Shown: piece after piece, positions 1 to 64,000 of the stretch
How positions within the stretch are numbered: the stretch's first letter is position 1
Layout: every line of letters begins with the position of its first letter
Assembly: GCA_026708965.1 (NCBI GenBank)
Contig: JAPOTY010000013.1
Location: 1 to 64,000, forward strand
Direction of reading: 5' to 3'
DNA: 64,000 nt
Source: Gammaproteobacteria bacterium
GTDB taxonomy: Bacteria; Pseudomonadota; Gammaproteobacteria; Steroidobacterales; Foliamicaceae
Position numbers and translations under genes: made by a program
The notes under the pieces: generated by a model
Told to the model about the DNA's origin: nothing
Database searches by the model: none
Seen by the model: only the letters and a program-made list of their open reading frames with translations

Positions 1-32
1 CGCCGCCAAGCCCCATGGATGGGTTCATGCGT

Positions 33-62
33 CTCCCGCGAGAGGGGAACGCGCATAGAGGC
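33..62. repeat. Palindrome-family element, copy A (one arm plus loop side; the other arm lies before the window)
   Basis: ctcccgcgagaggggaacgcgcatagaggc is identical to 19863-19892. The adjacent gccccatggatgggttcatgcgt (1-32) is the reverse complement of the loop of copy C at 25783-25807, with about one mismatch. Confidence 0.8.
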
Positions 63-194
63 GGACTCGAAGCGACCCCGCGAGAGGCAAGCGCGCAAAG
101 GGGGGGAATCGAGTGGGCGAGCAACTCTCGGGATTGCGTTTTTGGGTGTCGTCGGCTTGGAAGATAAGGCCAAGGGCACTTGCCTTTTTTATGC

Positions 195-222
195 TTGCGC
201 TAGCAGTAATTTGGAGTATAGT
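195..222 (+). promoter_or_regulatory. Candidate sigma70 promoter of mraZ/dcw cluster (TTGCGC-16 bp-TATAGT)
   Basis: Hexamers at 195-200 and 217-222, upstream of the mraZ ATG at 261. Confidence 0.6.
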
Positions 223-246
223 GGGGTGCCGTGGGAGATTGTGGGT
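222..246 (+). promoter_or_regulatory. MraZ operator: three TGGGN repeats with 5-nt spacers
   Basis: TGGGG(222-226) tgccg TGGGA(232-236) gattg TGGGT(242-246), a 10-bp period immediately upstream of mraZ. Matches the known MraZ box architecture. Confidence 0.85.
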
Positions 247-260
247 TTTTCAGATAGTCC

Positions 261-692
261 ATGTTCCAAGGCCCCGCCAATGTGACCCTTGATTCCAAAG
301 GCCGTTTCGGCGTGCCGGCGCGCTATCGCTCCAGTCTCGCCGGCACTGCGGAAGACCATGTGGTATGCACCGTTCATCCGGACCGCTGCGTATTGATTTA
401 CCTTCCCCGGGACTGGGCGCGGGTCAGCGACGCGCTGATGCAGCAGACCGGAGTGCGAGATGTGCAGCGGCTGATCGTGGGTTTCGCCTCCGAGACTTCG
501 CTGGATGCGGCCGGGCGCCTGCGCGTGCCGCCGGAGTTGCGGGAGTACTGCGAGCTTGAGCGTCATGCCACGCTGCTGGCGTTGGGACACCGGTTTGAAT
601 TATGGGATGCCGGCCGGTGGCGCGAACGCGCGGCGCAAGTCAGCGCCCAGAGCGAATCGCTGGATGCTGCGCTGCGCAGCGTGCAGCTTTGA
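261..692 (+). CDS. mraZ: Transcriptional regulator MraZ
   Basis: MFQGPANVTLDSKGRFGVPARYR..., first gene of the dcw cluster. Confidence 0.95.
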   Translation: MFQGPANVTLDSKGRFGVPARYRSSLAGTAEDHVVCTVHPDRCVLIYLPRDWARVSDALMQQTGVRDVQRLIVGFASETSLDAAGRLRVPPELREYCELERHATLLALGHRFELWDAGRWRERAAQVSAQSESLDAALRSVQL

Positions 693-1636
693 ACGATCGC
701 GCCGGGCTTGAGCATGAACCCGCGCTTGTACAGGAAACGCTCGCCGGCCTGGCGGTGTCGCCGGACGGCCTGTATGTGGATGCCACTTTCGGCCGGGGCG
801 GCCACAGCCGCGCCATTCTCGAGGCGCTTGGCGGCGATGGAAGGCTGCTTGCGTTGGATTGCGATCCCGAAGCGGTGCGCGAGGCCCGGCTCCTGGAGCG
901 CCAGGATCGCAGGTTTTCCATCGAACATGCCAATTTTCGCTGCCTCGAACAGATCCTGGAAGAGAAGGGCTGGAGGGGCCATGTCAGCGGCATGCTTTTC
1001 GATCTGGGCGTATCCCTGCCGCAACTCACCGATCCGCTGCGCGGCTTCAGCCTTCATTCGGACGGTCCGCTGGACATGCGCATGAACCCCAACGCCGGAT
1101 TCAGCGCTTCTGATTGGCTGAATGACGCCTCGGCAGATGAAATCGCCCGGGTTCTGAGGCGCTACGGCGAAGAGCCGCAGGCGCGAAGAATCGCGCAGGA
1201 GATAGGCCGCCGGCGGCCTATCTCGCGATGTTCCGAGCTCGCTGGCCTGGTTGCAGGCGTGAAGCGAGCGGGCAAGCCCGGGCCGCATCCGGCCACGAGA
1301 ACCTTCATGGCGCTGCGCATCGTGGTCAACGAGGAACTCGCCGCGCTTGAGGAGGCGCTGCCTCAGGCCGTGCGGTGCCTGCGCGCCGGCGGTCGCCTCT
1401 GTGCCATTTCATTCCATTCCCTTGAGGACCGCATCGTAAAACGCTATGTCCGCGACACTTCGCGGCTCCCGCCACAGCTTGCCCGCCTGCCGGATATTCC
1501 AAACTCGGCGCATCCCTTGCTGCGGACGATCGGAAGATTGCGGCGGCCTTCAAGCGAGGAGCGCGCCCGTAATCCGCAGGCCCGCAGCGCTCGCCTGCGA
1601 GTTGCCGAAAGGCTGGGAGAAACAGCCGGATCATGA
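689..1636 (+). CDS. rsmH: 16S rRNA (cytosine(1402)-N(4))-methyltransferase RsmH
   Basis: HEPALVQETLAGLAVSPDGLYVDATFGRGGHSRAIL...; a TTG start at 689 overlaps the mraZ stop; the ORF track extends upstream of this. Confidence 0.93.
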   Translation: MNDRAGLEHEPALVQETLAGLAVSPDGLYVDATFGRGGHSRAILEALGGDGRLLALDCDPEAVREARLLERQDRRFSIEHANFRCLEQILEEKGWRGHVSGMLFDLGVSLPQLTDPLRGFSLHSDGPLDMRMNPNAGFSASDWLNDASADEIARVLRRYGEEPQARRIAQEIGRRRPISRCSELAGLVAGVKRAGKPGPHPATRTFMALRIVVNEELAALEEALPQAVRCLRAGGRLCAISFHSLEDRIVKRYVRDTSRLPPQLARLPDIPNSAHPLLRTIGRLRRPSSEERARNPQARSARLRVAERLGETAGS

Positions 1637-1944
1637 AACGGGTCGGCCTAGTTTCCCTTGTTCTGTCTGGCTTAGCGTTGTCAGTCCTGATCAGCGGAGT
1701 GCTCCTGGTGTATGCGCGCCATGAGCATCGCACGCAGTTTCGAGCCATGCAGGCGTTGATTGCCGAGCGGGATGCGCTGGAGGTGGAATGGGGCGCGCTG
1801 CAGTTGGAGCACGCCACGACCCTCGGTTATCTGCGAATCGGCAGGGAAGCGAGGGAACGCTTGGGGATGCGCGAGCCGGAACGCGCCGATTTTGTATTTT
1901 TGCGCTTGGGCCTGCCTGAGCGGTCTGACATGCGGGCGCAATGA
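1633..1944 (+). CDS. ftsL: Cell division protein FtsL
   Basis: Small single-TM protein with YLRIGREARERLGMREP-like C-terminus, between rsmH and ftsI. Confidence 0.88.
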   Translation: MKRVGLVSLVLSGLALSVLISGVLLVYARHEHRTQFRAMQALIAERDALEVEWGALQLEHATTLGYLRIGREARERLGMREPERADFVFLRLGLPERSDMRAQ

Positions 1945-1947
1945 GCC

Positions 1948-3657
1948 ATGGCCTCGCGCACAAGCCTCATGCCTCGCAGGTTCAGGATCCGCCTGATGAT
2001 CTGCGGCGTGGCGCTGTTCGCTTGCGGGCTGCTCATCGTGGCTCGGGCCGCTCAGCTGCAGTGGCTTCAGAACAGCTTCCTGGAGTCGCGGGCCGATGCC
2101 CAGCAGGTGGCCACGGCAACCGTAGTGGCTCGCAGGGGCCGTATTTTCGATCGCAATGGCCAGCCGCTGGCCGTGAGCGCGCCGGTGGACAGTTTTTGGG
2201 CGCATCCGGACAGCCTGGATGCGCTGCGCCCGCGCCTGCCGCAAATCGCCGCCGCCTTAGGTTTCTCTGCGAAGCAGCTGGAGGACAAGCTGGCCAAGGC
2301 GCAGGGCCGCGAGTTCGTTTGGCTGAAGCGAGGCTTGCCGCCCAGCCGCTCCCGGGCGCTCATCGATCTTGCGGCGCCGGAGTTGCGCCTGCGCCGGGAA
2401 TACCGGCGCTACTATCCGGCCGGCGAGTACGCCGGCCACTTGGTGGGCTTTGCCGATATCGACGAGAACGGTCAGGAGGGTCTGGAACTGGCCTTCGATT
2501 CCTGGCTCAGGGGGCGGGACGGGCGCAAGCAGGTCATTCGCGACCGCCTGGGCCGGCATGTGCGCGATATCGCCAGCCTCGAGCCCCTGCAGCCAGGCCG
2601 GGATCTGCACCTCGGCCTGGATCTGCGGATTCAGTACTTGGCTTACCGGGAATTGAGGGAAGCCGTGGAGCGGCACCGAGCGCGTTCCGGTTCGATTGTG
2701 GTGCTCGATGTGCGCAGCGGCGAAGTGCTGGCCATGGCTAGCCAGCCGTCCTTCAATCCCAACGACCGCGCCCGGCTGGATCCCGCCAACTACCGCAACC
2801 GGGCGGTCCTGGACCTGCTGGAGCCTGGATCAACCATCAAGCCTCTGGTGGTGGCGGCAGCGCTGGAAAGCGGCGCCTGGTCGCTGCATGACCGGATCGA
2901 TACGGGCCGCGGCTTCGTTCGCGTGGGTTCAAAGACGATCCGGGACCGCACCGCCCTGGGCGTGATCGATTTCGCCACCTTGCTGCGCCGCTCCAGTCAG
3001 GTGGGCGCCACCCAAGTGGCCATGTCCCTTGAGCCGCCGCGCCTGTGGGGCATTCTGGCGGGCGTGGGGTTGGCGCGCGCCACGGAGAGCGGCTTTCCCG
3101 GCGAGGCGGAGGGCTCGCTGTCCAACCATGAGTACTGGCGTCCCGTCGATCAAGCCGTCATGGCCTATGGCTACGGGCTGGCAGTCACGCTCTTGCAGCT
3201 GGCCAGAGCCTATACGGTGTTCGCTAACCTTGGGGAGGTGATCCCGGTCAGCCTGGTGAGGCGCGATGACCTGCCGCAAGGAGTGAGGGCGATATCGCGC
3301 GATACCGCGGCCGCCGTTGCGCTGTTGCTGGAAGAGCCGGTTGGCGCCAACGGCACCGCTACCCGGGCCGGGATTCCGGGCTACCGGGTTGCCGGCAAGA
3401 CCGGAACTGTCGAAAAGCTTGGTGCTTCCGGCTACGAGCAGGATCGGCATACGGCCCTGTTTGTTGGTTTTGCGCCCGCCTCGAATCCTCGCTTGGCGGC
3501 GGCGGTGCTAATTGACGAACCCGTGGAGCACGGATACTTCGGCGGCGAGGTTGCCGCCCCGGTTTTTTCCCGCGTCGTCCTGGGTGCGCTGCGTGTTGTG
3601 GGCGCGCCCATGGACGGCGTTCGCCAGCCGGTCGAAGCGGCGGTTGCATCGCGATGA
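1948..3657 (+). CDS. ftsI: Peptidoglycan D,D-transpeptidase FtsI (PBP3)
   Basis: LLEPGSTIKPLVVAAALESG (SxxK), AGKTGTVEK (KTG), dcw position. Confidence 0.95.
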   Translation: MASRTSLMPRRFRIRLMICGVALFACGLLIVARAAQLQWLQNSFLESRADAQQVATATVVARRGRIFDRNGQPLAVSAPVDSFWAHPDSLDALRPRLPQIAAALGFSAKQLEDKLAKAQGREFVWLKRGLPPSRSRALIDLAAPELRLRREYRRYYPAGEYAGHLVGFADIDENGQEGLELAFDSWLRGRDGRKQVIRDRLGRHVRDIASLEPLQPGRDLHLGLDLRIQYLAYRELREAVERHRARSGSIVVLDVRSGEVLAMASQPSFNPNDRARLDPANYRNRAVLDLLEPGSTIKPLVVAAALESGAWSLHDRIDTGRGFVRVGSKTIRDRTALGVIDFATLLRRSSQVGATQVAMSLEPPRLWGILAGVGLARATESGFPGEAEGSLSNHEYWRPVDQAVMAYGYGLAVTLLQLARAYTVFANLGEVIPVSLVRRDDLPQGVRAISRDTAAAVALLLEEPVGANGTATRAGIPGYRVAGKTGTVEKLGASGYEQDRHTALFVGFAPASNPRLAAAVLIDEPVEHGYFGGEVAAPVFSRVVLGALRVVGAPMDGVRQPVEAAVASR

Positions 3658-5150
3658 ACGCGGGCGCCGATCACGGCGGCTGGGTGGCGCTGGAGCCGGT
3701 TTTCGCCCGGGTCGATTCCGTGGCCCCGGCTATCAAGGTGCGGGGATTGGCGATGCATAGCGGCAGGGTGGTCCCGAAGGGGTTGTTCCTGGCTTGCGCC
3801 GGGGCCCGCCATGGTCTCGATTTTTTGCCCCAGGCATTGCAACGCGGCGCCTCCGCCGTTGCTTGGGAGCCGGTCGGCGACCAGCCGCCTCCGGCATGTT
3901 CCGACAGGGTGCGGCAGTTCGCCGTTCCCGGGCTTCGCGGCAAGGTGGGCCCCATTGCCGATGCCTACTACGCCCATCCCTCCCAGGACCTTTCAATGGC
4001 TTGCATTACGGGCACTAACGGCAAGACAACGGTCGCCTGGCTGGCCGCCCATGCCATGAATTCCTTGGGCAGGTCGGCGGCCGCCATGGGCACCCTGGGC
4101 TGGGGGCGCCCCGAATATTTCTGGCCCAGCACCATGACCACGCCGGATCCGGACGAACTGCACCGGCGCCTGCGCGTTCTTGCCGACGGCGGCATCAAGA
4201 ACGTTTTTCTGGAAGTGTCCTCGCAGGGCCTCGACCAGCAACGGATCAACGGCCTGCCGGTGAGGCTCGCGGCATTCACCCACTTAGGCCGCGATCATCT
4301 CGACTATCACGGTCATTCGGCCGCCTACGCCGAGGCGAAACAACGCCTGTTTCTGGAGCATCGGCCGGAAGTGTCGGTGATCAACGTGGACGATCCCTTT
4401 GGGGCGGAGCTTGCCCGGCGCTGTCGCGGACGCGTGCTGAGCGTTGCCTGCGAGGGCCGTCGCAGTCCGGCGGATCTGTCGCTTGTTCGTTCGCTTCGAG
4501 CGCCTGCGGGGCTGCGGCTGGAACTTGAGGAAGAGGGCCGGCGCTTCGAGCTGGCAAGCCGTCTCCATGGAGGCTTCAACAGCGCCAATCTGGCGCTGGC
4601 TTTTGGGCTGCTCAGGGCATTGGGCATTGGCGGGAAAGAGGCGGCGGAGGCATTGTCGAAATGCCCGCCGCCGCCGGGCCGCATGGAGCATTTCGGCGGC
4701 GGCGCGCTTCCCGATGCCTTCGTTGACTTCGCCCACACGCCCGAAGCGCTGAGCGCGGCGCTCGGCGCGCTCAAGGCCCGCAATCCCCATCGCCTGTGGT
4801 GCGTGATGGGATGCGGCGGCGAAAGAGATGAGGGCAAGCGGGCCGAAATGGGGCGAGTAGCGGGTTCAATGGCCGACGAGCTATTCATTACCTCCGACAA
4901 TCCGCGCGGAGAAGATCCGCGGGAGATCGCCGCGCAGGTGCTGGCCGGCGTTTCCGGGCAGGCGGTGCTCGAACTGGATCGGGGCAGCGCGATCCGCAAA
5001 GCGCTGCACGGGGCGCAGCGGGGCGATATCGTGCTGGTGGCCGGCAAGGGCCATGAAGCATACCAAGTAAGCGGCGGTCGAGTGCTGCCGTTTTCCGATG
5101 CCTCGGCGGTGCGCGAGGCGCTTGCCGCCTGGCCGGGGGCCGCGCGGTGA
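3654..5150 (+). CDS. murE: UDP-MurNAc-tripeptide synthetase MurE
   Basis: CITGTNGKTTVAWLAAHAM; DNPRGEDP motif; dcw position. Confidence 0.95.
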   Translation: MNAGADHGGWVALEPVFARVDSVAPAIKVRGLAMHSGRVVPKGLFLACAGARHGLDFLPQALQRGASAVAWEPVGDQPPPACSDRVRQFAVPGLRGKVGPIADAYYAHPSQDLSMACITGTNGKTTVAWLAAHAMNSLGRSAAAMGTLGWGRPEYFWPSTMTTPDPDELHRRLRVLADGGIKNVFLEVSSQGLDQQRINGLPVRLAAFTHLGRDHLDYHGHSAAYAEAKQRLFLEHRPEVSVINVDDPFGAELARRCRGRVLSVACEGRRSPADLSLVRSLRAPAGLRLELEEEGRRFELASRLHGGFNSANLALAFGLLRALGIGGKEAAEALSKCPPPPGRMEHFGGGALPDAFVDFAHTPEALSAALGALKARNPHRLWCVMGCGGERDEGKRAEMGRVAGSMADELFITSDNPRGEDPREIAAQVLAGVSGQAVLELDRGSAIRKALHGAQRGDIVLVAGKGHEAYQVSGGRVLPFSDASAVREALAAWPGAAR

Positions 5151-6529
5151 TATCGGGCAGCCTTTCGGAGTGGGCCGCGGCCATGGGCGGCGAATTGCGT
5201 GGTCCGGACGGCCGCTTTGCGGGCGTGAGCACCGACAGCCGCAGGCGGGCCCGAGGCGCGTTGTTCTTCGCCTTGCGCGGGGAGCGCTACGACGGCGCCG
5301 ATTTTGTGGCTGCCGCGGCTGCCGGGGGCGCCAGCGGGGCAGTCCTCAACGGCCCCAGTTCCGAAGAAGTGCCGCAGATCATTGTGCGGGACACGCGCGG
5401 CGCGCTGGCGGATTGCGCCAGGGCTTGGCGAACCCGGTTCGATATCCCGCTTATCGGGATTACCGGCAGCAACGGCAAGACCACCGTAAAGGCGCTCACC
5501 GCCTCGATTCTGCGCGCCGAGTGGGGGGGCGACGCGGTGCTCTCATCCCCGCGCAGCTTTAATAACGAGGTTGGCCTGCCGGTAACGCTTCTTGAGCTTT
5601 CCTCACGGCATAGGGCCGCGGTGCTGGAGTTCGGCGCCAGCCGTCCTGGCGACATCGGCCGGCTGGCGGAAATCGCGCGGCCTACCATCGGCGCGCTGCT
5701 GAACGCATCGCCGGCGCACCTTGAGGGATTGGAGGATGTGGATCGCATTGCCCGCGAGAAGGGCGCGCTGCTATCGAGTTTGCCGCCGGGAGGTGTGGGC
5801 GTTATTCCTGCGGGCACGCCCTTTTCCGGGTATTGGCAGGGTCTGCTGGGTTCACGCAAGGCGCTGCGGTTTGGAGGAGACGGGGAGTTCTCTGCCCTCA
5901 ATCCCAGGCGCATTAACAACGGCCTGTGTTTCGAGCTGCGCTGCCCCGAGGGCGAAGCGCGAGTCGCAATGAGGCTGATCGGCGCCCACAACCTGCGCAA
6001 TGCGCTGGCCGCTTGCGCCTTGGCCGCTGCCGCCGGCGCCGGGCTGGCGGCCATGACCGAGGGGTTGGGCGCGCAGGCGGCGGTTGCCGGACGATTGCAG
6101 ATCCACGAGGCCGGCGCGGGAGTGCGCGTGATCGACGATTCCTACAACGCCAATCCTGCATCCGTGTCCGCCGCGATCGGGGTGCTGGCGGGCCAGGATG
6201 GCGAACGCTGGCTGGTGGTGGGCGACATGGGGGAATTGGGGCCGGACTCGTCCGGCTGGCATCGCCGGGTGGGCGAGGAGGCGCGCCGCGCCGGAGTGGA
6301 CCGGCTCTATTGCGCCGGCCGTGACAGCCGCCGGGCGGCAGGGGCTTTCGGGCCCCAAGCCGTTTGGCGTGAATGCGTCGAAGATTTGTGCGCCGTGCTG
6401 CGGCAGGACTTGCACGGCGGTGTGACCGCGCTGGTCAAGGGATCGCGTTTCATGGCCATGGAACGCGCCGTGAGCGCGCTGCGGGAGGCCGCTTCAGGGC
6501 TGGCAAGGGAGAACGTGAATCATGTTTGA
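5147..6529 (+). CDS. murF: UDP-MurNAc-tripeptide-D-Ala-D-Ala ligase MurF
   Basis: [31 protein letters not shown]. Confidence 0.95.
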
Positions 6530-7598
6530 GTATCTTGCCCAGCAACTCACCCAATGGCACTCCGGTTTCGCGGTGTTCGGCTACATCACGTTGCGGTCGG
6601 TGCTCGCGGCGCTTACCGGGCTGGTGCTCTCCTTGGTGCTGGGCCCAATCGTTATCCGCAGGCTGCGTCTCAGCAGTCTGGCGCAACCGGTGCGAAACGA
6701 CGGCCCTAGCTCCCATTTTTCCAAGATCGGCACTCCCACCTTGGGCGGCGTGCCGATTCTTCTCGCGGTGTTCGGCTCAACGCTGCTATGGGCCGAGCTA
6801 TCGAACGCCTATATCTGGGTGGTTCTGGGCGCAACCGCGAGCTTTGGCTTTATCGGACTGGCCGACGATTACCGCAAGCTGGCGCTGCGCACTTCGGCCG
6901 GCCTCTCCTCGCGGTTCAAGTTCCTGCTCCAGACGCTGGCGGCGATTCTGGTGCTGGCGGCGCTTAGCCAGATCGGAGAGCCGCGGGACACCGTGCTGAT
7001 CCCTTACTTCAAGGATCTCTATCTGCCGCTGGGAATCCTGTTTCCGGTATTTGCCTGGATAGTGATTGTGGGCAGCAGCAATGGCGTTAATCTCACCGAC
7101 GGGCTTGACGGCCTCGCCATCATGCCGGTTGCCATCGCCGCAGCCGCGCTGGGGCTCTTTTCCTGGGTTGCCGGCAACGCGATTTTCTCGAATTACCTGG
7201 GTGTGCCCTATGTGGCCGGCGCCGGCGAACTGATGGTGATCTGCGCTGCCATTGGCGGCGCCGGCCTTGGGTTCCTGTGGTTCAACAGCTACCCCGCACA
7301 GGTGTTCATGGGCGATGTGGGCGCGCTGTCGCTGGGCGCCGCGCTGGGCACGGTGGCGATTATCGTGCGGCAGGAAATCGCCTGGGCGATCGTGGGCGGC
7401 ATATTCGTGATGGAAGCAGTATCGGTGATGGTGCAGGTGGCTTCCTTTCGCCTGACCGGCAAGCGGTTGTTCCGCATGGCGCCCATGCACCACCACTTTG
7501 AGTTGAAAGGGTGGCCGGAACCGAAAATCATCGTGCGCTTCTGGATCGTCTCGGTTGTTCTGGCGCTGGTTGCCTTGGCCAGCCTGAAGATTCGTTAG
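6522..7598 (+). CDS. mraY: Phospho-MurNAc-pentapeptide transferase MraY
   Basis: [42 protein letters not shown]. Confidence 0.97.
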
Positions 7599-7608
7599 GG
7601 GGCGGCGC

Positions 7609-8931
7609 TTGGGCGAGACGCTTGTATTCGGAATGGGTGCCACTGGCGCCTCATGCGCGCGCTATTTCGCCCGCACCGGGCGTTCCGCTGCCTTCTTCGA
7701 CACGCGCCCGCGGCCGCCGGCTAAGGAGGAGATACGTCGGGCAATGCCTCGGGCGCGCTGCTTCGCTGACGGCAGCCTGCGCGAGATCCCCGGTTCGGTC
7801 AACCGCCTGCTGCTTTCGCCCGGAGCGCCGCTCAAGCATCCGCTGGTGCAACGGGCGCGTGAGCAGGGGATGCCCGTGATCAGCGATCTGGACCTGTTCG
7901 CCGGCGAAAACCATGCCCGCCTGGCTGGCATTACCGGTTCCAATGGCAAGAGCACCGTTGCCACGCTTCTGCTTTGCATGCTGCGGGAATCGGGGCTGGA
8001 TGCCAGCGCCGGGGCCAACCTCGGAACTCCGGCGCTGGACCTGCTCACCGACAACAGCGAAATACGCGTGCTCGAGCTTTCCAGCTTCCAGTTGGAACGC
8101 GCCGCGCCGATGCGGCTGGAGGCTGCGGTCATCCTCAACGCCACCCCCGACCATCTGGATTCCCACAGCACCTTCGAGTCCTATGCGGCCTCCAAGGCGC
8201 GCATCTGGCTGCGCTGCGCCCACTGCGTGCTGCCCGCCAACGACTCCGCCGTGCAGGCCCTCGCTCCCTCGCGCAAGGCCTGCCCCAGGCTGGAGTATGG
8301 CGCGGGCAGGCCCTCCGGCAACCGCCTAGGCATTGTTGGCAGCGGTTGGCAGGCGGAAATCCGCCATGCCGGAACCCGGCTGATGCGTGTGGCGGACAGC
8401 AGCATGCGCCGTGGATTCCAGTTGAGCAATCTGCTCGCCGCCCTGGCCATGGGCCGGGTCTTGGGTCTCAGCCCCGCGGCCATGCGGCGGGCGGCCGCGG
8501 CCTTTGAGGGCCTGCCTCACCGCATGCAGTTGGTGGGCCAATGGCTCGGGGTGCAGTGGATCAACGATTCCAAGGCAACCAACGCGGCTGCCGCAGCGGC
8601 GGCCGTGAGCAGCGTTTCTGATCCACTCATCCTTATCGCTGGCGGCGCCGGCAAAGGTCTGGGCTACGGGGTTCTGCGCGAAGCGCTGCAGGGACGGGAC
8701 GCTGCGGTGATTGCGATCGGAGAGGAAGCAACCCGGATCGCCGCCGCTCTGGAACCAGGTTGCAGCGTTTCGCATTGCCTGACTCTGGATGATGCCGTAG
8801 CCGCCGCTCGCGATCTTGCGCGGCCCGGCGCTACGGTTCTGTTGGCGCCTGCCTGCGCCAGCTTCGATATGTTCAATAACTACCAGGAGCGGGGGCTGTC
8901 GTTTGAGCGCGCGGTCCGGGCGATCCACTGA
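7609..8931 (+). CDS. murD: UDP-MurNAc-L-alanine-D-glutamate ligase MurD
   Basis: [27 protein letters not shown]. Confidence 0.95.
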   Translation: MGETLVFGMGATGASCARYFARTGRSAAFFDTRPRPPAKEEIRRAMPRARCFADGSLREIPGSVNRLLLSPGAPLKHPLVQRAREQGMPVISDLDLFAGENHARLAGITGSNGKSTVATLLLCMLRESGLDASAGANLGTPALDLLTDNSEIRVLELSSFQLERAAPMRLEAAVILNATPDHLDSHSTFESYAASKARIWLRCAHCVLPANDSAVQALAPSRKACPRLEYGAGRPSGNRLGIVGSGWQAEIRHAGTRLMRVADSSMRRGFQLSNLLAALAMGRVLGLSPAAMRRAAAAFEGLPHRMQLVGQWLGVQWINDSKATNAAAAAAAVSSVSDPLILIAGGAGKGLGYGVLREALQGRDAAVIAIGEEATRIAAALEPGCSVSHCLTLDDAVAAARDLARPGATVLLAPACASFDMFNNYQERGLSFERAVRAIH

Positions 8932-10088
8932 TGCGTGAACGCACTGCCGCCGCCCACGCCACGCTGGACGGCTGGCTGTTGTTGAGCGCCGGCGCCTTGC
9001 TGATCGCCGGCTTCATTTCCGTAGCCAGCGCATCGCTGGAAATGGGCCAGCGCAACTACGGCGATCCGTTTTTCTTCCTGACCAACCAGGCTGCCGCTGC
9101 GGTGATAGGGCTGGCCGGCGCCGCCCTCGCTTACCGGTTTCCAACACGCTTCTGGGAGCGGCTCGGCTTGCTGCCCATCCTGCTGTCGTTCGTGCTGCTG
9201 GCTCTGGTTCTGATGCCCGGACTGGGCCGCGAAGTGAACGGCAGCACCCGCTGGCTTACCGTGGGTTCGATATTCTCGATGCAGGTGAGCGAGCCGGTGC
9301 GCCTGCTTGTGCTGATGTTCGTGGCTGGTTACGCGCACCGGCATGAGGCATCCTTGCAGCAGGGCATGGGCGCGCTGCTCAAGCCCCTGATTCTGCTCAG
9401 CGCGCTGGCGGCGCTGCTTCTGCAGCAGCCCGATTTCGGCAGTGCCGCCTTGATCCTCGCGATGTCCGTTGGAATTCTGTTTGTTGCCGGCGCCCGGTTC
9501 CGCGATGTGGGCCTGCTGGCAACCGCCGGCGCGGCCGCCTTTGCGGCGCTGGCCTGGACTTCCGCCTACCGCTTGGCCCGGGTGCAGTCCTTTCTCGACC
9601 CCTGGTCGGACCCGCTTCACAGCGGGTGGCAGTTGACGCAGTCGCTGATCGCCATTGGCACCGGCCACTTTACGGGCGCAGGGCTAGGCGCGGGCGTGCA
9701 AAAGCTCTTCTACCTGCCGGAAGCCCACACCGATTTCATTTTCGCGGTGATTGCCGAAGAGGCGGGGCTGCTCGGAACCTTGGTTCTTCTCGGAGCATTT
9801 GCGCTGCTGGTGGCGCGGACACTCCGCGTAGCGAAGGCTTCGGCCGAGCGGAATAGGATGTTTCAGGCTTATTTCGCATTCGGTCTGGCCCTGTGCATCG
9901 CATTGCAGGTGCTGGTGAATGTAGGCGTGAATATGGGTCTTCTGCCCACTAAGGGACTGGCCCTGCCATTGATCAGCTATGGCCGGTCGAACCTTGTGAT
10001 TACGCTGGTTTCACTCGGCATATTGTTACGCATCGACCGGGAGAACGCGGCCTCTGGAACCGGTGTTCCGTCGAGGTCCAAACGATGA
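8931..10088 (+). CDS. ftsW: Peptidoglycan glycosyltransferase FtsW
   Basis: SEDS family; EAHTDFIFAVIAEEAGLLG; dcw position. Confidence 0.94.
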   Translation: MRERTAAAHATLDGWLLLSAGALLIAGFISVASASLEMGQRNYGDPFFFLTNQAAAAVIGLAGAALAYRFPTRFWERLGLLPILLSFVLLALVLMPGLGREVNGSTRWLTVGSIFSMQVSEPVRLLVLMFVAGYAHRHEASLQQGMGALLKPLILLSALAALLLQQPDFGSAALILAMSVGILFVAGARFRDVGLLATAGAAAFAALAWTSAYRLARVQSFLDPWSDPLHSGWQLTQSLIAIGTGHFTGAGLGAGVQKLFYLPEAHTDFIFAVIAEEAGLLGTLVLLGAFALLVARTLRVAKASAERNRMFQAYFAFGLALCIALQVLVNVGVNMGLLPTKGLALPLISYGRSNLVITLVSLGILLRIDRENAASGTGVPSRSKR

Positions 10089-11164
10089 GCGCAGGTCCGG
10101 TGATGATCATGGCTGGCGGCACCGGCGGGCATGTTTTCCCGGCGTTGGCGGTGGCCGCGGGATTGCGTGACCGGGGCGTGGACGTGGTTTGGCTGGGGAC
10201 GCGGCGTGGTCTGGAGGCCAGAATATCGCTTCCCGAAGGCGTGGCCATGGAATGGCTGACGATTTCCGGCCTGCGCGGCCGCGGTGTGCTGGTATGGCTG
10301 CTGGCTCCCTGGACACTGGGCCGCGCGGTTTTTCAGGCCCTGCTCCTTATTCGTCGGGTCAGGCCCGCCGCCGCCTTGGGGCTGGGAGGTTTCGTGTCTG
10401 CGCCCGGAGGTCTGGCAGCCTGGCTTTTGCGCGTGCCGCTGCTGATTCATGAGCAGAATTCCGTGGCGGGCTATGCCAACCGCCTGCTGGCGCGTTTCGC
10501 GCAGCAGGTTCTGGTGGCCTATCCGGAGGCTCCGTCGCTGGGCCGGGCATGCGTCGAAACGGGTAATCCGGTCCGTCGGGAGCTGTTGGGCTTGGAACCG
10601 CCTCGCGCTCGATTTGAGGCCCGGTCGGGCCCGCTGCGGATCCTGGTGCTCGGCGGCAGCCAGGGCGCACGGATCCTTAACCGCAAGGTGCCCGCCGGTC
10701 TGGCGCGGCTGACTGCGGAAATTACTGTCCTGCATCAGGCGGGGCGCTCCAACGGCGAAGAGGTGAGATCGGCCTACGGAGATCTGGGGATCGACTCCGA
10801 GGTGCGCGAGTTCATTGTTGATATGGGCGAGGCGTATGCCTGGGCTGACGTTGTTGTATGCAGATCGGGCGCTCTGACCCTGTCGGAGTTGGCGGCCGTG
10901 GGTCTTGGCGCGGTGCTGGTGCCATTCGCGCTGGCGGCGGACGACCACCAAACGTGCAATGCGCGCTATCTGGTCGGGCGCGGCGCGGCTGCGCTGATTG
11001 CAGAGAAGGCGCTTTCCGCGAGCGCCCTCGCCGAAACCCTGGAGGGATTTGCCGCGACCCGCGCGGCGGCGCTCAAGCGCGCGCTGCAGGCCCATCAGTT
11101 GTCGCGCCCGAGGGCCACGAACGACGTGGTGGACGCCTGCCTCAAGGCGAGGGCGGCGGCATGA
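10085..11164 (+). CDS. murG: UDP-GlcNAc:lipid II transferase MurG
   Basis: IMAGGTGGHVFPALAVA; HEQNSVAGYANRLLA. Confidence 0.95.
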   Translation: MSAGPVMIMAGGTGGHVFPALAVAAGLRDRGVDVVWLGTRRGLEARISLPEGVAMEWLTISGLRGRGVLVWLLAPWTLGRAVFQALLLIRRVRPAAALGLGGFVSAPGGLAAWLLRVPLLIHEQNSVAGYANRLLARFAQQVLVAYPEAPSLGRACVETGNPVRRELLGLEPPRARFEARSGPLRILVLGGSQGARILNRKVPAGLARLTAEITVLHQAGRSNGEEVRSAYGDLGIDSEVREFIVDMGEAYAWADVVVCRSGALTLSELAAVGLGAVLVPFALAADDHQTCNARYLVGRGAAALIAEKALSASALAETLEGFAATRAAALKRALQAHQLSRPRATNDVVDACLKARAAA

Positions 11165-12600
11165 GAAAACTTCTCACCGAACGTGTGCGCTGCATCCATT
11201 TTGTGGGCATAGGCGGTGCCGGAATGAGCGGCCTGGCCGAGGTGGTGGCCAGTCTCGGCTATGCCGTTCAGGGCTCGGATCGCTTCCCGAGCCAGGCCAC
11301 CCGTCATCTCGAGAGTCTCGGCGTCAAGGTGTTCCGCGGCCATAACGCTTCTCAGGTGGCAGGTTCGGATCTGGTTGTGCGATCCTCCGCGATTCCTTCC
11401 GACAATACGGAACTGAAGGCGGCCAGGGCCGCGCGGCTTCCGGTGGTGTCGCGCGCCGATGTGCTGGCCGAATTGATGCGTCAGCGTGACGGGATCGCGG
11501 TGTCGGGCACGCATGGCAAGACAACGACCGCCCATCTGATCGTGGAGATGCTGGATTGCGCGGGCGAGGATCCAACCTATGTAGTGGGAGGACAGGTGCG
11601 CAACGCCATGCGCAGCAAGCTGGGCGCGGGGGACTGCCTAGTGGCCGAGGCCGACGAGAGCGATGCCTCCTTCCTGCACTTGCAGCCGGTGGTGGCGGTG
11701 GTCACCAATATCGATGACGATCACCTTGTTGCCTACGGCGGCCATCTCGATAGGCTTCGGCAGGCGTTCGTGGAATTCGCCCATAACCTGCCGTTTTACG
11801 GCCTGTTTCTGGCCTGCGCTGACGATCCCGGGGTGGTGTCGATTCTGCCCCGGGTGCAACGGAGGATCCGAACCTACGGTTTTTCGCATCGCGCCGACTA
11901 CCGGATCGTGAAGCTGCGCGCCGAGGGATTGTGGTCGAGCATGGAGGTTAGCCTTCCGGGCGGGGAGCGAACGGTGTTCACCGTCAATCTGCCAGGACGG
12001 CACAACGCCCTCAATGCCCTCGCCGTGATCGCTCTGGGCGACGAGCTGGGGATCGACATGAAATTCGTGCGCCAAGCGCTGGCGGAGTGCAGGCCTTTGC
12101 GCCGCCGCTTCGAACTGCTCGGAGATATCCGCACGCCAGGCGGGCGGATTACGCTGGTGGATGATTACGCCCACCACCCCAGCGAGCTGGCCGCTACGCT
12201 GCAGGCGGCAAGGAATGCTTGGCCTGGGCGCCGGGTCGTGGTGGCCTTTCAGCCGCATCGCTACACGCGCACCCGCGACCTGCTCGACGATCTCGCCGCT
12301 GTCCTGTCCACTGCCGACCGCGTGGTCGTGACCGAAATCTATCCGGCCGGAGAGACGCCAATATCGGGTGCCGACGGCCGCGCCATATGCCGCGCTATGC
12401 GCGCCCGCGGCAGCGCCGAACCGGTTTTCATTGCGGATGTGCGGGGAATCGCCGCGGCCCTGCGCAATATTGTGACCGAAGGCGACCTGGTGCTCACGCT
12501 CGGCGCCGGGGACATCGGCGCGGAAGCCGCCAAGCTGCCGGCGCGGCTCAGGGGGCCGACGATCGCCGGCGGCATCAAGCAAAAGGAAAGCTTGCCGTGA
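11161..12600 (+). CDS. murC: UDP-MurNAc-L-alanine ligase MurC
   Basis: CIHFVGIGGAGMSGLAEV; SGTHGKTTTAHL; start taken as ATG 11161 (the ORF track extends further upstream). Confidence 0.95.
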   Translation: MRKLLTERVRCIHFVGIGGAGMSGLAEVVASLGYAVQGSDRFPSQATRHLESLGVKVFRGHNASQVAGSDLVVRSSAIPSDNTELKAARAARLPVVSRADVLAELMRQRDGIAVSGTHGKTTTAHLIVEMLDCAGEDPTYVVGGQVRNAMRSKLGAGDCLVAEADESDASFLHLQPVVAVVTNIDDDHLVAYGGHLDRLRQAFVEFAHNLPFYGLFLACADDPGVVSILPRVQRRIRTYGFSHRADYRIVKLRAEGLWSSMEVSLPGGERTVFTVNLPGRHNALNALAVIALGDELGIDMKFVRQALAECRPLRRRFELLGDIRTPGGRITLVDDYAHHPSELAATLQAARNAWPGRRVVVAFQPHRYTRTRDLLDDLAAVLSTADRVVVTEIYPAGETPISGADGRAICRAMRARGSAEPVFIADVRGIAAALRNIVTEGDLVLTLGAGDIGAEAAKLPARLRGPTIAGGIKQKESLP

Positions 12601-13598
12601 GTGCCGCCCGCTCCACCTTGCCCTCGTCGCCGGCCCGCCAGCAGATTTTGGATGCCGCCGACTTCGGGCGGGTCGCGCTGCTGATGGGCGGTGATTCGGC
12701 CGAGCGCGAGGTCTCGCTGTTGACCGGCAAGGCCGTGGTCGATGCATTGCTCTCCAGAGGCGTGCAGGTGGAGCCGGTCGATGCCGGCGGCAGGGATTTG
12801 GCGGAAAGACTGCTGCAAGGCGGCTACGACCGGGTATTCAACGCATTGCATGGTCCTGGCGGCGAGGACGGCGTTGTTTCCGGACTGCTGCAGGTGCTTG
12901 ATCTGCCCTGCACGGGCAGCGGCCATGCGGCGCTGGCCCTGTCGATGGACAAGCACTTCAGCAAGTTGGCGTTCGCCTTTGCCGGCATTCCCACGCCTGC
13001 CTGGCGCATGGCGCGCAACCTGCCCGAAGCGCGTGCGTCGTCGCGGAAGCTGGGGCTGCCGGTGGGTCTGAAGCCCAATAACCAAGGCTCCAGTCTCGGC
13101 ATTTCTCGGGTGGACTTGCCGGCGGAAATCGATGCGGCATACCGCGATGCCGCGCAATACGGAAGCGAGGTGATCGTGGAGTCCTGGATCGAAGGCGGGG
13201 AGTACACGGCCTCCATGCTGCAGGGGGAAATGTTGCCGGTCGTCCGGATTGTGCCTCCCGAAGGCGATTTCTACGATTTCCATACCAAGTACGAAAGCGC
13301 CGGCACCTGCTACCTCTGCCCCTGCGGGCTGGCCCCGGAGCGGGAGGCGGAAATCAACCGTCAGGCCCAGGCGGCGATCCGGGAGCTGCGCGTGAGCGGC
13401 TGGGCGCGCGTGGATCTGATGCTCGACAGCCGCCAGGACTTATGGGTGCTGGAGGTGAACACGGTTCCCGGAATGACTGCCCACAGCCTGGTGCCGATGG
13501 CGGCTGCCGAGGCGGGCATCTCTTTCGGGGAATTATGCTGGCGGATACTCGAAACCAGCTTCGATCGCGATTCCTCGAACCCGGGAGCAGCGCAATGA
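12597..13598 (+). CDS. ddl: D-alanine-D-alanine ligase
   Basis: GRVALLMGGDSAEREVSLLTGKAV; EVNTVPGMTAHSLVPMAA; likely GTG start at 12597. Confidence 0.94.
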   Translation: MSAARSTLPSSPARQQILDAADFGRVALLMGGDSAEREVSLLTGKAVVDALLSRGVQVEPVDAGGRDLAERLLQGGYDRVFNALHGPGGEDGVVSGLLQVLDLPCTGSGHAALALSMDKHFSKLAFAFAGIPTPAWRMARNLPEARASSRKLGLPVGLKPNNQGSSLGISRVDLPAEIDAAYRDAAQYGSEVIVESWIEGGEYTASMLQGEMLPVVRIVPPEGDFYDFHTKYESAGTCYLCPCGLAPEREAEINRQAQAAIRELRVSGWARVDLMLDSRQDLWVLEVNTVPGMTAHSLVPMAAAEAGISFGELCWRILETSFDRDSSNPGAAQ

Positions 13599-14329
13599 CC
13601 CGCGCGGGGAGAAAACGCAGGAGAATCGCCTCTCCGGTCCTGGCCACGCTGTTGCTGGTTGCCGCGGGCGCGGCCGCCATCCCGGGGCTGTCCCTCGTGC
13701 CGATTCGGGAAGTGAAGATCCACGGCGCCTTTGAGCGGGTATCGAAAGAGGACATCGAGGCCCTGGTTATTCCGTACGCGAGTTGGGGCTGGTTGCGGCT
13801 GCCCGCGGACCGCCTGCGCGAACAGCTTGAATCCCTGCGCTGGGTGGCGGCCGCCGAAGTCCGGCGCGAGTGGCCGCTGAACCTGAGCGTGGAGATTGCC
13901 GAGCGCCGCCCGGTCGCGCGCTGGGGACACAGCGCCATGCTGGATCATGCCGCCGCGATATTCGAGCCGGGCGATTCGATCGACCGGACGCTTCCCGTGC
14001 TGCACGGTCCTGATGGCGCCCAGGCCCAGGTGCTGGCGCGCTACAGCGAGTTCTCCCGGCGCCTGGGCGAGAAATCGGTGGCGCTGGAAGGGCTCAGCCT
14101 CAACGCGCGCGGTGGCTGGACGCTGCAATTGCGGGACGGGCTGACGGTTCGGCTGGGCGCCGAATCCATTGACCGCAGATTCGAACGCGTCCTGCGGGCG
14201 CTGGAAATGCTGCTTCAGGGCGAGGGGCATGAAGTTGCCTATATCGATATGCGATATCCCAACGGATTCGCTGTCGCCCGGAGGCCCCAAGGCGGCGGCC
14301 AACGCAATGACGGAGGAATCTCGCCATGA
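13595..14329 (+). CDS. ftsQ: Cell division protein FtsQ
   Basis: POTRA-type VPIREVKIHGAFERVSKEDIE; MRYPNGFAV near C-terminus. Confidence 0.9.
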   Translation: MTRAGRKRRRIASPVLATLLLVAAGAAAIPGLSLVPIREVKIHGAFERVSKEDIEALVIPYASWGWLRLPADRLREQLESLRWVAAAEVRREWPLNLSVEIAERRPVARWGHSAMLDHAAAIFEPGDSIDRTLPVLHGPDGAQAQVLARYSEFSRRLGEKSVALEGLSLNARGGWTLQLRDGLTVRLGAESIDRRFERVLRALEMLLQGEGHEVAYIDMRYPNGFAVARRPQGGGQRNDGGISP

Positions 14330-15558
14330 CACGCAGACGCGATCGCGAAATCGTCACGGCCCTGGATATCGGTACCTCCAAGGTAGCGGCCATCGTGGCG
14401 GAAATGGATGAGGAATCAAGGGAACTGGAGATCTTGGGCTTCGGCTCCAGTCCGTCGCTGGGAATGAAGCGCGGATCCGTGGTCAATATTGAAGCGACGA
14501 TCCGCTCCATCGACCAGGCGGTGGGCGAGGCCGAGCTGATGTCCGGCGTACAGATCGGCGACGTGATCGTGGGCATATCCGGCGATCATGTGCAAAGCCT
14601 GACTTCGCACGGCATCGTGGCCGTGGGGGGCGATGAGGTTTCCCGGACGGACATGGCGCGCGTGATCGAAGCCGCGCGGGCCGTGGTGGTGCCTTCGGAC
14701 AAGCGGGTGCTGCATGTGCTGCCGCGCGATTACGTGGTGGACGATCAGGACGGCATTCTCGATCCCAGCTCAATGTCCGGGGTGCGCCTGGAAGCGCATG
14801 TGCATATCGTTACGGTGGGCGAGAGCGCGGCGCAGAATATCGAGAAGTGCGTGCGCCGCTGCAATCTGCGCGCCGAGCGCATCGTGCTTGAGCACCTGGC
14901 CTCGGGAACTGCCATCCTGACCGAGGATGAAATGCAGCTTGGCTGCTGTGTGCTGGATATCGGCGCGGGCACCACGGATATCGCCGTGTTCGAAGGCGGA
15001 TCGCTCCGCTTTACCCATGTCATCCCCATTGCCGGCGACCAAGTGACCCACGATATCGCCCAGTCGCTGCGCACGCCTACGCAGGCCGCGGAGCAACTCA
15101 AGATCCGCTGCGCTTGCGCTCTGGCGCAAATGGTGGAAGAGGACGACGAAATCGAGGTGGTCAGCGTGGGCGACCGGCCGTCCCGCAAGCTTTCGCGCCA
15201 GGCGCTGGCCAGAGTGGTGGAGCCGCGCTACGAGGAATTGTTTCAGCTCGTGCATAACGTGATGCATCGTGGCGGCTACCTCGAGCGCGCCGCTGCGGGG
15301 GTGGTGCTGACCGGCGGCACCTCGGCGATGCCGGGCGCGGTGGAGCTGGCCGAAGAGGTGCTCAACGTGCCGGTCCGCCTGGGCCACGCGCAGCGGGCCC
15401 GGGGGCTGAGCGAAGTGGTGAGCAATCCGGCGCACGCCACCGGCGTGGGGCTGCTGCTCTACGCGCTCAAGCCGCGTGACGGGGGCGTGGCATCGGATGC
15501 CAAGTCCGCCAAGGGCGGGCTGCGCTCGGTTGTCAACTGGTTCAAAGGTCAATTCTGA
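14326..15558 (+). CDS. ftsA: Cell division protein FtsA
   Basis: VTALDIGTSKVAAIVAEM; VLDIGAGTTDIAVFEGG. Confidence 0.96.
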   Translation: MTRRRDREIVTALDIGTSKVAAIVAEMDEESRELEILGFGSSPSLGMKRGSVVNIEATIRSIDQAVGEAELMSGVQIGDVIVGISGDHVQSLTSHGIVAVGGDEVSRTDMARVIEAARAVVVPSDKRVLHVLPRDYVVDDQDGILDPSSMSGVRLEAHVHIVTVGESAAQNIEKCVRRCNLRAERIVLEHLASGTAILTEDEMQLGCCVLDIGAGTTDIAVFEGGSLRFTHVIPIAGDQVTHDIAQSLRTPTQAAEQLKIRCACALAQMVEEDDEIEVVSVGDRPSRKLSRQALARVVEPRYEELFQLVHNVMHRGGYLERAAAGVVLTGGTSAMPGAVELAEEVLNVPVRLGHAQRARGLSEVVSNPAHATGVGLLLYALKPRDGGVASDAKSAKGGLRSVVNWFKGQF

Positions 15559-15601
15559 CCGTGGCTGTTTAATCGCGCTCGGGCGCGAAGGAGCAAACTT
15601 G

Positions 15602-16837
15602 ATGGAGGCAAAAGATATGAACATCAGACTGGTGAAGTCGGAGCCCGGAAGCTGCCCGCGGCTCAAAGTGGTGGGCGTGGGCGGGGCCGGCGGCAACGCG
15701 GTCAACGAGATGGCCAAATCCAATGTTCGCAATGTGCAGTTTGTGGCTGTCAATACCGACGAACAGGCTTTGTCCGAGTCGGCCGCGGATGTAAAGGTCA
15801 CGATCGGCCGCATAGTGACCCAGGGCATGGGCGCGGGCTCGGATCCCCTCAAGGGCCGGGAGGCGGCTATCGAGGATCAGGACCGCCTTGCCGCCATTAT
15901 GGAAGGCGCCGACATGATCTTCGTGGCCGCTGGAATGGGCGGCGGCACGGGCAGCGGCGCGGCGCCGGAAGTGGCCCGCGTGGCCCGCGAGGCCGATCTG
16001 ATGGTGGTTGGGGTGGTAACCACCCCCTTCGAGTTCGAGGGCCCCGCGCGAACACAGATCGCCAGCGAGGGGATTGCCGCGCTGAGCGAATCGGCGCACT
16101 CCATCATCAAGGTGCCCAACGAAAAGCTGTTCGAGTACTTTTGCGACCAGGGCGACGGCGACGTGACCACGAACGAGGCCTACAGCGAATCGAACAAGGT
16201 GCTGCGCAACGCCGTGCGCGGGATTGCCGAGTTGCTTACCTGTCCGGGGCGCATCAATGTGGATCTGGCGGATGTGCGCAAGGTAATGCAGGAACCGGGC
16301 CGGGTGGTGATAGGCGCAGGCGAGGCCAAGGGCAAGGACCGGGCCCGGGAGGCACTGGAGCACGCCATGCAGAGCCCGCTGCTGCAGGGCGTGGATGTGC
16401 GCGATGCGCGCGGGCTTTTAGTGAATATCACCCACGCCAACGACTTGGGGATGCGCGAGTTCAAGTCGCTGGGCGATTCCTTGCAGAACATGCTGGCGCG
16501 CGAAGGCATGGTCAAGTTCGGCGAAGTGGTCAACGAGTCCATGAAGGGCGCCGTGCGGGTCACGCTGGTGGCCACCGGACTCAGCCCCTCCGGCGACGAA
16601 GCCGACAGCCCTGTGCAATCGCCGCCGCAGCATATGCAGGCCGAGACGCGGCGCGACGGCACCTATGGAAATTCGCGGCCTGGCGTTCCCGCCGGGGTGC
16701 CGAAACGCAGCATACTCGGGCTTGCGGCCCAACCCAGCTACGAGGGCTTGGAACGTCCGGCCGTGATGCGGACGCGAAGCGGCAGCGGTGATTTGTTCAA
16801 TCCGGTGCCCAGCCACCTCCGCAAGCAGGTCGATTAG
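15602..16837 (+). CDS. ftsZ: Cell division GTPase FtsZ
   Basis: [34 protein letters not shown]; start set at ATG 15602. Confidence 0.97.
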
Positions 16838-16859
16838 CGTTGCGTCTCTGCCCGGTTAC

Positions 16860-16865
16860 TATAAT
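16860..16865 (+). promoter_or_regulatory. Candidate -10 box (TATAAT) for the TonB-dependent receptor gene
   Basis: Perfect TATAAT 23 bp after the ftsZ stop; no convincing -35 at optimal spacing. Confidence 0.45.
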
Positions 16866-16923
16866 CTCCGACGATAGCAGCCGAATTTGCTTTCGCTTAA
16901 TGCAGCGGATAAAGGGGGAAATC

Positions 16924-19752
16924 ATGCGTGCAGCCTGCATTCTTTTAATTTTTATTGTGGCTGCGCCGCTCGCGGCCCAGGATGAAGCGCGCGGGACAGG
17001 CGCCCAGGGGATGGCGATCGAAGAGATCATCGTTACGGCCACCCGGCGCGAACGCTCCCTCATGGAGGTGCCGCTGGCCGTTTCCGCGTACAGCGCCGAG
17101 CAGCTCGAGCTGAGCGGCGTGACCGATATCGAGCAGCTGATGCGCATTGCGCCCAGCCTGCACCTCAGCTCGGGGCAGGCGGAAACAGTAGGTTCCACGG
17201 TGAGGATCCGCGGCATCGGCACCAACAGCGATAATCCCGGCTTTGAGTCGGCTGTGGGCCTGTATGTGGACGGCGTTTACCGAAACCGCGCCGGCGTTGG
17301 CTACAACGAGTTGGGGGCCATTGAGCGCGTGGAGGTGATGCGCGGCCCGCAGGGCACCCTGTTCGGGCGAAACGCATCGGCCGGCGTGGTGAGCATCATC
17401 ACGGCGGCTCCCGATGCGAATGGCTCGGCATACGGCGATATCAGCATCGGATCCTATGATTCAACCCGGATCGAGGCCGGCCTCAGCGGAGGGAATGCCG
17501 CCAGCGGGTTCTCGGCGCGGCTCGACGGCGTGTGGCACAAGCGCGACGGGTTTTTAGAAGACGCCAATGACGACCGGACCTTCAACGACCGCGACCGCCT
17601 GTTCTTGCGCGGGCAATTGATGTACGAGCCCAATGCGGATATCAGCATCAGGCTGATTGCGGATCACACCACCCGCGACGAGCAGTGCTGCGCTGCGGTG
17701 GGCTTGGTGCGCGGCCCCACCGCTCCTATTCTCCAAGCCATCTCGGCGCAGCAGGCCCGCGATCCCGCCATCGTTGGCATCGCTTTCAATCCTGATGAGC
17801 GGAAGGCCACCGTCAGCCCCAATTCCGGCTACCAGCAGGACATGGATGAAACCGGCGTTTCGGTTGAGATCAACGCCAGCACGGGCCTGGGCCGGGTAAC
17901 CGCCATCACAGCCGTCCGGGACTGGCGCACGGAGCGGGGTTTGGACATTGATTTCTCCTTCGCCGATGTGGGCGGGCGTCCCCAAGGAGAATCCACCACC
18001 GGCTTCGAGACCTTCACGCAGGAGATCCGCATCAACGGCGAGGCTGGCCCAGTGGACTGGCTGGTGGGCGCCTTCTATGCCGACGAGAAGCTGGAATACA
18101 ACGATGTCATCCGTTACGGCGCCGACTATTCGGCTTACGCCAACGCGATCGGCGGCGCGGCTGCGAACGCGTTGAACGGAGGCATCGCGCCACTGGCGGC
18201 GGGCGCGCCGGCGCTTGCAGCGGGCGCCGCCCAGGTGCTGGCGGGCGCGACAGGCTTTGCCGCGGGTATTGCGCCCTTTCTTCCGCCGGGTTTTTCCGTT
18301 CCGCAACTGGCCGCTGCCTTGCCATCGTTCCCGTCCTTTCCGTTTCATCCCTGGTCCAGCTATGAGCAGTATTCCGGGGGCGTCTTTCCAGGCAACGGCA
18401 CCCGCGACGATTATGAGCAGAGCTCCGAAAGCTGGGCGCTGTTCACGCATAACAGCATTGCCTTGGCCAATGAATTCGAGCTTACCGTGGGCCTGCGCTA
18501 CACCTCGGAGAGCAAGTCGATCGATGCCGACCTGAAATCGAGCGACCAGGTTTGCCGGCCCTTCTCCGGGCGCGTGCTCGGATATATTCAGTCCATGCAG
18601 GCTTACGCGGGCGGCTTGCAGGCCTACGCCGGCGGCGTCAATCAGTACCTGCAGCAGCTCGACGGTTTCGTTCAGCAGGCCACGCAGGCGATTCCGGACC
18701 CGGCGCTGAAGGCGCGGATCACCCAAGGGGCTGCGCAGGTTGCCGCCGGCGCCCGCCAGCTTTTGCCCGGCGCCGCGCAGCTGGCGCAGGGCGGGCAGGC
18801 GCTGCTGACCAATCCGGATGTGGTCGCGGGCCTTTCGACGATGACGGGCCTCGGCTGTCTTCCCTTTACGGATCCCACCTTGGACGGAGTCTATGCCGGC
18901 TCCCGCGACGAGAATGAAATATCAGGCACGCTGCGCCTGTCCCGCCAAATGGGCGGCTACCTGGTGTATGGCGGCTACGCCCGAGGCTACAAGGCCGGCG
19001 GCTTCAATATGGACCGCTCCGGCCTGTTGAGCCCCATTCTGACTCTGCTAACCACTGGAACCGCCAACATGCCGGGGGTGCATGAATGGTCTTTCAATCC
19101 CGAAACCGTGGATGCCTTCGATCTTGGCGCCAAGTTTGAACTCGAAAACCGGCGCGCCATGCTGGACGTTAATCTCTTCTACGAGAAGTTCGAGGATTTC
19201 CAGCTGACGGCATTTACCGGCGTGGCGTTTGAGGCGCTGAATATTCCGGAAGTGGTCAGCAAGGGTATTGAGATCGAAGCCCGCGGCGCGGTTTTCGGAG
19301 GCGTTGAAGTATTTGGCGGCATCACCTATGCCGACGTGAACTACGGCGAGGGGCCGGAATACGGGGTTCGCTCCGGACGGCAGATGACGCACGCGCCGGA
19401 TTGGACCGGGGTGGTTGGCGCCACGGCGCGATTCCCCGTTGGCGCGCTGGAGGGCGCCTTGCATCTCGATGCCCGCTACACCGGCGAGCACAATACGGGC
19501 TCCGATCTGGACATCGAAAAGCAGCAGGAGGCCTACACGCTGGTCAACGCCCGGCTGATGCTTGCCCGCCCGGGCTCGCCGCGCTGGACTGTGGATCTTT
19601 GGGCGCGCAACCTGTTCGACGAGTTGTATTCCCTTACGATTTTCGACGCGCCGCTCCAGGGTTCCGGCACCGGCCCCGGCTCCACGCAAACCTTCAACGC
19701 CTTTCTCGGCGCCCCCCGCGAGTACGGAATCAGCCTCCGCTACGAGTTCTAG
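16924..19752 (+). CDS. TonB-dependent receptor
   Basis: Signal peptide MRAACILLIFIVAAPLAAQ, plug EEIIVTATRRERSLMEVPLAVSAYSAEQLE, GPQGTLFGRNASAGVVSI, C-terminal YGISLRYEF; AGGGGG-like SD before ATG 16924. Confidence 0.93.
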   Translation: MRAACILLIFIVAAPLAAQDEARGTGAQGMAIEEIIVTATRRERSLMEVPLAVSAYSAEQLELSGVTDIEQLMRIAPSLHLSSGQAETVGSTVRIRGIGTNSDNPGFESAVGLYVDGVYRNRAGVGYNELGAIERVEVMRGPQGTLFGRNASAGVVSIITAAPDANGSAYGDISIGSYDSTRIEAGLSGGNAASGFSARLDGVWHKRDGFLEDANDDRTFNDRDRLFLRGQLMYEPNADISIRLIADHTTRDEQCCAAVGLVRGPTAPILQAISAQQARDPAIVGIAFNPDERKATVSPNSGYQQDMDETGVSVEINASTGLGRVTAITAVRDWRTERGLDIDFSFADVGGRPQGESTTGFETFTQEIRINGEAGPVDWLVGAFYADEKLEYNDVIRYGADYSAYANAIGGAAANALNGGIAPLAAGAPALAAGAAQVLAGATGFAAGIAPFLPPGFSVPQLAAALPSFPSFPFHPWSSYEQYSGGVFPGNGTRDDYEQSSESWALFTHNSIALANEFELTVGLRYTSESKSIDADLKSSDQVCRPFSGRVLGYIQSMQAYAGGLQAYAGGVNQYLQQLDGFVQQATQAIPDPALKARITQGAAQVAAGARQLLPGAAQLAQGGQALLTNPDVVAGLSTMTGLGCLPFTDPTLDGVYAGSRDENEISGTLRLSRQMGGYLVYGGYARGYKAGGFNMDRSGLLSPILTLLTTGTANMPGVHEWSFNPETVDAFDLGAKFELENRRAMLDVNLFYEKFEDFQLTAFTGVAFEALNIPEVVSKGIEIEARGAVFGGVEVFGGITYADVNYGEGPEYGVRSGRQMTHAPDWTGVVGATARFPVGALEGALHLDARYTGEHNTGSDLDIEKQQEAYTLVNARLMLARPGSPRWTVDLWARNLFDELYSLTIFDAPLQGSGTGPGSTQTFNAFLGAPREYGISLRYEF

Positions 19753-19791
19753 CGCCCTCGGCTCCCTTCCCGCTAAACGCGCTTCGGGTTC

Positions 19792-19892
19792 GCCTCTATG
19801 CGCGTTCCCCTCTCGCGGGAGGCGCCATCCCTGGCTTGGTTCCGCCATCCATGGCTCCAACACTCCCGCGAGAGGGGAACGCGCATAGAGGC
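19792..19892. repeat. Palindrome-family element, copy B: perfect 30-bp inverted repeat, 41-nt loop
   Basis: 19792-19821 gcctctatgcgcgttcccctctcgcgggag is the exact reverse complement of 19863-19892. Confidence 0.95.
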
Positions 19893-19990
19893 TCCGGCTG
19901 GCGCAGACCCTAAAAGGGCCGGCACCCCGCGGATCGAAGTATCTGCTGGAAGCAAGAGGGGGGCAGCGGGTGGATCGAAGAGTGCGGCGC

Positions 19991-20018
19991 TTGATTTTTT
20001 TGTAAAAATGGCGATAAT
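19991..20018 (+). promoter_or_regulatory. Candidate lpxC promoter (TTGATT-16 bp-GATAAT)
   Basis: Hexamers at 19991-19996 and 20013-20018; ATG at 20029. Confidence 0.5.
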
Positions 20019-20028
20019 TCGGCAGCTT

Positions 20029-20979
20029 ATGAGCAGTTTCTGCGAAAGCGCAGCGGAGCGCCAGCGCACCCTGCGCGGCACGGTTTCGGTATCCGGCATC
20101 GGTTTGCATAGCGGGCGCCGCGCCCGTCTGGCCCTGCGCCCTGCGGCGCCGAATACCGGGATCGTGTTCCAGCGCGTCGATCTGGAGGGTGAAAGCGAGA
20201 TACCCGCCCGCTACGATTTCATTGTCGATACGCTAAGGGGCACCACGCTGGGGCGCGGCGAGGCGAAAGCCGCCACCGTCGAGCATCTGCTGTCCGCGCT
20301 CGCGGGCATGAGCATCGATAACGCCTGGATCGATCTGGAAGGGCCCGAAGTGCCAGCGCTGGACGGCAGCGCATCGGCTTTCGTTTTGCTTATCGAAGAG
20401 GCCGGTCTTGAGCAACAGGAATCGCCCCGGCGCTATGTGCGGGTGCTGGAGGAAGTGCGGGTGGAGCAAGGCCGCCATTGGGCGGCGCTGGCACCCGGAG
20501 AAGGCTTCAGCCTCCATTACCAAGGCGATTTTACGCATCCCGCTCTGGCCCGGGGCGGTTTGGCTCATCGCCTCGAATTTTCCAGCACCGCCTACATCGA
20601 GCAAATCAGCCGAGCACGCACCTTCGGCTTCCTCAACGAAGTGGCCGCTATGCGGCGACATGGCTTGGCGCTCGGCGGAAACTTGGGCAACGCCGTGGTT
20701 TTCGACAACTACCGCGCCATGAACGAGGGCGGCTTGCGCTATTCGAACGAACCCATCCGCCACAAGTTGCTGGACGCGGTGGGCGACCTGTATCTCCTAG
20801 GTCGGCCGTTGATCGGCCGGTTTGACTGCTTCGGCTCCGGGCATGCCCTCAACGCCCGCCTGATTCAGGAACTCATGAGCCGGTCTTCCGCCTGGGAGGA
20901 AGTCGCCGCCATGCCCGCCGACCGCATGGCCCCCGTCCATCCTGTCCCGGCGGAAGGCTCACCCGCCTTGCAGAGCTAG
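20029..20979 (+). CDS. lpxC: UDP-3-O-acyl-N-acetylglucosamine deacetylase LpxC
   Basis: RTLRGTVSVSGIGLHSG; ATVEHLLSALAGMSIDNAWI; HKLLDAVGDLYLLG. Confidence 0.96.
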   Translation: MSSFCESAAERQRTLRGTVSVSGIGLHSGRRARLALRPAAPNTGIVFQRVDLEGESEIPARYDFIVDTLRGTTLGRGEAKAATVEHLLSALAGMSIDNAWIDLEGPEVPALDGSASAFVLLIEEAGLEQQESPRRYVRVLEEVRVEQGRHWAALAPGEGFSLHYQGDFTHPALARGGLAHRLEFSSTAYIEQISRARTFGFLNEVAAMRRHGLALGGNLGNAVVFDNYRAMNEGGLRYSNEPIRHKLLDAVGDLYLLGRPLIGRFDCFGSGHALNARLIQELMSRSSAWEEVAAMPADRMAPVHPVPAEGSPALQS

Positions 20980-21261
20980 CCGTATGCGAACCTGCTTCAC
21001 CGGCCAACCCGCGTTTGCGGCCGTCTCTTTAAGATTGGCGGTTTCGAACCGCAGCCGGGCGGCCCATTCCGGCGCGGTCGCGAACACCGTAAGCGTGCCG
21101 CCGGCATCCAAGTCGCTGCCGGCAAAACCGTCGTGCAGATCGGGGTGCAGAGCGCCGCGCAGCTGTTCGGCCAGCGCGATCTGGTCCCGCGCCTGGGCGG
21201 TCAGTCCGGCCAGCGAGGCTGCGATCGGCTCGGGGCGGCTTTTCCGGTGTGATCCTGCCAT
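20959..21261 (-). CDS. dciA: DUF721 / DciA-like protein (predicted replicative helicase loader)
   Basis: Small protein, ...LTVFATAPEWAARLRFETANLKETAANAGWPVKQVRIRL; DUF721-like pattern in the lpxC-M23-secA neighbourhood. Confidence 0.7.
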   Translation of the reverse strand: MAGSHRKSRPEPIAASLAGLTAQARDQIALAEQLRGALHPDLHDGFAGSDLDAGGTLTVFATAPEWAARLRFETANLKETAANAGWPVKQVRIRLALQGG

Positions 21262-21299
21262 TGCGGGAATCTCGTAAAATCCTGCCGCACGATCTTGCC

Positions 21300-22190
21300 A
21301 TGAAACCGAGCATCCGAATACTGCCGAAAAACCCCAACGTCCTCTGGGCCTTGGCGCTGCTGGCCTGTTCGGCGGCCAGCTTCATCATTGGCGGCATGAT
21401 GCAGGAGCGGGCGCTGCCCTCGGCCATTGAGCGCCTCGACAAGCTCAAGACCGCTATGGTGGCTCAGGATGAGGAATTCGAGCGCGCCCGCGTCAACGCG
21501 GAGCAGCGGCTCGCTGTGATGGCGGCTCAGATCGAGGAAATGAAATCGGTCCTGACGCAGATGGAAACCTGGCAGGTTTCCCTTCGGGAAATGAGCAGCG
21601 AGGCTTCATTCACGACGGCCTCCTCCGCCGAAATCGCCGAACTCCCTGCCGCCTTCGGCATCCCCGCAGATCAGGGGGGTATCGATCTGATCGCCGAACT
21701 CAACTTCCTCAGCGCCCGAATGAACCATCGATTCGAGCAATTGCGCGGCCTTTCGGATGCGCTTACGGCGGAAGGGACCCAAGCGATGTTTTCGCCTTCC
21801 GGCTGGCCGGTGGAATCGCGCCGCATCACCTCGCATCGCGGCTTCCGCAAGGATCCGTTCACGGGCAGGCGCCAGTGGCATGATGGAATCGATATCGACG
21901 GCGATACGGGCGATCCCATCTATGCCGTGGCGCCTGGCGTCGTCACTTGGGCGGGCCGCAGAAGCTCTTTTGGACAACTGGTGGAAATCAGCCACGCCGG
22001 AGGCTACGTGACCCGCTATGCCCATAATTCGCTGAATCTTGTGGCGGTGGGCGATTATGTTCAGCGCGGCCAGGAAATCGCGCGCATCGGTCGAACCGGC
22101 CGCGTGACCGGCAGCAGCCTGCATTTTGAAGTTCTGCGCAATGGCGCTTCCGTAAATCCGATTGAATTTCTCCGCAAAGCGCCCGGATAA
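21300..22190 (+). CDS. M23-family peptidoglycan endopeptidase (membrane-anchored)
   Basis: N-terminal TM and coiled-coil; HDGIDIDGDTGDPIYAVAPGVVTWAG; YAHNSLNLVAVGDYVQRGQEIARIGRTGRVTGSSLHFEV. Confidence 0.92.
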   Translation: MKPSIRILPKNPNVLWALALLACSAASFIIGGMMQERALPSAIERLDKLKTAMVAQDEEFERARVNAEQRLAVMAAQIEEMKSVLTQMETWQVSLREMSSEASFTTASSAEIAELPAAFGIPADQGGIDLIAELNFLSARMNHRFEQLRGLSDALTAEGTQAMFSPSGWPVESRRITSHRGFRKDPFTGRRQWHDGIDIDGDTGDPIYAVAPGVVTWAGRRSSFGQLVEISHAGGYVTRYAHNSLNLVAVGDYVQRGQEIARIGRTGRVTGSSLHFEVLRNGASVNPIEFLRKAPG

Positions 22191-22214
22191 TGCACAGCCA
22201 CCAGGGGTAAGCCC

Positions 22215-24986
<2,772 letters not shown>

Positions 24987-24992
<6 letters not shown>

Positions 24993-25715
24993 GCGGAACG
25001 CTTCTCCGAGGTACACCGATCGCACCTCCGGGTTCGCCAGCAATTCCTTCGGCTCTCCGGACGCGATCACGGAGCCCTCATGCAGGATGTACCCCCGGTT
25101 GCATATGCCCAGCGTTTCGCGCACGTTGTGGTCGGTAATCAGCACGCCGATGCCGCGTTGCGACAGATTGCCGATAATGCCCTGAATTTCAGTCACCGAA
25201 ATGGGGTCAATCCCGGCGAACGGCTCATCCAGCAGCAGGTAGCGAGGCGTTCGTGCCAAGGTGCGGGCAATTTCCACCCGGCGCCGTTCTCCGCCCGAAA
25301 GGCTCGCTCCCGGCGACTTTCGCACCTTATGCAACTGAAACTCGTCCAGCAGCCTGTGCAGTTCTTCCCTGCGCTCGCCCCGGCCGAGCCCGCTGCGCAA
25401 TTCAAGAATGGCGAGGATATTCTGCTCCACCGAGAGCTTGCGGAAAATCGACGGCTCCTGCGGCAGGTAGCCCAGCCCGAGCATGGCGCGGCGGTGCACG
25501 GGCAGATGGGTCAGGTCTTCGCCGTCCAGCGAAATGGCGCCCGCGTCGCAGCTCAACAGACCGGCCACCATGTAGAACGCAGTGGTCTTGCCTGCGCCGT
25601 TGGGGCCTAGCAGACCCACCACTTCGCCGGTCCGGACCACGAAGGATGCTTCCCTCAGGGCCTGGCGCTGCCCGAAGCGCTTGGAAATTCGCTCGGCTTT
25701 GAGGCTAGCGCGCAT
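24987..25715 (-). CDS. lptB: LPS export ABC transporter ATPase LptB
   Basis: [51 protein letters not shown]. Confidence 0.96.
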
Positions 25716-25754
25716 ATTCCACCAACGGGGCGCGGAGGATTTTGCCTAGTCCTC

Positions 25755-25858
25755 GCCTCTCCGCGCCTCCTTCTTCCGGGAGACGCATGAACCCGTCCAT
25801 GGGGCTTGCTCCGGCATCCTGCCTCCGATACTCCCGGAAGAAGGAGGCGCGGAGAGGC
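25755..25858. repeat. Palindrome-family element, copy C: perfect 28-bp inverted repeat, 48-nt loop
   Basis: 25755-25782 gcctctccgcgcctccttcttccgggag is the exact reverse complement of 25831-25858. Confidence 0.95.
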
Positions 25859-25870
25859 TTCAGTTGCGGG

Positions 25871-26482
25871 CTAGGAGCCATCCGGCGGCGAAAGGAACTC
25901 GAACAGGAACTGCACCGGCTCTCCTTCGCCCGGCGCCACAGTGACGGTTTCGGCATTCAGGTCGAAGGTGATGGATTCGCCGTTCACCCGACTCTCGCCG
26001 GTATCAAGCTCGGCGCCGCCCATGAAGCGGACCAGCATCGACTGCGCCTGGTACTCCACCCTCCGGGCGCTGCCTTTGATGACGCGCGTTCCCTCGTTGA
26101 GCATCGTGACCGGACTGCCGCTGATCACCGCGCTGGTGAGCCCGCTCTCGAACTTGAGTTCCGCCTCGTCGCAATTGAGCGTGGCCGTGCCGGCCCGAAA
26201 ACGGATATTGCCCGAGAACAGCCAAGTGGTGTTTCTGAAGTCCAGCGATGCGGTTTCGGCTCGGTCCGCCGTGATCTCAAAGTCGCCTTGGCGTATCGTT
26301 ACGCCGGTTGAAACCAAGCGTCCCAAGGCGCCGTCGTAGCGGGACCACTCGGTCCTGATATCCAGGTCGGTTGACGCCTCAGCGGAAGGTTGCTCCTGCG
26401 CGCCTGCCTGAATGGCGGCGAGAAACGCGGCCAGAAGAAGAGCTGGCCGGGACTTGCTAGGGATTGATGGTGGCCTGGACAT
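25871..26482 (-). CDS. lptA: LPS transport periplasmic protein LptA
   Basis: Signal peptide; OstA-like GDFEITADRAE...NEGTRVIKGSARRVEYQAQSMLVRFMGGAEL; between lptC and lptB. Confidence 0.88.
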   Translation of the reverse strand: MSRPPSIPSKSRPALLLAAFLAAIQAGAQEQPSAEASTDLDIRTEWSRYDGALGRLVSTGVTIRQGDFEITADRAETASLDFRNTTWLFSGNIRFRAGTATLNCDEAELKFESGLTSAVISGSPVTMLNEGTRVIKGSARRVEYQAQSMLVRFMGGAELDTGESRVNGESITFDLNAETVTVAPGEGEPVQFLFEFLSPPDGS

Positions 26483-27125
26483 CGGAATCAAGTGTAATGG
26501 TTTCGGCAGCAACCTGGGCATTGAGGCCATTGGCCTCGAACACCACATCGCCGATCCGCACGCGCACCGGCCGGTCAGTGCGCGCCGTCATGTCTTCGGC
26601 ATCCAGGACCAGATGCTCGCCGCTGATCGACGGCGAGCCGCCGGGTCCGTCGGCGCGGCTGAAGCTGACTTGCCCGGTGAGCGTCACTCGGGTCCCGTTT
26701 GTTTGCATCCGGGCGTGCTCGGCCTTCGCCATCCAAGTGCCGGAAGGCCCGAACGCTAAGCGCAGATTGCCTTGCGCCGAAAGGTCCGCGCTCTTGTTTG
26801 GGAGCAGCGCCGAATCGGCCACCAGCGACAGAGCGGGCGGGTTTCCGCGGCGAATCGAAACATCCTCAAGCTTAAGCGCGGAATCCTCAAGGTCCCGCCT
26901 TGCGCTGCCGGCCTCGATTCGCATCGACGCAAGCCCGTCGCCGCCGGTCAGCGCTACACGCGCGTTGCGGAAGAAATAGTTGCCGGACAACTCCAGCTGC
27001 GGCGCGGCCTCGCCGTTGTCGCCGCGATAGCCCAACAGCAGGCTGGATGCTGCGAGACCAGCCACCAGCAGGGCCGGGAAAAGCCGTCGCTTACGGATCA
27101 CCCACGCGCCGCCAGAAGAAAATCG
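26457..27125 (-). CDS. lptC: LPS export protein LptC
   Basis: N-terminal TM; LELSGNYFFRNARVALTGGDG; LptC position; start approximate. Confidence 0.8.
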   Translation of the reverse strand, partial: RFSSGGAWVIRKRRLFPALLVAGLAASSLLLGYRGDNGEAAPQLELSGNYFFRNARVALTGGDGLASMRIEAGSARRDLEDSALKLEDVSIRRGNPPALSLVADSALLPNKSADLSAQGNLRLAFGPSGTWMAKAEHARMQTNGTRVTLTGQVSFSRADGPGGSPSISGEHLVLDAEDMTARTDRPVRVRIGDVVFEANGLNAQVAAETITLDSDVQATINP

Positions 27126-27607
27126 CATACTTCCCGCACGGCCCCGCGGCCGCCGCGGCAGGATGTGACCCAATGCGCTTCGGCGCGGGCTTCGGGATGG
27201 GCGTCGGCAACCGCTATTGCCAGCCCGGCCAAGCGCATTGCGGGCAGATCCGGCGCGTCGTCGCCGACAAATGCCGCCGCACGGGGCTTGATCCGCAATT
27301 CTTCAAGCATTTGCGAAAGCGCTTGGTGCTTGTCCTTGCAGCGCAGCGCCGTGCGCCGGATACCCAGCTCTCCCAGCCGCAGCCGCAGTCCGTAACTGTC
27401 CCGCCCGGAAATGACGCCGATCTCCAGGCCCGCCCTGAGCGCGCGCCGGATGCCGTAGCCGTCCTTCACGGAGAATCCCATGGCCCATTCCCTGCCGCTC
27501 GCATCCGCGATATAGATCCGCCCATCGGTCAGCACTCCGTCGGCGTCCAAAGCCAGCAGCCGTATCCCCGCCGCCCGCGCGCGCAAATCGTTCGGCGCGC
27601 TCATCAC
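27098..27607 (-). CDS. kdsC: KDO 8-phosphate phosphatase KdsC
   Basis: LLALDADGVLTDGRIYI; GYGIRRALRAGLEIGVISGRDS; FVGDDAPDLPAM. Confidence 0.94.
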   Translation of the reverse strand: MMSAPNDLRARAAGIRLLALDADGVLTDGRIYIADASGREWAMGFSVKDGYGIRRALRAGLEIGVISGRDSYGLRLRLGELGIRRTALRCKDKHQALSQMLEELRIKPRAAAFVGDDAPDLPAMRLAGLAIAVADAHPEARAEAHWVTSCRGGRGAVREVCDFLLAARG

Positions 27608-28575
27608 ACCACGCCGGCGCGCATCAGGTCATGGATATTGAAGGCGCCCGCAAGAAGCCCGTCGGACACAACCAGCAGCGCAGTGATCCTGCGCTTGTTC
27701 ATTTCGGCGACCGCAGCCGATGCCAGCATTCCGGGGGTTACCGTCCATCCTCCCCGGGTCATCACTTCGGCCATGCGCGTTGCCTTGAGGTCCAATTCGC
27801 GGTCCATTGCCCGCCTCAGGTCGCCATCAGTGAATACGCCGAGGGGCCGTCCGGCCTGGTCGGTGACCGCGGTCATTCCCAGCCCCTTGCGGCTCATTTC
27901 CAAAAGCCCCTCGGCCAGACTCGCTTCGGGGCCAACCCGGGGAATCTCCGAACCGGTCCGCATCACGTCCGAAACGCTTACCAGCAAACGGCGGCCCAGC
28001 CGCCCGCCCGGATGGGTGCGGGCGAACTCCTCCGGCGTCAATCCGCGCGCCTTGAGCAGGGCCACCGCGAGGGCGTCTCCCAGCGCCAGCGTGGCCGTGG
28101 TGCTGGAGGTGGGCGCCAGGTTAAGCGGGCAGGCCTCTTCCTCCACATGGGTATCGAGTACCGCCGCCGCCTGCCGCGCCAGGGTGGAGCCTTTCTGGCC
28201 GGTCATCGCAATCAACGCGGCGCCGGCGCGTTTGAGCATCGGCAGCAAGCGCACGATCTCGTCGGTTTCGCCGGAATTGGACAGCGCAATGATGATGTCG
28301 TCGGATGTGATCATGCCGAGGTCGCCGTGTCCGGCTTCTCCAGGGTGCATGAAGAAGGCGGGCGTTCCGGTGCTGGCCAGCGTGGCCGCGATCTTGCCGG
28401 CGATATGGCCGGATTTGCCCATTCCGGTCACCACAATGCGGCCCTCGGTGGCTAGGCAAAGGCGGCAGGCCTTGCTGAAGCTGCTGTCCAGGCGCTTCTC
28501 GAGAGCCGCCACAGCGCCGGCTTCCATTCTCAGAACCCGGCGCGCCTCCTCCGCGAATGACACCTTATCGGACAT
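27604..28575 (-). CDS. kdsD: Arabinose 5-phosphate isomerase KdsD (SIS + CBS domains)
   Basis: VVTGMGKSGHIAGKIAATLASTGTPAFFMHPGEAGHGDLGMI; CBS motifs; start set at ATG 28575. Confidence 0.94.
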   Translation of the reverse strand: MSDKVSFAEEARRVLRMEAGAVAALEKRLDSSFSKACRLCLATEGRIVVTGMGKSGHIAGKIAATLASTGTPAFFMHPGEAGHGDLGMITSDDIIIALSNSGETDEIVRLLPMLKRAGAALIAMTGQKGSTLARQAAAVLDTHVEEEACPLNLAPTSSTTATLALGDALAVALLKARGLTPEEFARTHPGGRLGRRLLVSVSDVMRTGSEIPRVGPEASLAEGLLEMSRKGLGMTAVTDQAGRPLGVFTDGDLRRAMDRELDLKATRMAEVMTRGGWTVTPGMLASAAVAEMNKRRITALLVVSDGLLAGAFNIHDLMRAGVV

Positions 28576-28620
28576 AAGCAAGCATGATAATCCGCCAAGA
28601 CTTCCAATAGTCGGCCCCGG

Positions 28621-28648
28621 TGCTTCGATGCGATGCGGACTCGAAGCA
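28621..28648. repeat. 8-bp perfect inverted repeat (tgcttcga/tcgaagca), intergenic kdsD-caxA; possible palindrome-family relic
   Basis: Arms 28621-28628 and 28641-28648; contains gcggactcgaagc, identical to 61-73 flanking copy A. Confidence 0.55.
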
Positions 28649-28664
28649 TCTGGGAAGCGGGAGG

Positions 28665-29615
28665 TCAGGCGGCCAGGGCGATCAGGGTCACATAGCCTGC
28701 GAAGGGAAGCAGGAGGCTGGCGCTCCAAGCACGACCGAGCCCGCCCCGCCGCCGGCAGATCGCCGCCAGCAGCAGGAACCACAACGTGAATCCCAGCAGC
28801 ATCGGAACGTGGATGGCTGGCAACTGACTCGAAAAGCCCGAAGGAGCGATCACGCCGGCCACGCCGATCACAACGAGCAGATTGAAGATATTGGAGCCGA
28901 TCACATTGCCCAAGGCGATTTCCGATTCGCGCTTGACCGCCCCGGCCACAGTAATCGCCAGCTCCGGCAAGCTGGTGCCGATGGCCACGACCGTGGCGCC
29001 GATCACCAGTTCGCTCACCCCGGCGATGCGGGCCACTTCCTGCGCGGCCCGCACCAGCGCTTCCGCGCCCCCCAGCAAGAATGCCAGACCGGCCGCCACG
29101 TAGATCGCATTCCGCGCCATGCTGCGCTGTGCCGTCCCGGATCGCGGGATCATTGGGTTCGCGCCGGCCTTTCGGATCAGCAGCCAGCTGACCGCCGGCA
29201 GCGCCGCCAGCAGCGCCAGCGCGTCCGCGCGCGAAAGATAGCCGTTGAGGATCAATGCGCAGGCCAGCAGCGTGACCCCCGCCATGGCCCCTAGCTCCAC
29301 CTTCGCCGGCGCCCGCCCGGGCTTGAGGCCCATGAATAGCACGCCGGCGCCCAGCACCAGGCCGATATTGGCGATATTCGAGCCCACCGCGTTGCCCAGC
29401 GCCAGTTCCACGCTGCCGCGCCACGCCGCCACCGCCGCCACCACAGCTTCAGGCAGAGAAGTGGCGAAACCGGCTAGGAACAATCCCACCAGCATTGGCG
29501 AAATATCAAGGCGGCGCGCTCCGTCGGCGGCGCCGTCGATGAACACTTTTGCTCCGAACGCCAGCACGGCCATGCCGGCAGCGCCGACCGGCAGCCACAG
29601 GTAAAGAACGCTCAC
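28665..29615 (-). CDS. Calcium/sodium antiporter (CaCA family, YrbG-like)
   Basis: Two alpha repeats: EAVVAAVAAWRGSVELALGNAVGSNIANIGLVLG and ATVVAIGTSLPELAITVAGAVKRESEIALGNVIGSNIFNLL. Confidence 0.92.
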   Translation of the reverse strand: MSVLYLWLPVGAAGMAVLAFGAKVFIDGAADGARRLDISPMLVGLFLAGFATSLPEAVVAAVAAWRGSVELALGNAVGSNIANIGLVLGAGVLFMGLKPGRAPAKVELGAMAGVTLLACALILNGYLSRADALALLAALPAVSWLLIRKAGANPMIPRSGTAQRSMARNAIYVAAGLAFLLGGAEALVRAAQEVARIAGVSELVIGATVVAIGTSLPELAITVAGAVKRESEIALGNVIGSNIFNLLVVIGVAGVIAPSGFSSQLPAIHVPMLLGFTLWFLLLAAICRRRGGLGRAWSASLLLPFAGYVTLIALAA

Positions 29616-29685
29616 AAGCGGCGGCGGCGGACCGCGCGGTGATGCCCCGCGCCGGCGGACTCAAATTGCAGATAAAATTCTGATA

Positions 29686-29952
29686 ATGACACCGGGAGAT
29701 ATTTCCGCACTGATTTCGGCGCACCTGCCCGGCTGCGAAGTTGCTGTCGAAAGCGAGGATAACACGCACTTCGATGCCACAGTGGTCAGTCCCGCCTTCG
29801 AGGGGCTGCCCCCGCTGGGCCGTCATCGCCTAGTGTACGAAGCGCTGGGAACGCGCATGGGCGTGGAGATCCATGCTCTGTCGATTCGCGCCCACACGCC
29901 TGAGGAATGGCGGCAGCTGAACAAGGCCGGGGAAGACTCGCTGCGCGGATAA
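29686..29952 (+). CDS. BolA-family protein (IbaG-like)
   Basis: VAVESEDNTHFDATVVSPAFEGLPPLGRHRLVYEALGTRMGVEIHALSIRAHTPEEW. Confidence 0.9.
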   Translation: MTPGDISALISAHLPGCEVAVESEDNTHFDATVVSPAFEGLPPLGRHRLVYEALGTRMGVEIHALSIRAHTPEEWRQLNKAGEDSLRG

Positions 29953-30082
29953 ATTCGTTGTGTCCGGCGGCAGGACGCTGGACGGCGATTCGCCGGGGCT
30001 ATCGCATGGACCGCGGATATGAACGAATCGAGGACAAGTTCAGCGGCCTTGGCGCCGAAATCCGGCGCGTATAATCCACGCC

Positions 30083-30679
30083 ATGATCCTGTACTCCAGT
30101 CCAACCAATCTACACAGTCACCGGGTTCGAGTCGTGGTAGCAGAGAAGAATATCGGCGTGCGGATCGTTCAGGCGCGTGACGGCAGCCTTCCGCCCGACA
30201 TTCAACTGCTCAATCCCTACAATACCCTGCCCACCTTGGTGGATCGCGAACTGGCGGTTTACAACTCCCGCATCATCATCAATTACTTGGACGAGCGCTT
30301 TCCGCAGCCGCCGCTTATGCCGGTCGATCCCAAGCGCCGGGCGCATTTCCGCTTGGCGCTTCACCGCATTGAGCACGATCTCTACGGCCTTGCCGAAAAG
30401 ATCGAGTCCGGCGGCGGGGAGAGCGAGAAGCGGCAGCTCCGCGAGGCCACGATAGAGATTTCCGAAGCGGTTGAGTCCAGCCCCTTTTTTCTGGGAGAAG
30501 AGTTTTCCCTCGTGGATTGCAGCCTGGCGCCGCTTTTATGGCGGCTGGCTAGCTACGGCATCGACCCCGGCCCGCGCGCCGATGCCCTGTACGGCTACAT
30601 GCGGCGCGTTTTCGCCCGCCCTGCGTTTACTGAAGGCCTGTCCGAACTGGAGCGCGACATGCGCCCGCCGGCCCCCTGA
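30083..30679 (+). CDS. sspA: Stringent starvation protein A (GST-like)
   Basis: MILYSSPTNLHSHRVRVVVAEKNI...PTLVDRELAVYNSRIIINYLDERFPQPPLMP. Confidence 0.93.
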   Translation: MILYSSPTNLHSHRVRVVVAEKNIGVRIVQARDGSLPPDIQLLNPYNTLPTLVDRELAVYNSRIIINYLDERFPQPPLMPVDPKRRAHFRLALHRIEHDLYGLAEKIESGGGESEKRQLREATIEISEAVESSPFFLGEEFSLVDCSLAPLLWRLASYGIDPGPRADALYGYMRRVFARPAFTEGLSELERDMRPPAP

Positions 30680-30719
30680 AGCGCGATTTCAAAAACCGCC
30701 CGCCCCGGCCCCGGTTGCG

Positions 30720-32116
<1,397 letters not shown>

Positions 32117-33951
32117 GCCAGTTTCCTTTCCAAGCTCCCGCCCGAGGTGCGGAAAATAGTTCCGGTGAGGCCCCGGATGCCGCCTTTCAGCGCTTCGGAG
32201 CCGCCATACAGGGCCAGCGCCAGCTTGAAGCTGTCGTATCCCATCGCAAAAAGGGACACATTGAAGTCCGCTCCGGCAAGCGCCGCGGCGCTCAACTGGC
32301 CGTGCGAAAGCTGCACATGCTGATGCGTCAGCGCCGGCAAGGCCGGCATCTCCACGCCGTCGAGGTCGCGATTGTCGGCATGGTCCGGATCAAAGGTGCT
32401 CTGGATCGCGAATACCGGCAGATCCCCGGAATAGTTGTAGCGCAGTTGCGGAACGAGCAACTGGCCCTGCGCCGCGCGGGCCACCAGAAAGATCAGGTCG
32501 GCATCCTGGCGCCGCCGAGGCTGAAAGCTCAGGTTTCTCCCCAGTTTGGCGCCCAGCTCGCGGGCGCGCCGGTTGCTGGCGCTGATCTTGAGCAGGCGTC
32601 CGATCGGTTCGGAGTAGTCCACGGCGGACAGGCTGTACTGCTCGCGGGCAATGAGTCGTCCGCCTCCGGCTTGGTACTCCTCCAGAAAGCTGCGGTAGAT
32701 TCGCTGGCCCCAAGCATCTCGCGGATAAAGAGCCAGCGCCCGGAGCAAGCCCCGCCCAAGCGCCTGGCGCGCCGCTTGGCGCGCTTCGTGCTCGGGAGCG
32801 AGCGCAAACTCCTCGAAATTGGCGGGCGGCGCTTGGCCGCGAAGGCGGTTTAGCGCCAGGGTAGGCAATCCGCCCGCCACCCGAGCGGCGTTTTCGACCG
32901 ATTCAGGAAGCAGCGGTCCCACGATGAAATCCGCGCCCTCCGCTGCCGCGCGGGTCCACTGCCGCGCCGCATGGCTGCTGTCGCCGACCTCGTAGAAAGC
33001 GATTTCAGGCGCCTCGCAGGAGGACATCAGAGCGTAACGCGCCGCGAGAAATCCATCCCGAAGCGACTTCAGGGCGGCGCGATAAGGCTGCGAACCCGGG
33101 AGCAGCATCGCTAGGCGACCTAGCGGCTTCAGGCCTGAGCAGATTTCCGGCCTCACTGCGCTCTCCAGCAGCGAGCCGGCCGGATGATCGGGGAAATTCC
33201 GCCTCCAGCCGTTTAGCGCCGCCCCCGCCTCCGTGGGGTCTCCGGCGAGCTGGTCCGCCAACAGCGCGAGTTCAATCCAGCCCAGCGGGGCGCCTGTCAC
33301 TCCCTCCGTTGAAAGTTGCGACCTGTGCTCGCGCAGCAGCGACCAGGTGAATTCCGCTGTGCTTTCGTGTCCCTCGGAAAAGTCCGCGCCCAGCCGCGTC
33401 AGTTCGCCCAGCGCCTCGGCCGGCCTCTGCAGGGCGAAGAGCAGTTCGGACCGGGTGCGCGCCAGATCGCCGGCTAGGTTCGGGAAATTCTCCGGCTCGA
33501 TGTTCGCCAGCCGTTCGTAAGCTGCTTGGGCGCCTTCAAGAACGCGCTCGCTGCCGGCTGCCGCCAGCGACCAGAGGCCCAGCCAGCGCGGCGGCGGCTC
33601 GATGGCGAGCAATTCGTCCAGCGCCCGCTGGTGCCGGCCATCCAAGCCTGCTTCACGGGCCGCGAGGATTCGATAACGGGCCCGTTCGGCGTTTGCTGAA
33701 CGGCGGGCCATCGACAGGTACACTTGGCGCGCGTCGTCGTGATCTCCGCTCCGGGAAAGCTCCAGCGCTTGTTGTTCGCGGGCAGCCAGCGCTCCTGCTT
33801 CGCCGGATGCTCCCAAGCGGTCGCCGGCGGCGCAGCCTGCCAGTGCGAGGATCGCCAGACTTGCGATCATCGCGATGCAGGCGCGAGGCATAAGGGCCCG
33901 TTGGGCTGAACGCCTGCCGGCGGGCGTCTGCGCGGGCAAGGAGGTGGTCAT

Positions 33952-34845
33952 ATGGGGGTTGGGCACAAGGCGGAGAATCAGGCGCCTGGAAAAGCGGGGG
34001 CCTTGATCGTCGCCGCCACTCCGATTGGCAACTTGGACGATGTTAGCACGCGGCTTCAATCCGCGCTGCGGCGCGTTGGCAAGGTGGCCGCGGAGGACAC
34101 CCGCCGCGCCGCGCGGCTGCTGGAAAGCGTCGATGCCCGGGCCCGCCTGGTTTCCCTGCATGCGCACAACGAGCGCTCGCGCATCGCGGCGCTGTTGCGC
34201 GGAATGCTCGCGGGCGAGGACCTGGTGCTTTTATGCGATGCCGGCACGCCCGGCATCAGCGATCCCGGCATGCGGCTGGTGCGCGAGGCCCGCAATGCGG
34301 GAATCCGCGTGACCCCGCTGCCGGGGCCTTGCGCCGCCGTCGCCGCGCTGTCGGTGGCCGGCTTCCCTGCCGACCGGTTCCGTTTCGAGGGATTCCTGCC
34401 AGCGCGCCGCGCCGCCCGGCTTGCGCGCTTGGAGCCGCTCAAGCGGGTCGCGGAAACGCTGGTTTTTTATGAAGCCGTCCATCGGATCAGTGCCGCGCTC
34501 GAGGATATGCGCGCTGTGTTCGGCGGCGATCGCAAGGCCGTGCTCGCTCGTGAGCTCACCAAGCTCCACGAAAGCGTGCATGGCGGCCCGCTCGATGAGT
34601 TGTGCCGCGAGGCGCAATCAGGCGCCATCGTCGCCAAGGGCGAGTTCACGCTGGTGGTGGGCGGCGCGGACGAAGCGCGCGGGAGCGAGGATGCCGCCGC
34701 CTTGGATTCGGCCCTCAAGGTGCTGCTGGACGAGCTGCCTGCCCGGCAGGCGGCCCGCCTTGCCGCCGCGCTCACCGGCGCGTCCCGCCGCGCCGCCTAC
34801 CAGCGCTCGCTCGACCTCAAGCGCTCGAAACAGGCCGCCGAATGA
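33952..34845 (+). CDS. rsmI: 16S rRNA (cytidine(1402)-2'-O)-methyltransferase RsmI
   Basis: GALIVAATPIGNLDDVSTRLQSAL...AEDTRRAARLL; DAGTPGISDPG; FYEAVHRI. Confidence 0.95.
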   Translation: MGVGHKAENQAPGKAGALIVAATPIGNLDDVSTRLQSALRRVGKVAAEDTRRAARLLESVDARARLVSLHAHNERSRIAALLRGMLAGEDLVLLCDAGTPGISDPGMRLVREARNAGIRVTPLPGPCAAVAALSVAGFPADRFRFEGFLPARRAARLARLEPLKRVAETLVFYEAVHRISAALEDMRAVFGGDRKAVLARELTKLHESVHGGPLDELCREAQSGAIVAKGEFTLVVGGADEARGSEDAAALDSALKVLLDELPARQAARLAAALTGASRRAAYQRSLDLKRSKQAAE

Positions 34846-34881
34846 CCATAGCGCTTCGCCCTGCCCGCTGGCCCGATGGCT

Positions 34882-34913
34882 TATACTGACTTGCGCCTTA
34901 CTAAAAAGTAAGG
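34882..34913 (+). promoter_or_regulatory. TA promoter/operator: -10 TATACT with downstream palindrome CCTTACT-AAAA-AGTAAGG
   Basis: TATACT at 34882-34887; perfect 7-bp inverted repeat at 34896-34913 across the predicted start site. Confidence 0.6.
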
Positions 34914-34929
34914 AACAAGGGAAAGAGTA

Positions 34930-35169
34930 ATGCAAGCAACAATCACCAGCAAGGGACAGGTTACGCTGCCCAAGGCCATCCGGGAGAAATTCCAACTAGA
35001 GCCGGGCGACCGGATCGAGTTTATTTTCGAGCATGACAATCTTCTGCGCGTGGCGCCGGTTACGTCGCCGGTCACGCAGCTGAAGGGCATGCTGCCCAAG
35101 CCTGCGGTTCCGGCCACTTTGCAGGAGATGGACGAGGCCATCGCCAAAGCGGCGACGGACGAGGCCTGA
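34930..35169 (+). CDS. AbrB/MazE-family antitoxin
   Basis: MQATITSKGQVTLPKAIREKFQLEPGDRIEFIFEHDNLLRVAPV (SpoVT/AbrB swapped hairpin). Confidence 0.93.
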   Translation: MQATITSKGQVTLPKAIREKFQLEPGDRIEFIFEHDNLLRVAPVTSPVTQLKGMLPKPAVPATLQEMDEAIAKAATDEA

Positions 35170-35173
35170 TCCT

Positions 35174-35572
35174 GTGATCGGCCTGGACACCAATGTCTTG
35201 GCGCGCTACATCGTTCAGGACCACCCCGGGCAATCCGCTGCGGCGGCGCGCCTTATCGAGGGGCAATGCACGGCGCAGACGCCCGGCTATGTCAGCGTTC
35301 TGGTTCTCGCGGAACTGGTGTGGGTGTTGACCCGCGCCTATGGCTTTGAGAAAGACGCGGTCATTCCCGTGATCCGTCAATTCCTGCGAACCGAGGAATT
35401 GGCGGTCGAAGACCGCGACGCGGTGCGGGCGGCTTTACGGGAATTCGAATCCGGCGCAGGCGATCTCGCGGACTGCCTCATTGCATGCCGCAACCGGATG
35501 CACGGCTGCGCGCGAACCTATACCTTCGATCGCCGGGCAGCCCGAGGCAAGCACTTCGCGCTCCTGCGCTGA
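35174..35572 (+). CDS. PIN-domain ribonuclease toxin (VapC-like)
   Basis: MIGLDTNVLARYIVQDHPGQ; AELVWVLTRAYGF; ADCLIACRNRMHGCARTYTFDRRA; pairs with the AbrB gene. Confidence 0.93.
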   Translation: MIGLDTNVLARYIVQDHPGQSAAAARLIEGQCTAQTPGYVSVLVLAELVWVLTRAYGFEKDAVIPVIRQFLRTEELAVEDRDAVRAALREFESGAGDLADCLIACRNRMHGCARTYTFDRRAARGKHFALLR

Positions 35573-35627
35573 ATCCAAACGCGCTCGCAAGTTGACCCGC
35601 TTCGGAAACGCCACCGCATAAGCAGGC

Positions 35628-38396
35628 ATGCCAAAGGCCAACCAGACACCCGAGGAAAGGGCGCGCGACATCATTGACGGGATGTTGCGGCAGGCAGGCT
35701 GGAATGTGCAATCGAAGGATCGGATCGATTTCGGCGCGAGCTCCGGGATTGCGGCGCGCGAGTATCGGACGGACATAGGGCCTGCGGATTATGTTCTCTT
35801 TGTGGGCAGGAAGCCCGTTGGGATTATCGAGGCCAAGCCGGAGAGTTGGGGGCAGAACATCACGAAGGTGGAGGCGCAATCCGGCGGTTACGCCGCCGCC
35901 AAGCTCAAGTGGATGAGCAATCAGGAGCCTTTGCCGTTCGTATATGAGAGCACCGGCGTGTTGACGCGCTTCACGGATACGCGCGATCCGAAGCCCCGCT
36001 CCCGCGAGATATTCAGCTTCCCCCGGCCAGAAACGCTCCAGGAATGGCGCCATCAGTCGGCTTCATTGCGCTCACGGCTCCAAGAGATGCCAGTTCTGGA
36101 TGCTGCGGGGCTCAGGAAATGCCAGTTCAACGCGATCGAGAGGTTGGAGGAATCCTTCAAGGCGAATCATCCGCGCGCGCTTATTCAGATGGCCACCGGC
36201 TCGGGCAAGACATACGCGGCCATCACCGCGATCTATCGGCTGCTCAAACATGCCGATGCCCAGCGCATCCTGTTTCTCGTGGATACGCGGAATCTCGGCA
36301 AGCAGGCCGAACAGGAGTGCATGGCTTACATGCCGAGCGACGACAACCGCAAGTTCACCGAGCTTTACGGCGTCCAGCGCCTCAAGTCGTCCTATGTCAG
36401 CGCGGACAGCCAGGTTTGCATCAGCACCATCCAGCGCATGTACTCGCTCTTGCAGGGCAGGGAATTGGACGAAAGGGCCGAGGAGGTCAATCCGGCGGAG
36501 TTGATGGTCCGGCCCAAGGAGCCGAGGCCGGTGGCCTATAGCGGCAAGATTCCACCCGAGTTTTTCGACTTCATCATCATCGACGAATGCCACCGCTCGA
36601 TTTACAACTTGTGGCGCCAAGTGCTGGAATATTTCGATGCCTTTCTCATCGGCCTGACCGCCACGCCGGACAACCGCACCTATGGCTTCTTCAAGAAGAA
36701 CGTGGTGAGCGAGTACGGCCATGAGCAGGCGGTTGCTGACGGCGTCAACGTTGGCAACGAGATCTACGTCATCGAAACCGAAACCACCAAGCACGGCGGC
36801 CAGCTTAAACTGAATCAGCAGGTCGAGAAGCGCGAGCGGCTGACGCGCAGCAGGCGCTGGGATATTCAGGATGCGGATGTCGCCTACGAAGGCCGGGAGC
36901 TGGACCGCGATGTGGTCAACCCTGATCAGATACGCACGGTTATCCGCACCTTCCGCGACCAGCTGCCGCAAATATTTCCGGCTCGCCGCGAAGTGCCTAA
37001 AACGCTGATTTTCGCCAAAACCGACAGCCATGCGGACGACATCATCCAGACCGTGCGCGAGCAATTCGGCGAAGGCAACGAGTTTTGCAAGAAGATCACC
37101 TATCGGGCCAATGAAGACCCGGACTCCCTTCTGGCGCAATTCCGCAACGACTACTACCCGCGGATTGCCGTGACGGTGGACATGATCGCCACCGGCACCG
37201 ACGTGAGGCCGTTGGAATGCCTGCTGTTCATGCGCGATGTGCGAAGCCGCAACTATTTCGAGCAGATGAAAGGCCGCGCCGCGCGCACCGTCGGCCATGA
37301 CGACCTGAGGAAAGTTTCGCCCTCCGCCGCCAGCGCCAAAACGCACTGCGTGATCGTGGATGCGGTCGGCGTTACGAAATCGCTGAAGACTGCCAGCCAG
37401 CCGCTGGTCACCAAGCCCTCCGTGCCGCTCAAGGACCTTGCGATGGGGGTGATGATGGGCGCTTGCGACGAGGACACCGTCAGTTCCCTCGCCGGACGTC
37501 TGGCCCGGCTCAATCAGCAACTCAACGAAAGCGAGCGGGCGCGCATCCAGGAAAAAGCCGGCGGCGTCTCGCTCACCGCGATTGTCGGCAATCTGCTGGC
37601 TGCCCTCGATCCCGACCGCATATACGAGCGGGCTGTTGAAATCGAGCACGAGAGGCCGGTCGGCGAGGAATCGGCGGCTGCCAGCGACAAGGTCCGGGAA
37701 CAATTGGTGGGCGAGGCCGCCAGCGTTTTCACCGGCGGACTGATCGAGTTGATCGACTCCATCCGCCGCGACAAGGAACAGACCATCGACCATGAGGGCT
37801 TGGATGACTTGATCCGCGCCGGATGGGATGGCGGTGCCCAAGAGAATGCCGAAGCGCTGGCGCGGGATTTCCGGCAATACTTGGAGGAAAACCGGGATGA
37901 AATCGAAGCGCTGGCCATCTTCTTCGACCAGCCGCACCGCCGCAGCGAACTGACCTACGCCATGATCCGCGAAGTGCTTAAGAAGCTTAAAAGCGACAGG
38001 CCTCGCTTGGCCCCGTTGCGGGTCTGGCGAGCGTACGCCTTGCTTGACGAATACGAGGGCGGTCAGCCGGTCAACCAACTCACGGCGCTGGTGGCGCTGA
38101 TCCGCCGCGTTTGCGGAATTGATGCAACGCTATCGCCGTATCAGGAAACCGTCCGCCGCAATTTCCAAGCTTGGATCATGGCCCGCCACAGCGGCAGCGG
38201 GGAGAAATTCAACGAGCAGCAGATGGAATGGCTGCGCATGGTCCGCGACCATATCGCCACGAGCTTCCACCTCGACCGAGGCGACCTCGACATGGCCCCG
38301 TTCGACAGCCACGGCGGCATGGGCCGGATGTACAAGCTGTTCGGCGAGCGGATGGACGACGTGATCGACGAGTTGAACGAGGCGCTGGCGGCTTAA
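35628..38396 (+). CDS. hsdR: Type I restriction enzyme, R (helicase/nuclease) subunit
   Basis: N-terminal nuclease GIIEAKPESWG; MATGSGKTYAAITAIYRLL; IIDECHRSIYNLWRQ; GLTATPDNRT. Confidence 0.95.
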   Translation: MPKANQTPEERARDIIDGMLRQAGWNVQSKDRIDFGASSGIAAREYRTDIGPADYVLFVGRKPVGIIEAKPESWGQNITKVEAQSGGYAAAKLKWMSNQEPLPFVYESTGVLTRFTDTRDPKPRSREIFSFPRPETLQEWRHQSASLRSRLQEMPVLDAAGLRKCQFNAIERLEESFKANHPRALIQMATGSGKTYAAITAIYRLLKHADAQRILFLVDTRNLGKQAEQECMAYMPSDDNRKFTELYGVQRLKSSYVSADSQVCISTIQRMYSLLQGRELDERAEEVNPAELMVRPKEPRPVAYSGKIPPEFFDFIIIDECHRSIYNLWRQVLEYFDAFLIGLTATPDNRTYGFFKKNVVSEYGHEQAVADGVNVGNEIYVIETETTKHGGQLKLNQQVEKRERLTRSRRWDIQDADVAYEGRELDRDVVNPDQIRTVIRTFRDQLPQIFPARREVPKTLIFAKTDSHADDIIQTVREQFGEGNEFCKKITYRANEDPDSLLAQFRNDYYPRIAVTVDMIATGTDVRPLECLLFMRDVRSRNYFEQMKGRAARTVGHDDLRKVSPSAASAKTHCVIVDAVGVTKSLKTASQPLVTKPSVPLKDLAMGVMMGACDEDTVSSLAGRLARLNQQLNESERARIQEKAGGVSLTAIVGNLLAALDPDRIYERAVEIEHERPVGEESAAASDKVREQLVGEAASVFTGGLIELIDSIRRDKEQTIDHEGLDDLIRAGWDGGAQENAEALARDFRQYLEENRDEIEALAIFFDQPHRRSELTYAMIREVLKKLKSDRPRLAPLRVWRAYALLDEYEGGQPVNQLTALVALIRRVCGIDATLSPYQETVRRNFQAWIMARHSGSGEKFNEQQMEWLRMVRDHIATSFHLDRGDLDMAPFDSHGGMGRMYKLFGERMDDVIDELNEALAA
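38245..38396 (+). repeat. Direct repeat copy 1 (3' end of hsdR)
   Basis: 152 bp; roughly 135/152 identical to 39650-39801 by eye. Confidence 0.9.
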
Positions 38397-38408
38397 GTCA
38401 TGTAGCGC

Positions 38409-39068
38409 TCAAGAGGTATCCTGTGTTGGTTCGATATGCCGGCCAAGGGAGGAGGCAAAGCCCGACAGTTCCGCAATCAGTGGCTCAGGCAATTCCTGCT
38501 CGGCCTCGAGCGGAAAAGCCATCACGGTTTTAGCCAGCTCGGCAACCGTGTTCTCGACCGTCATATAGTCGCTTATGTACAGCTCGGCAGCCTCGCCAAG
38601 CGCTTCGGGGATGTGCCGAAAGGCGCAGGCAACATCCCAATAATCTCTTGTCATCCTGCGATTGGACATCGCGGCGAGCTTGCCGGTCAGCACGTCAACG
38701 GGATGGCCCACGCGCACGCCGTTGGCGGCGATGTTTGGCGGGTGGCGCGGGGCTATGCCGTTGAAATCGTCGATGCCCACGAAATTGAACGCAACGGCGC
38801 GGCGCGGGCCGTCCACAACGGCATCGACCATGCCGCTGCTGCCCCGGAACCGGGCGTGGCGAAGCCAAGCCCATTGCTCGATGAGGCGGCGCTCAACCGG
38901 CCCGCCGTCGGCACGGAAGAAATCGAAGTCCGTGGATTTTCGGTGATTGAGGTAAAGGGCAAGCGCGGTGCCGCCGTGCAACTGGTAGCCTTTCAGTGTA
39001 TTGGGATCAATTTTTTCCCAGATGTCCCTCATGTCAGGGTCCATGAAACCGAAATGTTCAGGGTTCAT
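38409..39068 (-). CDS. Nucleotidyltransferase, AbiEii/AbiGii toxin-like family
   Basis: YQLHGGTALALYLNHRKSTDFDFFRADGG matches the GGTALAL..HR.S.DFDFF nucleotidyltransferase signature. Confidence 0.82.
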   Translation of the reverse strand: MNPEHFGFMDPDMRDIWEKIDPNTLKGYQLHGGTALALYLNHRKSTDFDFFRADGGPVERRLIEQWAWLRHARFRGSSGMVDAVVDGPRRAVAFNFVGIDDFNGIAPRHPPNIAANGVRVGHPVDVLTGKLAAMSNRRMTRDYWDVACAFRHIPEALGEAAELYISDYMTVENTVAELAKTVMAFPLEAEQELPEPLIAELSGFASSLGRHIEPTQDTS

Positions 39069-39594
39069 GGGCTGCCTCCTCTTGCTCGAGGAGCTTGCGG
39101 CGGGCGGATATGGGTCGGCGGCGCAGGTGGACGAGGTCGCGGATATGGCGTGGGCGGTGCCATTCCCGCCCTATAGCCAGCTTAGGCCCCAGCAGCTCCG
39201 CGCGCCACATCCAGTACTTGTAGGAGCGCATGGACATCTGGCCGGGTTCAGCGGTGCGAAGCATTTTTACCCAATCGCTCCTTGGAATGGTGCGCCAGAG
39301 GTACTCGCATTCGTCTTCGGTGGCGTGGTCGGTTGCGTGCCGGAGAAAGGCGACCCGGTTGCGAAGTATGGTCCAAGGCTCGCCGTTCCACCACATTGTT
39401 TTGGCAATCCGGGTTAGTTCGGGTGTCCCGGGCAATGGGTCAAGCACCGGGGGAATGGGCGTTCCGTGCCATGTTCTGCGATCCGGGCGGGGGGCATACC
39501 CAAGGGCGTTCGGTTCGGAGACCGGCATCGTGCGGAGCATTCTACCCCGGGCGTTGCTCAGCTCTTCCAGTGTCCGGTCCCGCAGATACGGCAC
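39058..39594 (-). CDS. Uncharacterised protein upstream of and overlapping the AbiEii-like gene; candidate antitoxin/partner
   Basis: 178-aa ORF overlapping the toxin start by ~11 bp in the same strand order as bicistronic TA modules; no family recognised. Confidence 0.65.
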   Translation of the reverse strand: MPYLRDRTLEELSNARGRMLRTMPVSEPNALGYAPRPDRRTWHGTPIPPVLDPLPGTPELTRIAKTMWWNGEPWTILRNRVAFLRHATDHATEDECEYLWRTIPRSDWVKMLRTAEPGQMSMRSYKYWMWRAELLGPKLAIGREWHRPRHIRDLVHLRRRPISARRKLLEQEEAAHEP

Positions 39595-39649
39595 TCATTA
39601 CAACGAACTTTCCTATGTGCCCCCGAACCTGCCGGGAACCACATAATCT

Positions 39650-39801
39650 GCGACCATATCATCATGTCCTTCCACCTCGACCGAAGCGCCCTCGATTTGG
39701 CCCCGTTCGACAGCTAGGGCGGCATGGGCCGGATGTACAAGCTGTTCGGCGAGCGGATGGACGACGTGCTCGACGAGATGAATGAGGCGCTGGCAGCGTA
39801 G
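39650..39801 (+). pseudogene. Duplicated hsdR 3'-terminal fragment (remnant)
   Basis: Translates to DHIIMSFHLDRSALDLAPFDS*GGMGRMYKLFGERMDDVLDEMNEALAA*, against hsdR DHIATSFHLDRGDLDMAPFDSHGGMGRMYKLFGERMDDVIDELNEALAA; internal TAG. Confidence 0.92.
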
Positions 39802-40043
39802 CTCTTGTATGCTGCGCTTTTTCCGGGCTTCGCAAGCTCCCGGCGAGGATTTGTCTTTTTGATCGTCTGCTACACTCTCCCCATAATAGAGCAGGCGGAA
39901 TCGACGCAAACATGAACGCATCGCCGCATACAGTTCGAGCCGCTTCAGGCTTGGAATTCCACAGTCATCCGATAGTTTTGTTGTCTCGATCCTATTCGTT
40001 CGATTGAGCGAAAATGCTTCCTGCGGGCTGCCGGTGAACCTCT

Positions 40044-40280
40044 GTGCTTAAAGTTGGCGCCAAGCGCCGTTTGACGCTGTCGGCCAGCCAGTGCCGAACG
40101 GCCGGCATTGAGCCAGGCGATGAATGCCGCGTTTTCGCCTCCGACGGTCGAATCACTGTAATCCGCCAGCAGCCCGGCAGCGCTTGGGGATGCCTCGCTC
40201 ATCTTCGGGCGGACGAAACAGTTTCGGATGAGCAATCGCGCCAGGACGTCATGGAAAGCGAAAGGAGTCGAATGCGGTGA
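40044..40280 (+). CDS. AbrB-like domain protein, orphan antitoxin-like
   Basis: MLKVGAKRRLTLSASQCRTAGIEPGDECRVFASDGRITVIRQ; GTG start; no toxin partner recognised downstream. Confidence 0.65.
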   Translation: MLKVGAKRRLTLSASQCRTAGIEPGDECRVFASDGRITVIRQQPGSAWGCLAHLRADETVSDEQSRQDVMESERSRMR

Positions 40281-40344
40281 CCTCGACCGCAAGCTTGGAC
40301 GACGGGGGATTGGTCGCACGATACCAAGGCTCCGTGCTCGCGCC

Positions 40345-41895
40345 ATGATGGATGCGATCAGTAGCTATAGGATTCCGGAGTCTTGGGAAACGGTGCGTCT
40401 GGGTTCTCTTGTCGAAAGTGAGAAAGGCAAGAAGCCGAAAAGATGCGCCAGTGAGCGATCTTCTTCATATTCGTTGCCGTATATCAACATTAGAGCTTTT
40501 GAGGAAGGGGTCATTGAGTCTTGGGCAGATGGCGAAGGTTGCCGCATGTGCCACGAGTCTGACTTGCTCTTGGTGTGGGACGGTGCCCGGTCTGGATTGG
40601 TGGGCAAAGGGATGAGCGGCGCATTGGGCAGCACCTTGGCCCGCATCAATTTTCCTCTAATAGAAAACCAGTACGCGTTTTATTTTTTGCAATCAAAGTA
40701 TGACCAAATCAATTCACGCACAAAGGGAAGCGGAACGCCGCATGTTGATCCTGATCTGCTCTGGAACTATGAGTTTCCGGTTCCTCCTTTCAATGAGCAG
40801 CGCCGAATCGTTGCCAGGATCAAGGAGCTGTTTTCCGAACTGGACAAGGGCATCGAGAGTCTGAGGAAGGCTCGAGAGCAGCTCAAGCTCTATCGCCAAG
40901 CCGTCCTGAAGCACGCCTTCGAGGGCAAGCTCACAGCGCAATGGCGTGAAGAGAATAAGGACAAACTTGAAAGCCCCGAGCAATTGCTTGAGGATATCAA
41001 GCGCGAGCAGGAAGCCCGCTACGATAAGCAACTGCAAACATGGAAGGCCCTAATAAAGGATTGGGAGGATAGCGGCAGAAAGGGCAAGAAACCAAGAAAG
41101 CCAAAGAGCTTCAAGCCAGTCTCAGAATTAGCAGGAGAAGATACTGGAAATTCGGAGCGGCTTCCAAGCAGTTGGCTTTGGCTGTTGGCTGAATCCGCAG
41201 GCATCATTCAACTTGGTCGGCAGCGTTCCCCAAGAAATAGATCGAAGGATTACCCAACGAAATACATTAGGGCTGCGAACATCACGGAAAACGGCTTGAA
41301 TCTAGACGATGTTCTCGACATGGATTTTGATCCTCACGAATTTAGTGCATATCGGCTGGAAAAGGATGATCTACTGCTTTCCGAAGGATCAGGAAGCGCA
41401 TCCCAAGTTGGTAAGCCAGCAATTTGGGAAGATCAGATTCTGAACTGCTGTTTTCAGAATACAGTGATCCGGCATCAACCCTATTGCTGTGACCACTCGC
41501 CTTATCTTCTTTGGCTCTATCGTTTCTACTACATTAGCGGGACATTTGCGCAAGTTGCAGGGGGTGTCGGCATACATCACTTGAGCGCTTACAAATTTGC
41601 TCGGCTCCCTCTTCCTCTATGTCCTATCTTGGAACAAACAGAAATTGTTCGGCAGCTAGAGGAAAGATTCACGGCGATGCAGGAGAACGAGAAGGAAATT
41701 GATTTCGCTATCGAAAAAGCGCAATCGCTTCGGCAATCGATCCTTCAGAAAGCCTTCTCCGGCCAACTCGTCGCGCAGGATCCCGCTGACGAACCTGCTT
41801 CAATGCTGCTCGAACGGATTAAGGCCGAGACACTAGCACAATCTAGCGGCACCGAGCGTCGCAATAAGCGCCGACGCGCTAAGGCACCGGCATGA
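40345..41895 (+). CDS. hsdS: Type I restriction enzyme, S (specificity) subunit
   Basis: Two TRDs separated by NEQRRIVARIKELFSELDKGIESLRKAREQLKLYRQAVLKHAFEGKL and EQTEIVRQLEERF...LRQSILQKAFSGQLVAQDP repeats; likely start 40345. Confidence 0.93.
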   Translation: MMDAISSYRIPESWETVRLGSLVESEKGKKPKRCASERSSSYSLPYINIRAFEEGVIESWADGEGCRMCHESDLLLVWDGARSGLVGKGMSGALGSTLARINFPLIENQYAFYFLQSKYDQINSRTKGSGTPHVDPDLLWNYEFPVPPFNEQRRIVARIKELFSELDKGIESLRKAREQLKLYRQAVLKHAFEGKLTAQWREENKDKLESPEQLLEDIKREQEARYDKQLQTWKALIKDWEDSGRKGKKPRKPKSFKPVSELAGEDTGNSERLPSSWLWLLAESAGIIQLGRQRSPRNRSKDYPTKYIRAANITENGLNLDDVLDMDFDPHEFSAYRLEKDDLLLSEGSGSASQVGKPAIWEDQILNCCFQNTVIRHQPYCCDHSPYLLWLYRFYYISGTFAQVAGGVGIHHLSAYKFARLPLPLCPILEQTEIVRQLEERFTAMQENEKEIDFAIEKAQSLRQSILQKAFSGQLVAQDPADEPASMLLERIKAETLAQSSGTERRNKRRRAKAPA

Positions 41896-43580
41896 CGGAC
41901 AAGCTTCCCATCAACCTTGGCCACCTGCTTCGCCAGCGCACTGTCGAGGGCGAGCGCATCGAGTACAAGGCCGGGTGGAATCCGAAAAGTGTGCTGCATG
42001 CGATCTGTGCTTTCGCCAATGATTTCCATAACCTAGGCGGCGGCTATGTGATACTGGGCGTCAAAGAGAAGGACGGGCGCCCGGTTCTCCCTCCGAAGGG
42101 GATCAGCCCCCAAAAGATCAATGCGATCCAGAATGAATTGCTGGCGCTGGGGCATTCCGCTATCCGGCCTCACTACCACCCGCTCACGGCCACCTACAGC
42201 ATTGAGGGCCGAACCATCCTCGCGCTTTGGGTGCCCGGCGGCGAAACCCGACCGTACAAGGCTAGAGCGAGTTTGGCGAAGGGACGGTCGGACTGGGCCT
42301 ACTACATCCGAAAGCACAGCAGCACCGTGCGCGCCAGGGATGCCGACGCTCGCGAGTTGATGAGTCTTGCGGCCACCGTGCCCTTTGACGACCGGTATCG
42401 GCAGACGGCATCGATCAATGATCTTTCGGGTCGGCTGGTCCGAAATTTCCTCCGGGACATCGGCAGCGATCTCGCCGCCGAAGCAACGGACCTCTCGATG
42501 GCGGAACTCGGCCAGCGCATGAACATCGTGGGCGGGCCGCCCGAAGCGATGTTTCCCAAGAATGTCGGTTTGCTGTTTTTCAACGACCGTCCGCACGATT
42601 TCTTTCCTTCAACTCAAATCGATGTGGTTTGGTTTCCTGATGGCCCGGGCGGCGACCGATTCGAGGAAAAGGAGTTTCGCGGCCCGCTCTCGCTCATCCT
42701 GGGCGAGGCGATCGGCTACGTCGAGCGGAACTACCTGAAAGAGACCGTCGTTAAGCATCCGCACAAGCCCGAGGCGGAGCGCTTCTGGAACTTCCCCATC
42801 GGCGCCATCGAGGAGGCGCTGGTGAACGCCATCTATCACCGTTCCTACGAGGAGCGCGAGCCAGTAGAAGTGCGTATCACCGCCGAGGAATTGGTGGTTC
42901 TGAGTTTTCCTGGCGCCGACCGATCGATCCGCATGGAGGACTTCCAGAAAGGGCAGGCCGTTAGCCGCCGCTACCGCAATCGGCGGATCGGAGAATTTCT
43001 CAAGGAGCTTGACCTAGCCGAGGGCCGGTCCACGGGAGTGCCGAAGATTTTACGCGCCATGCGTGAAAACGGCTCGCCCGCGCCGGTCTTTGAAAGCGAT
43101 GACGACCGCACCTTTTTTCTTGTGCGCCTGCCGGTGCATGAACAGGTTGGCAAGGAAGTTGCCCAGCAAGAGACCGTACAAGATGCCGGACAAGTTGCCG
43201 AGCAAGATAACTTACTGGAAATAAAGCAAAATCGGAATTCCTTGCAAGTCACAGGACAAGATGAGGGACAAGTCACCGTACATGACACCGTACATGACAC
43301 CGTACATGATGCCCAACAAGATACTGCGCAAGTTACCGATCAGGTCAGGGAGTTGGTTGCGGTTCTTGGCACGGAGATGGGCCGTAATGAGTTGCAGGCG
43401 GCCATGGAACTTGTCAACCGGAGCCATTTCACCACCGCCTACCTGAAGCCCGCTCTTGATGCCGGACTGATCGAAATGACCCTGCCCGACAAGCCCACCA
43501 GCCGACATCAGCGCTACAGGCGCACGGTCGCTGGTCAGGACTTGGCCGAGAGGATTAAAGGGAAGGGCGGCTCCGCATGA
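41892..43580 (+). CDS. AlbA_2 (Schlafen-like) domain / RecG-like C-terminal-fold protein
   Basis: EGERIEYKAGWNPKSVLHAICAFANDFHNLGGGYVILGVKEKDG; ALVNAIYHRSYEEREPVEVRI; DLAEGRSTGVPKILRAMRENGSPAPVF; C-terminal HTH-like region. Confidence 0.85.
   Translation: MTDKLPINLGHLLRQRTVEGERIEYKAGWNPKSVLHAICAFANDFHNLGGGYVILGVKEKDGRPVLPPKGISPQKINAIQNELLALGHSAIRPHYHPLTATYSIEGRTILALWVPGGETRPYKARASLAKGRSDWAYYIRKHSSTVRARDADARELMSLAATVPFDDRYRQTASINDLSGRLVRNFLRDIGSDLAAEATDLSMAELGQRMNIVGGPPEAMFPKNVGLLFFNDRPHDFFPSTQIDVVWFPDGPGGDRFEEKEFRGPLSLILGEAIGYVERNYLKETVVKHPHKPEAERFWNFPIGAIEEALVNAIYHRSYEEREPVEVRITAEELVVLSFPGADRSIRMEDFQKGQAVSRRYRNRRIGEFLKELDLAEGRSTGVPKILRAMRENGSPAPVFESDDDRTFFLVRLPVHEQVGKEVAQQETVQDAGQVAEQDNLLEIKQNRNSLQVTGQDEGQVTVHDTVHDTVHDAQQDTAQVTDQVRELVAVLGTEMGRNELQAAMELVNRSHFTTAYLKPALDAGLIEMTLPDKPTSRHQRYRRTVAGQDLAERIKGKGGSA
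43269..43311 (+). repeat. 12-bp in-frame tandem repeat (gacaccgtacat-like, ~3 units) inside the AlbA_2 gene
   Basis: caccgtacatgacaccgtacatgacaccgtacatgatgc, encoding VTVHDTVHDTVHDA. Confidence 0.85.
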
Positions 43581-45073
43581 GCACCGCGCCCATCGTTTCC
43601 AAGGTCTGGAGCTTTTGCCATATGCTGCGCGATGACGGGGTGGGCTACGGCGACTATTTGGAGCAACTCACCTACCTGATCTTCCTCAAGATGGCGGACG
43701 AATACTCTAGGCCGCCCTACAGCCGCGACGTAGGCATTTCCCCCGAGCACAAGTGGCCGCAGCTGAAATCAAGGAAAGGAGCGGAATTGGAAGACCATTA
43801 TGTCGCCACGCTGCGCGCGCTCGGCGCCCGGCCCGGGCTGCTCGGGCAGATATTCATTGGCGCCCAGAACAAGATTCAGGATCCGGCAAAGCTGTATCGC
43901 CTCATCGCCATGATCGATGATGCCGATTGGGTGGCCATGGGCGCGGACACCAAGGGCGATATCTACGAGAGCTTGCTGGAAAGAAACGCCGAGGACACCA
44001 AGTCCGGCGCGGGCCAGTATTTCACGCCCCGCGCCCTCATCCGCGCCATGGTCGAATGCGTGCGGCCGGAGCCCGGAAAGCGCATTGCCGATCCGGCCTG
44101 CGGCACCGGCGGCTTTTTTCTGGCGGCCTACGACTTCATCACCAACCCGCGCAACTTCAAGCTCGACAAGGAGCAGAAGGCGTTTCTGAAGCACGAAGCG
44201 TTTCACGGCAACGAGATCGTGGCCAATACGCGGCGCCTATGCCTGATGAACATGTTCCTGCACAATATCGGCGAAATCGAGGGCGGCGCGCCGATTTCGG
44301 CCAATGACTCGCTGATCGCCGATGACGGCGAACGCTTCGATTACGTGCTGGCGAATCCGCCTTTCGGCAAGAAAAGCTCGATGAGCTTCACCAACGAGGA
44401 GGGCGGGCAGCAAAAGGACGAATTGACCTATAACCGCCAGGATTTCTGGGCCGCCACATCAAACAAGCAGCTTAACTTCGTGCAGCATATCCGCACCATG
44501 CTCAAGACCACCGGCGTCGCCGCCGTGGTGGTGCCCGACAACGTGCTGTTCGAGGGTGGCGCAGGCGAGATGATCCGCAGGAAGCTGCTGGACAGCACCG
44601 ACCTGCACACCATCCTGCGCCTGCCCACCGGCGTGTTCTACGCGCAAGGCGTGAAAGCCAACGTGATCTTCTTCGACAACCGCGAAGCCAGCCCGAATCC
44701 TTGGACGGAGCAGGTCTGGTACTACGATTACCGCACCAATATCCGCCACACTTTGAAGAAAAAGCCGATGCGCTTGGAGCATCTGTCGGACTTCATCGCT
44801 TGCTACAACCCGCGCAACCGGCACGAGCGCAAGGCAACTTGGAACGAGGGAGCGGCGCCGGAGGGACGCTGGCGCAGCTACAGCTACGAAGAACTCGCCG
44901 CCCGCGACAAAGCCAGCCTCGATATCTTCTGGCTCAAGGATAAAAGCCTCGCGGATCTCGACAACCTCCCCGAGCCGGACGATCTCGCTGCGGAAATCAT
45001 CGAGAATCTGGAGGCGGGCCTCGGCAGCTTCCGCAAAGTGCTTGCAGGGTTGGAGCGTTCAGCTAGTCGTTGA
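43577..45073 (+). CDS. hsdM: Type I restriction-modification, M (methyltransferase) subunit
   Basis: GQYFTPRALIRAMVECVRPEPGKRIADPACGTGGFFLAAYDF; DYVLANPPFGKKSS (NPPF). Confidence 0.96.
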   Translation: MSTAPIVSKVWSFCHMLRDDGVGYGDYLEQLTYLIFLKMADEYSRPPYSRDVGISPEHKWPQLKSRKGAELEDHYVATLRALGARPGLLGQIFIGAQNKIQDPAKLYRLIAMIDDADWVAMGADTKGDIYESLLERNAEDTKSGAGQYFTPRALIRAMVECVRPEPGKRIADPACGTGGFFLAAYDFITNPRNFKLDKEQKAFLKHEAFHGNEIVANTRRLCLMNMFLHNIGEIEGGAPISANDSLIADDGERFDYVLANPPFGKKSSMSFTNEEGGQQKDELTYNRQDFWAATSNKQLNFVQHIRTMLKTTGVAAVVVPDNVLFEGGAGEMIRRKLLDSTDLHTILRLPTGVFYAQGVKANVIFFDNREASPNPWTEQVWYYDYRTNIRHTLKKKPMRLEHLSDFIACYNPRNRHERKATWNEGAAPEGRWRSYSYEELAARDKASLDIFWLKDKSLADLDNLPEPDDLAAEIIENLEAGLGSFRKVLAGLERSASR

Positions 45074-45128
45074 GGCTTGTAATGAAATCATCCAGGACAG
45101 CACACCAGCATCGCCCGCTCTAAAAGTT

Positions 45129-45150
45129 CGCGCGCATTACGCGCGCATTA
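45129..45150. repeat. Perfect 11-bp tandem duplication (cgcgcgcatta x2) downstream of hsdM
   Basis: 45129-45139 and 45140-45150 identical. Confidence 0.85.
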
Positions 45151-45353
45151 ATCGCGCCGCTCCGACGTGATTTCTATTGCGGCAGCGGTGCTCGATAGGC
45201 GAGGCCAACGCTGAAGGCGGAAACGCCCTCCTAGTGAAGGAAGTCGAACGAAATGCGAGCACTTTGACTTGGATCGCGCTGCGTAGCATACGCCATGCAG
45301 CCCACGGCTGCCGCACTCCGTGCTGGCGCAACAGCGGACGGGGGGTGCCCGCG

Positions 45354-45359
45354 TATAAT
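45354..45359 (+). promoter_or_regulatory. Candidate -10 box (TATAAT) for metK-ahcY
   Basis: Perfect TATAAT 31 bp before the metK ATG; -35 weak. Confidence 0.45.
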
Positions 45360-45390
45360 CAACGGTCTTGCCCAAACGCTGCTGGAAGCC

Positions 45391-46590
45391 ATGCCGAAGA
45401 CCTCTCTTTTTACCTCCGAGTCGGTTTCCGACGGCCATCCCGACAAGATGGCGGACCAGATTTCCGATGCCGTTCTCGATGCCGTGCTGAGCGAGGACGA
45501 AAACGGACGCGTTGCGGCCGAGGTGCTGGTCAAGACCGGTTTCGTTCTGGTGGCCGGCGAAATCACCACTTCCACTTGGATCGATCTGGAATCGCTGGTG
45601 CGGAAGCTGGTTGTCGGCCTGGGCTACAACAGTTCGGCCTTGGGTTTCGACGGCGCCACCTGCGGAGTGCTCAACGCGATCGGCAAGCAGTCGCCGGATA
45701 TCAGCTGCGGGGTTAACGAGGGGGAGGGCAAGCCGCTGGGGGCGGGCGACCAGGGCATGATGTTCGGCTTCGCCTGCAAGGACACGCCCTCGCTGATGCC
45801 GGCGCCCATCGATCTGTCCCACCGCTTGATGCGCCGCCACGCCGAGTTGCGCCAATCCGGCCAACTGCCTTGGCTGCGCCCCGACGGCAAGGCGCAGGTG
45901 ACGGTGCGCTACGAGGATTATCGTCCGGTTGCGGTTTGCGACGTGGTTTTCTCGACGCAGCACGCCCCGGACATCTGGCCCGACGATTCCGCGCGAGGCG
46001 AGTGTCCGCCCGATTTCAAGGATGCCATCATCGAGCAGATTATCAAGCCGGTGCTGGGGGCGGAATGGCTCAGCGCTCCGGTCAACTACCTGGTGAATCC
46101 CGCCGGCCGCTTCGTGGAGGGCGGGCCGAAGGCGGACTGCGGCCTGACAGGACGCAAGATCATCGTCGATACCTACGGCGGAATGGCGCGCCACGGCGGC
46201 GGCGCTTTCTCCGGCAAGGACCCCTCGAAAGTCGATCGATCCGCTGCCTACGCGGTGCGCCATGCGGCCAAGAATATCGTTGCCGCCGGGCTGGCGGAAC
46301 GCTGCGAAGTGCAGGTTTGCTACGCCATCGGCCGGCCGGAGCCGGTGGCGGTGGACGTGGAGTCGTTCGGCACCGCAACGGTGAGCGACGAGCGTTTGCG
46401 CGCCTTGGCGCGCGCTCACTTCGACCTGTCGGTGGAGGGCATTATCCAGTCCCTTGACCTGCGCCGTCCGATTTACCGCTCCACAGCCGCCTTCGGTCAT
46501 TTCGGGCGCGAGGAACCGGATTTCAGCTGGGAAGCGACTAACCGAGCGGCGGAACTCGCCGACGATGCTCCAAGCGCTAGGGTGGCCTGA
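45391..46590 (+). CDS. metK: S-adenosylmethionine synthetase
   Basis: [51 protein letters not shown]. Confidence 0.97.
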
Positions 46591-46591
46591 T

Positions 46592-47902
46592 ATGCAAAAA
46601 ACCTCAGTCGTTCGGATTCGCGAGGACTTTGAAGTCGCCGATATTTCGCTGGCCGATTTCGGCGAGCGCGAAATCGCTATAGCGCGCAGCGAAATGCCGG
46701 GGCTGATGGCCTTGCGGAAGGAATACGGCGGCAGCCAGCCGCTGGCCGGCGCCCGGATTACCGGCTGCCTGCACATGACCGTGCAAACGGCCGTGTTGAT
46801 CGAAACGCTGCTGGAGCTGGGCGCGGAGGTGCGCTGGTCGTCGTGCAACCGTCTTTCCACCCAGGATCACGCCGCCGCGGCCATGGCGCGCCGGGGCGTG
46901 CCGGTGTTTGCCTGGAAGGGCGAGACCGAAGAGGAGTATGTGCGCTGCATCGACCGCACCGTAGCCGGCCCCGGCGGCTGGACGCCGAACCTGCTGCTGG
47001 ATGACGGCGGCGACCTCACCCGAATCGTCCACGACGAGCATCCGCAGCTGGCCGACAGCCTGCTGGGCTTGAGCGAGGAAACCACCACCGGCGTCCACCA
47101 GCTCTACCAGATGCAGAATGCGGGCACGCTGCGTTGTGCGGCCATGGATGTGAACGCCTCGGTGACCAAGTCGAAGTTCGACAACCTCTACGGCTGCCGC
47201 GAATCGCTGGTGGACGGCATCAAGCGCGCCACCGACGTGATGGTGGCGGGCAAGATCGCCGTGGTTTGCGGCTACGGCGATGTGGGCAAGGGCTGCGCGC
47301 AGTCGCTCAAGGGCTTGGGCGCGCGCGTCTGGATCACCGAAATCGACCCTATTTGCGCTTTGCAAGCGGCCATGGAGGGCTATCCGGTGGTGACCATGGA
47401 CGAAGCCTGTTCGCAAGCGGATATCTTCGTGACCGCCACCGGCAACCATAGCGTAGTGACTTACGACCACATGGCGCAGATGAAGGATCAGGCCATTCTT
47501 TGCAATATCGGCCACTTCGATGTGGAGATCGACGTGGCTTCGCTGGCGGATTGCCGCTTCGAGGAAATCAAGCCGCAGGTCGATCACGTGATCTTTCCGG
47601 ACGGCAAGCGCCTGATCCTGCTGGCCCGCGGACGGCTGGTGAACCTGAGTTGCGCCACCGGGCATCCCAGCTTCGTGATGTCCACCAGCTTCACCAACCA
47701 GGTGCTGGCGCAGATCGAGCTGCTCGCCGGCAAGGATTACGGGAACCGCGTCTATACGCTGCCGCGGCGGCTCGACGAGAAAGTGGCCCGCCTGCACCTG
47801 CCCAAGCTGGGCGCGTCGCTCACCCGCCTCACCCCGGAACAAGCCCGCTACCTCGATATTCCGGAAACCGGCCCGTTCAAGCCCGACCGCTACCGCTATT
47901 AG
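46592..47902 (+). CDS. ahcY: Adenosylhomocysteinase
   Basis: [52 protein letters not shown]-terminal KPDRYRY. Confidence 0.97.
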
Positions 47903-47948
47903 GGCCTGTTGCCGCTATCCGCCGCCGCGATGTCGTCGCCTGCGCAAG

Positions 47949-48070
47949 CCCTTTCGCGCCTCTTTCTTGCGGGAGTATCGGAGGCAGGATGAGCGTCGAT
48001 GTCCTGGCGCGAACGAGCAAGCCCCATAGACGGGTTGATGCGTCTCCCGCAAGAAGGGGGCGCGAAAGGG
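47949..48070. repeat. Palindrome-family element, copy D: 27-bp arms (25/27), 68-nt loop
   Basis: 47949-47975 ccctttcgcgcctctttcttgcgggag versus 48044-48070 ctcccgcaagaagggggcgcgaaaggg; the two mismatches are G:T (G:U in RNA). Confidence 0.93.
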
Positions 48071-48110
48071 CGGAATCGAAGCGGTTTAAGGTGATGAGGA
48101 AGAGCGGCAG

Positions 48111-49457
48111 GTGAGATATTTCGGGACCGACGGGGTGCGGGGCACGGTGGGGGAACACCCCATGACGGCCGAGTTTGCGCTGCGGCTGGCCGGCGCGGCC
48201 GCGCGGGCGCTGCTGCCCGGGGGCGGCATGGCTGTGATCGGCAAGGACACGCGGGTGTCCGGCTACATGTTCGAATCGGCGCTGGAAGCGGGGTTCGTGT
48301 CCGCGGGAGTTGACGTGCGGCTTTCCGGGCCGCTGCCCAGCCCTGGCGTGGCCCTGCTTGCCCGGCAACTGGGCGCCGACCTCGGCGTGGTCATCAGCGC
48401 TTCCCACAATGTTTATTCCGACAACGGCATCAAATTCTTCAAGCGCGACGGCTTCAAGCTGGCCGCCGAAGAGGAAGCGCGGATCGAAAGCCATATCGAC
48501 GATCCCGCAGTGACGCTGGACTCCACCGCGCTGGGCCAGGTGCGCCGGGTTGACGATGCCAGGGAGCGCTACGAGAAGCACTGTTTGGATACTGCGCCCG
48601 GCGGCATGTCGCTTGAAGGGCTTAAGATCGTGGTCGATTGCGCGCACGGGGCCTCGTACCGCGTGGCCCCGGCGACGCTCACGGCGCTTGGCGCGGAGCT
48701 GGTGCCGCTGGGCTGCTCCCCGAACGGCCGCAATATCAATGACCGCTGCGGCGCCACCCAGCCCGACCTCCTGCGTCGCACCGTGGAGGCCGTGGAAGCC
48801 GATCTCGGCATCGCGCTGGACGGTGACGGCGACCGCGTGATCATGGTCGATCACGAAGGCAGGACGCTCAACGGCGATGCGCTTCTATTGATTCTGGCGC
48901 GGGCGCGCAGGGCCTCAGGCCGGCTTGAGGGGCCGGTGGTGGGCACCGAGATCAGCAGCCTGGCGCTGGAGCGCGCCCTTAAGGCGGAGGGCATTGCTTT
49001 TTGCCGAGCCAAGGTGGGCGACCGCCAGGTTGTCAACATGCTGCGCAAAGAGGGCGGCGTGCTGGGCGGGGAAAGTTCCGGCCATATTCTGTGCTTGGAC
49101 AAGTCCACCACCGGCGATGGCATGGTCGTGGCCCTGGAGGTTCTGGCGGTCATGCGCCGCGAGGGTTGTCCGCTGGCCCAACTGGCCGTGCATATGCCGC
49201 CTATCGAGCAGATCCACCTCAGCGTTCCCGCAAACGGTTCGGGCGCGCTTGAGGGCCCCGCAGTGAGCCGCGCCGTGCGCGCGGCCCGCAAGCTGCTGGG
49301 CAGCGAGGGCCGCATTGTGGTGCGCCGTTCGGGCACTGAGCCGGTGGTGCGCGTGATGGCTGAAGGCCCGGACCGCTCCAGCGTGGAGCAGGCGGCAGCT
49401 AGCGTGGCGCGGGCGCTGGGCGCGGCGGAAGCATCCGCCCGGGAGAGCCATGGCTGA
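48111..49457 (+). CDS. glmM: Phosphoglucosamine mutase
   Basis: RYFGTDGVRGTVGEHPMTAEFALRLAGA; VISASHNVYSDNGIKFF; GTG start. Confidence 0.96.
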   Translation: MRYFGTDGVRGTVGEHPMTAEFALRLAGAAARALLPGGGMAVIGKDTRVSGYMFESALEAGFVSAGVDVRLSGPLPSPGVALLARQLGADLGVVISASHNVYSDNGIKFFKRDGFKLAAEEEARIESHIDDPAVTLDSTALGQVRRVDDARERYEKHCLDTAPGGMSLEGLKIVVDCAHGASYRVAPATLTALGAELVPLGCSPNGRNINDRCGATQPDLLRRTVEAVEADLGIALDGDGDRVIMVDHEGRTLNGDALLLILARARRASGRLEGPVVGTEISSLALERALKAEGIAFCRAKVGDRQVVNMLRKEGGVLGGESSGHILCLDKSTTGDGMVVALEVLAVMRREGCPLAQLAVHMPPIEQIHLSVPANGSGALEGPAVSRAVRAARKLLGSEGRIVVRRSGTEPVVRVMAEGPDRSSVEQAAASVARALGAAEASARESHG

Positions 49458-50232
49458 GGGATGCCGATGCCGAATTGTGGCGGGCAACTGGAAAATGCAC
49501 GGTGCCCGCGCGGCCTTGGAAGCGCTGGCGGCCGGCCTGGCCGCTCGTTCTGCCGCGCAGGCGGAATCAACGCCGGAGGTGGTGGTTTTTCCTCCCTTCC
49601 CCTATCTTTCGGCCGTCAACCAGGCGCTTGGGACGGGCGAGGGGGGAGGCGGCATCGCCGTGCAGCTGGGCGCGCAGGATGTTTCCGCGCATCCGCAAGG
49701 CGCCCACACCGGCGAAGTATCCGCCTCCATGCTTGCCGATTGCGGATGCAGCCATGTGTTGGTGGGGCACTCCGAGCGCAGGGCATCCTGCGGCGAGACG
49801 GACGAATTGGTGGCGCGGAAATTTGCCCGGGCGGTCTCCGGATCGCTCACGCCGGTGCTTTGCGTGGGCGAGACGCTGAGCGAGCGCAACGCGGGCCGCA
49901 CCGCAGAGGTGGTCTTGAGGCAGTTGGGGGCGGTTCTTGAGCGCTGCGGCGCGGACGGGTTCCGCAACGCGGCGCTGGCTTACGAGCCCGTCTGGGCCAT
50001 CGGCACGGGGCAAACCGCCACGCCGGAGCAGGCGCAGGAAGTACATGCCATTTTGCGCGCCGCAATCGCCCGCGCCGATGCTAGAATTGCCGCTGGCCTG
50101 CGTATTCTGTACGGGGGCAGCGTGAAGGGTGCCAACGCCGCTGCCTTGTTTGCGCAGCCGGACATCGACGGTGGTCTGGTTGGCGGCGCGTCGTTGGACC
50201 CTGAGGATTTTTGGCGGATCATTACGGCTTAG
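49450..50232 (+). CDS. tpiA: Triosephosphate isomerase
   Basis: IVAGNWKMHGARAALEAL; VGHSERRASCGETDELVARK; LAYEPVWAIGTGQTATPEQAQEVH. Confidence 0.97.
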   Translation: MAEGCRCRIVAGNWKMHGARAALEALAAGLAARSAAQAESTPEVVVFPPFPYLSAVNQALGTGEGGGGIAVQLGAQDVSAHPQGAHTGEVSASMLADCGCSHVLVGHSERRASCGETDELVARKFARAVSGSLTPVLCVGETLSERNAGRTAEVVLRQLGAVLERCGADGFRNAALAYEPVWAIGTGQTATPEQAQEVHAILRAAIARADARIAAGLRILYGGSVKGANAAALFAQPDIDGGLVGGASLDPEDFWRIITA

Positions 50233-50630
50233 GCAGCGGGGTAGCGGTTCTGTTTCAGCAATTGTTCTTAGCGGCGCATGTGCTGATCGCCCTTTTGATC
50301 ATCGTTTTTGTGCTGTTGCAGCGCGGAAAGGGCGCGGAAACGGGCGCGGCCTTCGGCTCAGGCGCTTCCGGCACTATGTTCGGCGCCCGCGGCTCGGCCA
50401 ATTTCCTGTCGCGGGTGACGGCGGTGCTGGCCACATTGTTTTTCGCCAGCAGCCTGGTTCTCACCGGGATCGGCAGGCCGCAGCCGGAGCAGAGTCTTCT
50501 GGATTCGCTGCCGCAAGCCGCGCCGGCGGAGGAGGAGGCCGCGCCGGTTGAACCTGCCGATGAAGAGTTGCCGCAGTTGCCGTCCGGCGACCAAGCGGAA
50601 CAGCCGGAATCGGGAATCAATAGGGAATAG
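50211..50630 (+). CDS. secG: Preprotein translocase subunit SecG
   Basis: LIALLIIVFVLLQRGKGAETGAAFGSGASGTMFGARGSANFLSRVTAVLATLFF; start approximate. Confidence 0.93.
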   Translation: MADHYGLGSGVAVLFQQLFLAAHVLIALLIIVFVLLQRGKGAETGAAFGSGASGTMFGARGSANFLSRVTAVLATLFFASSLVLTGIGRPQPEQSLLDSLPQAAPAEEEAAPVEPADEELPQLPSGDQAEQPESGINRE

Positions 50631-50665
50631 TGGATCCGTCCTGCATGAAGCCGGTTTTTGTCCTT

Positions 50666-50748
50666 GCCGATGTGGTGGAATATGGTAGACACGCTGTCTT
50701 GAGGGGGCAGTGGCGCAAGCCGTGCCGGTTCGAGTCCGGCCATCGGCA
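50666..50748 (+). tRNA. tRNA-Leu (anticodon GAG)
   Basis: Acceptor GCCGATG/CATCGGC, anticodon arm CTGTC-TTGAGGG-GGCAG, T-arm GCCGG-TTCGAGT-CCGGC; between secG and nuoA. Confidence 0.93.
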
Positions 50749-50829
50749 CACCCATACCGGATAGGCTCCGACAGCGCGCCGCCCCTATATCGCCGCTGCA
50801 GCCACAGGCACTGATCCGTCGAACAACGA

Positions 50830-51186
50830 ATGCCGGCCAGTTATCTTCCCGTCCTGATATTTCTCTGCGTGGCGCTTGCCATTGCGCTGGCGCTGCTGGC
50901 CTTGGGCCTTTTACTCGGTCGCCGGCAGAGGGACGAGCGCAAACTGGAGCCTTACGAGTGCGGCTTCGATCCTTTCGAGGATTCGCGCATGCGCTTTGAC
51001 GTGCGTTACTACCTCGTGGCTATCCTGTTCATTATCTTCGACTTGGAAATCGCCTTCCTGTTTCCGTGGGCGGTGGCGCTGGACTCCATCGGCGTCCAGG
51101 GGCTGGTCGCCATGGGCATCTTCCTGCTGGTGCTGGTGGTGGGCTTTATCTACGAGTGGCGCAAGGGGGCCTTGGAATGGGACTAG
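50830..51186 (+). CDS. nuoA: NADH-quinone oxidoreductase subunit A
   Basis: [44 protein letters not shown]. Confidence 0.97.
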
Positions 51187-51722
51187 AGCTGCCCGAAACC
51201 GCGTGCGGACCCCGCGTGGAGGGGTTGTCGGACACGCTTGCCGAGGTCCGCGAGCAGGGCTTCGTCGTGACTTCGCTCGACAAGCTGCTCAACTGGGCGC
51301 GCACCGGCTCGATGTGGCCGATGACCTTCGGGCTGGCCTGCTGCGCGGTGGAAATGATGCATGCCGGCGCCTCCCGCTACGATCTGGACCGGTTCGGCGT
51401 CATGTTCAGGCCCAGCCCCAGGCAGTCCGACGTGATGATCGTGGCCGGGACGCTATGCAACAAGATGGCCCCTGCGCTACGCCGCGTTTACGACCAGATG
51501 CCGGAGCCGCGCTGGGTGATTTCCATGGGCTCGTGCGCCAATGGCGGCGGCTACTACCACTATGCCTATTCGGTGGTGCGCGGCTGCGACCGAATCGTGC
51601 CGGTGGATGTGTACGTGCCCGGGTGCCCGCCCACAGCCGAAGCGCTGTTCTACGGCATTCTCCAGTTGCGCAACAAGATTCGCCACAGCAAGGCGCTGGC
51701 GCGCCCCAAGCCCGCTGCCTGA
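51177..51722 (+). CDS. nuoB: NADH-quinone oxidoreductase subunit B
   Basis: [55 protein letters not shown]. Confidence 0.97.
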
Positions 51723-51734
51723 GCGGCCCGCCGA

Positions 51735-52484
51735 ATGTCCGTCGCGAAACTGGATTCCATGGCCCATGCCCTGGGCGAGCGATTCGGCGGTGTGCTGCGC
51801 CGCCGCGAATCATCCTGCGGCGAGCTGAGCTTCGATCTGGATGCCCCGGACCTGGTGAACACTGCCGCCCTATTGCGGGGCGAAGAGGAATTTTCGTTTG
51901 AATCGCTGATCGATGTTTGCGGCGTGGATTACCTTGGCTACGGCCAGGTTCAGTGGCGCACCGAGCAGGCCACGGGAACGGGATTCAGCCGCGCGGTGCA
52001 GCCGGGGGACGCCGGGAGCGGGCCTTCCGCCGCCGAAGGGGAGGCGCCCGCCCGCCCGCGGTTTGCCGCGATCTACCATCTGCTGTCGCTGCGCCATAAT
52101 CTGCGCATCCGCCTGCGCGTGTTCGCCCAGGGCGAAAACCCGCCGCTTCTGCCCTCGGTCACCGGGATCTGGCAGGCCGCCGACTGGTTCGAGCGCGAAG
52201 CCTTCGATCTGTTCGGCCTCGTGTTCGAGGATCATGGCGACCTGCGCCGCATCCTCACCGACTACGGCTTTATTGGCCATCCCTTCCGCAAGGACTTCCC
52301 CTTGAGCGGCAAGGTGGAAGTGCGCTACGACGAGTCGAAGCGCCGTGTGGTGTACGAACCGGTAAGCATTGAACCGCGAACGCTGGTGCCGCGCGTGATT
52401 CGCGACGATCACCGCTACCGCCCCGAACTGCGGGCCGAGCCCTCGGTCGCGGAAGAGGGCGGCGAGGCGTCGGCCGATGGCTGA
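51735..52484 (+). CDS. nuoC: NADH-quinone oxidoreductase subunit C
   Basis: [47 protein letters not shown]. Confidence 0.96.
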
Positions 52485-53730
52485 GTTCCAGAGCTACACC
52501 ATGAACTTCGGGCCGCAGCATCCCGCCGCCCACGGCGTGTTGCGCCTGATCCTGGAAATGGACGGCGAAGTGGTGGTGCGCGCCGACCCGCATGTGGGTC
52601 TGCTCCACCGGGCCACCGAGAAGCTGGCCGAATCGAAGCCGTACAACCAGAGCATCGGCTATATGGACCGGCTCGATTACGTATCGATGATGGCCAATGA
52701 GCACGGCTACGTGGCCGCCATCGAAAAGCTGCTCGGCATCCAGCCCCCGGTCCGGGCCCGCTACATCCGCGTGATGTTCGACGAGATCACCCGGATCCTC
52801 AACCATCTCCTATGGCTGGGCTGCCACGGGCTGGACGTGGGGGCGATGACGATATTCCTCTACTGCTTCCGCGAGCGCGAGAATCTGATGGACTGCTACG
52901 AGGCGGTTTCCGGAACGCGCATGCACGCCACCTACTACCGGCCCGGCGGCGTTTACCGGGATCTGCCCGAGGTCATGCCCAAGCATTTGGCGGAATCAAG
53001 CCGCAAGGGCGACCGGGACGCCGCCTTGGACGAGGGTCGCGACGGCTCCCTGCTCGACTTCATCGAGCATTTCACGCAGCGTTTTCCCGCCCGGGTGGAC
53101 GAGTACGAAACGCTGCTCACCGATAACCGGATCTGGAAGCAGCGCACCGTGGGGATTGCCGTGGTGCCCCCCGAAAGGGCCATCAACCTGGGGTTCACCG
53201 GGCCCATGCTGCGCGGCTCGGGCGTGGAGTGGGATCTGCGCAAGAAGCAGCCCTACGCGGCTTACGCCGATATGGATTTCGATATTCCGGTGGGAACCAA
53301 CGGCGATTGCTACGACCGCTACCTGGTGCGCATGGAGGAATTGCGCCAGTCCAACCGGATGATCAGCCAGTGCGTGGACTGGCTGCGGGCCAATCCCGGG
53401 CCGGTCATGCTCGACGACTACAAGCTGGCGCCGCCGAAGCGCACCGAGATGAAGGAGAAGATGGAGTCGCTGATCCATCATTTCAAATTGTTCACGGAAG
53501 GCTACTGCGTGCCGGAGGGCGAAGCCTACGCGGCGGTGGAGCATCCCAAGGGCGAGTTCGGCGTGTATCTGGTGTCCGACGGCGCCAATAAGCCGTTCCG
53601 CGTCAAAATCCGCGCGCCGGGCTTCCCGCACCTGGCGGCCATGGACGAGATGGTGCGCGGCCATATGCTCGCGGACGTGGTGGCGACCATCGGCACCATG
53701 GATATCGTGTTCGGCGAGATCGACCGCTAG
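52477..53730 (+). CDS. nuoD: NADH-quinone oxidoreductase subunit D
   Basis: [42 protein letters not shown]. Confidence 0.97.
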
Positions 53731-53731
53731 G

Positions 53732-54226
53732 ATGGCCGGCAAGACCCTGCTTCCCGTCCGCTCGCGCGCCGCCATTCAGGAATCGGCGGCGCGCTTTCCT
53801 CCGGGGCGCCAGCGCTCGGCGGTGCTGGATGCGCTGCGCCTGGCCCAGGAGGAAAACGGCGGCTGGCTTTCCGTGCCCCTGATGGATGCCGTGGCCGGCG
53901 AGCTTGAGCTGCCCCCCATTCAGGTTTATGAAGTGGCCACCTTCTATTCGATGTTCGAGGTGCGTCCCGTCGGCCGCCACTGCGTATCGGTTTGCACCAA
54001 TATTTCCTGCTGGCTGCGTGGCGGCGGGGAACTGCTCGCGCACCTCGAAAACCGTTTGGGCATCGGCGCGGGCGAAAGCACCGCGGACGGGCGCATCTAC
54101 CTTAAAAAGGAGGAGGAATGCCTGGCGGCATGCACCGGCGCGCCCATGATGATGGTCGATCACCGCTACTACGAGCATCTGAGCACCGAAGACGCCGACC
54201 GCATTGTTGGGGAATTGAAGCGATGA
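53732..54226 (+). CDS. nuoE: NADH-quinone oxidoreductase subunit E
   Basis: VYEVATFYSMFEVRPVGRHCVSVCTNISCWL; CLAACTGAPMMMVDHRYYEHL. Confidence 0.96.
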   Translation: MAGKTLLPVRSRAAIQESAARFPPGRQRSAVLDALRLAQEENGGWLSVPLMDAVAGELELPPIQVYEVATFYSMFEVRPVGRHCVSVCTNISCWLRGGGELLAHLENRLGIGAGESTADGRIYLKKEEECLAACTGAPMMMVDHRYYEHLSTEDADRIVGELKR

Positions 54227-55515
54227 GCATGCCGCTGGTGCATCTGTGCATGCCGCCGCCCGAGGCGGAGAAGCCGTGGCTGCTGGAGTCCTACCGGAAG
54301 CGGGGCGGCTACAGCTCGTGGAGCCGGGTTCTGGATGGAAAGCTCAAGGCGGCGGAAATACTGCGCGCGGTGAAGGACTCGGGCCTGCGTGGGCGGGGCG
54401 GGGCCGGCTTTCCCACCGGGTTGAAATGGAGTTTCATGCCCAGCGACTGCGAGCAGCCGAGCTATCTGGTGTGCAATTCCGACGAGAGCGAGCCGGGCAC
54501 CTGCCACGACCGCGATATCCTGCGCTATAACCCGCATGTGCTGATCGAAGGCATGGCGCTGGCGGCCTACGCCATGGGCGCCAGCGTTGGCTACAACTAT
54601 ATTCGCGGCGAGTTTCTGGGCGAACCGGTCCCTAGGTTTTTGGCCGCGCTTGAGGAGGCGCGCGCGGCCGGACTCATAGGGCGCGGGCTGGGCAAGGCGA
54701 AGGTGGATTTCGAGCTGCACCCCTTCGTGGGCGCGGGCGCCTATATTTGCGGCGAGGAGACCGGCCTGCTCGAATCGCTGGAAGGCAAGCCCGGCAAGCC
54801 TCGTTTCAAGCCTCCGTTTCCGGCCCAGAGCGGTCTCTACGGCCGTCCCACCACCGTCAACAACACCCAGACTCTGGCCAGCGTGCCGGCCATCCTGCAA
54901 AACGGATCGGAGTGGTTCAAGGCCTTGGGCGCTCCCAACTCGGCCGGCACCATGATCTACTCGGTGTCGGGGCACGTTGAGCGTCCCGGAAACTACGAGG
55001 CGCCGCTGGGCGTTTCCTTCAACGACTTGCTGGAGCATGCCGGCGGGGTATGGAAAGGCCGCCAGCTCAAGGCCGTGATACCCGGAGGATCGTCGGTGCC
55101 GGTGCTGCCCGCTGAAATCATCCGCGAATGCGCGATGGACTACGATTCGCTGAGCAAGGCCGGCTCCGCGCTGGGCACCGGGGCCGTGATCGTAATGGAC
55201 GAAACGACCTGCATGGTGAGCGCGCTGCGGCGCATTGCCCGCTTTTACTACGCCGAGTCCTGCGGGCAGTGCACGCCATGCCGGGAAGGCACGGGATGGC
55301 TCTACCGCATGCTGACCCGCATGCTTGAGGGCCGCGCCCAGGCCGCCGATCTCGATCTGCTGCTGAACGTGGCCAACAATATCGAGGGCCATACGATCTG
55401 CGCGCTGGGCGATGCCGCGGCTTGGCCGGTGCAGAGCTTCCTTAAGCATTTCCGCCCGGAGTTCGAGGCCAAGATTCGCTCGTCCGCCAGCCAGCGCGAG
55501 GCCGCCTATGCCTGA
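54223..55515 (+). CDS. nuoF: NADH-quinone oxidoreductase subunit F
   Basis: LRGRGGAGFPTGLKWSFMP; ESCGQCTPCREGTGWLYRML. Confidence 0.97.
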   Translation: MSMPLVHLCMPPPEAEKPWLLESYRKRGGYSSWSRVLDGKLKAAEILRAVKDSGLRGRGGAGFPTGLKWSFMPSDCEQPSYLVCNSDESEPGTCHDRDILRYNPHVLIEGMALAAYAMGASVGYNYIRGEFLGEPVPRFLAALEEARAAGLIGRGLGKAKVDFELHPFVGAGAYICGEETGLLESLEGKPGKPRFKPPFPAQSGLYGRPTTVNNTQTLASVPAILQNGSEWFKALGAPNSAGTMIYSVSGHVERPGNYEAPLGVSFNDLLEHAGGVWKGRQLKAVIPGGSSVPVLPAEIIRECAMDYDSLSKAGSALGTGAVIVMDETTCMVSALRRIARFYYAESCGQCTPCREGTGWLYRMLTRMLEGRAQAADLDLLLNVANNIEGHTICALGDAAAWPVQSFLKHFRPEFEAKIRSSASQREAAYA

Positions 55516-57586
55516 GAAGACCGTGCGTTTGAGCGTGAACGGCCGCGAGCTCCAAGCCGCGGCCGGCGAAATGCTGATTGCGGCCACCGACCGGGAAGGA
55601 ATCTACGTGCCCCGCTTCTGCTACCACCCCAAGCTGAGCGTGGCGGCCAATTGCCGCATGTGCCTAGTCCATGTGGAGGGGGCGCCCAAGCCCCTGCCGG
55701 CCTGCGCCACGCCGGTGGCGGAAGGCATGAAGGTTGAGACGCATTCGCAGCAGGCCATTTCCGCGCAGCGCGCCACCATGGAGTTTCTGCTCATCAACCA
55801 TCCCCTGGATTGCCCGGTGTGCGACCAGGGCGGAGAGTGCGAGCTGCAGGACTTGGCCATGGGCTTCGGACGCGATGTTTCGAGGTTCTCCGAAGGCAAG
55901 CGCGCGGTTTCGGATCCCGACCTGGGGCCGCTGGTTTCCACCGACATGACCCGCTGCATCCACTGCACGCGCTGCATCCGCTTCGGCGAGGAAATCGCCG
56001 GCGTCCAGGAGCTGGGCGCCACGGGCCGTAGCGAGCACATGGAAATTACCACTTGGGTGGAGCGCTCGCTGAAGCATGAGTTATCGGGCAACGTGATCGA
56101 CGTGTGCCCTGTCGGAGCGCTCAACAACAAGCCCTACCGCTTCACCGCGCGCGCCTGGGAAATGACCGCCCATCCCACGGTGGCGCCGCATGACTGCGTG
56201 GGCTCGGCCTTGTACGCCCATGTCTTGCGGGGCCGGGTGAGGCGCATCGTGCCCCGCCAGAACGAGGCGGTGAACGAAACCTGGATCTCGGACCGGGACC
56301 GCTTCAGTTGCGAAGGGCTGTATGTGGAGGACCGGCTTAGAAATCCGCTGGTGCGGCGCAACGGGCGGCTGCTGGAAACCGGCTGGGACGAGGCGCTTGA
56401 AGCGGTCGCGGACGGTCTTGGGCAAATGGTCCGGGAGCACGGCGGCGAGGCGCTGGGGGCGCTGGTTTCGCCCTCCGCCACCTGCGAGGAAGGCTATCTG
56501 CTGAAAAAGCTGATGGATGCGCTGGGATCCGCCAGCCTCGATTACCGGCTGCGGCGGCGCGATTTTCGCGGCCAGCGGAACGAGCCGCCGGCGCCGTGGC
56601 TGGGGATGCGTTTCGCCGAGGTGGAGTCGCTGGATTCCTTGCTGATGGTGGGTTGCGATTTGCGCAGCGAGGCGCCGATTCTGGCGCACCGCGTTCGCAA
56701 GGCTGCGCTGTCCGGAACGCGGGTCAGCTATCTGGACCTGGCCGAGCGGGAGTACTTGCATCCAATCCAAAAGGCGCTGGTGTCGCGTCCCGGACACTGG
56801 GCGGCCGACCTGGCCCGCCACGCCGGCGATGCCTTGCGCGGCGAACGAAGCGCGGTATGGTTCGGCGGAATCGCAATGCGCCATCCAGCCGCCTCGGAAT
56901 TGCTTGAAATCGCAGCGGGCCTGCCGGCTGAAGTCGTGAAGGGCCGGATTAGCGAGGGCGGCAACGCTGCGGGTCTCGCGCTCGCCGGCGTGCTGCCATT
57001 CGCCGCTGCCCCGGCAAGCAGCGCGGGGCGCCCGTCCGGCATGCATGCGGGGCTGATGCAGCAGCAGCCGCCGCGCGGCCTGGTCCTGATGGGCGCAGAG
57101 CCCGAATTTGACTGCGCCGCAGGCGCGCAAGAGGCGCTTGCCGAGGCCGGATTCATTGTTGCCCTGAATCCTTGGACCACCACTTGGATGCTGCGCCACG
57201 CGGATGTCATCCTGCCCACGGCAACCTATCTTGAAACGCCTGGAACTTTCGTCAACGCGCAACTGGACTGGCAGAGCTTCGCGGCCGCGGCGCCGCCGCC
57301 GGGGCTGGCGCGGCCGGCCTGGAGCCTGCTGAGCGACTTGGGCGGGGTCCTGTCGCTGGACGGCTTTGGCTATTCGCGGTCGGACGAAGTGCTGGCCGAA
57401 CTGCGCGAGCGGATGGATGCGCGGCCGGCCACCGGCCCGGCGGCCAACGGCGGAGCAACGCCCGACTCCCCGCCTCCGGGCGAAGGCAGCCCCGCCGCGC
57501 TCGAACTGCCGATCTACGCGGTCGATGGCTTGGTGCGCCGGTCCGTGCCTTTGCAGCAAGCCGCGGCCGGCCGCGGCGCGGCCTGA
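55508..57586 (+). CDS. nuoG: NADH-quinone oxidoreductase subunit G
   Basis: [62 protein letters not shown]. Confidence 0.96.
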
Positions 57587-57596
57587 GTCCGTCTCC

Positions 57597-58661
57597 ATGA
57601 CGCAGATTTTGGCTGAATGGCTGGGCTTTCTGCCTATTGAGGCGGTGGAGGCGCTGGCCAGCCTGCTGGCGATTCTGGCGCTGGCGGTGGTGGTGATCTT
57701 GTGCGTCGCCTACACCACCTGGCTGGAGCGCAAGGTGATCGGCTTCATGCAGCTCAGGCAGGGGCCGAACCGCGTGGGTTTCCGGGGGCTGCTTCAGCCG
57801 TTCGCCGATGTCCTCAAGCTGCTGGTCAAGGAAATCGTGATTCCCGGCCAGGCCAACCGCTGGCTGTTCCTGACCGCGCCGATTCTGGCGCTGGTTCCGG
57901 CGCTGGCGGCATGGGCGGTGATTCCGGCGTTTCCGGGCTTTGCGATTGCCGATCTGGATGCCGGGCTGCTGTACCTGCTGTCCATGACTTCGCTGGGCAT
58001 TTACGGAATCATTCTTGCCGGCTGGGCCAGCAACTCGAAGTATGCCTTGCTGGGCGCGATGCGTTCCGCCGCGCAGATGGTGGCCTACGAGATTGCCATG
58101 GGGTTCGCGCTGGTCGGCGTGCTGATGGCATCCGGAAGCCTCAACCTTGGCGAAATCGTGGCCCGCCAGTCGGGGGGCATGTCCCAATGGTTCATCTGGC
58201 CTCTGGCACCGCTGTTTCTGGTGTATTTCATTTCCGGCGTGGCGGAAACCAATCGCGCTCCGTTCGACGTGGCCGAAGGCGAATCCGAGATTGTGGCGGG
58301 ATTCCACGTGGAATACGCCGGCGCCACCTTCGCCATGTTCTTCTTGGCGGAATACGCCAACATGCTCCTCATTGCCACCCTTACGGCGGTGTTGTTCCTG
58401 GGCGGATGGGATTCGCCGTTTAGCGGGCTGATCGATCCCGGCTTGCCGGTGGTGGGGATGCTGGCCGCGCCCGGCTTGTTCTGGCTTGCGGCCAAAACGT
58501 TTGTCTTCCTTTTCGTGTTCCTGTGGCTGCGCGCCACTTTTCCGCGCTACCGCTACGACCAGATCATGCGCTTGGGCTGGAAGGTCTTCATTCCTGTAAC
58601 GCTGGTCTGGATCGGAGTGGAAGCGGTGTTTTCCGTGCTTGAGATCGGGCCTTTCGCATGA
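57597..58661 (+). CDS. nuoH: NADH-quinone oxidoreductase subunit H
   Basis: [60 protein letters not shown]. Confidence 0.97.
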
Positions 58662-59191
58662 ATGATTCCCCCAATAGCGCCAAGCGGGGCCGTCCGGGGC
58701 TAGGCAATCGGGCGCGGGCGGTGTTCCGCACTTTTCTGCTCGGAGAGCTGCTCAAGGGGCTGTCGTTAACGCTTGGCAACTTCTTCAGACGCAAAATCAC
58801 GCTTAACTACCCGGTCGAAAAGGCCCCGCAGTCGCCGCGTTTTCGGGGGCTGCACGCGCTGCGCCGCTATCCCAACGGCGAGGAGCGCTGCATTGCCTGC
58901 AAGCTCTGCGAGGCGGTTTGCCCGGCGCTGGCGATCACCATTGAATCCGAGGTGCGCGAAGACGGCACGCGCCGGGCCAGCCGCTACGATATCGACCTGT
59001 TCAAGTGCGTGTACTGCGGCTTCTGCGAGGAGGCCTGTCCGGTGGATGCCGTGGTGGAGACCCGCGTTCACGAATACCACATGGAGCGGCGGGGCGAGAA
59101 TATCCTCACCAAGGAGCGGCTGCTCGAAATCGGCGACCGCTACGAGGAGCAGATCGCCGCCGACCGCAGCGCGGATGCTTCCTACCGCTGA
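58658..59191 (+). CDS. nuoI: NADH-quinone oxidoreductase subunit I
   Basis: [47 protein letters not shown]. Confidence 0.97.
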
Positions 59192-59201
59192 GCCGCCAGC
59201 C

Positions 59202-59822
59202 ATGCAGCTGCTTGTCGATTGGTTCCCGTTCATCCTCTTTTCCGGTTGGTCGGGCATGCTGATCGCCTCGGCGCTGGGCGTCATTCTGGCCCGCAACCCG
59301 GTTCACTCGGTATTGTTTCTGGTGCTGTGCTTCGTGATTTCGGCGGCCATCTGGCTGCTGCTCCACGCGGAATTCCTGGCCGTGGCGCTGGTGCTTGTTT
59401 ACGTGGGCGCGGTGATGGTGCTGCTGCTGTTCGTGGTGATGATGCTGGACATCAAGGCGGAGCGCATGCGCGAGGGGCTGGTGCGATACGCGCCGTTCGG
59501 CGTGCTTGTGGGCCTGCTGCTGGCGGCGCAGCTGGCATCGGTGTGGTGGCTGCGCGATTCAGGCATGGAGCTGCTCGCGCAGCCCCAAACGCCGTATTTC
59601 TCGGAAGGCAATACGCGGGCGCTGGGGGAGCTGCTTTACACCGAGCACCTCTATGCCTTTGAAATTGCCGGCTACATATTGCTGCTGGCGATTGTGGGCG
59701 CCATCACGCTCACGCTGCGCCGCCGTGGCGGCTTGCGGGTCCAGCAGGTGTCCGAGCAGGTCGCGGTGCGGCCTGAGGACCGGGTCCGGCTCGTGAAAAT
59801 GAAAGCCGAGCGGCCCGAATGA
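59202..59822 (+). CDS. nuoJ: NADH-quinone oxidoreductase subunit J
   Basis: [54 protein letters not shown]. Confidence 0.96.
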
Positions 59823-60124
59823 TCGGCCTGCCGCACCTTCTCACGCTCAGCGCGGTGCTGTTCGCTATCGCGGTGTGCGGAATCTTTATCAACCGCCGCA
59901 GCGTGATTCTGCTTTTGATGTGCGTGGAGCTGCTGCTTTTGGCGGTCAATTTCAATTTCGTGGCTTTCGCCTGGTACCTGGGCGATTTGGCCGGGCAGGT
60001 GTTCGTGTTCTTCATTCTGACGGTGGCCGCCGCCGAGGCGGCGATCGGCTTGGCGATCCTGGTGGTGCTGTTCCGCAACCGCATCAGCGTGAACGTGGAC
60101 GAGTTCCGGTTGCTCAAGGGATGA
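59819..60124 (+). CDS. nuoK: NADH-quinone oxidoreductase subunit K
   Basis: [21 protein letters not shown]...[23 protein letters not shown]. Confidence 0.96.
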
Positions 60125-62106
60125 GGCACGAAGCAATACTGCTGGCCCCGCTTTGCGCGGCGCTGCTGGTGGCGCTGGGTTGCCGGGTGCTGCCGCGGGC
60201 GCTGATGCATGGCCTGCCCATCGCCGCCGTGGCGGCTTCGGCGCTCCTTTCGACCTGGGCGCTGGCGGACCAGATCGGCGGCGCTCCCGTGGCCGTCAAG
60301 CTGTTCGACTGGCTCAGCATCGGCGGCCTGGATTTGAGTTTCGGGCTGCTGATCGACCGGCTTTCCGCTCTGATGATGTGCGTGGTCACCTGGGTGTCGC
60401 TGGCCGTGCATGTCTATACGGTGCGCTACATGCGCGATGATCCGGGCTACGCGCGGTTCTTCGCCCTGATCTCGTTCTTCACCGCCGCCATGCTGCTTTT
60501 GGTGATGGCCGACAATTTCATGCAGCTATTCGTGGGCTGGGAGGCGGTGGGTCTGGCTTCCTACCTGCTGATCGGCTTCTGGTTCAAGCGCCCGTCGGCG
60601 AATTTCGCCAGCCTCAAGGCCTTCCTGGTCAACCGGATCGGCGATTTGGGCCTTCTGCTGGGCATCGGGCTGATCGCCGGCGCGGCCGGCACGCTGGACT
60701 ACGCCGAGGTGTTCGCCGGGGCCGGGCCTTTGGCCGCTAGGGAGATCACGGTATGGCCGGGGATCAGCTGGCCGGCGCTGGACCTGGGCTGCGCGCTGCT
60801 GTTCGTGGGCGCCATGGGGAAGTCGGCGCAAATGCCGCTGCATATTTGGCTGCCGGATTCCATGGAGGGCCCCACGCCGATCTCGGCGCTGATCCATGCG
60901 GCCACCATGGTCACTGCGGGCGTGTTCATGGTGGCGCGCATGTCGCCGTTGTTCGAGCACAGCCAGCTTGCGCTTTCGATGGTGCTGGCCGTGGGCGCCA
61001 CCACCGCGCTGGCCACCGGGCTGGTGGCCATGGTTCAGCAGGATATCAAGCGCATCGTGGCCTGGTCCACGCTGTCGCAGCTGGGCTACATGATGGCCGG
61101 CCTCGGCGTGTCGGCGTATTCGGTCGCCATCTACCACCTGTTCACCCACGCATTCTTCAAGGCGCTGCTGTTCCTGGCGGCCGGCGCGGTCATCGTGGCG
61201 CTGCATCATCAGCAGGATATCCGGCGAATGGGCGGTTTGCGCCGGCGGATGCCGATCACCTATGCCACGGCCCTGATCGGAGGGCTGGCGCTGGTCGGCA
61301 TTCCCGGCACTGCGGGTTTCTTTTCCAAAGACGCATTGATCACCGCCGTGAGCCGGGCCGACGGACCGCTGGGCGCTTATGCGGGCTGGTGCCTGCTGCT
61401 GGGCGTGGCGGCGACCGCCTTTTACACCGCCCGGCTGCTGCTGGTCGTGTTTCACGGCGAGCCGCGGGAGGGCATCCTCTCCTCCGCGAGCGCTGCAAGG
61501 CCCCGTTCCTCCTCCGGTTCCGCAGGCCATGCCTCGCTGGAGCCGGTGGGGCCTTGGATGCTGGCTCCGCTGGTGTTTCTCGCCGTTCCTTCGCTGCTGA
61601 TCGGCTGGTTCACTTTCGCGCCCGTGGTGCTCGGCGATTATTTCGGCGGCTCTATCGTTAATTTGCCCGGCGGCGGCCCGGGCGGCGGTGATTTAAGCCA
61701 AGGCACGCTGGACTTCTTCCTTCATGGCCTGTATTCGCCGGTGTTCCTGCTGGCCCTGCTGGGTGGCGCGGCGGCATGGGTTTTCTGCCACTGGCGCCCG
61801 CAATGGAGCGAACGCGCCGATCCCTTTCTGCGCGGGCCCGCCCGGGCGCTCGCTCTGGGCTACGGCTTCGACAGGCTTGTCGAGCGGGCGCTGATTCCCG
61901 GAACCCGGGGGGCTGCCCGGAGCGCTGCGGACCAGGCGGACTCGCGGTTCATTGACGGACTGCTGGTGAACGGATTGGCGCGAGCCGTCCGCTGGGGTTC
62001 GGGGATGATGCGCCGCCTGCAAACCGGCCTTCTTTACCACTACGCATTCGTGATGGTGACGGCGATCTGCTTGCTGATCGCTTGGGTCGTTTTGGTGCTC
62101 GACTAG
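60121..62106 (+). CDS. nuoL: NADH-quinone oxidoreductase subunit L
   Basis: [56 protein letters not shown]. Confidence 0.97.
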
Positions 62107-62115
62107 TGCGGCGCG

Positions 62116-63627
62116 ATGCCTGATTTCGGCTTTCTGAGCTTCATTATTTGGCTGCCGGTGCTGGTCGGCTTGCTGATTGCCGGGCTGGCCCGAAGCGCCG
62201 CCGCGGCACGCTGGGCTTGCCTGGGCGTTTCTTTGCTCCAGTGGATTCCGGGACTGATGCTGTGGCGCGCCTTCGAGCCGGGCGGCGGCTACCAGTTCGT
62301 TGAGCGGCAGCCTTGGATCGGGCAGTTCAACGTTGAGTACTACCTTGGCGTGGACGGGATAGCGCTGGCCTTGATTTTGCTGACCCTGCTGCTCACGCCC
62401 GCCGCCGTGGCGGCCGGCTGGCGGGCAATCGACCGCCGCACGGGGCTTTATTACGGCGCCCTGCTGATCCAGCAGGGGCTCATGCTGGGCGTTTTCTGCT
62501 CGCTGGACAGCCTGCTGTTCTATGTGTTCTGGGAATTCATGCTGGCGCCCATGTTTCTGATTATCGGCGTGTGGGGCGGCGAGCGCCGGATTTACGCCAC
62601 GGTCAAGTTCTTCCTGTTCACCTTCCTGGGCTCGGTGTTCATGCTGGTGTCGCTGGTTTACCTGTACCTGGAATCGGGCAGTTACGCCATTCCCGACCTG
62701 CACGGCCAGCCGCTTTCGCTGCCGGAGCAGCAGTGGCTGTTCTTCGGCTTTCTAGCCGCGTTCGCGGTCAAGGTGCCCATGTGGCCGGTGCATACCTGGC
62801 TGCCGGATGCCCACGTTGAGGCGCCCACCGGCGGGTCGGTCATCCTCGCGGCCATCCTGTTGAAGATGGGCGGCTTCGGCCTGTTGCGCTTCGGCCTGCC
62901 GGTCACTCCCGATGCCGCCGCGCAGTTCGCGCCATTGGTTGCGGGGCTTTCGCTGGTGGCGATCGTTTATATCGCCTTGGTGGCCTTGGCCCAGCGCGAC
63001 CTCAAGAAACTGATTGCGTATTCGTCGGTGGCCCACATGGGCTTTGTGACGCTGGGCATGTTTATTCCGCTGGCCGGCGTCGGCGCGGAAGGCGAGGCGC
63101 TGCTGGCGCTGGGCATGGGCGGCGGCATGGTGCAGATGATTTCCCACGGCTTTATCTCGGCGGCGCTGTTCATGTGCGTCGGCATCCTCTACGACCGCGC
63201 GCATACCCGGCAAATCGGCGATTTTGGAGGAGTGGCCAACACCATGCCGATCTTCGCCGTGCTGCTGGTGCTGTTTGCGCTCGCCAACGCTGGCCTGCCC
63301 GGCACCTCCGGATTCATAGGGGAATTCCTGGTGATTCTCGCGGCCTTCCGGGTCGAGCCGCTGGTGGCCCTGGGCGCGGGCACGATTCTGGTCCTGGGCG
63401 CCGCCTACAGCCTGTACATGATCAAGCGCGTCGTGTTCGGCGATGTGGCCAACGACAAGGTCGCCGCGCTCAAGGACCTGGATCTGCGGGAGCGGGTGGC
63501 GCTGGGGGGCATGGCGCTGTTCGTGGTGGCGCTGGGCTTTTATCCTGATCCGCTGGTTGAATTAATGGAGCCTTCACTGGACGCGCTGGCGCGGCATGTC
63601 GTGGCCGGCAAGGCGGGCGCATTATGA
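62116..63627 (+). CDS. nuoM: NADH-quinone oxidoreductase subunit M
   Basis: FAVKVPMWPVHTWLPDAHVEAPTGGSVILAAILLKMGGFGLLRF; NAGLPGTSGFIGEFL. Confidence 0.97.
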   Translation: MPDFGFLSFIIWLPVLVGLLIAGLARSAAAARWACLGVSLLQWIPGLMLWRAFEPGGGYQFVERQPWIGQFNVEYYLGVDGIALALILLTLLLTPAAVAAGWRAIDRRTGLYYGALLIQQGLMLGVFCSLDSLLFYVFWEFMLAPMFLIIGVWGGERRIYATVKFFLFTFLGSVFMLVSLVYLYLESGSYAIPDLHGQPLSLPEQQWLFFGFLAAFAVKVPMWPVHTWLPDAHVEAPTGGSVILAAILLKMGGFGLLRFGLPVTPDAAAQFAPLVAGLSLVAIVYIALVALAQRDLKKLIAYSSVAHMGFVTLGMFIPLAGVGAEGEALLALGMGGGMVQMISHGFISAALFMCVGILYDRAHTRQIGDFGGVANTMPIFAVLLVLFALANAGLPGTSGFIGEFLVILAAFRVEPLVALGAGTILVLGAAYSLYMIKRVVFGDVANDKVAALKDLDLRERVALGGMALFVVALGFYPDPLVELMEPSLDALARHVVAGKAGAL

Positions 63628-64000
63628 ACGCCTTTGCCTCTTGGGCGCCGATGTACGCCGAGTTGCTGCTTGCGGCGCTCATCCCGGTGGTCCTGCTCGT
63701 GGATTTGGCGGCGGGCGGCCGCCGCCAAACGCTCACGCGCGCCGTCGCCTTGGCCGGCCTCGTTCTCGTGGCTTGGGCCGGATTCGAGGCGTCCAACGGC
63801 GAAATGTTCGGCGCATCGTTCGTGATGGACAACCTGGCACGGCTTCTGAAGCTCGCCGGGACGCTGCTGACCGGCATGGCCTTCGTGTACGCCACTCGCG
63901 ATCTTAAGGACGCCGGCGCGCTGCGCGGCGAGTACTACCTCTTGGGACTGTTCGCGCTGCTGGGCGTGTTCGTGACCGCCTCGGCGGGCAGCCTGCTTAC
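63624..64000 (+). CDS. nuoN: NADH-quinone oxidoreductase subunit N (partial, runs off window)
   Basis: Starts over the nuoM stop; hydrophobic N-terminus and GEYYLLGLFALLGVFVTASAGSLL. Confidence 0.9.
   Translation, partial: MNAFASWAPMYAELLLAALIPVVLLVDLAAGGRRQTLTRAVALAGLVLVAWAGFEASNGEMFGASFVMDNLARLLKLAGTLLTGMAFVYATRDLKDAGALRGEYYLLGLFALLGVFVTASAGSLL

Follow-up and report, generated by a model that had tools for sequence, protein, structure and literature searches.

The window analysed here (64 kb) is contig C33 of the 47-contig, 2.47-Mb genome G000, whose relatedness to SB0673_bin_2, COS2_bin_9 and similar MAGs hints at a sponge-associated gammaproteobacterium. An exhaustive inverted-repeat scan of the window returned exactly three strong palindromes: site B, flanked by genes for a TonB receptor and lpxC; site C, between an lptB-like ABC ATPase gene and an lptA-like gene; and site D, between sahH and glmM (families from Pfam, gene names inferred). 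The original prediction had listed four palindromic intergenic sites, A to D. B, C and D are real, and the remaining one, site A, is a half copy; its palindrome is not checkable because base 1 is the contig start and only the right half of the copy is present. The features of the four sites are as follows.

1..62, plus strand: site A, half copy at the contig start with hairpin 2 and the 3' arm (33-62); pattern match C33:33-53
19792..19892, minus strand: site B, complete element of the short-loop subtype; arms 19792-19821/19863-19892, 30/30 paired
19822..19862, minus strand: core of site B; hairpin loops ATGGAT and AGGGAT, from the sequence
25831..25858, minus strand: 5' arm of site C in element orientation, perfect complement of 25755-25782 (28/28)
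25783..25830, minus strand: core of site C; GGA loops on the minus strand at 25817-25819 (hairpin 1) and 25796-25798 (hairpin 2)
25755..25782, minus strand: 3' arm of site C in element orientation, 28/28 inverted repeat
47948..48071, plus strand: site D, complete element; arms 47948-47975/48044-48071, 26 Watson-Crick and 2 G.T pairs of 28
47976..48043, plus strand: core of site D, from the sequence and the inverted-repeat scan

The self-complementarity predicted for the stems was confirmed at B, C and D, and the loop blocks recur as had been described, B having a shorter loop of the same kind. Compared with shuffled sequences, the stems of B, C and D gave z-values of -11.2, -8.2 and -6.8 when folded as RNA and of -11.4, -8.9 and -7.9 when folded as DNA. 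A promoter or terminator was looked for at site D and neither was found; the site has no T-run.

Read in one orientation, the element (~105-160 bp) consists of AGCC, ~22 variable and pyrimidine-rich nucleotides, CGGGAG, hairpin 1, hairpin 2, GCGTCTCCCG, the complementary arm and GGCG. CTCCCG pairs with CGGGAG to close the two-hairpin core, and the hairpin loops are (A)NGGA, which become visible in the shared orientation, i.e., minus at B and C and plus at A and D. The inner hairpins are variable: there are short CA[NGGA]TG hairpins, some copies have a long hairpin with a TGGC loop, and in some TACA/TGTA replaces CCCA/TGGG, with both sides changed. The dominant loops are ATGGAT, AGGGAT and CAGGAT. 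These GGA loops are near-invariant, at least two GGA being present in 104 of 110 copies from the genome itself; several copies have lost one, among them site D, where hairpin 1 is enlarged and the loop of hairpin 2 reads ATAGAC.

Pattern searches for CGGGAG...CTCCCG recovered dozens of further copies in the genome, 54 of them with arms that were aligned. A covariance model (R1), built with the structure in mind and giving rough E-values, produced 132 matches in the window genome, corresponding to 125 distinct placements (site B, 19785-19899, 106 bits; site C, 25746-25867, 122 bits; site D, 47939-48080, 94.8 bits). Adding site A resulted in 126 placements at 102 sites in 2.47 Mb instead of the four originally listed, and the genome-wide model search that had been proposed did uncover a dispersed, REP/BIME-like family. 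The copies lie between genes, with the exception of three placements in weak or doubtful ORFs (the genomes are MAG assemblies, with genes called by a simple in-house codon-based caller). The first bases of contigs C6, C27, C33, C44 and C47 are inside an element copy; the family therefore breaks the assembly, and the copy number is a lower bound.

The sites comprise 52 codirectional, 32 convergent and 10 divergent contexts, at a median distance of 39 bp from gene 3' ends. Orientation relative to the genes is random, since 32 copies in codirectional contexts are sense and 29 antisense. More than one copy occurs at 23 sites with frequent head-to-head pairing, and the 16 sites with just two opposed copies all share one arrangement, a minus copy followed by a plus copy. 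The spacer of the head-to-head pairs has a small palindrome of its own (CCCTAAAAGGG-type) that differs between pairs (e.g., C6:9250-9276 and C43:70444-70470). Just 3' of the truncated copy A, window positions 76-106 hold an extra 3'-arm-like fragment (CCCGCGAGAGGCAAGCGCGC) that recurs beside dimers at C6:9089 and C43:141654, so composite arrays exist. The atp operon hosts two copies around atpG, which was identified by Pfam; the other two genes beside them are, by their sequence, atpA and atpD.

Arm pairing was counted in the 54 aligned copies over 28 stem positions, and among the resulting 1512 cells 1487 were Watson-Crick, 12 G.T and 13 mismatches. Double changes were present in 27 of 37 pairs (by RNAalifold and by pair count). 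Paired cells amounted to 96.3%, as opposed to 72.8% in shuffles and 43-51% when the partner was slid, and the covariation score was 0.621, as opposed to 0.174 in shuffles and 0.13-0.14 when slid. The compensatory change claimed in the original prediction is thus real, and it is also found in place at orthologous sites (see below). In 110 intact copies of the window genome the variable arms have a mean identity of 49%, which equals the column-wise random expectation, and the stems are 97.8% Watson-Crick. Ten pairs of copies with identical 60-nt cores have arms that are less than 60% identical; one of them is site C and C18:21893, in which the 60-nt core, including the closing CGGGAG/CTCCCG, is exactly the same and the arms are 59% identical.

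To follow single steps of change, minimum-spanning links between identical-core copies with at most eight arm differences were used. Along these links the arms had changed on both sides with pairing kept 27 times (11 times by transversion) and on one side only 7 times, counts that are inflated and non-independent because the copies are related. The sole difference between C27:32301 and C46:26325 over core and arms is one T-A to A-T flip. The preponderance of doubles, together with many transversion flips that lack a G.U intermediate, suggests that one arm serves as the template for rewriting the other. On the oriented strand, the distinct non-Watson-Crick events were 80 G.T, 23 A.C and 83 others, and the strand favored by the G.T excess is the one that bears the GGA loops. 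Symmetric DNA processes predict that G.T equals A.C, whereas an excess is predicted if such pairs are tolerated in a folded single strand, be it RNA or DNA, or if one exposed strand is deaminated. The excess is an argument that the folded strand with the GGA loops matters in its own right, and as symmetric copying would not be expected to produce it unaided, there is probably also some selection on the fold. The step from covariation to structural selection is less direct than originally drawn: the G.T signal favors it, but the double changes and flips suggest arm copying.

All eight same-genus genomes are loaded with elements, and heavy loading within the order is confined to the window's genus; 50 other genomes of the order yielded four weak matches only. 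Stretches of G003-G007 were compared by flanking sequence with the window genome or with each other. Many copies, including B and C, face an empty orthologous site in a relative, and in these comparisons the inverted arms were present and no clear target-site duplication was seen. Some of the empty sites could be deletions, given that there is additional DNA in the inserts. Where orthologous sites are occupied, 168 pairs were compared in six co-oriented pairs of copies, and 7 of the changes were double and 4 single. G005:235767 and G006:100544, for example, are told apart by a single G-C to C-G flip (flanks 91-94% identical); the 49-nt cores of G005:24743 and G006:282321 are exact reverse complements, with similar arms and flanks that are 92-94% identical; and between G003:48604 and G005:63868 the core is inverted too, with two double transversions in the arms. 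Some same-site differences resemble replacement of the whole element, which ectopic conversion could also give. For template switching at inverted repeats, the published signature is arm homogenisation plus spacer inversion (PMC8604942). Arm homogenisation together with core inversion in our family matches it; chiefly for this reason we doubt that covariation on its own is proof of RNA selection here.

Site D also lies at a synteny change (window 47900-48110). The window genome has sahH-glmM, the relatives sampled for glmM have another gene (ubiD-like by its C-terminus) immediately upstream of it, and in G004 ~1.5 kb separates the sahH-like and glmM flanks; site D hence falls at a local rearrangement. 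A second palindrome family, with the core GGCAGGAGCGTCGCGAAGTGGC and stems such as TGTTGCACC...GGTGCAACA, was noted at the same intergenic sites in relatives (L225:616-848; the 1640k stretch of G004).

The best copies of the window genome scored 28-31 bits (site B, 29.5 bits) with the Rfam model TwoAYGGAY (RF01731), below its gathering score of 43. Their alignment is full length (model positions 1-168), with the outer stem and the two hairpins in model order and AYGGAY-type sequence in both terminal loops. One intermediate link, L366 from another genome, satisfies both RF01731 (44.6 bits) and R1 (64 bits). TwoAYGGAY and the window family have in common a long outer stem of free sequence, two adjacent AYGGAY-type hairpins, AAG between them and GCGUC ahead of the 3' arm. 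What is specific to the window subfamily is its inner stem (CGGGAG/CTCCCG) and its ends (AGCC/GGCG), and it also stands apart by its more than 100 copies in the window genome. On the basis of the full-length, sub-threshold match and of L366 we regard the window family as a subfamily of TwoAYGGAY type, distant and amplified, formal membership not being claimed. When RF01731 was searched in 369 Gammaproteobacteria it was present in 25, and ten of these genomes, re-searched, had 6-41 matches each, often as inverted neighbours ~80-120 bp apart; TwoAYGGAY is thus multi-copy and often paired in inverted fashion, like the window family. The entry in which the 2010 paper lists TwoAYGGAY gives it as a probable RNA that is not cis-regulatory (PMC2864571). 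We read the whole TwoAYGGAY kind as dispersed palindromes, a feature for which the copy number may already be noted in that paper, and a motif catalogued as RNA is thereby recast as a dispersed, probably mobile palindrome. Matches to Rfam miRNA precursors (mir-4716, mir-3099 and others) were far below gathering scores and were rejected, as any long hairpin gives such matches.

Other origins and roles have to be weighed against mobility. Independent decay of one recent inverted duplication, with pairing not maintained, would agree with the degraded arms of a few copies. The arms of different copies, however, differ at about half of their positions and are still 98% paired, and the covariation disappeared in every slid or shuffled control; these controls and the double-change counts refute decay, which the original prediction had named as the outcome that would undo it, and we give it practically no weight. 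Classical REP or REPIN sequences, mobilised by a RAYT (Y1 HUH) transposase, are likewise high-copy intergenic palindromes with inverted dimers and a bias to positions downstream of genes, and the convergent and codirectional bias and the ~100 copies found here are as in REPs (PMC3733652). Yet PF01797 (Y1_Tnp/RAYT) was absent from the window genome and the seven same-genus genomes tested (0/8), which speaks against a resident mobiliser of this type in them and leaves the earlier suggestion of a RAYT/IS200-type transposase unsupported. No GTAG consensus was present in the flanks of the stem feet, and hypervariable 30-bp arms around a branched core with two inner hairpins differ from repeats of 20-40 bp, so that we consider a classical REP/REPIN identity very improbable. 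CGTC-tagged REPs, for which a dedicated transposase is not known, resemble our elements in the GCGTC block before the 3' arm (PMC3733652), but their stems measure 8-9 bp and their tag is terminal, whereas the block here lies inside a 105-160-bp element. Among translated ORFs between copies at most 3.5 kb apart, Pfam identified atpG only, and inspection of the rest by eye revealed no transposase; a search for plasmid or phage carriage with one genus copy as query gave no match. A function as bidirectional terminators or as stabilisers of mRNA 3' ends under host selection appears improbable as well: the proximity to gene 3' ends, the 32:10 ratio of convergent to divergent sites and the very stable folds are in its favor, but D lacks a T-run, copies sit inside the atp operon, the sites are not conserved among relatives and the GGA loops are left unexplained.

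The loops are accommodated if the elements are functional RNAs with two CsrA/RsmA-type sites (ANGGAN loops) per transcript, to which one CsrA dimer could bind, and which would serve as distributed decoys or 3'-UTR regulators; the stem covariation would then be ordinary RNA selection. The dominant loops fit CAGGA(U/A/C)G, RUACARGGAUGU and ANGGAN (PMC7652899), and judged by these motifs CsrA binding is plausible. TwoAYGGAY and CsrB belong to the same clan (CL00106), G.T exceeds A.C on the GGA strand, and there are the two copies around atpG. CsrB/RsmZ-type CsrA-binding RNAs also have GGA in hairpin loops; CsrB is one discrete gene with many sites, whereas the window family has two sites per copy and is dispersed without an evident promoter. 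A csrA gene was found in 20 of 20 element-bearing genomes tested, but csrA is near-universal in Gammaproteobacteria, so that its presence is weak evidence for a CsrA reading. The random orientation and the copies that have lost a GGA loop, D among them, speak against a strong host-selected cis role, site D yielded neither promoter nor terminator, and transversion flips without intermediates are hard to obtain by mutation plus selection. A functional-RNA role is, in our estimate, a possibility worth keeping in sight, although a rather doubtful one.

Mobile REP/BIME-like behaviour is the best supported account. In all, we think it fairly likely that the four sites are members of a family found throughout the genus: mobile, non-autonomous palindromes of ~105-160 bp that are REP/BIME-like, form a distant TwoAYGGAY subfamily and act via one folded strand. 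On that strand two short hairpins, with (A)NGGA loops, sit on top of a long stem. The element may spread in this single-stranded, folded form, its core and loops serving for recognition, with a mobilising enzyme that is presumably of the host or non-resident. Once a copy is inserted, quasipalindrome correction by template switching from arm to arm would convert a mutation in one arm into the matched change in the other and may sometimes flip the core; in this way the arms could drift freely yet stay complementary while the core stays conserved. More speculatively, and on present evidence an unlikely extension, a widespread class of mobile palindromes (TwoAYGGAY and relatives) might carry paired CsrA-binding hairpins, the hundreds of GGA loops per genome forming a distributed, self-spreading CsrA decoy, or CsrA being a host factor, with the arms rewritten by templated copying. 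Should CsrA bind the GGA loops, sites would be fed into a global regulatory network by a mobile repeat. Irrespective of CsrA, the family is a warning that not only RNA selection but also copying between arms can give textbook covariation; copying betrays itself by transversion flips, a scarcity of G.U and almost perfect pairing. These families are abundant enough for direct tests of both arm copying and CsrA binding.

A core 20-mer had, among the matches listed, hits in Saccharospirillum, Stutzerimonas kirkiae, Granulosicoccaceae, many Desulfuromonadales MAGs, SAR324 and others, single matches such as one in a Chloroflexi contig being possible MAG contamination. Exactly two GGA lie between the arms in 31 of 32 copies from distant taxa. 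In Desulfuromonadales the same core is found inside an inverted repeat with the ends GTAACTATTCAGC...GCTGAATAGTTAC; when pairs of GTAACTATTCAGC ends that might enclose a transposase gene were looked for in these loci, convincing pairs came only from short elements (~45-145 bp). This arrangement resembles MITEs with TIRs, from which the window family differs in that the window genome lacks GTAACTATTCAGC/GCTGAATAGTTAC termini and no target duplications were seen. The Desulfuromonadales loci L160, L187 and L215 hold elements of ~45-70 bp that have the same GTAACTATTCAGC ends without the core, like internally deleted MITEs.
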